A DNA stretch of 39,798 nucleotides from Myxococcales bacterium (lineage in GTDB: Bacteria > Myxococcota_A > Polyangia > Polyangiales > Polyangiaceae): positions 1 to 39,798 of the forward strand of contig JANXMC010000572.1 in assembly GCA_025354825.1 (NCBI GenBank), in the 5' to 3' direction. The position numbers and the translations under genes are program-made. Positions 1 through 39,798 of the stretch are shown here, piece by piece. The notes under the pieces were generated by a model. The model saw only the letters and a program-made list of their open reading frames with translations, was not told the DNA's origin and ran no database searches. Within the stretch, counting starts at the first letter, position 1; each line of letters starts with the position of its first letter.

Positions 1-133
1 TGCCCCCTCCCGTGCCGCCGCCGCCGGTCGCGCCGCCGCCGTCCCCACTGCCGAAGGTGTTCGACGGCGTGGTCCCGCCGCAGGACGCGGCTGCGAGAAC
101 GACAAGCGGAAGCGCGAACACGTAGCTCTTCAT
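1..133 (-). CDS. Lipoprotein, N-terminal fragment (runs off window)
   Basis: Only the first 44 codons are inside the window. The ATG at 133 is preceded by an excellent Shine-Dalgarno (GGAGGTCCC directly before the ATG). The product begins MKSYVFALPLVVLAAASC, a short basic N-region, a hydrophobic core and an AASC lipobox with the acylated Cys at residue 18, followed by a Gly-rich linker (SGDGGGATGGGG). It is therefore an exported lipoprotein; the functional domain lies outside the window and cannot be named. The gene is too short here to appear as a long ORF, but start, ribosome site and signal peptide agree. Confidence 0.75.
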   Translation of the reverse strand, partial: MKSYVFALPLVVLAAASCGGTTPSNTFGSGDGGGATGGGGTGGG

Positions 134-285
134 GGGACCTCCAAAGCGTGGGGGGGCAGGCGCAAAACGCGGAGAACGCGAAAGACGTGGCGCCTGATCT
201 AGCACCGGCCGCGTGCTCTGCCGCACCGCGATGGGCGCTGAAATGCGCTGTGGACGCACCCGGGACGCGGGTTATGGAGCACCGC

Positions 286-303
286 TGGCAATTTCCGTTG
301 CCA
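286..303 (-). terminator. Weak hairpin downstream of the YcaQ-lipoprotein ORF
   Basis: TGGCAA (286-291) pairs with TTGCCA (298-303) across a 6-base loop, about 35 bases past the minus-strand stop at 339. There is no U tract, so intrinsic termination is only a possibility. The rest of 134-338 shows no gene; it contains two copies of TGGAGCACCG (275-284 and 319-328) of unknown meaning. Confidence 0.25.
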
Positions 304-338
304 CGAAGCGCGTGGCGCCTGGAGCACCGTTCGGAACT

Positions 339-893
339 CTATCGGATCGCGCGATGGAGGCGCGCGTGGGCGGCGTCGCCCGGCCCCGCCCAGCTCCAGT
401 CGATGGCGCCGTCGGGGAGGAGGACGAGGCGCATGGTGCCCCCCTCGACGCAGGCCTTTTGCCCTTCGGTGATGTGCTCGACCGCCATCATCGTGCGCCC
501 GTCGGATTCGCCGATGCACATCCACGCGCCGGCGCACGGGATCGTCGGGTAGCGCGCCTTGGCGCATGCACCGCGCTTGAGAGCCGTGATGTCGACGACC
601 ATGGGCCACGACGTTCCGTCGTCTTGCGTCCCTGTGCCCTCCCACCGACCGAGCAGCGAGAGCGCGGCGCCGGGCGTCGCGTTCGTGCTCGCGGAGGCCG
701 ACGCGTCGTCTGCGTGAGCGGTGATGTCGCTCGTGGCGCCGGGCGTTTCGATCCCCGCTTGCATCGGCACCCTCACGTGGCGCGGCTCGGGCGACTTGCA
801 CGCGGTGAGAGCGGCGGCGGCGGCGAGCACCGCCGTGGTGAGCGCGAAGGCTCGCGCGAGCACGCGCGCGTGCTTCGTGCGTGGAAATCGCAC
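339..893 (-). CDS. Possible separate lipoprotein nested in the 3' end of the YcaQ ORF
   Basis: Alternative reading of the fusion above, same frame. A GTG at 893 would start VRFPRTKHARVLARAFALTT and then AVLAAAAALTAC: five basic residues, a hydrophobic core and an LTAC lipobox with Cys at residue 32. The 184-residue product has a disordered Ala/Ser/Thr linker and then a compact domain (LGRWEGTGTQDDG, ACAKARYPTIPCAGAWMCIG, EGQKACVEGG, IDWSWAG) with several Cys, possibly disulfide-bonded in the periplasm. I do not recognise the domain with certainty; it vaguely resembles small 'GxWxG' domains seen in myxobacterial proteins. No strong ribosome binding site precedes the GTG, so expression could depend on translation of the upstream part. 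Confidence 0.45.
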   Translation of the reverse strand: MRFPRTKHARVLARAFALTTAVLAAAAALTACKSPEPRHVRVPMQAGIETPGATSDITAHADDASASASTNATPGAALSLLGRWEGTGTQDDGTSWPMVVDITALKRGACAKARYPTIPCAGAWMCIGESDGRTMMAVEHITEGQKACVEGGTMRLVLLPDGAIDWSWAGPGDAAHARLHRAIR

Positions 894-2147
894 GCGCGTC
901 GCGCCTACGAAGAGGCGGTAGGCTTCGACGGCGCGCACGAACGCGGCCGTGAACGGCGAGCCCGCATCGGGCGTGGTGCCCTCGGCGTCGTGGAGCTTCA
1001 CGCTGAGAATCTCGAGCGACCCCGAGGCCCGTTCGAACCGCGGCTCGATGCGCCCGACGATGCGTGCGCCGTAGAGAATTGGCAGCACGTAGTAGCCGTG
1101 AACGCGCTTCTCGGCAGGCGTGTAAACCTCCCAGGTGTAGTCGAAGTCGAACAGCGCGCGGACCATGCGGCGATCCCACATGAGCGGGTCGAGCGGCGCG
1201 AGGAAGGTCACCTCGTCGATCTTATCGACGTCCGTGCCGGCGCCGGTGGCGGTGCCGGTGCCAGCGTCGTCGTCGTCGCTGCCCGCCGCGTCGAGCGTCG
1301 CGCGTTCGCTCGCGAGCATGTAGCGAACATCGCGCAGCCCCTCGACCTCGCACGGGACGAGGACCCCTTCGGCCACGAGCTCGCGCACGGCGACGGCGCG
1401 CGCGGCCGCCTTGGCCGTCCCTGACGTGAGCTCGCTTCCGGCGATCGACCCCATGAGACCGACGCCGCGAAAGCGCGTGAGCATTCGGTGGCGTAGCGAC
1501 TCCGCCTCGGTGACGCGACGCTCGAGCGCCTCGCGCGGAAAGAGCCTCTCCACGCGGTCGAAGTGCCGCTTGTTGCCGTCGCGCCGCGAGATGCCGAGGA
1601 CGCCCGTCTCGAAAAGGGCTTCGAGCACCGCGCGCCCTTCGCGCGTTGGCGCCCAGTGCCAGTCGATGCTCTTGTCGTGCTCGCGAAACGCGTTGGAGGT
1701 GAGGGGACCTTCGGCGTCGATGCGCACGAGGATCGCCTTCGCGGTCTTGGCCGACGTCTTCAAGATCCCGCGTCCGTGCCGAAGCTTCGCGCGCTCCCAG
1801 GCGACGCGATGAAACGCGAGCTCGCCGAGGGGCAAAATGTTGAGCGACTTGTTGTACGCCTCGAAGAGCCGTCGCCCGAAGCACGCTTGACCATCACGCG
1901 TTTGCGCCTGCGCGTAGAGCCACGCATCGAGGCCGCGGCGGTGGTAGCCGCGGATGCGCGCGTGCAGCACCATGTCGTGGTTGCGCGCGCCGGTGACTTC
2001 GAGCGGGTCGAACTGCAGCGAGCCCAACGTCTCGACGACGGCGAGCACCGATTCGGGGGCGTCCGGTAGGCTTCGCGGGGGCTTCAGCAAATGGCGGCGA
2101 ACGAGGAAGCGCCGCGCGTGCGCGCGCGTGATCCGGATCGCGGCCAT
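339..2147 (-). CDS. YcaQ/AlkX-like DNA glycosylase fused in frame to a lipoprotein
   Basis: 602 codons. Residues 1 to about 418 are a winged-helix DNA glycosylase of the HTH_42 (YcaQ/AlkZ) family: LGSLQFDPLEV at 41-51 holds the QxD motif (Q45, D47) typical of YcaQ/AlkX, followed by NHDMVLHARIRGY at 57-69. Such enzymes excise bulky N-alkyl adducts and unhook interstrand crosslinks. That part alone matches the usual family length of about 410. Instead of a stop, the frame continues through a basic stretch, a hydrophobic run (ALTTAVLAAAAAL) and LTACKS, which is a complete lipoprotein signal, then about 150 exported-looking residues. Start: ATG 2147, the first Met before the conserved MAAIRITRAHARRF; earlier Mets lie far upstream in non-conserved sequence. 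Divergent from the kinase at 2223. Either a stop was lost or the downstream gene starts internally at GTG 893. Confidence 0.8.
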   Translation of the reverse strand: MAAIRITRAHARRFLVRRHLLKPPRSLPDAPESVLAVVETLGSLQFDPLEVTGARNHDMVLHARIRGYHRRGLDAWLYAQAQTRDGQACFGRRLFEAYNKSLNILPLGELAFHRVAWERAKLRHGRGILKTSAKTAKAILVRIDAEGPLTSNAFREHDKSIDWHWAPTREGRAVLEALFETGVLGISRRDGNKRHFDRVERLFPREALERRVTEAESLRHRMLTRFRGVGLMGSIAGSELTSGTAKAAARAVAVRELVAEGVLVPCEVEGLRDVRYMLASERATLDAAGSDDDDAGTGTATGAGTDVDKIDEVTFLAPLDPLMWDRRMVRALFDFDYTWEVYTPAEKRVHGYYVLPILYGARIVGRIEPRFERASGSLEILSVKLHDAEGTTPDAGSPFTAAFVRAVEAYRLFVGATRVRFPRTKHARVLARAFALTTAVLAAAAALTACKSPEPRHVRVPMQAGIETPGATSDITAHADDASASASTNATPGAALSLLGRWEGTGTQDDGTSWPMVVDITALKRGACAKARYPTIPCAGAWMCIGESDGRTMMAVEHITEGQKACVEGGTMRLVLLPDGAIDWSWAGPGDAAHARLHRAIR

Positions 2148-2222
2148 GGGCCCGAGACTAGCGCGAACGTGCCATACTTGACCGTCCCCTCTACCTCCGC
2201 GAGAACGTCGGCAAGGCCGCGC

Positions 2223-3548
2223 ATGTCCACAAAAGCCACGTCTCCGCTCGAGGGCGCACCCTCTGGAAGGCGCGCCGTCCCCCGCAGATTCGGCCGTTAT
2301 GCGCTGTTCGACTTCATCGGCAAGGGCGGCATGGCGGAGATCTTCCTCGCCCGCGCGAAGACCGAGCTCGGAGGCGCGCGCCTCTGCATCGTCAAACAGA
2401 TCATCGCGAACTTCGCCGAGGACGCGCAGTTCGCCGAGATGCTCACCCACGAGGCGAAGCTCGCCGCGCGCCTCAATCACGCGAACATCGTGCAGGTCTT
2501 CGACCTAGGTCGCGCCGATGGTCACTTGTATATTGCAATGGAGTACGTCGAGGGGTTCGACCTCAACGCGCTCCTCCGCCAGTGCTCGCGTGCGAAGGTC
2601 CCGCTGCCCGTCGAGTTCGCGCTCCGCATCGTCACCGAGGCTTTGAAAGGGCTCGATTACGCGCATCGCAGGCTCGACGACGACGGCAAGCCGCTGGGGA
2701 TCGTTCACCGCGACGTGTCGCCGTCGAACATCCTCGTGTCGTTCGAGGGCGAAGTGAAGCTGTGCGACTTCGGCATCGCCCACGCGAACGATCTCGTCGC
2801 CACGGGGGCCGGCTCCCTCGAAGACGCGATCAAAGGCAAAGCCGGCTACATGAGCCCCGAGCACGCGCGCGGCGAGGCGCTCGATGCGCGCGCCGACGTC
2901 TTCGCGGCGGGGATCATTTTGTGGGAGCTGCTCGCGGGCAAGCGCATGTACCAGAAGGACGACGCGAAGCCGTCGCTCCTCGAGCAGGCCCGGAAGGCCG
3001 AAATTCCGCCGCCGGTTTTGCGAGGGCTCGCGCGCGAGGAGAGGCTTCACGCGCTCGTGATGAAGGCCCTCGCGCCACAGCGCGACGACCGCTTCGCCTC
3101 GGCGGGCGCGATGCTGCGCGAGCTCGAGGACTACACGCGCGAGGCCAAGCTCACGTCGAGCCCACTGCGCTTCGGCGAGTGGCTCGTCGAGTCGTTCGGC
3201 ACCGACATCGTGACTCAGCGTCGCGAACGCGAGCGCGCGGCCGATGCCCTGGAGCACGGGCCGGCGGCCATCGTCACGCCTTTGCCGCTGCCACCGTCGT
3301 TACCAGCGGAGCCCGGCTCGCCGTCGCCGCGCCCGAGCACCGCGCCCGCTCCGCACAAAACGCCCGTCCCGCTGCTGTCGCCCGTCGCCGTGCCCGCGCC
3401 GTCGTCGGCGTCGCCGATGACCGCCGATGCGCGGCCGTCGTCGCAGTCGTCGGGCGAGTCGTTCGGCGCACGCATGTTCGGCCCCGCGGTGATGGTGGTC
3501 GCCGCGCTCCTGTGCGTCGTCTTCGTCGTGCTTATGCTCCAGCGATGA
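2223..3548 (+). CDS. Tail-anchored Ser/Thr protein kinase (Hanks type)
   Basis: 441 aa. The kinase domain covers about residues 24-305 and looks active: glycine loop GKGGMAEIF (33-41), Lys58 in IVK, Glu77 in HEAK, HRDVSPSN (163-170, Asp165), DFG (182-184) and SPE (211-213). A Pro/Ser/Ala-rich juxtamembrane stretch (about 345-415) leads to one membrane segment, GPAVMVVAALLCVVFVVLML, at 420-439, leaving a single residue after it; there is no sensor domain outside the cell. Start ATG 2223 is chosen because it gives a short N-terminus (MSTKATSPLEG) and leaves 75 bases for divergent promoters; the frame is open back to 2091. PriA follows almost immediately. Substrates cannot be told from sequence. 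Confidence 0.92.
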   Translation: MSTKATSPLEGAPSGRRAVPRRFGRYALFDFIGKGGMAEIFLARAKTELGGARLCIVKQIIANFAEDAQFAEMLTHEAKLAARLNHANIVQVFDLGRADGHLYIAMEYVEGFDLNALLRQCSRAKVPLPVEFALRIVTEALKGLDYAHRRLDDDGKPLGIVHRDVSPSNILVSFEGEVKLCDFGIAHANDLVATGAGSLEDAIKGKAGYMSPEHARGEALDARADVFAAGIILWELLAGKRMYQKDDAKPSLLEQARKAEIPPPVLRGLAREERLHALVMKALAPQRDDRFASAGAMLRELEDYTREAKLTSSPLRFGEWLVESFGTDIVTQRRERERAADALEHGPAAIVTPLPLPPSLPAEPGSPSPRPSTAPAPHKTPVPLLSPVAVPAPSSASPMTADARPSSQSSGESFGARMFGPAVMVVAALLCVVFVVLMLQR

Positions 3549-3582
3549 CGTGGCCCTTTTCGACGCCGGCTCCCACGCGCGG

Positions 3583-5844
3583 ATGATGCTTCTCGTCGAC
3601 GTCGCGCTCCCCGTGCCGCTGGCGCGCATCTTCACGTACGAGGTTCCGAGCGAGCTTGTGGCCCGCGCGACGACGGGCGCGCGCGTGGTCTGCCCTTTCG
3701 GCACGCGAAGGCTCATCGGCGTGGTGCTCGGCGCGCGCGAGGGCGAGCCGCCCGACGGCGTGAAGCGTCTGCATTCCGTGCTCGACACGATGCCCGCGGT
3801 GCCGGCGGATCTCGTGCTTTTTCTGCGGGATTTAGCGTCGTATTACATGGCGCCCATTGGCGAGGTGATGCGCCTCGCGCTACCGCCGCTCGAGAAGGAA
3901 GACTCGCGCGCTCTCGCCGAGCCAACGCTGTTCGACTCCGGAATGCGCGGCGTGGCGACGCGCACCGTGCAGTGGGTCGTGGCGACCGACGCGCCAGACT
4001 TGGGAGCGAACGAAGGCTCCGCCGACGCGCCTCGCGGTCAGGCTGCGGCGATCCTCGCCCACGTGCGCGCCACGGGCGACGTGCCGACGGCGCGTCTCGC
4101 GGCGCTGTGGGGCAACGCGAGACCGGCCATCAAAAAGCTCGCGTCGCACAACCTTGTGCGCATCGAAGAGCGCGAGGCGCCGCGCGATCCGTTCTTCGCC
4201 AATGCCGTCCCGCGCGACACGCCGCCGGTGCTGACCGATGCGCAGCGTGCTGCGGTCGACGCGATCGATGCCGCGCTCGTCGCGCGCGAGGCAAAGACGT
4301 TCTTGCTCCACGGCGTGACGGGCTCGGGGAAGACCGAAGTGTACCTCCACGCCATCGCCGTTGCGCGCGCGCAAGAGCGCGGCGTGCTGGTGCTCGTCCC
4401 CGAGATCGCGCTCACGCCGCAGCTCGTGGCGCGCTTCCGTGCGCGCTTCGGCGACGAGGTTGCGGTCGTCCACTCGGGGCTCACGGTGAAAGAGCGCCTG
4501 GTGATGTGGCAGCGCATTCATCGGGCGGAGGTCGACGTCGTCATCGGCGCTCGGAGCGCGCTGTTCGCGCCGCTGAAAAATATCGGCCTCGTCATCGTCG
4601 ACGAAGAGCACGACTCGTCGTTCAAACAGGAGGAGGGCGTGCGTTACCACGCGCGCGATATGGCGATCTTCCGCGCGCATCGGTGCGGGGCGGTCTGCGT
4701 TTTGGGCACCGCAACGCCGTCCCTCGAGACGGAGCACCTCGCGCGCACGGGGAAGGCGACGAAGCTCCGTCTGCCCGGTCGCGCCCGCACGCAGGCGATG
4801 CCGCGCGTGTCGATCGTCGACCTTCGTCGCATCGGCCCGGGACCTACGGGCGACAAGCGGATCAGCCTGCATCTCCACCGCGCCATCGAGGACACGCTCA
4901 AGGCGAAGGAGCAGGCGATCCTGTTCTTGAACCGCCGCGGCTTCGCGCCGAGCGTTCAATGCCAAGGGTGCGGCGTCATCGCGAGCTGCCCGTCGTGCTC
5001 GGTGGCGCTCACGTTCCATAAGCGCGCAGGCGCCGTCGTGCGCTGCCACTATTGCGAATACGAGCGGCCGATGCCGACGCAGTGCAAAGCGTGTGGGAGC
5101 GCCGAGCTGGCGCTCGAGGGGCTCGGCACCGAGAAGCTCGAGGAGACGCTGGCGAAGGCGTTTCCCGAGGCGCGGATCGCGCGGCTCGATCGCGACGTCG
5201 CCACGGGGAAGACCGTCGAGAAGGTGCTCGATCGCGTGCGCGCGCGCGAGGTCGACATCCTCGTCGGCACGCAGATGGTGACCAAGGGGCATGACCTTCC
5301 GTTCGTGACGTTGGTCGGTGTCATCAACGCCGACGCGGCAACGTCGATCCCCGATTTTCGAGCGGCCGAGCGCGCGTTTCAGCTCCTCGTGCAGGTCGCC
5401 GGGCGAGCCGGGCGCGGCGATCTCGCGGGGCGAGTGCTCGTGCAAACCTACAACCCCGAGCACCCGGCAATCACCTTCGCGCTACGCCACGACGTGCCCG
5501 GCTTCATCGAGCAAGAGCTCGCGAACCGCCGCGAGCTTGGCTATCCGCCCTACGCCCGCGTGGCTCTCATTCGTATCGACGCCGTCGACGAGAACGAAGC
5601 TCGCGATGCAGCGCAGCGCGTCGCCGAGGCCGCGCGCGCGGCGTCAGCGCCTTCGGTCGCCGTTCTGGGACCCGCACCCGCGCCGCTCGCGCGGCTCCGA
5701 AATCGCTTTCGATTCCGCGTGATGCTGCGGAGCGCCGACCGCGCGGCCTTGCGTCGCGTGCTCGTTGCCGCCGACAAGGCGCGGGCAGGTCTCCCGAGAG
5801 ACGTTCGCTGCATTCTCGATATCGATCCGATGCAGCTCCTATGA
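3583..5844 (+). CDS. priA: Primosomal protein N' (replication restart helicase PriA)
   Basis: 753 aa from ATG 3583 (a second ATG at 3586 and a GTG at 3550 are alternatives). PriA rebuilds the primosome at stalled forks: it binds branched DNA, unwinds with ATP and loads DnaB. Visible: the N-terminal 3'-end-binding region (VDVALPVPLARIFTYEVP), Walker A GVTGSGKT (about 244-251), VDEEHDSSFKQEEG (about 339-352), eight zinc-binding Cys in four CxxC pairs between about residues 460 and 505, then helicase motifs such as VGTQMVTKGHD and VAGRAGRGDLAG. Length fits the family (E. coli 732). It starts within 35 bases of the kinase stop and its TGA overlaps the next ATG (ATGA at 5841-5844). Confidence 0.96.
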   Translation: MMLLVDVALPVPLARIFTYEVPSELVARATTGARVVCPFGTRRLIGVVLGAREGEPPDGVKRLHSVLDTMPAVPADLVLFLRDLASYYMAPIGEVMRLALPPLEKEDSRALAEPTLFDSGMRGVATRTVQWVVATDAPDLGANEGSADAPRGQAAAILAHVRATGDVPTARLAALWGNARPAIKKLASHNLVRIEEREAPRDPFFANAVPRDTPPVLTDAQRAAVDAIDAALVAREAKTFLLHGVTGSGKTEVYLHAIAVARAQERGVLVLVPEIALTPQLVARFRARFGDEVAVVHSGLTVKERLVMWQRIHRAEVDVVIGARSALFAPLKNIGLVIVDEEHDSSFKQEEGVRYHARDMAIFRAHRCGAVCVLGTATPSLETEHLARTGKATKLRLPGRARTQAMPRVSIVDLRRIGPGPTGDKRISLHLHRAIEDTLKAKEQAILFLNRRGFAPSVQCQGCGVIASCPSCSVALTFHKRAGAVVRCHYCEYERPMPTQCKACGSAELALEGLGTEKLEETLAKAFPEARIARLDRDVATGKTVEKVLDRVRAREVDILVGTQMVTKGHDLPFVTLVGVINADAATSIPDFRAAERAFQLLVQVAGRAGRGDLAGRVLVQTYNPEHPAITFALRHDVPGFIEQELANRRELGYPPYARVALIRIDAVDENEARDAAQRVAEAARAASAPSVAVLGPAPAPLARLRNRFRFRVMLRSADRAALRRVLVAADKARAGLPRDVRCILDIDPMQLL

Positions 5845-6524
5845 TGGGCGTGCCCGTCATGGAGAAGAGGCCGCCCTGGACGACCCCCGAGGTTCCCCCG
5901 CTGTCGACGCAGCTCGCGACGGCACGCCTCACGTTGCGTGCGCCACGCCCGTCGGATCTGCCCGAGCTTCGTGCGCACCTGCGGCGAAGCGCGGCTCACT
6001 TGCGTCCATGGAGCCCGGCGCCACGGGCCGGTGACGACCCCGCGTCGATCACGTCGCTCTCGAAGACCGTGCTCCGTCAGCGCAAAGAGTGGAAGCGCGG
6101 CCAGGCGTTCGCGCTGCTCATGGTGGAAAAGGCCGGCGGTGCGCACGACTACGAAAAAGTGATGGGGCGCGTGACGCTCGGCGCGGTCGTGCGCGGCGTC
6201 TTTCAAAACTCGTACGTCGGCTACGAGGTCGACATCGACGCGGCGGGGCAGGGGTACGCGACGGAAGGCGTCTCGGCGGCTGTCGACTTCGCGTTCCAGC
6301 AGCTGCAGCTGCATCGGTTGCAGGCCGCGATCATGCCTTCGAACGTGCGCAGTCTGCGCGTCGCCGAGAAGCTCGGGTTTCGTCGCGAAGGGTTCGCCGA
6401 GCGTTACCTCTGCATCAACGACAAGTGGGAAGACCACGTGCTCCTCGCGCGAACCTACGACGAGTGGGCCCACGAGCGCGGCATCGTCGTGAGCGCGCCG
6501 CCCCTGCCCGACCCGGCGACCTGA
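5841..6524 (+). CDS. GNAT N-acetyltransferase, RimJ/RimL type
   Basis: 227 aa. The layout is RimJ/RimL-like (acetyl-CoA-dependent N-acetylation of protein N-termini or small amines): TARLTLRAPRPSDLPEL near the start, the region GRVTLGAVVRGVFQNSYVGY, the acetyl-CoA loop GQGYATEG, and the signature NVRSLRVAEKLGFRREGFAE followed by YLCINDKWEDH. The ATG at 5841 overlaps the priA stop as ATGA, so coupling to priA is likely; ATG 5859 (MEKRPPW) is a possible alternative. The natural substrate cannot be inferred, and rimI/rimJ/rimL cannot be separated by eye, so no symbol is given. Confidence 0.9.
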   Translation: MMGVPVMEKRPPWTTPEVPPLSTQLATARLTLRAPRPSDLPELRAHLRRSAAHLRPWSPAPRAGDDPASITSLSKTVLRQRKEWKRGQAFALLMVEKAGGAHDYEKVMGRVTLGAVVRGVFQNSYVGYEVDIDAAGQGYATEGVSAAVDFAFQQLQLHRLQAAIMPSNVRSLRVAEKLGFRREGFAERYLCINDKWEDHVLLARTYDEWAHERGIVVSAPPLPDPAT

Positions 6525-6531
6525 CGGCCCG

Positions 6532-7536
6532 TTAGCCGTCGAGATCGACGCGGTTTCGCCCGGCGCGCTTCGCGCGATAGAGAGCGCTGTCGGCCCGTTC
6601 GATGAGCTCGTCGCTGATGAAGCCGCGCGCCGCGCTCGCGACGGCGATTCCGCCGCTGAACGTGACCCGCAGCGTTTCGCCGTTGCCCATCGTGAGGGGC
6701 CTCGCGTCGAGCCAATCGCGCAGACGCGCCGCCACACGTGCGGCCTGGTCGGCGTCGCAGGCGCGGAGCAGGAGCAGGAACTCTTCGCCGCCGTAGCGGA
6801 ATGCGACGTCGTCGCCCCGAAGCACCGAGCGCACGCCGTCGGCCACGTGCATCAGAACGCGATCGCCCTCGGCGTGGCCGTGGGTGTCGTTGACCGACTT
6901 GAAGTGATCGAGGTCGAGCATCACGACCGCGTAGGGCTTGTCGTGGCGCGTGGCGGTCGCGGTTTCTTCGCGCAGGCGTGTGACCAAATGCCACCGGTTG
7001 TAGAGCCCGGTGAGCGCGTCGATCGTCGCATTGGCCTGCGCCGAAACCAAGTCGCGCCGGAGCTGCCGCTCGACGCGGTGACGCTCGCTGAGTGCCTTGA
7101 GCTTGGCGACGACGACGTGGGGCGAGACCGGCTTCGCGAGGTAGTCGACAGCGCCTGTCTCGACGCCGCGCACGACGTCGGACTCGTGGGTTGCGGTGCC
7201 AGTCATCATGACCACCGGAATGTGCGCCGTGTCGCTCGCCGCGCGGAGACGTCGCACGAGCTCGAAGCCGTCCATCCCGTCCATCATCACGTCGGAGACG
7301 ACGGCTTCGATGCTCTCGGCGTAACGATCCGCGAGATCCATCGCCTCCTCGCCCGAGCTCGCTTCCATAAACGCGATGTTCGCGTGGGCGAGCCAGCGCG
7401 TGATGAGGTGACGCGTGTCCTCGTCGTCGTCGACGACCAACACGAACCCCGGCGCGCAGGCGGTGGTCCCTGATGCGGGGAGGGGCGTGTCCAACGGTCG
7501 TCGGTCCAGCTCGGTGAGAATATCGCGCGCCGCCAT
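6532..7536 (-). CDS. Response regulator with diguanylate cyclase (REC-GGDEF)
   Basis: 334 aa. Residues about 31-145 are a CheY-like receiver: acidic pocket DDDED (36-40), phospho-acceptor Asp82 in VVSDVMMDGMDG, Thr112 and Lys135 in AKPVS. Residues about 165-330 are a GGDEF domain with the active variant GGEEF (249-253) and an RxxD inhibitory site (R240-D243) exactly five residues ahead of it, so a c-di-GMP-producing enzyme with product feedback is expected. Start ATG 7536 is preferred because AGGA lies 6-9 bases upstream; ATG 7554 has no such site. No histidine kinase is adjacent, so this is an orphan regulator. Divergent from comF; convergent with the acetyltransferase, whose stop is 7 bases away. 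Confidence 0.94.
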   Translation of the reverse strand: MAARDILTELDRRPLDTPLPASGTTACAPGFVLVVDDDEDTRHLITRWLAHANIAFMEASSGEEAMDLADRYAESIEAVVSDVMMDGMDGFELVRRLRAASDTAHIPVVMMTGTATHESDVVRGVETGAVDYLAKPVSPHVVVAKLKALSERHRVERQLRRDLVSAQANATIDALTGLYNRWHLVTRLREETATATRHDKPYAVVMLDLDHFKSVNDTHGHAEGDRVLMHVADGVRSVLRGDDVAFRYGGEEFLLLLRACDADQAARVAARLRDWLDARPLTMGNGETLRVTFSGGIAVASAARGFISDELIERADSALYRAKRAGRNRVDLDG

Positions 7537-7712
7537 TCGTAATCCTGTTCGCATACGCTGCAAGAGCGCCGCCAAACGGCTCCGTCAGTGTGCATCCCCC
7601 GGATTGCACGTCGGATTGCGACGGCGCATCGCGCGAGCACATCGCGCAGAGCGCTCGCGCCGCGTGCACGATCGCCCCAGTGGATAAAGTGCCCCGGTTC
7701 ACTCTGTATTTG

Positions 7713-7733
7713 CGCGCAACACGATGTTGCGCG
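7713..7733. promoter_or_regulatory. Perfect palindrome upstream of comF, candidate operator
   Basis: CGCGCAACA (7713-7721) and TGTTGCGCG (7725-7733) are exact inverted repeats around CGA. The left arm also lies in a second palindrome, TTGCGCGCAA (7710-7719). It sits 16 bases before the comF GTG and about 180 bases from the diguanylate cyclase start. As DNA it could bind a dimeric regulator; as RNA it would form a 9-bp hairpin in the comF leader. No known regulator is implied. Confidence 0.4.
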
Positions 7734-7749
7734 GAGACGACCCCACGGT

Positions 7750-8475
7750 GTGATCATCGCTCGCGCCTTTGCCGCCGCCGCCACCGCTCTCCTCTCGCCC
7801 GCGAAGTGCGCCTCCTGCGACGAGCCGATGGCCCACGAAGTCGTCTTCTGTGCCGCGTGCATCGCCACCGTCGAGCGGGTCGACGACGACTACGAGGGCG
7901 ACGGGGTCGAAGATGACGGCGTCATCGCGCCGCTTTTTTACGGCGGTGCGGTATCGACCGCGATCACGCGCTTCAAGTACTCCGACCGCGCCGACCTCGC
8001 CCGGCCCCTCGCGGCGATCCTATGCAGCGCCCTTGCGCTCGCCGACGCGTGCGAAGAGGAGCATGCGCGCGGTTCGTACACCGTCGTCGTCCCCGTGCCG
8101 CTTCATCCGGTGCGTCTTGCCGCGCGAAAATACAACCAGAGCGCGCTGCTCGCGGGGAGGGTGGCGGGGCATCTCGGCGTCGCATTCGGGCCGCGTGCGC
8201 TCGATCGTGTGCGCGACACACCTGCTCAGGCGTCTCTGGATCGCAAAGGACGCACCTCGAATTTGAGCGGCGCCTTCGTCGTCCGACAGCCGCGCCTCGT
8301 CGACGGCGCCCGCGTGCTGCTGATCGACGACGTCCTCACGACGGGGGCGACGCTTTCGGAGTGTCGCGCCGTGCTGCTCGCCGGGGGAGCGGCCTCCGTT
8401 ACCGCCGCGGTCATCGCTCGGGTCGCGGGGGAGCGTGGCATGCGACCACCTGCGCGGAGTATGATGGCGGGGTGA
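7750..8475 (+). CDS. comF: ComF family phosphoribosyltransferase-like protein
   Basis: 241 aa from GTG 7750. ComF proteins (E. coli GntX, H. influenzae Com101) are needed for use or uptake of DNA in competence; the biochemical reaction is not settled. Visible: an N-terminal zinc-binding pair of CxxC motifs (CASC at 20-23, CAAC at 34-37), the conserved VVPVPLHPVRLAARKYNQS, the TPAQASLDRKGRTSNLSGAF region, and the PRPP loop VLLIDDVLTTGATL. Start: GTG 7750 directly precedes the IIARAFAAAATALLSPAKC segment typical of the family; the frame is open further upstream but that sequence is not family-like. The stop overlaps the next start (GTGA at 8472-8475). Confidence 0.9.
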   Translation: MIIARAFAAAATALLSPAKCASCDEPMAHEVVFCAACIATVERVDDDYEGDGVEDDGVIAPLFYGGAVSTAITRFKYSDRADLARPLAAILCSALALADACEEEHARGSYTVVVPVPLHPVRLAARKYNQSALLAGRVAGHLGVAFGPRALDRVRDTPAQASLDRKGRTSNLSGAFVVRQPRLVDGARVLLIDDVLTTGATLSECRAVLLAGGAASVTAAVIARVAGERGMRPPARSMMAG

Positions 8476-11400
8476 GCGACCAGGACGAGTGGCGATGGGC
8501 AGACCCGAGCGGCCAGCAGCGCCTCGTCCACACGGACGAGCTGCGCGCGGGTCTCACGAGCGGGGCCATCCCGTCGAACGCGCCAGTCTGGCGTGTCGGA
8601 TGGGGCTCATGGCAGTCCGCGGAAACGGTCCCTGAGCTAACGACGAGCGCACTGTCGGCGGTCAACGGCGTGGTGCTCAACATCCCGCCGCCGCCGATGC
8701 ACGTCGTCGCGTCGCAGCGCGCCTTCGAGGCGGCCTCGGAAGGGCCGCCGAGCTCCCATGCGGAGCCGCCCGGGCCGCCACCGCCCTACGTTCCGGCCGC
8801 GTCCGCGCCAACGCCGAGCACGCGCGATCCGCGGGGCGACGGAGGCCGGCCGAGCTCGCCGACGCCGATCGGCGGCATCACGCCCCACGCCGGTCCGGCG
8901 TCCACGCGGCCCACGAGCACGCTGTTGATGAACCGCGCGCCCGATCGCGCTTCGCTCACGGCGTCGTCTCCGCCCGCGCCAATGTCGGGCTCGTCGCTGC
9001 CGACGCCGCTCGCCACGCGTTGGCAGCTCGACGATCGACCCACGCCGTTCATCACGCTTCCGCCGATGTCGGACCGCTCCGACCGGCCGACGCCTCTCGG
9101 CGCGCCGCCGTCGTTTTCCGACGCCGTGACGCAAGTGCCGCCGCCGCCGCCGCGTCGCGCGCCTGCCCCCGCGCCGATGCCCGTGCCCGTGTCGGCCGCG
9201 CCTCCGCCGGCCGTGCCCCGGGCGGTGACACCGTCGCCGCCGAACGTCCGTTCCGCGCCCCCACCGCCGATGGTGCCGAGCGCTCGGCCCCCACTGCCCG
9301 GAAGCGCAGGCCCGAACGCGAACGGCCACGGCTCTGCGAAACCGCCGCCGCCGTCCCCGCGATTAAGGCCGTCGTCGGCGCCTAAGAACCTGAAAGACCT
9401 GTCGCAGGACGAGGTCGAAGAGCTGAGTGGCTCACTCTTGATGGACCCGGCCGACGCGATCGCGACCCTCGCCCCCGGGCGCGTTCCCGCCGTCGTCGTG
9501 CCGCCGCCGGCGCCGTCCAAGCCGCCGCCGCCGGTCGTGTCCAAGCCGATGCCGAGCGTGCCCGCGCCGCCCGCCGCGCCGACGGCCCCCGCGTCGATGC
9601 GGCAGATGAACCAGACCCGTCAGGCGCACGAGATGCCGGTGCCGCCCGCGTCGTCGAGCCGCAATCTGCTCGAAGAGGCTCCGGAGCCGTGGAACGAGGG
9701 GGAGGATCTCCTCCCCGCGAGCGACTCGAAGAGCGGCGACGATCAGGTCTTGAGCGGCTCGTTCTTGCTGGCTGTGGGGTCGGCGCTCGACGTCGGCGAA
9801 GGGCTCGGCCTGCCGCCGTCGGATCCGGTCGTCCCCGCTGCTCCGCCGAACGGGCAAGCGCATGCGCCGGCCGCCGTCGGGCCGGTTGGCTATCTCCTCA
9901 CGCCGCCGCCTGCGCCCACGGCCCTGGGGCTCGGGCCATCGGGCTCGGGCTCGAGTGCGGCGGGCGGTGCCCGTGCACCGGGCGACGTCGCCTACGGGTT
10001 CCCGTCGAGCGCCGCCGGCGAGGTGCGCGCGGCGTCGCGGATTCTTACCCCCGAGCCGCAGCATTTCGCGGCGACGGCCCAGGGGCTCGGTATCCCGCCC
10101 GAGCTCGCGTCCGCATTCCCGGCGCCCGTCCCTCACCCAGCGCAGTCCCTCGGCGATGCGGGTCACGCCGCGGCGGAAGACATCCTCCCGCCCTATTCCG
10201 ACCTCGAAGTGCCGCCGGCCGCGGCCGACGTGACGTCGCGACCGCCGTCCTCGCGCCGCATGGCGCCGCCGGATCCGTCGAGCAACACGTCGGTGCTGCA
10301 CGATCTCACGAAGCTCCAACGGGCGATGCCGAAGTGGGTCCTCCCGCTCGCGGCAGGCTCGACGGCGTTGCTGCTGTTCGCCATCGTCGGCGCGGTCGTC
10401 TCGCACAAGTCCGACTCGTCGGAGCAGGCGGCCGCGTCGGCGTCGGCGAGCGCCGTCTCCGCGCTGTCCGCGGCCGTCGTCGCCGCCCCAACGCCCTCGG
10501 CGTCCGCGACAGCGCCGAAGAGCGCCGCCCTCGCCACGTGCGGCGTGGCGGGCCCCTCGCAAGTCATCGCGCCGCGCGCCCTGGTCCCCATCGGCATCGA
10601 AGCGGTCGCGACGACCGACGCCGCGTACCTCGCGTTCGCGTCGGCATCGAAGGAAGCGAGCCTCGTGCAGCTCGACGCGACGTCCCTCGCGGTGGGCAAA
10701 ACGCTCCGAACGAAAGCGCCGGAGATCGTCCGTCGCGCGACGCCGATGCTCTCGTCGACGAAGCCCGTCGCCCTCGCCGCCGACTCCGATCGCAAAGCCG
10801 ACAAGATTAAATCGCGCCGCACCGTGAACCCCACGGCCCCCTTCGACATTGGCGTCATGGGCGATTCGCTCGCCTGGGCGCCTCACGGGAGCGACGTCGC
10901 GACCGAGCTCTGGGCCCTCGAAGCGCGCGGCGACGCGAAGCTCGCGGTCGCCGAAGCGCTGCGCATCGCGAACTTCGGCGCGGCTTCGTACGCGGTCGCG
11001 TTTCGACGCGAGAACGCGCTGTGGTTCGGTACGTTCAGGGGCGCCGACACCTTCGTCGCCGACGGTCCGCTCGTGAAGGTCCCGGGCATGGGGCCGCAAA
11101 TGGGTGCTCCTGCGGTGGCGGCGATGGGCGACCGCCTCCTCGTTGCGTGGGCCGATCGCGCGACGACGAACGACCTCTGGAGCGTGCGCCTCGGCCGATG
11201 GAAACGCGGCGACGCGGCGCCCGACATGAAGCCCTTCGAGCCCCCCGCGGGCGGCCTCGGCGAGCACGCGATGTCCCCCGCGTTGGCCGCGCTTCCGGGC
11301 GGCGGTTTCCTCTTCGCGTGGACGGAAGGGCCCGTGTCGAACCACCAAGTTCGCGCGATCACGCTCGACGCCGACGGCGTTCCTGTGGGCGCGCCTATCG

Positions 11401-11546
11401 TCGTTTCGGCGGCGGGCGTGAATGCCGGGCAGGCGCAAATCGCGATTACCCCCGGCGGCCGCGGCGTGGTGGCGTTTTTGGCCGCGAACGGAAAGGCGTA
11501 CGAGGTCGTCGCGACGCCCGTCGCGTGCGGGAAGTCTTCCATGTAA
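8472..11546 (+). CDS. GYF_2-like, proline-rich, single-pass membrane protein
   Basis: 1024 aa from GTG 8472, overlapping the comF stop by GTGA. Residues 1-57 (WRWADPSGQQRLVHTDEL, VWRVGWGSWQSAETVPEL) match the myxobacterial GYF_2-like fold, a module that binds proline-rich peptides. Residues about 60-620 are Pro/Ala-rich and probably disordered, with two LSGS motifs (ELSGSLLMD at 317-325, VLSGSFLLA at 426-434). One membrane segment (WVLPLAAGSTALLLFAIVGA, about 623-642) is followed by a Ser/Ala linker and a C-terminal domain of about 330 residues with repeated short strands such as LLVAWADR and FLFAWTEG, suggesting a beta-propeller outside the membrane. Architecture recalls GYF/Pro-rich trans-envelope proteins such as AgmX/GltJ, but the C-terminus differs. 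Function unknown. Confidence 0.82.
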   Translation: MSDQDEWRWADPSGQQRLVHTDELRAGLTSGAIPSNAPVWRVGWGSWQSAETVPELTTSALSAVNGVVLNIPPPPMHVVASQRAFEAASEGPPSSHAEPPGPPPPYVPAASAPTPSTRDPRGDGGRPSSPTPIGGITPHAGPASTRPTSTLLMNRAPDRASLTASSPPAPMSGSSLPTPLATRWQLDDRPTPFITLPPMSDRSDRPTPLGAPPSFSDAVTQVPPPPPRRAPAPAPMPVPVSAAPPPAVPRAVTPSPPNVRSAPPPPMVPSARPPLPGSAGPNANGHGSAKPPPPSPRLRPSSAPKNLKDLSQDEVEELSGSLLMDPADAIATLAPGRVPAVVVPPPAPSKPPPPVVSKPMPSVPAPPAAPTAPASMRQMNQTRQAHEMPVPPASSSRNLLEEAPEPWNEGEDLLPASDSKSGDDQVLSGSFLLAVGSALDVGEGLGLPPSDPVVPAAPPNGQAHAPAAVGPVGYLLTPPPAPTALGLGPSGSGSSAAGGARAPGDVAYGFPSSAAGEVRAASRILTPEPQHFAATAQGLGIPPELASAFPAPVPHPAQSLGDAGHAAAEDILPPYSDLEVPPAAADVTSRPPSSRRMAPPDPSSNTSVLHDLTKLQRAMPKWVLPLAAGSTALLLFAIVGAVVSHKSDSSEQAAASASASAVSALSAAVVAAPTPSASATAPKSAALATCGVAGPSQVIAPRALVPIGIEAVATTDAAYLAFASASKEASLVQLDATSLAVGKTLRTKAPEIVRRATPMLSSTKPVALAADSDRKADKIKSRRTVNPTAPFDIGVMGDSLAWAPHGSDVATELWALEARGDAKLAVAEALRIANFGAASYAVAFRRENALWFGTFRGADTFVADGPLVKVPGMGPQMGAPAVAAMGDRLLVAWADRATTNDLWSVRLGRWKRGDAAPDMKPFEPPAGGLGEHAMSPALAALPGGGFLFAWTEGPVSNHQVRAITLDADGVPVGAPIVVSAAGVNAGQAQIAITPGGRGVVAFLAANGKAYEVVATPVACGKSSM

Positions 11547-11562
11547 AGGCTTCTGGCCTTTC

Positions 11563-12516
11563 ATGATTGCGATCTGCCGTACCCCGCACGCTCCGCCTTC
11601 CCGTTTTCCCGAGTCGACGCGGGCGCCTGCGCCCACGAGGCCGCGCTTCCGCGCCGCAGCCGTCGCGCTGCTTGCGTTCGCAATGCTCACGCCGGCGTGC
11701 CTCCTCGGTGGGCGCTCGCGCGTGCGTGACGGCCAGCTCTACGCGCCGGGGACGCCAACCTACGACGCGTACTTCCGCGAGGTACACGGCGTTCAGGCGG
11801 CGTCGCCGAAGTGGAGCGACGAGCGCAAGACCGCGCGAAAGCCCCTGTGCGACGAGCTGAAAACGAGCTGCGACGCGCCCGATGCGACGCTCGCGCAGCT
11901 CACCCACGAGCGCATGTCCGAGGTGGCGCGCCAGTCGGGCCCGCTGAGCCTCGAGCTCGTGGGTGACGATGCGCGCATGGTCGCGGCCAATGGCGCGAAA
12001 GGGATTCCGGCGAGCGCGCGGTCGCTGTTTCACGCGGTGGAGATCACGGCCAAGGGCGAGCTCGATCGCGGCCGACGTATGCGCGCGACGTCGCTCAAGG
12101 TCGATCAGCTCGTGCGCCAAGGGCACGACTACGAAGAGCGCGTCGATCGCGATTTCACGCAGAAAAATGCGGGCAAAGCGTCGGAAGTGAAGAACGAGCT
12201 GGCCGCATCCGTCGACGTGCTCACGCCCCATGCCGCCACCACGCGCGCCTACGCCCAGGGGGCGGAAGACTTCGTCCTCGACCTGAAGCGCGCCATCGTC
12301 ACCGCCTCGGCGACCCCGGTTGCGCCGGCATCGAGCGCCCCCGCGGGTGCAGGCGCGGCGCCGAAGGGGCGCGGCACCGTTGCACCTCCGAGCCCCCCGA
12401 CATTGCCGTCGATTTCGGCCAAGCCCACGCCCGCGACCGACGGCGATGCCGCGTCTGCGAAGCCTGCCGCGAAGAAGCCTGCGGCGGCGCCCGCGGAAGA
12501 AGTGTTCAACCCGTAA
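11563..12516 (+). CDS. Putative lipoprotein/secreted protein, Ala-Pro-rich tail
   Basis: 317 aa from ATG 11563, 16 bases after the GYF-like gene and probably cotranscribed. A basic N-region of about 30 residues leads to AAAVALLAFAMLTPACLLGG; Cys46 could be lipidated, but the residues before it (T-P-A) make a poor lipobox, so simple secretion is an alternative. The middle (about 60-235) is mainly helical and charged (ARSLFHAVEITAKGELDRGR, RMRATSLKVDQLVRQGHDYE), possibly coiled. The last 75 residues are Ala/Pro/Lys low complexity ending in EEVFNP. I do not recognise a family. The gene converges with the YHS gene with 27 bases between stops. Confidence 0.72.
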   Translation: MIAICRTPHAPPSRFPESTRAPAPTRPRFRAAAVALLAFAMLTPACLLGGRSRVRDGQLYAPGTPTYDAYFREVHGVQAASPKWSDERKTARKPLCDELKTSCDAPDATLAQLTHERMSEVARQSGPLSLELVGDDARMVAANGAKGIPASARSLFHAVEITAKGELDRGRRMRATSLKVDQLVRQGHDYEERVDRDFTQKNAGKASEVKNELAASVDVLTPHAATTRAYAQGAEDFVLDLKRAIVTASATPVAPASSAPAGAGAAPKGRGTVAPPSPPTLPSISAKPTPATDGDAASAKPAAKKPAAAPAEEVFNP

Positions 12517-12543
12517 CGCGGGAGCGCGCCCCTTGCTCGAGCC

Positions 12544-12984
12544 TCAGCCCTTCGGCGTTTCGCTCGTGTACTTCTGCGGATTGCTCAAGAACTTCTTCTC
12601 GCAGCCGCCGCAGCAAAAGTAGTACGTCTTGCCGTTGTAATCGGCGTGGGGCGACGTCGACGTGACGACGAACTCTTCGCCCGAGACGGGGCAGTGTGCG
12701 GTGTCGCCGACCTTTGCGTTGCCGGCGGCCTTCACGTTCGACGACGGGGCGGGTGCCGCGCTCGTCGGCGCTGCGGGCGCTCCCCCGTCGTTTGCGGACG
12801 GCGGCTTCTCTTCCGGCGCGGGGGCGATGGCGGGGAGCGTCGCGCTCCCTCCGCCGCTGCCGCCACATCCGCCGCTGAGGGTGCCTATCGCGAAGATGGC
12901 TGCCGCACAGAACGCGGCGGCGAGGCGCGACGAGGGCGTCGTGCGGATGCGATTTTCGATTCGGACGGGGTTTTCAAAGCGCAT
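12544..12984 (-). CDS. YHS-domain lipoprotein (metal-binding)
   Basis: 146 aa from ATG 12984. Signal region AAAFCAAAIFAIGTLSGGC ends at a lipobox-like SGGC (Cys40). After a Pro/Ala linker, residues 97-140 form a YHS domain: CPVSGEEF (Cys98), then YYFCCGGCEKKFLSNPQKY with Cys124, Cys125 and Cys128. YHS domains occur in heavy-metal and copper proteins and bind a metal through these Cys. Earlier in-frame Mets (to 13080) would add a non-signal-like extension, so the Met that gives a normal signal peptide was chosen. Divergent from the cupredoxin gene (208 bases apart) and two genes from a thiol reductase, which suggests a copper or redox theme in the envelope; this is inference. Confidence 0.85.
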   Translation of the reverse strand: MRFENPVRIENRIRTTPSSRLAAAFCAAAIFAIGTLSGGCGGSGGGSATLPAIAPAPEEKPPSANDGGAPAAPTSAAPAPSSNVKAAGNAKVGDTAHCPVSGEEFVVTSTSPHADYNGKTYYFCCGGCEKKFLSNPQKYTSETPKG

Positions 12985-13179
12985 GAGCGCGGATTTACCA
13001 CGTCGGCGGCTGCGTGTTTCGCGCAGGTTGCGTGCCGCTGTGCCAATCCAAATCCGACCGTGGGGTAATCGTATGGGCAATATCGCCTAGAAAACTCCTA
13101 TCCAATCCCCCAGCGCGCGCGTTTTCGTGCGAGCGTCGCGCCCCCATAAGCTAATTGTTACGCAAAACTCACGTGGTCC

Positions 13180-13185
13180 AAGGAG
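13180..13185 (+). promoter_or_regulatory. Ribosome binding site of the cupredoxin gene
   Basis: AAGGAG lies 7 bases ahead of ATG 13193. It fixes that start over the in-frame GTG/ATG-like codons further upstream, in agreement with the signal peptide. Confidence 0.75.
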
Positions 13186-13192
13186 TCTCTCG

Positions 13193-13795
13193 ATGACCGT
13201 TACGCTTTCGAAATCCCGCGTTTCTGCTCTTGTCGCTCTTGCCGCCATCTCGGCGGGCATCTTCGTCGCCGCCTGCAGCGACAGCGTCGGCACGAGCATC
13301 CAGCCCCCGTACGACGCGGGCCCCAAGCCGACGCCCTCGACGGGTCCGACGACGGAGCCCGCGGTCGACGCAGGCCCCGACGCCGAAGAGACGCCCGACG
13401 CCGAGGCCCCTAAGGACGCGACCGCACCGGTCGACGCCGCCGGCGATGCAGCGCCCGCGTTCGCGCCGTGCACGCAGGCCGACTTCGATCTCCCCGCGAA
13501 CGATCATACGGGCACCGGCAACCAGGTCGACATCAGCCAGACGGGCGCCCCGGGCACGTACGCCTACGTCAACCCGTGCTCGAAGATCAAAGCGGGCGGC
13601 ACGGCCGACTTCGCCATGAACTTCACCAACCACCCCCTCGTCCCGGTCGCCGGCTCGCCCACGAACCCGATTCAGGCGCAGTCGTCGGCAACGGACTCGG
13701 GCGACTACAAGGTCATGTTCCCCACGGCCGGCACCTACGGCTTCCATTGCGGTTTCCACTCGTCGATGAAGGGCCAGATCCTCGTCGTCCCCTGA
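13193..13795 (+). CDS. Cupredoxin (plastocyanin/azurin-like) lipoprotein
   Basis: 200 aa. Signal peptide with VAAC lipobox (Cys28), a disordered Pro/Asp/Ala linker (about 35-90), then a blue-copper-like beta domain. Likely type-1 copper ligands are His147 (FTNHPLVPV), and Cys186, His189 and Met192 in TYGFHCGFHSSMKGQILVV, the C-x2-H-x2-M-x-G pattern common in halocyanin-type proteins. It would be a periplasmic or surface electron carrier anchored by lipid. AAGGAG 7 bases upstream fixes the start. Partner oxidoreductase not visible. The gene ends at a strong hairpin shared with the convergent Ig-like lipoprotein. Confidence 0.88.
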   Translation: MTVTLSKSRVSALVALAAISAGIFVAACSDSVGTSIQPPYDAGPKPTPSTGPTTEPAVDAGPDAEETPDAEAPKDATAPVDAAGDAAPAFAPCTQADFDLPANDHTGTGNQVDISQTGAPGTYAYVNPCSKIKAGGTADFAMNFTNHPLVPVAGSPTNPIQAQSSATDSGDYKVMFPTAGTYGFHCGFHSSMKGQILVVP

Positions 13796-13829
13796 GCCTC
13801 GGCACTCCGCGATTCGACATCGCGATTGC

Positions 13830-13884
13830 AAATGAGAGCGCCCCCGGATCGCGCAGTGCGCGGCCTCGGGGGCGTTTCTCATTT
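13830..13884. terminator. Strong bidirectional terminator between convergent genes
   Basis: AAATGAGA (13830-13837) plus CGCCCCCG (13839-13846) pair with CGGGGGCG (13867-13874) plus TCTCATTT (13877-13884), a stem of 16 pairs with a 1-versus-2-base bulge and a loop of about 20 bases. The outer A/T-rich ends give an U-rich tail in either direction, so it can serve both the cupredoxin gene (stop 13795) and the Ig-like gene (stop 13949). Confidence 0.8.
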
Positions 13885-13948
13885 CGGTATTCGCACTTCA
13901 CATCGCACGATCGCCGCGCTCTCGCGCGCGAACCGTGCACGCCAACGG

Positions 13949-14311
13949 TCACTGAACTTTGCAGTTAACCGAGTTCGCCGCGCCTTGATACGTAACCTGC
14001 ACGTCGGTGATTCCCGTGTGCACGCCGGTGACGAAGCCCTTCACGACGGTGACGGTGTTCGTGTCTGCCGAGTTCCACTGGGCGGTCTCGGTGACATCGC
14101 TCATCTTGCCATCGGGCGCGTGCGCCGTGACGTGAAACTGCTTCGTCTGGCCCGCGCTGCCGAATGCGCAGTCCGTGGAGTCGAAGCTCAGAGCGGCGAC
14201 CGTGGCCGAGCCCGTGGAGTCGTTCGACGAGCTGCAGCCCGACGCGAACGCGAGGCAAAGCGGGGCAACGACGGCGGCAACGAAGGACAAGCGCGATGAA
14301 GACGAGATCAT
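13949..14311 (-). CDS. Small lipoprotein with Ig-like (Big_2-type) domain
   Basis: 120 aa from ATG 14311, with AGGAG about 9 bases upstream. Signal peptide ends in ASGC (Cys26). Residues about 35-120 resemble one bacterial Ig-like group 2 repeat: GQTKQFHVTAHAPDGKMSDV, AQWNSADTNTVTVVKGFVTG, VQVTYQGAANSVNCKV. Two Cys (in STDC and VNCKV) may form a disulfide. Such domains appear in surface adhesins and structural lipoproteins; a single short copy gives no specific role. Its leader holds the direct repeats and hairpin at 14331-14355. Confidence 0.8.
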   Translation of the reverse strand: MISSSSRLSFVAAVVAPLCLAFASGCSSSNDSTGSATVAALSFDSTDCAFGSAGQTKQFHVTAHAPDGKMSDVTETAQWNSADTNTVTVVKGFVTGVHTGITDVQVTYQGAANSVNCKVQ

Positions 14312-14330
14312 AGTTGAGGCTCCTGTTAGG

Positions 14331-14355
14331 GGGTGATTCCCAGTGTGATTCACCC
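14331..14355 (-). promoter_or_regulatory. Direct repeat/hairpin in the leader of the Ig-like lipoprotein
   Basis: GTGATTC occurs at 14333-14339 and again at 14345-14351, 12 bases apart (about one helical turn), and GGGTGA (14331-14336) can pair with TCACCC (14350-14355). It lies just upstream of the AGGAG site of the minus-strand gene, so it could be an operator or an RNA hairpin. No regulator is recognised. Confidence 0.3.
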
Positions 14356-14434
14356 TTCAGCAACGCCCGTGCCTTCGCCGCTCAATCGGTAATTCGCAGT
14401 CGCGCCTTGATGCTGCTCTGTGGCGTTCATGTTT

Positions 14435-14660
14435 TTACGTACGTATTCGCGGCGCACAGGCCGTGCGGCCGAGGCGACTGGCGATATCGCTGAGATAAAC
14501 GCGTAGCTCTTCGGGCGCACGAACTTCGAAATCAATACCGATCACCGCAATGAGCAACGCGAGCCCATCAAGGGAATGGGTTCCCATATGCGTGTGCACG
14601 TATCGCCGGTGCGTGCCTCGAGCGCGCCCTGGCAGGATGGGAAGAACGACAACTGAGGGT
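14435..14660 (-). pseudogene. Possible remnant of a WYL-domain regulator (C-terminal end)
   Basis: In the largest gap (14312-14747) the minus strand reads HSLDGLALLIAVIGIDFEVR then APEELRVYLSDIASRLGRTA before a stop at 14435. This resembles the C-terminal extension of DeoR/WYL-type regulators, where a helix ending in (W)xLxFG is followed by 'EVxxPxELR' and a final helix. Upstream of about 14660 the frame is not family-like, and no helix-turn-helix or WYL core is found, so only a decayed end seems left. A chance match is possible. The rest of the gap shows nothing else. Confidence 0.35.
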
Positions 14661-14747
14661 GATGCGTTCTCGACGGCGCGTGGATTGCGCGGGACGGTGG
14701 CGCCGCCGTGCACCGCGAGAAATCGCGTGTTAGGGCTGCTGCGCCCC

Positions 14748-15671
14748 ATGCGCCTTCGCGTCAACCTTGGTTCGAGTCGGCGTTGGTGGCTCGCGGTGTT
14801 CGCCACGGGCTCGGCGCTCGCGACGTTGGTCGCCTGCAACGGCATTCTCAATATTGCGAAGCCGGAGGTCGTCGAAGCCGACGCCGGCAGCGATGCGGGC
14901 GTGGACGACGCGGCGGCGGACGCTGGCGCCGACGCCCGCGATGCCGACGCCGATGGTGGCTCGGTCGTGGTCGATGCGGAGGCCGATGCGTCGTTCGATG
15001 CCGCGCCCTACGACGGCGGCCTCGCGTTTTCGATTCCGTACACGTGGGACCTCGCGGCGGACTACGCCTCACAGGTCCCGGGGCGCATGCGGTGGGTCTA
15101 CTCGTGGAGCCGTTGGAACGCGGCGAGGAGTGCCTTCGATCGCAACCTCTGTTTCTCACCGGCGACGTTCGCGTGTGAAATGGTGGGCTGGGGGCTGCCG
15201 GGAAAGGACGCACCCAATGTGATGTCGAACCCGTCCGACAGCTTTTGCGTGAACCCCGGCGTCATCATGCCGGGGGCGTTCGTCGCGACGCCGTCCCACG
15301 AGGGCGCAGAGACGGAAGTCGATTGGTATGCGCCGGTGAGCGGCCTCTACACCTACGACTTCGAGTTCTCCGCGGCGGGCACGGGGAGTCAAACCGTTCG
15401 CCTCACACCCGGAACGTTCTCGTCCGAAACTCCCACGCACCCCGCGCACGCGACGGGGACGGCGTGCTTGCGCGCGTGCGATCCGATTTCTGCCTTCGTC
15501 GGTACGACTACGCCGTCGACGGAGCCCTTCACCAACACCACCGCGATCGTCGCGACGGTAACGTTGATTGCGCCTCCCAATGTGATCAACCAGTGCCCCG
15601 CGACGACCGGCCAAGTCGACCCGAGCAGGTGCGCGAAGCCGTGCACCGCCGCGAGCGCCACCGCGCGCTGA
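14748..15671 (+). CDS. DAG-linker lipoprotein of unknown function
   Basis: 307 aa from ATG 14748. Signal peptide RRWWLAVFATGSALATLVAC with an LVAC lipobox (Cys30), then a 50-residue Asp/Ala/Gly linker, then about 220 residues with no family I recognise. The body is rich in Tyr/Trp and has several Cys that could pair (LCFSPATFACEM, DSFCVNPG, ACLRACDP, QCPATTG, RCAKPC), fitting an oxidising extracytoplasmic location; the stretch DWYAPVSGLYTYDFEFSA looks like a beta-sandwich edge. The frame is open back to 14550, but the Met at 14748 gives a normal signal. No convincing ribosome site (AGGG about 13 bases upstream). Confidence 0.75.
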   Translation: MRLRVNLGSSRRWWLAVFATGSALATLVACNGILNIAKPEVVEADAGSDAGVDDAAADAGADARDADADGGSVVVDAEADASFDAAPYDGGLAFSIPYTWDLAADYASQVPGRMRWVYSWSRWNAARSAFDRNLCFSPATFACEMVGWGLPGKDAPNVMSNPSDSFCVNPGVIMPGAFVATPSHEGAETEVDWYAPVSGLYTYDFEFSAAGTGSQTVRLTPGTFSSETPTHPAHATGTACLRACDPISAFVGTTTPSTEPFTNTTAIVATVTLIAPPNVINQCPATTGQVDPSRCAKPCTAASATAR

Positions 15672-15736
15672 GGTCTCGGTTGCGGGCGTCGCGTACCGCG
15701 CACGGTTGCGTGCGCGTCGCAGGATTCACAAAAGGC

Positions 15737-15768
15737 AGAAGGGGTAAGCCTTTTGGCCTACCCCTTCT
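15737..15768. terminator. Bidirectional terminator, 14-bp stem with TTTT loop
   Basis: AGAAGGGGTAAGCC (15737-15750) pairs with GGCCTACCCCTTCT (15755-15768) with a single A/C-type mismatch and a four-T loop. It separates the convergent lipoprotein (stop 15671) and dsbD-like gene (stop 15818). Confidence 0.75.
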
Positions 15769-15817
15769 GGGCTCGTCGCGTCTTACGAGCCTAGTACGTG
15801 ATTCGTGACTCCCGTTT

Positions 15818-17206
15818 TCAGTTCACCGACTTGATGGCCGCGAGGAAGCGCTCCGGCGGGACGAACTCGTTGAAGCGGACCTTCTCGTTCCCTTCGCTGT
15901 CGAGGACGACGACCGTGGGCAGACCGACGACCTTGTACTTGTCCTTGAGGGCGTTGATTTGCGGGTTCTCGTCGTCCGTCGCGTCGACCTTCACCGCGAC
16001 GAACCGGCCGGCCTCGCCGCGAACCGACTCGTCCGCGAACGTGTGGACCGAGAGCTCTTTGCAGGCCGCACACCACTCGGCGCCGAAGTCGACAATCATC
16101 GGGCGCTTCTCGGCGGACGCGGTCGTCTTGGCCTGGGCCTCCGACTCGAGCCACTGGAGCTGCCCCTTCGGAATCTGAACCCACGAGGCGATCATGAACA
16201 CGCCGGCGACGGCGGGGATGATCGAGGCAAGCTTGAAGGGCTTGGAGAGGTGCGCGATGGGCGAGCGGCGACGCTCACCCGAGATGTGCACACCCGCCAG
16301 GCCGAGACCAATCACGAGGGCCGCGACGCCGACGACGAGGTACGTGGGCGCGGGCGACGAGAGCGCGTGCATGAAGGAGAAGCCGTTGCGGAGGAAGTTC
16401 AGCGCGAAGGCCGCGAGGAGCACTCCGAAGATCCACTTCACACCGAGCATCCAGGCGCCGCCCTTGGGGAGGCTCACCGCGAACGTTCCGACGAGGAAGA
16501 ACGGCATCCCGAGGCCCAAGGCCATCGTGAACATGACGCTGCCGCCAATGAGGATGTTCTTCGTGGTCGCAATCCAGAGGAGGAGGCCCGTCGTGAAGGG
16601 GCCCGTGCAGGGCGCTGCGACGAGCGCGCTGACGAGGCCGAGGACGAAGGCGCCGCCGAAGCCGATGCCGCCGACCGTCGAGAGCTTGTTGTTCAGGCTC
16701 GAGGGGAGCGTCATCTCGAAGGCGCCGAACATCGACGACGAGAGCGTCACGAAGAGCAGCGCGACGCCGCCGACGACGTAGGGGTTCGACAGGTATTTGC
16801 CGAAGACCGCGCCCGAGATGGCGCTCGCGACGCCGAGAACCGTGAAGAGCGCCGCCATGCCGAGGATGAACGAGGCCGAGAGCATCGCGCCGCGGGCCTT
16901 CGATTTTGCCTGCTGGCCGGCGCCGAAGACGCTGACCGTGATGGCGATCATTGGATAAACGCAGGGTGTGAGCGTCATGAGAAGGCCGGCGCCGAACGCT
17001 GCGGCATAGGCGCGGAAGAGGCCGCCCGCGAGCGCGTCGGCGAACTGGCCCGTATTCGAGCCGGCCGCGGCTGCAGCGGTGCCGCCGTCTGCGGCGAACG
17101 CGACGGTGGGGATGGCGAGCGCCATGAGCGCGAATACGACGGCAGCGGCAGTTCCGGGGGCAACGAGCCTGGCGGAAGGGGCAGATTTTCGGGGGGCGGC
17201 TTTCAC
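15818..17206 (-). CDS. DsbD-type thiol:disulfide interchange protein lacking nDsbD
   Basis: 462 aa from GTG 17206, with AAGGAGG six bases upstream. DsbD moves electrons from cytoplasmic thioredoxin across the inner membrane to periplasmic thiol proteins. Present: a signal/first membrane segment, the DsbD/CcdA membrane domain (about 60-345) with the redox pair Cys82 (TPCVYPMI) and Cys200 (APCTGPF), and a C-terminal thioredoxin domain with CAAC (Cys379, Cys382 in EWCAACKELS) and the cis-Pro GLPTVVV. Missing: the N-terminal immunoglobulin-like domain that in E. coli (565 aa) passes electrons to DsbC and CcmG; only about 20 residues precede the membrane domain. The thioredoxin domain must therefore hand electrons straight to clients or to a separate protein. 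Confidence 0.92.
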   Translation of the reverse strand: MKAAPRKSAPSARLVAPGTAAAVVFALMALAIPTVAFAADGGTAAAAAGSNTGQFADALAGGLFRAYAAAFGAGLLMTLTPCVYPMIAITVSVFGAGQQAKSKARGAMLSASFILGMAALFTVLGVASAISGAVFGKYLSNPYVVGGVALLFVTLSSSMFGAFEMTLPSSLNNKLSTVGGIGFGGAFVLGLVSALVAAPCTGPFTTGLLLWIATTKNILIGGSVMFTMALGLGMPFFLVGTFAVSLPKGGAWMLGVKWIFGVLLAAFALNFLRNGFSFMHALSSPAPTYLVVGVAALVIGLGLAGVHISGERRRSPIAHLSKPFKLASIIPAVAGVFMIASWVQIPKGQLQWLESEAQAKTTASAEKRPMIVDFGAEWCAACKELSVHTFADESVRGEAGRFVAVKVDATDDENPQINALKDKYKVVGLPTVVVLDSEGNEKVRFNEFVPPERFLAAIKSVN

Positions 17207-17212
17207 GGACTT

Positions 17213-17219
17213 CCTCCTT
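17213..17219 (-). promoter_or_regulatory. Strong ribosome binding site of the dsbD-like gene
   Basis: AAGGAGG on the minus strand, six bases before GTG 17206. It decides the GTG start and predicts efficient translation. The remaining 17220-17444 shows no gene and presumably holds the promoter. Confidence 0.8.
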
Positions 17220-17444
17220 CAAACGGGTCGACGCGGGGGCGACTCCCCTTCTGCAACCGCCGGACCGTTGTGATCTGCCGGATCATGCGCGCGTCACCGC
17301 ACGGGTTTCGCTCGGCTTTTCAGCCGTTTCTGCACGCGAGGCACGGCGCGCGCGGGAGGTGCGACATGCGCTCCTGGATTCTCCATGGCCGCGGTCAGGA
17401 TCGCGCGCTCACCGGTCAAATCCGTCCCCAGGTCGAGCGATTCG

Positions 17445-18338
17445 TTAGTTCTTCGCCATCTTCGCGAGTGTCGCGCGGGCCATTCGCAGCTCGCCGTCGA
17501 GGGCGATGGCCGTGGCGGGGCGTGCGCTCTCGGTGCGCTTCACGAATGCGTCGAGGTAGCGGCGCGCAGCGGTCCACTCGCGCGCCGCGTAGGCGAGGTG
17601 ACCCAATACGAAGCGCCCGTACCCTTGCCCGCAGGGCGCTTGGGCGAGGGCGTCGAGCGTCTCTTGAAGCTCCGCGGACGCAGCACCTTCGCCGGCGGCG
17701 ATGCGCGCGAGGGCGAGATGGGCGCGGTAGAGCGGCTTCTCGTGGGTGGCCCAGCGCGTGGCCCGCGCGAGCGCCGAGATGGCTTCGTCGTAGCGCTGCG
17801 CGAGAAACAGCGTGCTTCCGAGCGTCCAGAGGTGCTGCGGGCGGCGCGACGGCGGGCCGCGGCGGGCCGCCGAGCGCAGGTGCGCGAGCGCGGCTTCGAG
17901 GTCGCCGGCGGCCAACGCTGCACGCGCCGAGTCGTGGTGGAGCACGTCGACCAGCACGTCGAGGCGAATCGCCTGCACGGCGATCTCGCGCGCCTCGGCG
18001 AAGCGTCGCGTTTCGAAATAAGCCAAATAGAGCTGCCGGAGCAGCATCGCGTTTGTCGTCGGATCGAGCCGCGCGTGGTTCGCGAGGCCAATCTTCGCGT
18101 GGCGCGCGCGCGTGGCGGGCGTACGCGCGTGCATCGCCTTTTCGAGCGACTCTTCGGGCGACAGAATCTTGGGCGGCTTGGGCGGCTTCGGCGTCTTTGG
18201 CTGCGCCTTGCTCGCAGGCTTCGACTCGCGCTCGGCTGGCGCGACGGCGGCGGCCGGCGCCGTGGAGGTGCGGCGGGTAGGTGCTGCGCGCGAGGTCGGC
18301 TGCTTGGCCGGAGGCACGAGGATGAGTGTAGCATTCAC
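17445..18338 (-). CDS. TPR-repeat protein
   Basis: About 297 aa. After a Pro/Lys/Ala-rich N-terminus (about 10-55) come helical repeats of TPR type: LLRQLYLAYFETRRFAEARE, ARAALAAGDLEAALAHLRSA, LWTLGSTLFLAQRYDEAISA, GRFVLGHLAYAAREWTAARR. It is probably a protein-interaction scaffold. No signal peptide or membrane segment is clear, so location is open. The start is uncertain: GTG 18338 and GTG 18317 are possible, neither with a good ribosome site, and the frame stays open to 18707. The short divergent gap to the next gene holds a near-perfect palindrome. Confidence 0.75.
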   Translation of the reverse strand: MNATLILVPPAKQPTSRAAPTRRTSTAPAAAVAPAERESKPASKAQPKTPKPPKPPKILSPEESLEKAMHARTPATRARHAKIGLANHARLDPTTNAMLLRQLYLAYFETRRFAEAREIAVQAIRLDVLVDVLHHDSARAALAAGDLEAALAHLRSAARRGPPSRRPQHLWTLGSTLFLAQRYDEAISALARATRWATHEKPLYRAHLALARIAAGEGAASAELQETLDALAQAPCGQGYGRFVLGHLAYAAREWTAARRYLDAFVKRTESARPATAIALDGELRMARATLAKMAKN

Positions 18339-18345
18339 GTAAGAC

Positions 18346-18364
18346 GGGCACCAAATTGGCGCCC
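18346..18364. promoter_or_regulatory. 19-bp palindrome between divergent genes, candidate operator
   Basis: GGGCACCAA (18346-18354) and TTGGCGCCC (18356-18364) are inverted repeats around a central A with one mismatch. They fill the middle of the 43-base gap between the TPR gene (start near 18338) and the small lipoprotein (18382), where promoters for both must lie. Confidence 0.45.
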
Positions 18365-18381
18365 CGTGGTAGGGGATCGCC

Positions 18382-18714
18382 ATGACCCTCCCGAGCTTCC
18401 TTTCGGCGCGCAAACCGGGGTTGGCGCTCGTGCTTCCTGCTCTCGCAATGAGCCTCGCCGCCTCGCTTTCCGCGGGCTGCCGCCGCGAAGCGACGGAGGC
18501 CGATTGCCAGCTCATCGTCGACCGCCTCATCGAGGTGGAGATGCGCGCGAGCAACACGACCGACCCCGTAGCGATCGCGAAGAAGCAGGAGGCGATTCGC
18601 ACGAGCATGAAAGACGAGCTCAAAGACTGCCGCGGACGCCGCATCACCGACGGCATCATGGCGTGCGTCAAAAAAGCTCCGACGACCGACGAAATCCTCG
18701 CCTGCATTCGCTGA
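18382..18714 (+). CDS. Small Cys-rich lipoprotein
   Basis: 110 aa from ATG 18382, with AGGGG about 7 bases upstream. Signal peptide ALVLPALAMSLAASLSAGC (Cys33), then a 77-residue mature part, mostly helical and charged, with four further Cys (42, 83, 95, 108) in the patterns DCQLIVDRLIEVEM, LKDCRGRRITDGIMACV and DEILACIR. The spacing suggests two disulfides holding a small helical hairpin. Similar small lipoproteins are frequent in myxobacteria, without assigned function. Followed by a 10-bp-stem hairpin. Confidence 0.82.
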   Translation: MTLPSFLSARKPGLALVLPALAMSLAASLSAGCRREATEADCQLIVDRLIEVEMRASNTTDPVAIAKKQEAIRTSMKDELKDCRGRRITDGIMACVKKAPTTDEILACIR

Positions 18715-18742
18715 TCGGCCGCGTCGTCGCGCGCCGAGACTG

Positions 18743-18766
18743 CGAAACCGAGTCAGCTCGGTTTCG
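18743..18766 (+). terminator. Hairpin after the small lipoprotein gene
   Basis: CGAAACCGAG (18743-18752) pairs perfectly with CTCGGTTTCG (18757-18766) across TCAG, 28 bases past the stop at 18714. No long U tract. A second hairpin, CAGGAC-TCT-GTCCTG (18841-18855), lies in the leader of the next gene. Confidence 0.55.
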
Positions 18767-18920
18767 TGAGCATGTCGAATTCGTGATCGGGCCCGTCCCG
18801 CCTGGACAACTGAGGCGAGAGACGCGCGCGTCGGTGCCGACAGGACTCTGTCCTGCGCCGCCGCGGCGGCTCCCATTCGCTGTTCAGACCTAAGTAGACG
18901 GCTTGAAAAAGAGGTACGAC

Positions 18921-20030
18921 GTGAGAACTCTCGGCGGTGTTCGAAGGGCGCTCGTGTTTCTTCCGCTCGTGTGCGCGGTGGCCGTCGTGGGCTGCTCGTC
19001 GAGCGATGACGACACGGGCTCGGACGGCGGCGTCGACTCGGGGAAGAAGCCCGATTCGTCGACACCGACAGGCCAAGACGCAACCACGCCGCCCGCCGAT
19101 TCAGGGCCGGGGACGGACGCGGCGAAGGCGCCGGACACGTCGACCCACGACGCCTCCGCGGACGGCGGGAAAGACGCGACGACCCCCGTGGATGCAGGGG
19201 CGGATGCGCGGGCCGATGCGTCGACGACGGACGCATCGACGACGATGGACGCGGGGAGCGATACGGGCACGGTGGCCGATGCCGGCAGCGACGCGACCAC
19301 CGTCGTCGTCGACGCGTCCGTGACCGTCGACGCAAGCGCCGACGCGTCCGCGAACGTCGACGCGTCCGTCGTCGCCGTTCCCACCGATGCCATCGGCGCG
19401 TGGCACTTCAACGAAACCACCGGCACCGTTGCGGCGGACTCGTCGGGCCACGGGCACGCCGGCACGGTCGCGGGCGGCGGCACGTGGACCACGGGCAAAG
19501 TCGGCGGCGGGCTCGCGCTCGACGGCACGGGTTACGTCGATCTCGGCGCTTCGCTCCTCGATACGACCAAGAGCTTCACGGTCGTCGCATGGCTAAAGCT
19601 TTCGCAGACCACCGGTTGGCAAACGGCGATTAGCCAAGAGGGGACGACCCTCTCCGTTTTCACGGTGAAGCGCCGCGACGACAATGCCAAAATCGATTTC
19701 GACTTTCCCGGCACCGACGACAGCTCGCCGACGATTTTTTCGGTCGCGCAGGCCGCGCAGCCCGCGGTGATCGACACCTGGTACCACGTCGTCTCGGTCT
19801 TCAACGCGACCGCGCCCAGCCCGACGCTCAGCATCTACACGAACGGCGCCCTCGACGATTCGCAGCCTTCGCTCGTCGCCCTGTCCGGCGCAGGTCACAC
19901 GATCATCGGCCGTGGACGTTGGCTCGGCGTGAGCGACAACTTCTGGCACGGCGCAGTCGACGAAGTGCAGCTCTATGCGCGCCCGCTCATCGCCGCCGAG
20001 GTTGGCGCGATTTACGATTCGCAGAAGTAG
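18921..20030 (+). CDS. Lipoprotein with LamG/concanavalin-like domain
   Basis: 369 aa from GTG 18921; AGAGG about 6 bases upstream supports it over TTG 18903. Signal peptide with VVGC lipobox (Cys25), then about 130 residues of Asp/Ala/Ser/Thr linker (DAGADARADAS, DAGSDTGTVADAG), then a LamG-like beta-sandwich (about 155-369): AWHFNETTGTVAADSSGHGH, GLALDGTGYVDLG, SFTVVAWLKLSQ, WYHVVSVFNA, IYTNGALDDS, WHGAVDEVQLYARPL. Such domains bind glycans or calcium-dependent ligands and act as surface-binding modules. The long linker would project the domain away from the membrane. Converges with the RcsF-like gene. Confidence 0.88.
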   Translation: MRTLGGVRRALVFLPLVCAVAVVGCSSSDDDTGSDGGVDSGKKPDSSTPTGQDATTPPADSGPGTDAAKAPDTSTHDASADGGKDATTPVDAGADARADASTTDASTTMDAGSDTGTVADAGSDATTVVVDASVTVDASADASANVDASVVAVPTDAIGAWHFNETTGTVAADSSGHGHAGTVAGGGTWTTGKVGGGLALDGTGYVDLGASLLDTTKSFTVVAWLKLSQTTGWQTAISQEGTTLSVFTVKRRDDNAKIDFDFPGTDDSSPTIFSVAQAAQPAVIDTWYHVVSVFNATAPSPTLSIYTNGALDDSQPSLVALSGAGHTIIGRGRWLGVSDNFWHGAVDEVQLYARPLIAAEVGAIYDSQK

Positions 20031-20058
20031 CGAGCGACTCGGGTGTGACCCGCGCGGG

Positions 20059-20382
20059 CTACTTCGTTCGCGCGGCTCGTCCCGAATACGTCTTTCGGCC
20101 CAGCTCCATCTTGGGCTCGTTCGAGACGCCCCAGACGACGTTCCCGCCGAGCTTGCAAACCTGGTCTTTCAAGGTTTGCAGGCAGTCGACGTCGGAGACG
20201 ACGTCGTTGCAGTTTGCACGCACCGGGCCGATGTTCTCCGTCGGCGCGTCGGGCGCTTCGGGGAAGACGGCGACCGTGCACCCTTCGGGCAGCGGCGGGT
20301 ACTTCGACGACACTTTGCGGGAGCCGCCGCACCCGGAGAGCGCGACCGCGACGACCGCGACTGACAGCGCCGTGCCCTTCAC
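20059..20382 (-). CDS. Small RcsF-like lipoprotein
   Basis: 107 aa from GTG 20382, which overlaps the glyQ stop by GTGA, so translational coupling is likely. Signal peptide ends in LSGC (Cys18). The mature part has [20 protein letters not shown] and [20 protein letters not shown] followed by [12 protein letters not shown]. The order 'IGxVxAxC ... C ... A/DxxxxLGGNxVxG' recalls RcsF and other small outer-membrane lipoproteins, with disulfide-forming Cys. No Rcs phosphorelay genes are nearby, so a sensor role is not claimed. It ends 28 bases from the LamG gene stop. Confidence 0.75.
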
Positions 20383-21335
20383 GGCTGTGCGCTCGCCGTC
20401 TTCACGACGCCCGCGGTGCTCGCGTGGGCGCCACCGTTCGCCGCGCCTGTGAGCTTGAGAAGCGGGAAGCCCATCGCCTCGCGCTGCGCCAAGTAGGCTT
20501 CGGCGACGGCCTTCGCGAGGCCACGGACGCGCCCGATGAAACGCGCGCGCTCCGTCACGCCGATGGCGCCGCGGGCATCGAGCACGTTGAACTGATGCGA
20601 CGCCTTCACGACGAAGTCGTAGGCAGGCATCACGAGCTTCTTCATCGGATCGTCGGACAGCGCGAGCAGCCGCTTTACTTCGGATTCGTAGATATCGAAG
20701 TTCTTGAAGTGGGCCGCCACGTCGGCCTGCTCGAAGTTGTATGTGCTCCACTCCCACTCATTGCGTTTGGCAATTTCGCCGTACGTAATTCCTTTTGCCC
20801 ATTCGACGTCGTAAATCGAATCTTTATCTTGCAAGTACGTGCAAATGCGCTCGAGGCCGTAGGTGAGCTCGCCCGAGACCGGCCGGCAGTCGAAGCCGCC
20901 AATTTGCTGAAAATAAGTGAACTGCGAAATCTCGAGGCCGTCGAGCCAGACCTGCCAGCCGAGGCCCCAGGCGCCCAAGGTGGGCGACTCCCAGTCGTCT
21001 TCCAAAAAGCGCACGTCGTGGTGCTCGGGCTTGGTGCCAATCGCGCGGAGCGACTCGAGGTAGAGGTCTTGAATGTCGAGGGGCGACGGCTTCAAGATCA
21101 CCTGGAACTGATGGAACTGCTGCAGGCGCACCGGGTTGTCGCCGTAGCGGCCGTCCGATGGGCGGCGCGACGGCTCGACGAAGGCGACGTTCCACGGCTC
21201 GGGGCCGAGCGCGCGGAGAAACGTGGCCGGGTTGAACGTCCCGGCGCCGACCTCGGAGTTGTACGGCTGCACGATGAGGCAGCCGCGCTTCGCCCAGAAC
21301 GCCTGGAGCGTGAGGATCAGATCCTGGAAATACAT
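20379..21335 (-). CDS. glyQ: Glycyl-tRNA synthetase alpha subunit
   Basis: 318 aa from ATG 21335, giving the family start [19 protein letters not shown]. GlyQ is the catalytic subunit of the bacterial (alpha-beta)2 enzyme that charges tRNA-Gly in the cytoplasm. Conserved blocks: [103 protein letters not shown]. coli GlyQ has 303 residues. The upstream ATG 21377 would overlap the divergent sppA and is less likely. The beta-subunit gene glyS, normally adjacent, is not in this window. Confidence 0.96.
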
Positions 21336-21375
21336 GGGCAAGTGAATAGCACGGAAGGGGCTAGCTTTGCCCTCC

Positions 21376-23115
21376 ATGCGGCTCGCTCTCCGTCTTCTCC
21401 GCGAGGCTCTTCGCGCGCTCGTCTACCCGCTCCTCGCCCTCCGTCGAAGGCTCGCATCGCCTCCCGACGGCTACCTTGGCGTCGAGGTCGACGGCAGCGT
21501 GCGCGACATCACCGCGCCGCCGGTGTTCTGGGACATTCGACTCTGGCGACGGAAGCCGGCGTTCTCGCTTCACGAGCTCGCGCGGGCCCTCGACCTCGCC
21601 GTCGTCGACCCTCGCGTTCGCGGCATCCTCGTCACGATTCGCGAATTCGGTGACGGAATGGCCACCGCACGGTCGCTCCGCACGATGCTCGCACGCGTGC
21701 GCGACACCGGCCGCGACGTCGTCGTCCACCTGCCCATGGGCGGCGACACGAAGGACATCTACGTGGCGACCGGCGCACGGCGGATCTTCGTCGGCCCGCG
21801 TGCCGCCGTCGCGCCCATGGGGTTCGCCTCGCGCGTGCGCTATGTGCGCGACGCCCTCGACAAGGCCGGCGTCGTCCCCGAAGTCTACGCGCGCGGCCGC
21901 TACAAGAGCGCGGGCGAGCAGGTGATGCGGTCGTCGATGAGCGACCCCCAACGCGAGCAGGTCGGCGCGCTGCTCGACGCCCTCTACGACGACCTGGCCG
22001 ACGGCATCGCCGACGGCCGCAAACTGTCGCGTGAAGCCAGCGACGGGATCATCGACGCTGCGCCGTACCATGTCGACGAAGCCGTGAAGGTCGGGCTCAT
22101 CGACGGCGGGGCCTACGAAGACGAGCTTGCGACGCGCCTCGGGACGTCCGCGAAAGAGGAAGACCGCGTCCGCATCATCCCCGCCGGCGCTTACGCCCGC
22201 GCGCGCACGGCCACACAGTTTCGACGCGTCGGACCGCCGCGGACCATCGCCGTGATCGAGGTGCGCGGCGCAATTGCACACCGCGGCGGCGGGATGCCCT
22301 TCAGCGCCATCGCGACGGACGACGCGGTCATCGGCGCCGTGCGCCTCGCCCGGCGAAATAGGCGGATTCGCGGCGTCGTGCTTCTCATCGACTCGCCCGG
22401 CGGGAGCGCGCTCGCGTCCGACCGCATGCACCATGAGCTCGAACAGCTTGCTGCCGAAAAGCCGCTGGTCGCGTACATGGCCAACGTCGCCGCGAGCGGC
22501 GGCTACTACGTGGCCGCGCCTGCCCACGAGATTGTCGCGCAGCCCACGACGATCACCGGATCGATCGGCGTCGTCGCAGCACGAGCGGCCATCGACCCCG
22601 TGCTCGAGCGACTCGGCGTCGTCACCGAAGTCGTGCGCAGAGGCGCGCGCGCGGAGTTTTTCGGCGCGACGCGCGCCTTCACCGACGACGAGCAGGCGGT
22701 CATGCGTCACCAGCTCGCGGGGACCTACCGTGGCTTCCTCGAGGTCGTCGCGGCCGGGCGAAAAAAGAGCGTCGACGAGGTCGCGACGGTCGCCGAAGGG
22801 CGCGTCTGGAGTGGCAAAGACGCGCATCGCGTCGGCCTCGTCGACACCCTCGGCGGCTTCGACGTTGCCCTCGCAAGAGTGCGCGCGCGCGTCGGTCGCG
22901 GCGCGCACGCGATGGAGCCTGTCATCGTGCGCCCGCCGCGCCATTCGGAGCCGCTCGACCCACCGAAGGCGAAGCAAATGGAGGCGATGGCGATGGTCGC
23001 GAGCCTCGCGAGATTGGCGGGCATCGAAGCAGGGGAGCTCGCGCCCCTCGCCCTCGCGCTCACCGGCGAGCGCGTTCTCGCCTGGTGTGACGTGCGCGTG
23101 GGCGGGCGCCAATAG
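21376..23115 (+). CDS. sppA: Signal peptide peptidase SppA, long (67K) type
   Basis: 579 aa from ATG 21376 (TTG 21367 is also possible). SppA is a membrane-bound Ser/Lys protease that degrades leftover signal peptides. The N-terminal half carries the general base Lys177 in GRYKSAGE; the C-terminal half carries the nucleophile Ser374 in [11 protein letters not shown], and [15 protein letters not shown] forms the ClpP-like oxyanion region. This is the tandem-domain form like E. coli (618 aa). The N-terminus ([20 protein letters not shown]) is a short amphipathic or membrane anchor rather than a clear transmembrane helix. Divergent from glyQ with 40 bases between starts. Confidence 0.93.
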
Positions 23116-23176
23116 GCATATCCGTACTACCAGAATGCGAAACGAGATTGGCAAATAGGGATTCGCGGCTCCCCTG

Positions 23177-23293
23177 AGGTGGTTAAGCCACCTACATGCG
23201 GATCGTGCCTCTTTGGTGAGGCGCTACGTCTCAAGGAAGTAACCGTCTTCGTTTCCGCTGGCGCGATGCGTCAACTGGCCGCAAACTTTGCGG
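23177..23293 (+). promoter_or_regulatory. Structured leader of gltB
   Basis: The 182 bases between sppA and gltB hold three hairpins: AGGTGG/CCACCT (23177-23193), GCCTC/GAGGC (23207-23222), and CCGCAAA-C-TTTGCGG (23279-23293). The last is a perfect palindrome ending 4 bases before ATG 23298, exactly where a ribosome binding site should be, and no Shine-Dalgarno is visible otherwise. Either an operator or translational control is possible; a known glutamine riboswitch was not recognised. Confidence 0.4.
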
Positions 23294-23297
23294 TCAA

Positions 23298-26200
23298 ATG
23301 GCACTTCCGCGCGCTCACGGTCTTTACGATCCCGCTCACGAGCACGACGCCTGCGGTCTCGGTTTCGTAGCTGAGCTCAAACGGAGCCCTAGCCACGCGA
23401 TCGTTCAGAAGGCGCTCGAAGTCCTCCGCCGCCTTGCCCACCGCGGCGCCGCCGGCTCGGACCCGCTCACCGGCGACGGCTGCGGCATTCTCGTGCAGCT
23501 CCCCCACGCGTTTTTCGAGCGGCTCCTCGCCCGCGACGGCACCGATCTGCCGCTCCCCGGCGACTACGGCGTTGCCATGTGCTTCATGTCGCGCGACCTC
23601 GATCGCGCCGACGCGCAGATGCGCCTGTTGGAGGACGCCGTTCGCCATCACGGGCAGAAGGTCCTCGCATGGCGAGACGTGGACGTGGACGCGAGCGTCG
23701 TCGGCCCGGTTGCACGCGACAGCCAGCCCACGATTCGTCAGCTCTTCATCGGTCGAATGAGCACGGCCGAAACGTTCGAGCGGGTTCTTTTCATGATTCG
23801 GAAACGTGCCGGACGCACGGCGAACGCGCTCTCGAACGACTTCTACATCGCGTCGCTGTCGTCGAAGACGGTTGTCTACAAGGGCCTCATGCTCCCCGAG
23901 CGGCTCGCCGACTTTTATCTCGATTTGAAAGAGGACGATGTTCGCTCTTCCCTCGCGCTCGTGCATTCGCGCTTCAGCACGAACACGTTTCCCACGTGGG
24001 ATCGCGCGCACCCGTACCGCCGCATTGCGCACAACGGTGAGATCAACACGCTGCGCGGTAATCAAAACTGGATGGGCGCACGCGAAGGCCTTCTCGCGAG
24101 CAAAGCGTTTGGCGAATACATCGAAGAGTTCAAACCGATTATCCGCCCCGGCGGCAGCGATTCGGCGTCCCTCGACAACGTGGTCGACTTCCTCGTCGCA
24201 GGTGGGCGGTCGCTGCCCCACGTGATGATGATGCTCGTCCCCGAAGCGTGGGCGACGCAGAAGGACATGCCCGCCGAAAAGCGGGCCTTCTACGAGTACC
24301 ACGCGAGCCTCGTCGAGCCCTGGGACGGCCCGGCCGCGCTCATGTTCACGGACGGCACGCTCATCGGCGCGACCCTCGATCGCAACGGCCTTCGCCCTGC
24401 CAAATACGTCATCACCGAAGGCGGTCTCGTCGTCGTCGCCAGCGAGTTCGGCGTTCTCGATTTCGACCCCGCCGAGATCGTCGAGAAGGGGCGCCTCCAG
24501 CCCGGCAAAATGTTCCTCGTCGACACGGCGCGCGGGCGCCTCGTGAGCGACGAAGAGGTGAAACACGAAGTCTCGACGAAGCAGCCCTATGCCAAATGGG
24601 TTGCCGAGAACAAGTACGATCTGGACAGCATCGGCGCGGCCGAGAACGCAAAGACCGCATCGCGCGCCGCCAACGACGTGCCTGCGATCTACACGCTTCC
24701 GCGGGGCGAGCGCGAACGGCTTCAAAAGGCCTTTGGCTACACGCGAGAGGACTTGAAAGTCCTCCTCACGCCGATGGCGCAAAACGGCGAAGAGCCCACG
24801 GGGAGCATGGGGACGGACGCCCCGTTGGCCGTGCTCTCGCGCAAACCTCAATTGCTGTTTCGGTATTTCAAACAGCAGTTCGCGCAAGTGACCAATCCGC
24901 CAATCGACCCGATTCGCGAAGAGCTCGTCATGTCGCTCGTGAGCTGCGTTGGCGGTGAGGGGAATCTCCTCGATACGACGCCGGAGCAGTGCCGCCTCCT
25001 CGAGCTCCCACAGCCGATTCTCACGAACGAAGAGATGGCGAAGCTAAAGCGAAATCCGTTTTCGGATTTTCGCACCGTGACGCTCTCGGCTCGCTTTGCG
25101 ACCCGCGGCGATGCGTCGCCGGAGGAGAATCTGAGGAGCGCGGTGGACGGCCTCGCGCTGGAGGCGGCGAAGGCCGTCGACGAGGGGTCGTCGATTATCG
25201 TCATCAGCGACCGTGGGATCGACGCGGGGAACGCCGCGATTCCCAGCCTGCTCGCCGTGGGCGCCGTGCACCACCACCTGATTCGGACGGGGAAGCGCGC
25301 GCGCTGCGGCCTCGTGGTGGAGACGGGCGAGGCGCGCGAGGTGGCCGACGTGGCTCTTCTCATTGGCTACGGCGCAGGCGCGGTGAACCCGTACCTCGCC
25401 TTCGAGACGATTCACGAGCTGGCCCTCGATAAAGACCTCGGTATTTCGGATACCTATACGGCCGACAAGAAGTACGTAAAGGCCCTCGGCAAGGGGCTGC
25501 TCAAAGTGATGAGCAAGATGGGCATCTCGTGCCTGTCGTCCTATCACGGCGCGCAAATCTTCGAGGCGATTGGCGTTCACAAAGACGTGATTGGCAAATA
25601 CTTCGCGGGGACGACGTCGCGCCTTGGCGGCATTGGCCTTCGCGAGATTGCCAATGAAGCCCTCGCGCGGCACAAGAACGCGTTCCCCGGCGTCCTCGCC
25701 GTGGCGGGCGTCAATACCCCCGAGGTCGCCCTCGACGTCGGCGGCGTTTACGCCTGGCGCGCGAACAGCGAGCAGCACTTGTGGAACCCGTCTTCCGTCG
25801 CGAGCCTGCAGAAGGCCGTTCGCGGAACGGGCGACCCGGCCCTCGATGCAAAGTCGTACGACGAGTATGCGCGCCTCATCAACGAGCAGGGGAACGCCCC
25901 GGTCACGCTTCGCGGCGTGTGGGATTTCAAGCCGGTCGGCCCCGCCGTTTCGGTCGACGAGGTCGAGTCGGCGAAGGAGATTGTCAGCCGTTTCGCGACC
26001 GGGGCGATGTCGTTCGGCAGCATCTCGAAAGAGGCCCACGAGAACCTCGCCATCGCGATGAACCGCATCGGCGGGCGCAGCAACACTGGCGAAGGCGGCG
26101 AGGACGAAGCGCGCTTCATCCCGGACGCCAACGGCGACTCGCGGCGCAGCGCCATCAAGCAAATTGCTTCGGCGCGCTTCGGCGTCACGGCGCACTATTT

Positions 26201-27914
26201 GGTGAACGCCGACGAGATTCAAATCAAAGTAGCCCAAGGGGCCAAACCCGGTGAGGGTGGGCAGCTGCCCGGGCACAAGGTCGATTCGATCATCGCGCGC
26301 GTGCGCAACGCGACGCCGGGCGTGACGCTCATCTCGCCGCCTCCTCATCACGATATCTATTCAATCGAAGATCTCGCGCAGCTGATCTTCGATTTGAAGA
26401 ACGTGAATCCTAAAGCGAAGATCAGCGTCAAGCTCGTCTCCGAATCGGGCGTCGGCACCATCGCCGCGGGCGTCGCCAAGGCCCACGCCGACACGATTCT
26501 CATCGCCGGGCACGACGGCGGCACCGGCGCGTCACCGCTGTCGTCGATTCAGCACGCCGGCAGCGCGTGGGAGCTCGGCCTCGCGGAGACGCAGCAGGTA
26601 CTCGTGCTCAACGGCCTCCGCTCGCGCGTGCGCCTCCAGGCCGACGGGCAGCTGAAGACCGGTCGCGATGTCGCGTTCGCGGCGCTCCTCGGCGCCGCAG
26701 AGTTCGGCTTCGCCACCGCGCCTCTCGTCGCGAGCGGCTGCATCATGATGCGCAAGTGCCACTTGAACACGTGCCCCGTGGGCATCGCGACGCAAGACCC
26801 CGTCTTGCGCGCCCGCTTTCAAGGGACGCCCGAGCACATCATCAACTACTTCTTCTTCGTCGCCGAGGAGCTCCGCCAAATCATGGCGGCCCTGGGATTC
26901 CGCACGATCGAAGAGATGGTCGGGCGCGCAGACTGCATCGTTCCCCGCAAGAATCTCGATCATCCGAAGGCGCATCTCTTGGATTTTTCGGACGTGCTTT
27001 ACGTTCCCGAAGGGCACGAGCGGAGCGAAGTGTACAACACCGCGAAACAGGATCACGGCCTCGCCGGCGTGCTGGATCACACGCTCATCAAGCGAGCGCG
27101 GGCGAGCCTCGATACGAACGAGCCGACCGTCATCGCGCTGCCGATTCAGAACAAGGACCGCGCCTTCGGAGCGATGCTCGCCGGCGAGATCGCGATGCGC
27201 TTCGGCAAAGAGGGATTGAAAGAGGGGACCATCACCGTTAGCGCGGCGGGCACGGCCGGGCAGTCCTTCGGCGCCTTCGCGGTGCGCGGAATGACGCTCT
27301 CGCTCGCTGGCGACGCCAACGATTACGTGGGCAAAGGGCTCTCCGGCGGCATCATCGCGGTGCGCCCGCCGTCGCGCGCGAAGTTCAAGGCGAGCGACAA
27401 CGTCATCGTCGGCAATACGGTTCTCTACGGCGCGATTCGCGGAAAGGCGTTTTTCGCCGGCCGCGGCGGCGAGCGCTTCGCCGTTCGAAACAGCGGCGCC
27501 ATCGCCGTCGTCGAAGGCGTTGGCGACCACGGCTGCGAGTACATGACCGGGGGAATGGTCGTCGTGCTCGGATCGACCGGGCGCAACTTCGCGGCCGGAA
27601 TGAGCGGCGGCCTTGCCTACGTGCTCGACGACGACGCGAACAACAGCTTTGCGGACCGCTGCAACATGGCAATGGTGGAGCTCGACACGCTCGACGAAGA
27701 CGACGGTCCGAATCTGTACGCGCTTATCGAGGAGCACGTCGCGCGCACCGGCAGCGTGCGCGGCGAGCAGGTCGTCGACGCGTGGGATACCTACGCGCCC
27801 AAGTTCGTAAAGGTCGTTCCCATCGAGTTTAAGAAAGTGCTTCTCGCGCAGCGGGCGTCGGGTGAGCGCTCGTCGATCTACCCCGCAAAACTGCCTCTCG
27901 CCGGAGCGAGCTGA
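23298..27914 (+). CDS. gltB: Glutamate synthase (NADPH) large subunit
   Basis: 1538 aa. GltB takes the amide of glutamine and transfers it to 2-oxoglutarate, giving two glutamates (the GOGAT half of ammonia assimilation). Order of domains: class II glutamine amidotransferase with nucleophile Cys19 (HDACGLGF, so an 18-residue propeptide is removed), HSRFSTNTFPTW and HNGEINTLRGNQNWM; a central domain; the FMN synthase domain (GAMSFGSISKEAHENLAIAM, AGHDGGTGASPLSS); the 3Fe-4S ligands Cys1148, Cys1154 and Cys1159 in CIMMRKCHLNTC; and a C-terminal GxGxG beta-helix. Full length and intact. ATG 23298 starts the family-like N-terminus but lacks a Shine-Dalgarno. Two bases separate its stop from gltD. 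Confidence 0.97.
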   Translation: MALPRAHGLYDPAHEHDACGLGFVAELKRSPSHAIVQKALEVLRRLAHRGAAGSDPLTGDGCGILVQLPHAFFERLLARDGTDLPLPGDYGVAMCFMSRDLDRADAQMRLLEDAVRHHGQKVLAWRDVDVDASVVGPVARDSQPTIRQLFIGRMSTAETFERVLFMIRKRAGRTANALSNDFYIASLSSKTVVYKGLMLPERLADFYLDLKEDDVRSSLALVHSRFSTNTFPTWDRAHPYRRIAHNGEINTLRGNQNWMGAREGLLASKAFGEYIEEFKPIIRPGGSDSASLDNVVDFLVAGGRSLPHVMMMLVPEAWATQKDMPAEKRAFYEYHASLVEPWDGPAALMFTDGTLIGATLDRNGLRPAKYVITEGGLVVVASEFGVLDFDPAEIVEKGRLQPGKMFLVDTARGRLVSDEEVKHEVSTKQPYAKWVAENKYDLDSIGAAENAKTASRAANDVPAIYTLPRGERERLQKAFGYTREDLKVLLTPMAQNGEEPTGSMGTDAPLAVLSRKPQLLFRYFKQQFAQVTNPPIDPIREELVMSLVSCVGGEGNLLDTTPEQCRLLELPQPILTNEEMAKLKRNPFSDFRTVTLSARFATRGDASPEENLRSAVDGLALEAAKAVDEGSSIIVISDRGIDAGNAAIPSLLAVGAVHHHLIRTGKRARCGLVVETGEAREVADVALLIGYGAGAVNPYLAFETIHELALDKDLGISDTYTADKKYVKALGKGLLKVMSKMGISCLSSYHGAQIFEAIGVHKDVIGKYFAGTTSRLGGIGLREIANEALARHKNAFPGVLAVAGVNTPEVALDVGGVYAWRANSEQHLWNPSSVASLQKAVRGTGDPALDAKSYDEYARLINEQGNAPVTLRGVWDFKPVGPAVSVDEVESAKEIVSRFATGAMSFGSISKEAHENLAIAMNRIGGRSNTGEGGEDEARFIPDANGDSRRSAIKQIASARFGVTAHYLVNADEIQIKVAQGAKPGEGGQLPGHKVDSIIARVRNATPGVTLISPPPHHDIYSIEDLAQLIFDLKNVNPKAKISVKLVSESGVGTIAAGVAKAHADTILIAGHDGGTGASPLSSIQHAGSAWELGLAETQQVLVLNGLRSRVRLQADGQLKTGRDVAFAALLGAAEFGFATAPLVASGCIMMRKCHLNTCPVGIATQDPVLRARFQGTPEHIINYFFFVAEELRQIMAALGFRTIEEMVGRADCIVPRKNLDHPKAHLLDFSDVLYVPEGHERSEVYNTAKQDHGLAGVLDHTLIKRARASLDTNEPTVIALPIQNKDRAFGAMLAGEIAMRFGKEGLKEGTITVSAAGTAGQSFGAFAVRGMTLSLAGDANDYVGKGLSGGIIAVRPPSRAKFKASDNVIVGNTVLYGAIRGKAFFAGRGGERFAVRNSGAIAVVEGVGDHGCEYMTGGMVVVLGSTGRNFAAGMSGGLAYVLDDDANNSFADRCNMAMVELDTLDEDDGPNLYALIEEHVARTGSVRGEQVVDAWDTYAPKFVKVVPIEFKKVLLAQRASGERSSIYPAKLPLAGAS

Positions 27915-27916
27915 CC

Positions 27917-29395
27917 ATGGGCGACCCCAAAGGCTTTCTGAAGACCGCCCGCGCAAAAGAGCGCGAGCTCCCCGCGGCAGACCGTATTGCAAACTACACG
28001 GAGTTCGCCCTGCCGCAGCCGCAAGACGAGCTCAAGTCCCAGGCCGGGCGCTGCATGGATTGCGGCATTCCGTTCTGCCACCAAGGCTGCCCACTCGGGA
28101 ACTTGATCCCCGAGTGGAACGACCTGGTCTACCGCGGCAAGCTCGACGAGGCGGCGGCGTCTCTCCACTCGACGAACAACTTCCCCGAAGTGACCGGGCG
28201 CATCTGCCCCGCGCCCTGCGAAGCGTCGTGCGTGCTCAATATCGAAAATACGCCCGTCACGATAAAGGGGGTCGAAAAGGCCATTGCGGCGCACATCATG
28301 GCGTCTGACCACTTGGACCCCGTGATTGCCAAACGGCGCTCGGGCAAGCGCGTCGCCGTCGTCGGCTCGGGCCCTGCAGGCATGGCATGCGCGCAGCAGC
28401 TCGCCCGCGCCGGGCACGAGGTCACCCTGTTCGAGCGCGACGACCGCATCGGCGGCCTTCTTCGGTATGGGATTCCCGACTTCAAAATGGAAAAGGGGAT
28501 TCTCGATCGCCGCATGACGCAAATGCGCGCCGAGGGCGTGACCTTTCGTACAAGCGTCGACGTCGGCGGGGACGGCGATGGAAATACAGTGGAAGGGATG
28601 AGCGTTGCGGAGCTCCGTCGCAGCTTCGACGCGGTGGCTCTCGCCGGCGGCGCGCGGGATCCGCGCGACCTTCCCATCGGCGGTCGCGCGCTCGGCGGCG
28701 TCCACTACGCGATGGATTTTCTCACGCAGCAGAACAAGCGCGTCGCCGGCGACGTCGTGCCCGATGAAGGCGCGATTCTCGCGACGGGAAAGCACGTCGT
28801 CGTCATCGGCGGCGGCGACACCGGGTCCGACTGCGTCGGCACATCGATTCGCCAAGGCGCAGCGAGCGTCGTGCCACTCGAGTTGATGCCGAAGCCCGCG
28901 CTCGTGCGGATGCCGCAGAACCCGTGGCCGGAGTGGCCGCTCGTTCTCCGAACGTCGTCGTCGCAAGAAGAGGGGTGCGGTCGTGATTGGGCTGTGATGA
29001 CGCGCGCCTTTGCAGGTGCAGACGGGTGCGGCTCTCACGTTTCGCACATCGACGCCGTACGCGTAGAACGTGTCGCTGGTGAAGGTGGAGCGCTTCGCTT
29101 TCGTGAGATCGAGGGCTCGGAGCATCGCCTCCAATGCGACCTCGCGCTCCTCGCGATGGGCTTCGTCGGCCCCGAGAAGCGCGGGCTAATCGCCTCCCTC
29201 GGCGTCGCGCTCGACGGTCGCGGCAACGTCGTCACCTCCGCCTCGGGCGCAACGAGCGTCCCCGGCGTCTTCGCAGCAGGCGACATGTCGCGCGGCCAAT
29301 CGCTGGTCGTCTGGGCCATCGCCGACGGCCGACGCGTCGCGGCTGGGGTCGATTCTTGGCTCCGCGCGAATATGGAGTCCTATTCGGCCGCGTAG
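27917..29395 (+). CDS. gltD: Glutamate synthase (NADPH) small subunit
   Basis: 492 aa. GltD oxidises NADPH by FAD and feeds electrons through 4Fe-4S clusters to the FMN of GltB. The N-terminal cluster domain has Cys46, Cys49, Cys54 and Cys58 (GRCMDCGIPFCHQGCPLGN) and RICPAPCEASC; the FAD-binding GSGPAGMACAQQLARAG follows near residue 150, the NADPH-binding VVIGGGDTGSDCVGTSIRQG near 290, and the closing FAGDMSRGQSLVVWAI motif reads VFAAGDMSRGQSLVVWAI. Start two bases after the gltB stop, so one operon; the Hsp70-like gene starts 30 bases later and may be read through. Confidence 0.97.
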   Translation: MGDPKGFLKTARAKERELPAADRIANYTEFALPQPQDELKSQAGRCMDCGIPFCHQGCPLGNLIPEWNDLVYRGKLDEAAASLHSTNNFPEVTGRICPAPCEASCVLNIENTPVTIKGVEKAIAAHIMASDHLDPVIAKRRSGKRVAVVGSGPAGMACAQQLARAGHEVTLFERDDRIGGLLRYGIPDFKMEKGILDRRMTQMRAEGVTFRTSVDVGGDGDGNTVEGMSVAELRRSFDAVALAGGARDPRDLPIGGRALGGVHYAMDFLTQQNKRVAGDVVPDEGAILATGKHVVVIGGGDTGSDCVGTSIRQGAASVVPLELMPKPALVRMPQNPWPEWPLVLRTSSSQEEGCGRDWAVMTRAFAGADGCGSHVSHIDAVRVERVAGEGGALRFREIEGSEHRLQCDLALLAMGFVGPEKRGLIASLGVALDGRGNVVTSASGATSVPGVFAAGDMSRGQSLVVWAIADGRRVAAGVDSWLRANMESYSAA

Positions 29396-29425
29396 CCAAC
29401 GAGATTCGGGCGATACTGATGGTGC

Positions 29426-31663
29426 ATGAGCGCGGCCATCGGGATCGATCTCGGGACGACCAACACCGTTGCCGGCGCCGTACGCGACGGCACGGCAACC
29501 ACCCTCGCGGACGAGCATGGGCGCAGGCTCATACCGTCGGTGGTCTCGTTCCACCCATCGGGTAAAGTCTTAGTTGGTAATTCGGCGAAGGACCGTCGAA
29601 TCATCGACGCGACCAACACCATCATGTCCGTAAAGCGGCTCATTGGCCGCGCATGGACGACGCCCGAAGTTCAGGAGGCGAAAAAGCGCTTCGCCTTCGA
29701 GATGCGCGAAGGGCCGAAATCGGGAAGCGCCGTCGTCGCGCGCGGAGAGCAGTACACGCTCCCCGAGATCAGCGCCTTCGTTCTGCGTCACGCGAAAGCC
29801 GTCGCCGAGCACGCCCTCGGCGAGCCCGTCGAGCGCGCAGTGATTACCGTCCCCGCGAACTTCAACGACCTTCAACGCGCGGCCACCAAAGTCGCCGGCA
29901 AGCTCGCCGGGCTGCAGGTACTTCGTATTCTCAACGAGCCCACCGCGGCCGCGCTCGCCTACGGCCAACAGGAGCAAGCGCAGTCCGAACGCATTGCCGT
30001 CTACGACCTGGGCGGCGGCACGTTCGATGTGACGATTCTCGATTTGTCCGGCTCCGTCTACGAAGTTCTCGCCACGGCCGGAGATATGCAATTAGGCGGC
30101 GACGATCTCGACACGGCCATCGCCGAGCGCATGGCCGAGCAGTGCATGCGGCAGTTTCGCTTCGACCCGCGCGTCGACAACATCGCGATTGCGACGTTGA
30201 AGATGGTGGCCGAGTCGGTGAAGCGCGATCTCTCGACCCTCATGGAGACGACGGTCGAAATCCCCGACATCATTCCCGAGGGGCCCAAGGGGACGCCTGT
30301 TTTCAAGTTTCACATGACGCGGGCCGAGCTCGAAGACATCGCGCGGCCGTTCATCGATCGCACCTTCAAGACGTGCCAGGTGGCGCTCGAGAACGCGCAT
30401 CTCAAGGTCAACGCGATCCACCGCACAATTCTCGTCGGCGGCATGACGCGCATGCCGATGCTCGTGCGCAAGGTCGAAGAGTTCTTCAAGAAGCCCGCGT
30501 ACATGAAGATCAACCCCGACGAGGTCGTCGCGCTCGGCGCGGCGATTCAAGCGGGGGCGCTCGATCGCTCGAAGAAGGCGCCGGCGAAAGCGAAGGCTGC
30601 ACCCTCTCCAGGTCGCGATTCGGAAACGCAGCTCATCGCGGGGCGCGCACGCCCCAATGCGGGCGCGTACGACGATCTTCCGGTCGAAGGCCGCCCACCG
30701 GCCGGGCGCATTCACCCCGATGCGCCCCTCGACATCGGGCCGGCGCGGGGGCAAGAGGCCGCGCTCTTCAACGCGCTGCCTGTCGTGGGTGGCCCGCGCG
30801 CGGCTCCACCGCCGCTGGCCGCGCCTCCGCCCGTGCAGGCGAAGCAGGCCCCGCCGCCGATCCCCGCGCCCGCGCCGTTCGTTCTCGAGTTCGACGAGAA
30901 CGCCATCGCCGAGTCGCTGCAGCCCGAGATCCCGTCGTCGCGTCGTGAAGCGCCGCCGCCGATCCCGCAGGTTTCGAATGCGCATCTTCAGCCGACGCAG
31001 CGCATGCCCGTCGTAAACCCGCCCGCGGAGAAAGCGCCGGTGTCGCCTCCCGCGTTCTTCGATATCCCGCGCCAGTCCGCGGGCCTCGTTTTCGAGCCCG
31101 CGGCGTTGCCGCCAGGCCGTGGTGGGCAGCCGCCGCCGCCGCGCGCACCTGCGGCGAGCGACCCGTTCGCGAACGCGTGGGGCGGTGGCGACACGTTGCC
31201 GCGCCCTGAGCCGCCGCCCGCGCCGATTCGCCAGGCTGTGGCCGCGCCGCTCCTCATCGACGTCACGCCCCTCAGCCTGAGCATCGAGACCGTCGGCGAC
31301 TTCTGCGACGTGCTCATCGCGCGAAATACGCCCGTCCCCTGCGACAAGACGCGAGTCTTCTCCACCGCGCGCGACAACCAGACGTCGGTGTCGATTCGCG
31401 TTTCCCAGGGCGAGCAGCCAAAGTTCTCGGGCAACACCTACCTTGGCGAGCTCGAGCTTTCGGGGATCGCCCCCGCCCCGCGCGGCGACGTCCAAATCGC
31501 CGTCACTTTCGAGCTCGACGCCGACGGAATCCTCAACATTCGCGCCAAGGAGCAGGCGACCGGTCGCGAAACGCGCGTGAAGATTACGCTCGTGGGCGCG
31601 CAAAACGATCCGGGCGAGATCGACGCGATGATGGCTCGTCAGGCATCCAAGTCTCTCGGTTGA
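29426..31663 (+). CDS. Hsp70 (DnaK-like) with long Pro-rich insert and no lid
   Basis: 745 aa. The ATPase domain (1 to about 382) looks functional: IGIDLGTTNTV (5-15), VPANFNDLQRAATKVAG, NEPTAAALAYG (170-180), YDLGGGTFDV (193-202), LVGGMTRMP (336-344). Canonical Hsp70s pass directly into 'LLLDVTPLSLGIET'. Here about 225 residues of Pro/Ala-rich sequence (383-608, with APPPIPAPAPF, APPPIPQ and QPPPPRAP) come first; LLIDVTPLSLSIET appears only at 609-622. A short substrate-binding beta domain (to about 723) retains LGELELSGIAPAPRG and FELDADGILNI, then the protein ends after some 20 residues, lacking the helical lid. It probably binds clients loosely or is tethered by its insert. The J-protein gene follows by 11 bases. 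It may resemble specialised myxobacterial Hsp70s such as SglK, but identity is not claimed. Confidence 0.93.
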   Translation: MSAAIGIDLGTTNTVAGAVRDGTATTLADEHGRRLIPSVVSFHPSGKVLVGNSAKDRRIIDATNTIMSVKRLIGRAWTTPEVQEAKKRFAFEMREGPKSGSAVVARGEQYTLPEISAFVLRHAKAVAEHALGEPVERAVITVPANFNDLQRAATKVAGKLAGLQVLRILNEPTAAALAYGQQEQAQSERIAVYDLGGGTFDVTILDLSGSVYEVLATAGDMQLGGDDLDTAIAERMAEQCMRQFRFDPRVDNIAIATLKMVAESVKRDLSTLMETTVEIPDIIPEGPKGTPVFKFHMTRAELEDIARPFIDRTFKTCQVALENAHLKVNAIHRTILVGGMTRMPMLVRKVEEFFKKPAYMKINPDEVVALGAAIQAGALDRSKKAPAKAKAAPSPGRDSETQLIAGRARPNAGAYDDLPVEGRPPAGRIHPDAPLDIGPARGQEAALFNALPVVGGPRAAPPPLAAPPPVQAKQAPPPIPAPAPFVLEFDENAIAESLQPEIPSSRREAPPPIPQVSNAHLQPTQRMPVVNPPAEKAPVSPPAFFDIPRQSAGLVFEPAALPPGRGGQPPPPRAPAASDPFANAWGGGDTLPRPEPPPAPIRQAVAAPLLIDVTPLSLSIETVGDFCDVLIARNTPVPCDKTRVFSTARDNQTSVSIRVSQGEQPKFSGNTYLGELELSGIAPAPRGDVQIAVTFELDADGILNIRAKEQATGRETRVKITLVGAQNDPGEIDAMMARQASKSLG

Positions 31664-31673
31664 GGAGATTTGA

Positions 31674-32189
31674 ATGACTGCGGATGAGTTTAGGGACTGG
31701 GCGAAATCGCTCGAGAGCAAAACCTATTACGAGATTCTCAGCGTCCCCCTCAACGCCGACGATGCGACGATTAAAGAGGCGTTCCACTCGTTCGCACTCT
31801 CGTGCCACCCCGATAACTTCACCGACGAGCCCGAGCTCGCATCCTCCGGGGGTCTCGTCTTCAAGCGCGCCGTCGAGGCCTACCAGGTTCTCAGCCGCGC
31901 AGAGCTACGTGTAAAGTACAACGAAGGCCTCAAGGCCGGGCGAAAGCGCCTCGACGAGCGCCGGATCTCGGCGCCTCCGCCGCCCATCGCGCAGCGCACG
32001 AACGAGATGATCGCCAAGACGAAGAAGGCGAAAGTCTTCGCCGCCAAGGCCGACCGCCTCATCTCGATCGGCAAGCTCGAAGACGCGCGCCTTCAGCTGA
32101 CGAACGCCTGCCAGGAGGAGCCGAACAACGAAGAGCTCGCCGAGCGCGTTCAAATTCTGTGGGAGGCGCTCGCCCTCGAGCCGCTTTGA
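31674..32189 (+). CDS. J-domain protein with TPR-like tail (Hsp70 co-chaperone)
   Basis: 171 aa from ATG 31674, with GAGGAG about 6 bases upstream that overlaps the hsp70 stop region. J domain (about 16-85): TYYEILSVPLNADDATIKEA, the essential HPD tripeptide at 45-47 (SCHPDNF), and FKRAVEAYQVLSRAELRVKY. It should stimulate ATP hydrolysis by the neighbouring Hsp70. Between the J domain and the tail is SAPPPPIAQ, a proline motif like those in both neighbouring proteins. The tail (about 115-171: AKVFAAKADRLISIGKLEDA, RLQLTNACQEEPNNEELAER) forms one or two TPR-like hairpins. No zinc-finger or DnaJ C-terminal domain. Confidence 0.92.
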   Translation: MTADEFRDWAKSLESKTYYEILSVPLNADDATIKEAFHSFALSCHPDNFTDEPELASSGGLVFKRAVEAYQVLSRAELRVKYNEGLKAGRKRLDERRISAPPPPIAQRTNEMIAKTKKAKVFAAKADRLISIGKLEDARLQLTNACQEEPNNEELAERVQILWEALALEPL

Positions 32190-32291
32190 GCGCCCCTCGA
32201 CGTACTTGCCACTTCGCGCCCCGCGAGGCGCCTTCGCTATTTTGGCCTTCGTGCAATTGGCTCGGTCTATCGTTCTACATAAGCGTCGAAG

Positions 32292-34493
32292 ATGAGTAAG
32301 TTTGCGCACATCCAGCGTGGCTTCGATCTCACTGATGGCGACATCGAAGCTGCTGTCGAATCGCGTGAAGAGACGAAGGCGCTCTTAGATCAGGTAGCTC
32401 GCATTTCCGCGCCCAACGCAGGCGCGGCGAAGTTGCTCCTGGTCTTCGCGCGCCTCGCGACGACGGCGTGCGAATGGATGGACGGCGACCTTCGCATCGA
32501 GCTCGTGCCGGCAGGCGACGTCACGGTGTTCGAGGTCATGACGGACCTCGGCGGCGGCATGCGCGAGCGCCTCTTCGCGCCGGTCGCGATGAACGTGCCG
32601 ATTGATGAATACAGGCGATCGGTGGAACGCCTTCCGCAGCTCATCGAGCCTCTCCTCGCGCGCAACCAGGAGGGCGGGCGTCTTATCCTGACGGCGTCGG
32701 CCGACGCGCGTCGAAGCTCGATGCCGCCGGCGTCGGTCCACATTTCTCAAGAGAGCCTCTACGGCGCGGCGATGCCTCGCGCGCCGACGATGCCGGCGTC
32801 CCACGAGCTGAACGCCCTGCCGTCGATCGTCGAGACGATCAAACCGCCGAAAGAGGGGGGCTCGACGGTAGGGCCGTTGCCCGTCGCGCCGCCGCCGGCC
32901 GCGAAGGGGTGGCGAGGTTTTCCAGGTGGCGGTGGCCCGCCGCCGATTCCCCCCGGGCCGCCTGCTGCCGCGGCGCCCGCCGAGCCGTCGCCGTTCCGCG
33001 GAATGGAGGTCCCCGAGCGGCCGCAGCCGTCGCCGTTCCGCGGGATGGATGCGCCGATTCCCGAGCGCGCGCCCGCGTCGACGCGCGCCCGTGGGCGTGA
33101 GCCCGCAGCGCCGCCGCCGCTTCCTGTCGTGTCGAGGGCGGAGGCCGAGAGCGAGATCGATGTTCAGTTCGAGCCGACCCCCGAAGCGCCGCCGGTGAAT
33201 CGTCACGCCACGAAGGCGCGGATCCCCACGCCCGTCATGGCGCAGCCCGCGGTAAAGATCCCCGCGAAGCCTGCGGCCGGGCCGCCGCCCATCCCGCTGC
33301 CCGCCGTCGCCGCACCGCCGCCCATCCCGTCGCCGCCCGCCGCCGCCGCGCCGCCGCCGATCCCACCGCCGATCGTTGCGCCGCCGCCCATTCCGCCTGC
33401 CGCTGCTGCGCCGCCCATCGCGCCCGTTCCGCTGCCCGCCGTCGCGGTCACGCCTGCCCGCCCGCGGATGGCGACGATCATGGGGGTGGCCGGGCCTGCG
33501 GGGCCGTTCGGGATCAACCTCCCCGGCGTTCCGCCGCCCATCCCCGCCGAAGCCGCGGCTGCTCCGGCGGTGGTTCCGCCTCCGATTCCCGTCGCGGGGC
33601 CTGCTGCGCCTGCTCCAGTGCCGATCGCGAAGGTCGCGCCGACGCCCGCGAAGGTGGCGCCGACGCGCGCGAAGGTCGCGCCGACGCCCGCGAAGGTGCC
33701 AGCGGCCGCTGCGAAGCCGCCGCCGATTCCGACTGCGCCGGCTGCGCCCGAGCCGGCGAAGGTGATGCTTTCGGAGCCGCCCTTCGATCTCGACACCCTC
33801 TTTTCGTCGGTAATGCCGCCGGCGGAGGCCGAGGCCGAGAAAGACCGGACGCGTATTCAGCTCATCACGCAGCCGATCCCCGCGCCCGCGAAGCTCCCTT
33901 CGTCGCTCATGATCACGCCGGAGGTCGACGAGCCGTTCCCGATGCCCTTGCCGGCCACGACCGCCTCTCCTCCGCTGCCGCTCGTCGCGCGCATTCTCAC
34001 ACCGGTGATGCCGAAGCCGCTGCCGAACGATGCGAAGACGCCCAGGACGCCGCCTGTCGATCTTTCCGGCCCAGGGGCCGCCGCGAAAAAAGGCGGTCGC
34101 GTCGCCGCCCTTCGGCGCGAAGAGCCCGAGTCGTCGCCCCCCGCGGGCGGCTCTGATTTCCCGCCACTGCCCCTCGTCGGTGGGACGCGCCGCGCGCCGC
34201 TTCCGAAGCTCGACCCGACGCCCCGTGCGGCGATGCCGCGTGTGGCCGTGCCCACCGATTCAGAGCCGCCGATCCCCGGCGTGATTGGGCAACGCGCGGT
34301 CGCGCCCCACGGGGCGAAGGCGATGGACGTCCCCACGTCGAAGACGCCCCACGTGCGCGGCCCCGCAACGGCGGGCGCGGCGCCGAAGACAGCCGCGGCG
34401 TCGGCAGTCACGTCGACGAAAGACCTGTTCGACGATCAAGAGCCCGAGCTCGAGATCGACTGGGGCAATAGCCCGCCGAAGCCGCGCCGCTAG
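32292..34493 (+). CDS. PPPIP-repeat protein with novel N-terminal domain
   Basis: 733 aa from ATG 32292. Residues 1 to about 140 are a folded domain of no family I recognise: MSKFAHIQRGFDLTDGDIEA, LLLVFARLATTACEWMDGDL, RIELVPAGDVTVFEVMTDLG. From about 165 to 700 the chain is disordered, Pro/Ala-rich, with many PPPIP/PPIP motifs and a tandem AKVAPTP repeat. It ends in an acidic tail (STKDLFDDQEPELEIDWGNS). No signal peptide or membrane segment, so cytoplasmic. The gap of 102 bases to the J gene may carry its own promoter. Shared PPPIP motifs suggest that it works with the Hsp70 and J protein, perhaps through a common SH3/WW/GYF-like reader; this is inference. Confidence 0.85.
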   Translation: MSKFAHIQRGFDLTDGDIEAAVESREETKALLDQVARISAPNAGAAKLLLVFARLATTACEWMDGDLRIELVPAGDVTVFEVMTDLGGGMRERLFAPVAMNVPIDEYRRSVERLPQLIEPLLARNQEGGRLILTASADARRSSMPPASVHISQESLYGAAMPRAPTMPASHELNALPSIVETIKPPKEGGSTVGPLPVAPPPAAKGWRGFPGGGGPPPIPPGPPAAAAPAEPSPFRGMEVPERPQPSPFRGMDAPIPERAPASTRARGREPAAPPPLPVVSRAEAESEIDVQFEPTPEAPPVNRHATKARIPTPVMAQPAVKIPAKPAAGPPPIPLPAVAAPPPIPSPPAAAAPPPIPPPIVAPPPIPPAAAAPPIAPVPLPAVAVTPARPRMATIMGVAGPAGPFGINLPGVPPPIPAEAAAAPAVVPPPIPVAGPAAPAPVPIAKVAPTPAKVAPTRAKVAPTPAKVPAAAAKPPPIPTAPAAPEPAKVMLSEPPFDLDTLFSSVMPPAEAEAEKDRTRIQLITQPIPAPAKLPSSLMITPEVDEPFPMPLPATTASPPLPLVARILTPVMPKPLPNDAKTPRTPPVDLSGPGAAAKKGGRVAALRREEPESSPPAGGSDFPPLPLVGGTRRAPLPKLDPTPRAAMPRVAVPTDSEPPIPGVIGQRAVAPHGAKAMDVPTSKTPHVRGPATAGAAPKTAAASAVTSTKDLFDDQEPELEIDWGNSPPKPRR
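33627..33700 (+). repeat. 21-bp tandem repeat coding for AKVAPTP
   Basis: Three full 21-bp copies (33627-33647, 33648-33668, 33669-33689) and the start of a fourth, GCGAAGGT-type units differing by single bases, encode AKVAPTP-AKVAPTR-AKVAPTP. It lies inside the disordered region and is a likely site of copy-number change by slippage. Confidence 0.8.
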
Positions 34494-34519
34494 AACGTGT
34501 TCTAGCCGCTGTTCTCGAG

Positions 34520-34549
34520 GCGCGCCGGCGTTCCCATGCGTCGGCGCGC
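34520..34549. terminator. GC-rich hairpin between convergent genes
   Basis: GCGCGCCGGCG (34520-34530) pairs with CGTCGGCGCGC (34539-34549), 11 pairs with one G-T-type mismatch and an 8-base loop. It sits between the stops of the PPPIP protein (34493) and the giant TPR gene (34564). No U tract on either side. Confidence 0.5.
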
Positions 34550-34563
34550 GTCGCCATCGCGGG

Positions 34564-37500
34564 CTACTCGCCTTCGAGTGCGGCGAGGAGCGCGCGGGCG
34601 GTTTCGAGATGCGGGTCGTCGTCGACGGCGCGCTTGAGGAGCAGCGCCGCGCGCTTCGTGTCGCCCTGGTAGCGCGCGATCTCGCCTAGGCGCTGGTACG
34701 CGAGCGCCTTCGAGATGGGCGCCGTGCCTCGGAGCATGGTGATGGCGCGTAAAGCGCGCTGCGCGATGTCGAGCTGCGTGAGGGCGAGGGCGACGTTGGC
34801 AAGCTCGGACGCGATGATGCCGTTCTGTGCGTCCATGTCGAGGGCCGTCGAGAGCCACGCCATCTCGGCGGGCCGGTCGCCTGCGGCTTGCGAGGCGCGC
34901 GCGAGGCGATGGTAAACGGGCGCGAGCTCCTTCGAGCGACGACCCTTGTGGGACGCGACGGCCGCCGTGAGAAGCTCCGTCGGCTCGCCGACGATTCCGG
35001 ATGCCGTGAGCGCGTCGGAGAGGAGCGCCGTGCATTCGAGATCCGCCGGACGAAGCGCGTGCGCCTCCCGCAAGGGCGGTGTCGCGCCCCTTGGATCGCC
35101 CGCGTTCTCGAGGAGAATTGCGCCCGCACGAAGGAGCGCCGCGAAGCGCCCGCCGACGTCCTTCGCGGCTTTCGCGTCGGAGAGGTGAAGATCGGCGAGC
35201 TCGCGGAAGGCGCCCGTCGCTTCGTAGACCCGCTCGAGGCGCGCACGGAGCGCCTCGTCGTTCGGCGCCACCAGGCGTGCCCGTTCGAGGCCGCCGCGCG
35301 CGTCGGCGAAGCGGTTCGCGCGCTCGCACGCATCGGCGAGGCGCAGCGCGGTCTCAACGACGGCGTCGCCCTCTTCGAGCGCAACGAGACGACGGTAGGT
35401 CGCGCTCGCGGCGTCCCAGCGGCCGGCTTCTTCTTCGAGGCGCGCGAGGGCGCGGAGGGCGTCGCGATCTTTCGCGTCGGCCTTCACGAGGTCGGACAGC
35501 ACCGCGCGCGCTTTGTCGACCTGCCCGCCGCGCGGGTAGAGATCGGCGAGGCGAAGCGCGAGCAACCGGGCGTTCACGGCGTCGCCGCGCGTGACCGTGC
35601 GCTCGCGGGATCGCGCGAGCTGCGTGACCACCGCGTCGATCGCCACGGCGCCCACGCGGAAGGCCGCGTCGATGTCGGCGATGGCGCCGTCGTCGTCGCC
35701 GAGCTGCGCGCGGAGGCCGCCCCGTTGCGCGAGGAGCTGCCCGCGTTTCGCCGCGTTGCCGCCGCCTTCTTCGCGCGCTTCGCGTTCGAGCGCGTGGGAG
35801 ATCTCGCGCTCCGCACCTTGCACGTCGCCGCCGTCGGCGAGAAGCTCGACGAGCTCGGACAGCAGCCTGAGATCGTGGGGCTGGCTCTCGAGCGCCTCGC
35901 GCAGAACGAGCGCGCCGCCTTGCCGGTCCTTCAGCTCGAGGCGGTGAATCCGCGCCGCCTCACGGAAGCGCGCGACGCGTTCGGCGTCATCCGTCGATGC
36001 GCGCGCATAGAGCGTATGAAGCTCGGCGAGCTGCTTCCACGAGCCGCGCTCGCGGTACGTCGTCTCGAGGCGCTCGCGCAGCACGCGGCTTGCGGGGTGC
36101 GCTTTGTACCCCATTTCGAGGGCTCGCTCGGCGCCTGCGTCGTCCCACGTTTCGGCGCGCAGCTGGCTCAAGGCGAGCGACAGAGTCTCGGCCGCTTCGC
36201 CCGACTCGAGGCCCAAGAGGCGCTCCATCACGTCGGCCCGCGCGACCCCGTCGGCTTCGGCGCCTTCGATCGCGAGGAGCGCGCGGAGGAGCGCGCGGTT
36301 CTGAGGATCCCACTCGAGGGCGCCTGCGTAGACGCGCTGCGCGTCGTCCGGCGAGCGCGCTTCGAGGAGAACGCCGAGGCGCAGCGCGAGGGATGCGACC
36401 GACGCGGAATCGCTGCGATCCTTCGCCGAATCGAGCTGCTTCGCGAGGAGATCGGCCAGATCGATGAGCTCGCCTCTGCGCTCGAGAATCTCGGCGAGAA
36501 GCAGCGCCGCTTCGACTTGGCTCGGGTCTTCGTCGACGATCTCCCGCAGCGGCTCGGCGGCGGCGTCGCCCATGCCGAGGTCGCGCATCATCACTTGCAC
36601 GCGCTCGAAGCGCAGACGAGAGCGTTCGCTCGCTTCGTCGACGTAATCGACGACCGCGCCGAGCAGCGTGACGAGGCGCGCGCCGTCGCCGCGACGACGG
36701 TACACGTCGAGGAGCGGGCCCCACGCATCGCGGTCGGAGGGGTCGCGCTCGAGGAGGCTCTCGTAGGTTTCGGCGGCGAGGGCGAGGTCGCCGAGATCGA
36801 CCGCCGCGAGCTTCGCCACCTGGAACTTGAGGTCACGTGCGTGGCTCACCTCCGAGAGCTCCGCAGCCTTGTTTTTGAGAGCGATCGCGTCGCGGACGTC
36901 GCCGCCTTCGAGACGAAACGTCGCCAGCGTGTCGAGCGCCCACGCGCGGTCGTGATCGCGCCCGACGTCGCGGGCGCGTTCGAGATAGCTGCGGAGCAGC
37001 GATTCGGCGTGCCCCGATTCGCCCATGCGTCGCGCAAGCTCGACGGCCTCGCGCAACGTGTCGGCGCTCGCCGAGGGGAGCTCCGCGCGGCGCGAGAGCG
37101 CATCGAGCAGCGCGGCTTCGCGGCCGTCCTGCCGCGCGACGCGCTCGTAAAGCGCGAGGAGCTCTTCGTTCGTCGGCGACGCAATCACCGCGGCACGCAG
37201 CGCCTCCTCGGCGCGGTCGAAGTCGTTCGACTCGTCGAGGGCCTGCGTTACGAGGGCGCACCCTTCGTCGGTCGTCCGCGGATCGCGGAGCTTCAGCGCG
37301 GCGAGGCGGAAGAGCGCATGGGAAAGCGCCGCGGCGTCGCGCGTCTCGCGCGCCAGCTCGATGCGAAGCGCGAGAACACGCGCTTGGGCCGCGCCGTCGC
37401 CCGACTGCTCGTAGACGGCGTCGAGGCGCCGCAAAATCTCCACCCGCTCGACGCCCCGCACGAGGGCCGCTTCGTAGAGCGACGCGGCGCGCGCGGCGTT

Positions 37501-39798
37501 GCCCAGGTCGGTCTCGGCAACGGTCGCCATCTGAACGAGAATCCGCGACGCCGCTCGCGCATCGCCCCTCGCGTCGGCCTCGCTCGCGAGCGCTTCCAGG
37601 CCGTCGATGTAGCGCCCCGAGAGCTCGGCGAAGAGACCCTTGTCGCGTAGAACGCGTTCCATCTCGAACGCTTCGGCGGTGCTGCGCGAGGCCGCTTCGA
37701 GGGCCGACTCGAGAAGCTCGGCGGCGCGCTCGTGATCGCCTTGACGCTCGGCCATCGATCGAAGCTCGAGGAGCACATGGCTGCGCGCGACGGGCGCTGG
37801 CCCCGACGCTTCGTCGTGACGGCGGAGAACGACGAGGAGCGCGCGGTACGAACGCTCGGCGCGATCGAGCTGGCCGTCATCGCGGGACAGCTCTGCGAGC
37901 GCCAGCAGGATCGCCGGATTCGCCGGGTCGATGCGGGTCGCGACATCCAGCTCGACGAGGGCTCGCGCGCGGTCGCCCATGCGCAATTCGAGCTTCGCCG
38001 AATGGTAGTGCACCGGCGCGCGCTCCTTCGGACGGCGCGTTCCGAACGCATCGATGAGCGCTCGCAGGAGCGTACGTGCCTCTTCGAAGCGCTCGGCCTC
38101 GGAGAGGGCATCGGCCAGCGCGAGGCGCATCGCCTGGTTCTCGGGCTCGAGGTCGGCCGCCTGCTCGAGGAGCGGAATCGCGCTCGCGGGGTCGCCACAC
38201 TTCGTCCGGTAGAGCGCGGCCGCTTCGCCGAGGCGCGCGAGGCGTGCGGCCTTGTCGGGAGCGCGGGTTGCGGCGCGCGAGAGGAGGCGCGCGAGCAGCA
38301 GATGCTCGTCGCGATCGCGGTACATCGCGGCGAGGCGCGACCAAATCTCCTCGGCGTCGGGCGCGCGTTCGGCCTCCTCTTCGAGGCGCTCCCGTGCAAG
38401 GTCGAAACGGCCTGATTTCTCGAGGGCCGTCGCGAGGCGCAACGCGGTGGAGGCGCGCTCGGAACCGTCGCGGAGCGGCAAGAGGCTCACGAGGTAGTCG
38501 GCGGCGGCGGCGAAATCGCGGCGCGTTTCGCTGAGACGCGCGAGGGCATCGAACGACTCCGCGCGAGGGGAGAGCGCGACCACACGCTTGTGAAGCGCGA
38601 TGGCCGCCGTGGTGTCGGTCGCCTCCTCGGCGCACCCCGCCGCGCGCGCCCACAGCTCGGCGGCCGACGACGGATCGCCCGCCGCTTCGGCGAGCTCGGC
38701 TTGGGACGCGAAGAGATCCCGCAGCGACGTCGCGTGCCCCAAGGTCTCGAGCATCTGCGCGAGGGCCGCGACGCTCTCGAGGTCGCGCGGATCTTCCGCG
38801 AGGTTTTCTTGAAGCGTGGCGACGGCGCGCTCGGCGTCGTCGAGGTCGAAGAGCAGCGTCGCGACCGCACGGCGGAGAACGACGCGCGCGGCCACGGTCT
38901 TCGCGCGCGCGACCTGGCGCCGACGGAGCGCGAGGAGCGGGTAGGCCTGCTTTTGCTGCTCGTAGATCGCCACGAGCTTCTGCACGGAAACGTCGTCGCT
39001 CGGCTCTTCCTCGAAGAGGCCGATGTACAGGCTCGTCGCGCGATCGGTATCGCCGAGCTTCTCGAAGGCGACCCGCGCGGCTTCGTGGCGCATCCCGCGC
39101 GCGACGTCGCGTTCGAACGGAAGGCGCGCCGTCTCGCTCAGGAGATCGACCACGCGCGCGGCGTCGCCGTCTTCACCGTGCAGACGAACGAGCGCTTCGA
39201 GAGCCCACGTGACGAACGTCGACGGCGCCTCGGGGCTCCCGACCGTGGGCGGCGCCTCGTCGCTCGTCGAGGGCGTCCAACGCTCGGCGGCGAGCTTCAA
39301 AAGCTTCTCGAGAATCGATCGCGACAGCGCGCGATCCCCCACGGATCCGAGGGCGATCTCGGCGGCTTCACGCAAGAGGGCGAGGTCGCCGCCGGTGGCG
39401 TTCGAGAGGCGCACGAGGCTCTCGACGAGGGGGCGACCTTTCTCGCGGCGTTGAAGCTCGGCGAGGGGCGCGAGCAGCGACGCGTTCTCCGGATCGACGG
39501 CGAGGGCGCGCACGAAGGCCGCTTCGGCCGCATCGTGATTGCCGAGGCGGTCCCGTTCCCAAATGCCGATGCGCGCTTCGAGATCCCGCGTGACGCGTGG
39601 CGGAAGCTCGCCGTGACCGTCGAGGGCCGCGGCGAGCGAGCCTGTCATGCTTTCCCACGCCTGCGACGTCGTGGCCGATGCGTCGACGAGATCGAGAAGC
39701 GCCGGCGACGCCGAGCCGACGGCCCGCGCGTGGTCGACGATGACCTTCGCGACGGCGTCCCACCGGCCGATGCGCGCGGCGACCGTGGCGGCGGCGAG
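34564..39798 (-). CDS. Giant TPR-repeat protein (N-terminus outside the window)
   Basis: The frame is open from the TAG at 34564 to the window edge, at least 1744 residues; an internal Met at 39648 is not preceded by a stop, so the true start lies outside. The whole length is alpha-helical repeats of about 34-40 residues with TPR-like alternation of small and large residues, for example AEAAFVRALAVDPENASLLA, AQARVLALRIELARETRDAA, LRALARLEEEAGRWDAASAT, and LAYQRLGEIARYQGDTKRAA near the C-terminus. No signal peptide, membrane segment or enzyme motif is visible in this part. It is probably a large scaffold. Very large TPR proteins of this sort occur in myxobacteria, for example AgmK/GltI in gliding motility, but membership in that family is untested. 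Confidence 0.9.
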   Translation of the reverse strand, partial: LAAATVAARIGRWDAVAKVIVDHARAVGSASPALLDLVDASATTSQAWESMTGSLAAALDGHGELPPRVTRDLEARIGIWERDRLGNHDAAEAAFVRALAVDPENASLLAPLAELQRREKGRPLVESLVRLSNATGGDLALLREAAEIALGSVGDRALSRSILEKLLKLAAERWTPSTSDEAPPTVGSPEAPSTFVTWALEALVRLHGEDGDAARVVDLLSETARLPFERDVARGMRHEAARVAFEKLGDTDRATSLYIGLFEEEPSDDVSVQKLVAIYEQQKQAYPLLALRRRQVARAKTVAARVVLRRAVATLLFDLDDAERAVATLQENLAEDPRDLESVAALAQMLETLGHATSLRDLFASQAELAEAAGDPSSAAELWARAAGCAEEATDTTAAIALHKRVVALSPRAESFDALARLSETRRDFAAAADYLVSLLPLRDGSERASTALRLATALEKSGRFDLARERLEEEAERAPDAEEIWSRLAAMYRDRDEHLLLARLLSRAATRAPDKAARLARLGEAAALYRTKCGDPASAIPLLEQAADLEPENQAMRLALADALSEAERFEEARTLLRALIDAFGTRRPKERAPVHYHSAKLELRMGDRARALVELDVATRIDPANPAILLALAELSRDDGQLDRAERSYRALLVVLRRHDEASGPAPVARSHVLLELRSMAERQGDHERAAELLESALEAASRSTAEAFEMERVLRDKGLFAELSGRYIDGLEALASEADARGDARAASRILVQMATVAETDLGNAARAASLYEAALVRGVERVEILRRLDAVYEQSGDGAAQARVLALRIELARETRDAAALSHALFRLAALKLRDPRTTDEGCALVTQALDESNDFDRAEEALRAAVIASPTNEELLALYERVARQDGREAALLDALSRRAELPSASADTLREAVELARRMGESGHAESLLRSYLERARDVGRDHDRAWALDTLATFRLEGGDVRDAIALKNKAAELSEVSHARDLKFQVAKLAAVDLGDLALAAETYESLLERDPSDRDAWGPLLDVYRRRGDGARLVTLLGAVVDYVDEASERSRLRFERVQVMMRDLGMGDAAAEPLREIVDEDPSQVEAALLLAEILERRGELIDLADLLAKQLDSAKDRSDSASVASLALRLGVLLEARSPDDAQRVYAGALEWDPQNRALLRALLAIEGAEADGVARADVMERLLGLESGEAAETLSLALSQLRAETWDDAGAERALEMGYKAHPASRVLRERLETTYRERGSWKQLAELHTLYARASTDDAERVARFREAARIHRLELKDRQGGALVLREALESQPHDLRLLSELVELLADGGDVQGAEREISHALEREAREEGGGNAAKRGQLLAQRGGLRAQLGDDDGAIADIDAAFRVGAVAIDAVVTQLARSRERTVTRGDAVNARLLALRLADLYPRGGQVDKARAVLSDLVKADAKDRDALRALARLEEEAGRWDAASATYRRLVALEEGDAVVETALRLADACERANRFADARGGLERARLVAPNDEALRARLERVYEATGAFRELADLHLSDAKAAKDVGGRFAALLRAGAILLENAGDPRGATPPLREAHALRPADLECTALLSDALTASGIVGEPTELLTAAVASHKGRRSKELAPVYHRLARASQAAGDRPAEMAWLSTALDMDAQNGIIASELANVALALTQLDIAQRALRAITMLRGTAPISKALAYQRLGEIARYQGDTKRAALLLKRAVDDDPHLETARALLAALEGE

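Follow-up and report, generated by a model that had tools for sequence, protein, structure and literature searches.

The window, which is the whole stretch of 39,798 nucleotides analysed here, carries on its minus strand a single frame of 602 codons (339..2147), running from ATG 2147 to TAG 339-341 with zero in-frame stops, as a sequence-only reading of this DNA had reported. It is the top coding frame of its region by codon-usage score, GC3 stays at 0.78-0.95 in every 40-codon block, and GC by codon position describes a coding pattern that is unbroken over the join between its two halves. By homology, both halves are coding in the same frame, because the first has an AlkZ-like Pfam match and relatives at 47-55% identity and the second has a relative at 44% identity. 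A chance open frame downstream of the first half is out, as the homologues of the C-terminal part (identity up to 44%) match it in that same frame.

The glycosylase part

Codons 1 to about 431 (855..2147, minus strand) match the Pfam family PF06224, AlkZ-like (HTH_42), with 124 bits (E 1.3e-35) over codons 38-411 and profile positions 1-327 of 329. The catalytic motif is Q45-F46-D47 (2007..2015, minus strand), in which Q45 and D47 are invariant in a 10-sequence alignment, and their numbering is identical to that of the catalytic residues Gln45 and Asp47 of E. coli YcaQ (PMC7367128). YcaQ/AlkX enzymes are defined by a QxD motif and AlkZ by QxQ (PMC7367128, PMC13303869); the window protein has QxD, in agreement with the motif that the sequence-only reading had named. 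Among solved structures, the best Foldseek match of the predicted fold is AlkX bound to DNA (9zd6, E 5e-23), and its target TM-score of 0.79, against 0.68 for AlkZ (5uuj), places the fold nearer AlkX. By homology and predicted fold, we take codons 1 to about 430 to be an AlkX/YcaQ-type interstrand-crosslink DNA glycosylase.

Where this part ends was judged from an alignment of the window protein with nine full-length AlkX relatives from the same order, 47-55% identical to it. All nine stop 8-20 residues past an invariant arginine, R423 in the window protein (879..881, minus strand), and their tails are often basic, for example PRTRPGRDLAGALRRG, comparable to PRTKHARVLARAF in the window. The AlphaFold model of residues 1-440 is mostly confident, except for an acidic insert near 290-310; it draws the last AlkX strand at 418-420 and then a single helix at 425-450. 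The first 418 codons had been described as a complete YcaQ/AlkX enzyme, of which the identity holds and the end point does not: the invariant R423, the predicted strand and the predicted helix indicate that AlkX reaches about codon 430. Alignment and model together place the true end of AlkX near codon 430-440, inside the signal peptide of the second half.

Two AlkX relatives deserve a remark of their own. One, at 55% identity (L034, JAOUHE010000070.1), resembles sequences of the window's order and yet is on a contig filed under Chloroflexota, which reflects either wrong binning or transfer. In another (L095, G067:C257), the tail runs about 35-40 residues past the usual end, longer than in the others. 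The viral contigs searched hold no copies of the gene, and the YcaQ proteins on the plasmids searched are all distant, each with less than 80% coverage of the query.

The lipoprotein part

Read from the sequence, codons 429-602 have the layout of a lipoprotein, with a signal peptide, an LTAC lipobox, a linker and a predicted 8-stranded beta domain. The signal (801..863, minus strand; VLARAFALTTAVLAAAAALTAC) comprises a basic n-region, which is encoded by the AlkX tail, a hydrophobic core whose hydrophobicity is within the range of sister lipoproteins, and a lipobox with its cysteine. The LTAC lipobox noticed in the sequence-only reading is present at codons 447-450 (798..809, minus strand), and its cysteine, codon 450, falls in a column that is invariant in the family and aligns with the cysteines of seven homologues. 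Lipoproteins carry such a signal at the protein N-terminus; the assembled frame puts it at codons 429-450. The beta domain occupies codons 499-602 (342..653, minus strand) with an AlphaFold pLDDT of about 97. Its best structural matches are weak and are to small barrels, such as the Cap15 cyclic-dinucleotide receptor and nitrobindin, and no Pfam family covers it.

The C-terminal part is 44% identical (E 6e-33) to a gene of another genus in the same taxonomic family. We aligned it with seven standalone proteins of other genera (L005, L007, L020, L028, L029, L100 and L101), each with its own ATG or GTG start, a lipobox cysteine and the beta domain, in which C100, C110, W114, C116 and C138 (numbered by the first row of the alignment) are invariant. 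The lipoprotein genes of L005 and L020 start with GTGA; in L005 these four letters overlap the stop of the frame upstream, whose product by eye resembles an FHA-domain protein. In L141:3-962 (G082:C330) the same C-terminal domain is preceded by a fragment of a Ser/Thr kinase and by a strong transmembrane helix. The domain is a periplasmic module found in more than one layout, as a lipoprotein and in the kinase-helix arrangement of L141. The lipo-invert anchoring domain NF058595 of NCBIfam was tried as an assignment and rejected: the match has 13.6 bits against a curated cut-off of 37 and reflects compositional background, weak matches of this kind are common, and no genome of the taxonomic family reaches the cut-off. 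Just downstream, at window positions 1-133 (minus strand), the contig end truncates another putative lipoprotein, which reads MKSYVFALPLVVLAAASCGG followed by a Gly-rich stretch.

Origin of the join

The two parts occur together in one frame only here. A class-wide search finds the C-terminal family in 21 of 318 genomes, the window's included, and in 0 of the 20 others is it joined to AlkX; nor is there a fused homologue in the overlapping sets of genomes searched, 108 of the family, 184 of the order and 379 of the phylum. Five genomes (G066, G067, G082, G135 and G137) have both a close AlkX and a member of the C-terminal family, always on different contigs. A conserved fusion was rejected, none of the relatives searched being fused. 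These comparisons show two unrelated genes that are separate in all relatives examined, and the join is therefore peculiar either to this lineage or to the assembly. The two alignments that the sequence-only reading had proposed give the same picture from both sides: the YcaQ homologues stop past R423, and the C-terminal homologues are free-standing genes, each with a start and a lipobox.

With a probability of roughly 0.6, a joining event in this lineage made one frame out of two unrelated neighbours, a gene for an AlkX-type glycosylase and one for a small Myxococcota lipoprotein. This requires no coincidence other than a shared frame for the two neighbours (1 in 3) and a missing stop at their boundary. 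The event would have taken away the AlkX stop together with the original start of the lipoprotein, and the AlkX tail (PRTKHARVLAR) would now also supply the lipoprotein signal with its basic n-region. A joining by deletion would leave the signal dependent on AlkX-tail codons, as is seen. The joining is probably a recent accident, with no sign of a selected function. Some observations count against a real joining. The sister lipoproteins start on their own, so that a fusion may have lost part of its function; with the nearest relatives at only about 50% identity, any order of events is tentative; and the source is a draft genome with the join close to a contig start.

That draft, a single assembly, has 859 contigs that total 8.98 Mb and a contamination of 4.6%; its gene content and high GC point to a probable myxobacterium. 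The window begins where contig C729 begins, and the join lies 0.9 kb from that end. An assembly or consensus error, in which the boundary of two separate genes was erased by a miscalled base, a short indel or the collapse of a stretch of sequence, is on these grounds a tentative alternative, and one that fits the separation of the genes in every relative. To set against it, the rest of the window has long clean reading frames without visible frameshifts, and its other genes appear intact. An indel would extend AlkX by about 30 codons in one frame and much further in the second, so that a frameshift, read in the other two frames around the join, gives AlkX an unusual end.

A single wrong base fares no better. 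By enumeration, the codons between 405 and 449 that are one substitution away from a stop are 408, 410, 420, 425 and 432. A stop at 408, 410 or 420 would cut AlkX before R423, and one at 425 would leave it one residue past R423, against 8-20 in the relatives. The in-frame GTGs near the join are codons 419, 429 and 440, and a full-length lipoprotein signal is possible only from GTG 893 or GTG 863, both inside the AlkX tail; with a stop at 432 the sole start left would be GTG 830, ten residues ahead of the cysteine and with no basic residue between. No single substitution gives back both normal genes, that is, a normal AlkX tail and an in-frame lipoprotein start. Because the lipoprotein signal shares in-frame codons with the AlkX tail, a stop loss by one base is a poor fit, and the event here probably involved more than one base. 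Since a single wrong base cannot simply restore two genes, a real lineage-specific joining is favoured over a base-call error, while a larger assembly fault may still account for the join. The earlier suggestion that a stop codon was lost stands in a broad sense, the aligned relatives having their stops and the lipoprotein lying elsewhere in them; as a simple one-base loss it agrees badly with the sequence.

Products of the frame and known systems

There is no stop between the two parts, and ribosomes from ATG 2147 must therefore continue into the lipoprotein. Translation would yield a 602-residue protein whose AlkX part would fold and work in the cytoplasm as usual, and the weakly hydrophobic segment may allow the C-terminal domain to be exported through the inner membrane, with possible lipidation and perhaps cleavage at Cys450 on the far side. 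An exported or partly processed fusion protein is conceivable.

The frame could also be read as in-frame overlapping genes, with a separate lipoprotein made in addition from GTG 863 or GTG 893 and exported normally. This reading is about what is made from the frame and does not conflict with a real joining. The sequence-only reading had placed a candidate start at GTG 893, correctly located as codon 419 (891..893, minus strand), which puts the cysteine at position 32 and sits in the predicted last AlkX strand; from codon 429 (861..863, minus strand) the cysteine is at position 22, a signal of ordinary length and the more typical of the two, with a hydrophobicity near that of the sister lipoproteins, two of which (L005 and L020) use GTG starts themselves. 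Against this, anti-Shine-Dalgarno pairing at neither codon exceeds background. The duplex energy of -2.6 at GTG 893 is equalled or beaten at 43% of internal ATG/GTG codons, and the -0.7 at GTG 863 is no better than this background, whose median is -2.2. Coupling to termination is impossible without a stop, and same-frame overlaps are rare, with 187 pairs (0.26%) among annotated bacterial gene pairs in one data set (PMC2542354). Internal initiation at GTG 893 is thus possible and unsupported, its pairing being like that of a random internal GTG or ATG, and we regard a separately initiated lipoprotein as doubtful.

Two further products are much less probable. We give little credence to a bifunctional pre-protein in which cleavage and lipidation at Cys450 would release the lipoprotein to the envelope while AlkX stays at the inner membrane. 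A literature search on internal lipoboxes and inverted lipoproteins found nothing of use. Equally improbable is a selected membrane-anchored repair enzyme, in which the segment would tether AlkX to the inner membrane and the beta domain would face the periplasm: L141 demonstrates that a layout of enzyme, helix and this same C-terminal domain exists, and AlphaFold draws one helix (425-450) behind the AlkX domain, but none of the family, order and phylum genomes searched has a fused homologue, and the segment resembles a cleavable lipoprotein signal. It is Ala-rich, with a mean Kyte-Doolittle value of 1.93 over 19 residues, in the range of lipoprotein signals and far below the helices of L141 (2.99) and of the kinase next to the 602-codon frame in the window (3.03). 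This hydrophobicity, well below that of true membrane helices, makes a membrane-anchored glycosylase unlikely as a designed product, and such an enzyme, raised as one option by the earlier reading, finds no support as a conserved design.

The contradiction between a cytoplasmic enzyme and an internal lipoprotein signal, which had first drawn attention to the frame, is real in the sequence and is explained by two ordinary genes joined in one draft genome. What lies behind it is either a joining of genes at this locus or a fault of the assembly, and not a new class of membrane-bound repair enzyme; the join is no evidence for membrane-anchored DNA repair as a biological strategy. If real, it would be a clean example of adjacent genes seen while they join in frame, the tail of one being recruited as the n-region of the other's export signal, and it would test the export of an internal lipoprotein signal behind a folded enzyme. 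It also bears on annotation, since gene callers will list a single "DNA glycosylase" of 602 residues and overlook the lipoprotein.

By analogy, the event belongs to a known kind, the stop-loss fusion of neighbouring genes. In Mycobacterium avium, loss of a stop fused the adjacent genes MAV_RS14660-MAV_RS14655, and the fusion protein is expressed and changes growth (PMC8131024). As in the window, loss of a boundary stop joined adjacent same-frame genes in one lineage; the M. avium fusion is a point mutation with a measured phenotype, whereas the event in the window is inferred and has no known phenotype. With the AlkX/YcaQ (YQL) glycosylases of PF06224 the window protein shares the whole domain, Q45 and D47, and its best fold match (9zd6); it differs from them in having no stop at the end of the domain and about 170 extra residues of an unrelated lipoprotein. 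With the standalone Myxococcota lipoproteins it shares the signal, the lipobox cysteine, the linker and the beta domain, although the window copy lacks an independent start outside AlkX coding sequence. L141 is like the window protein in combining a cytoplasmic enzyme, a hydrophobic segment and the same C-terminal domain family, and unlike it in having a kinase instead of a glycosylase and a true, strongly hydrophobic transmembrane helix.
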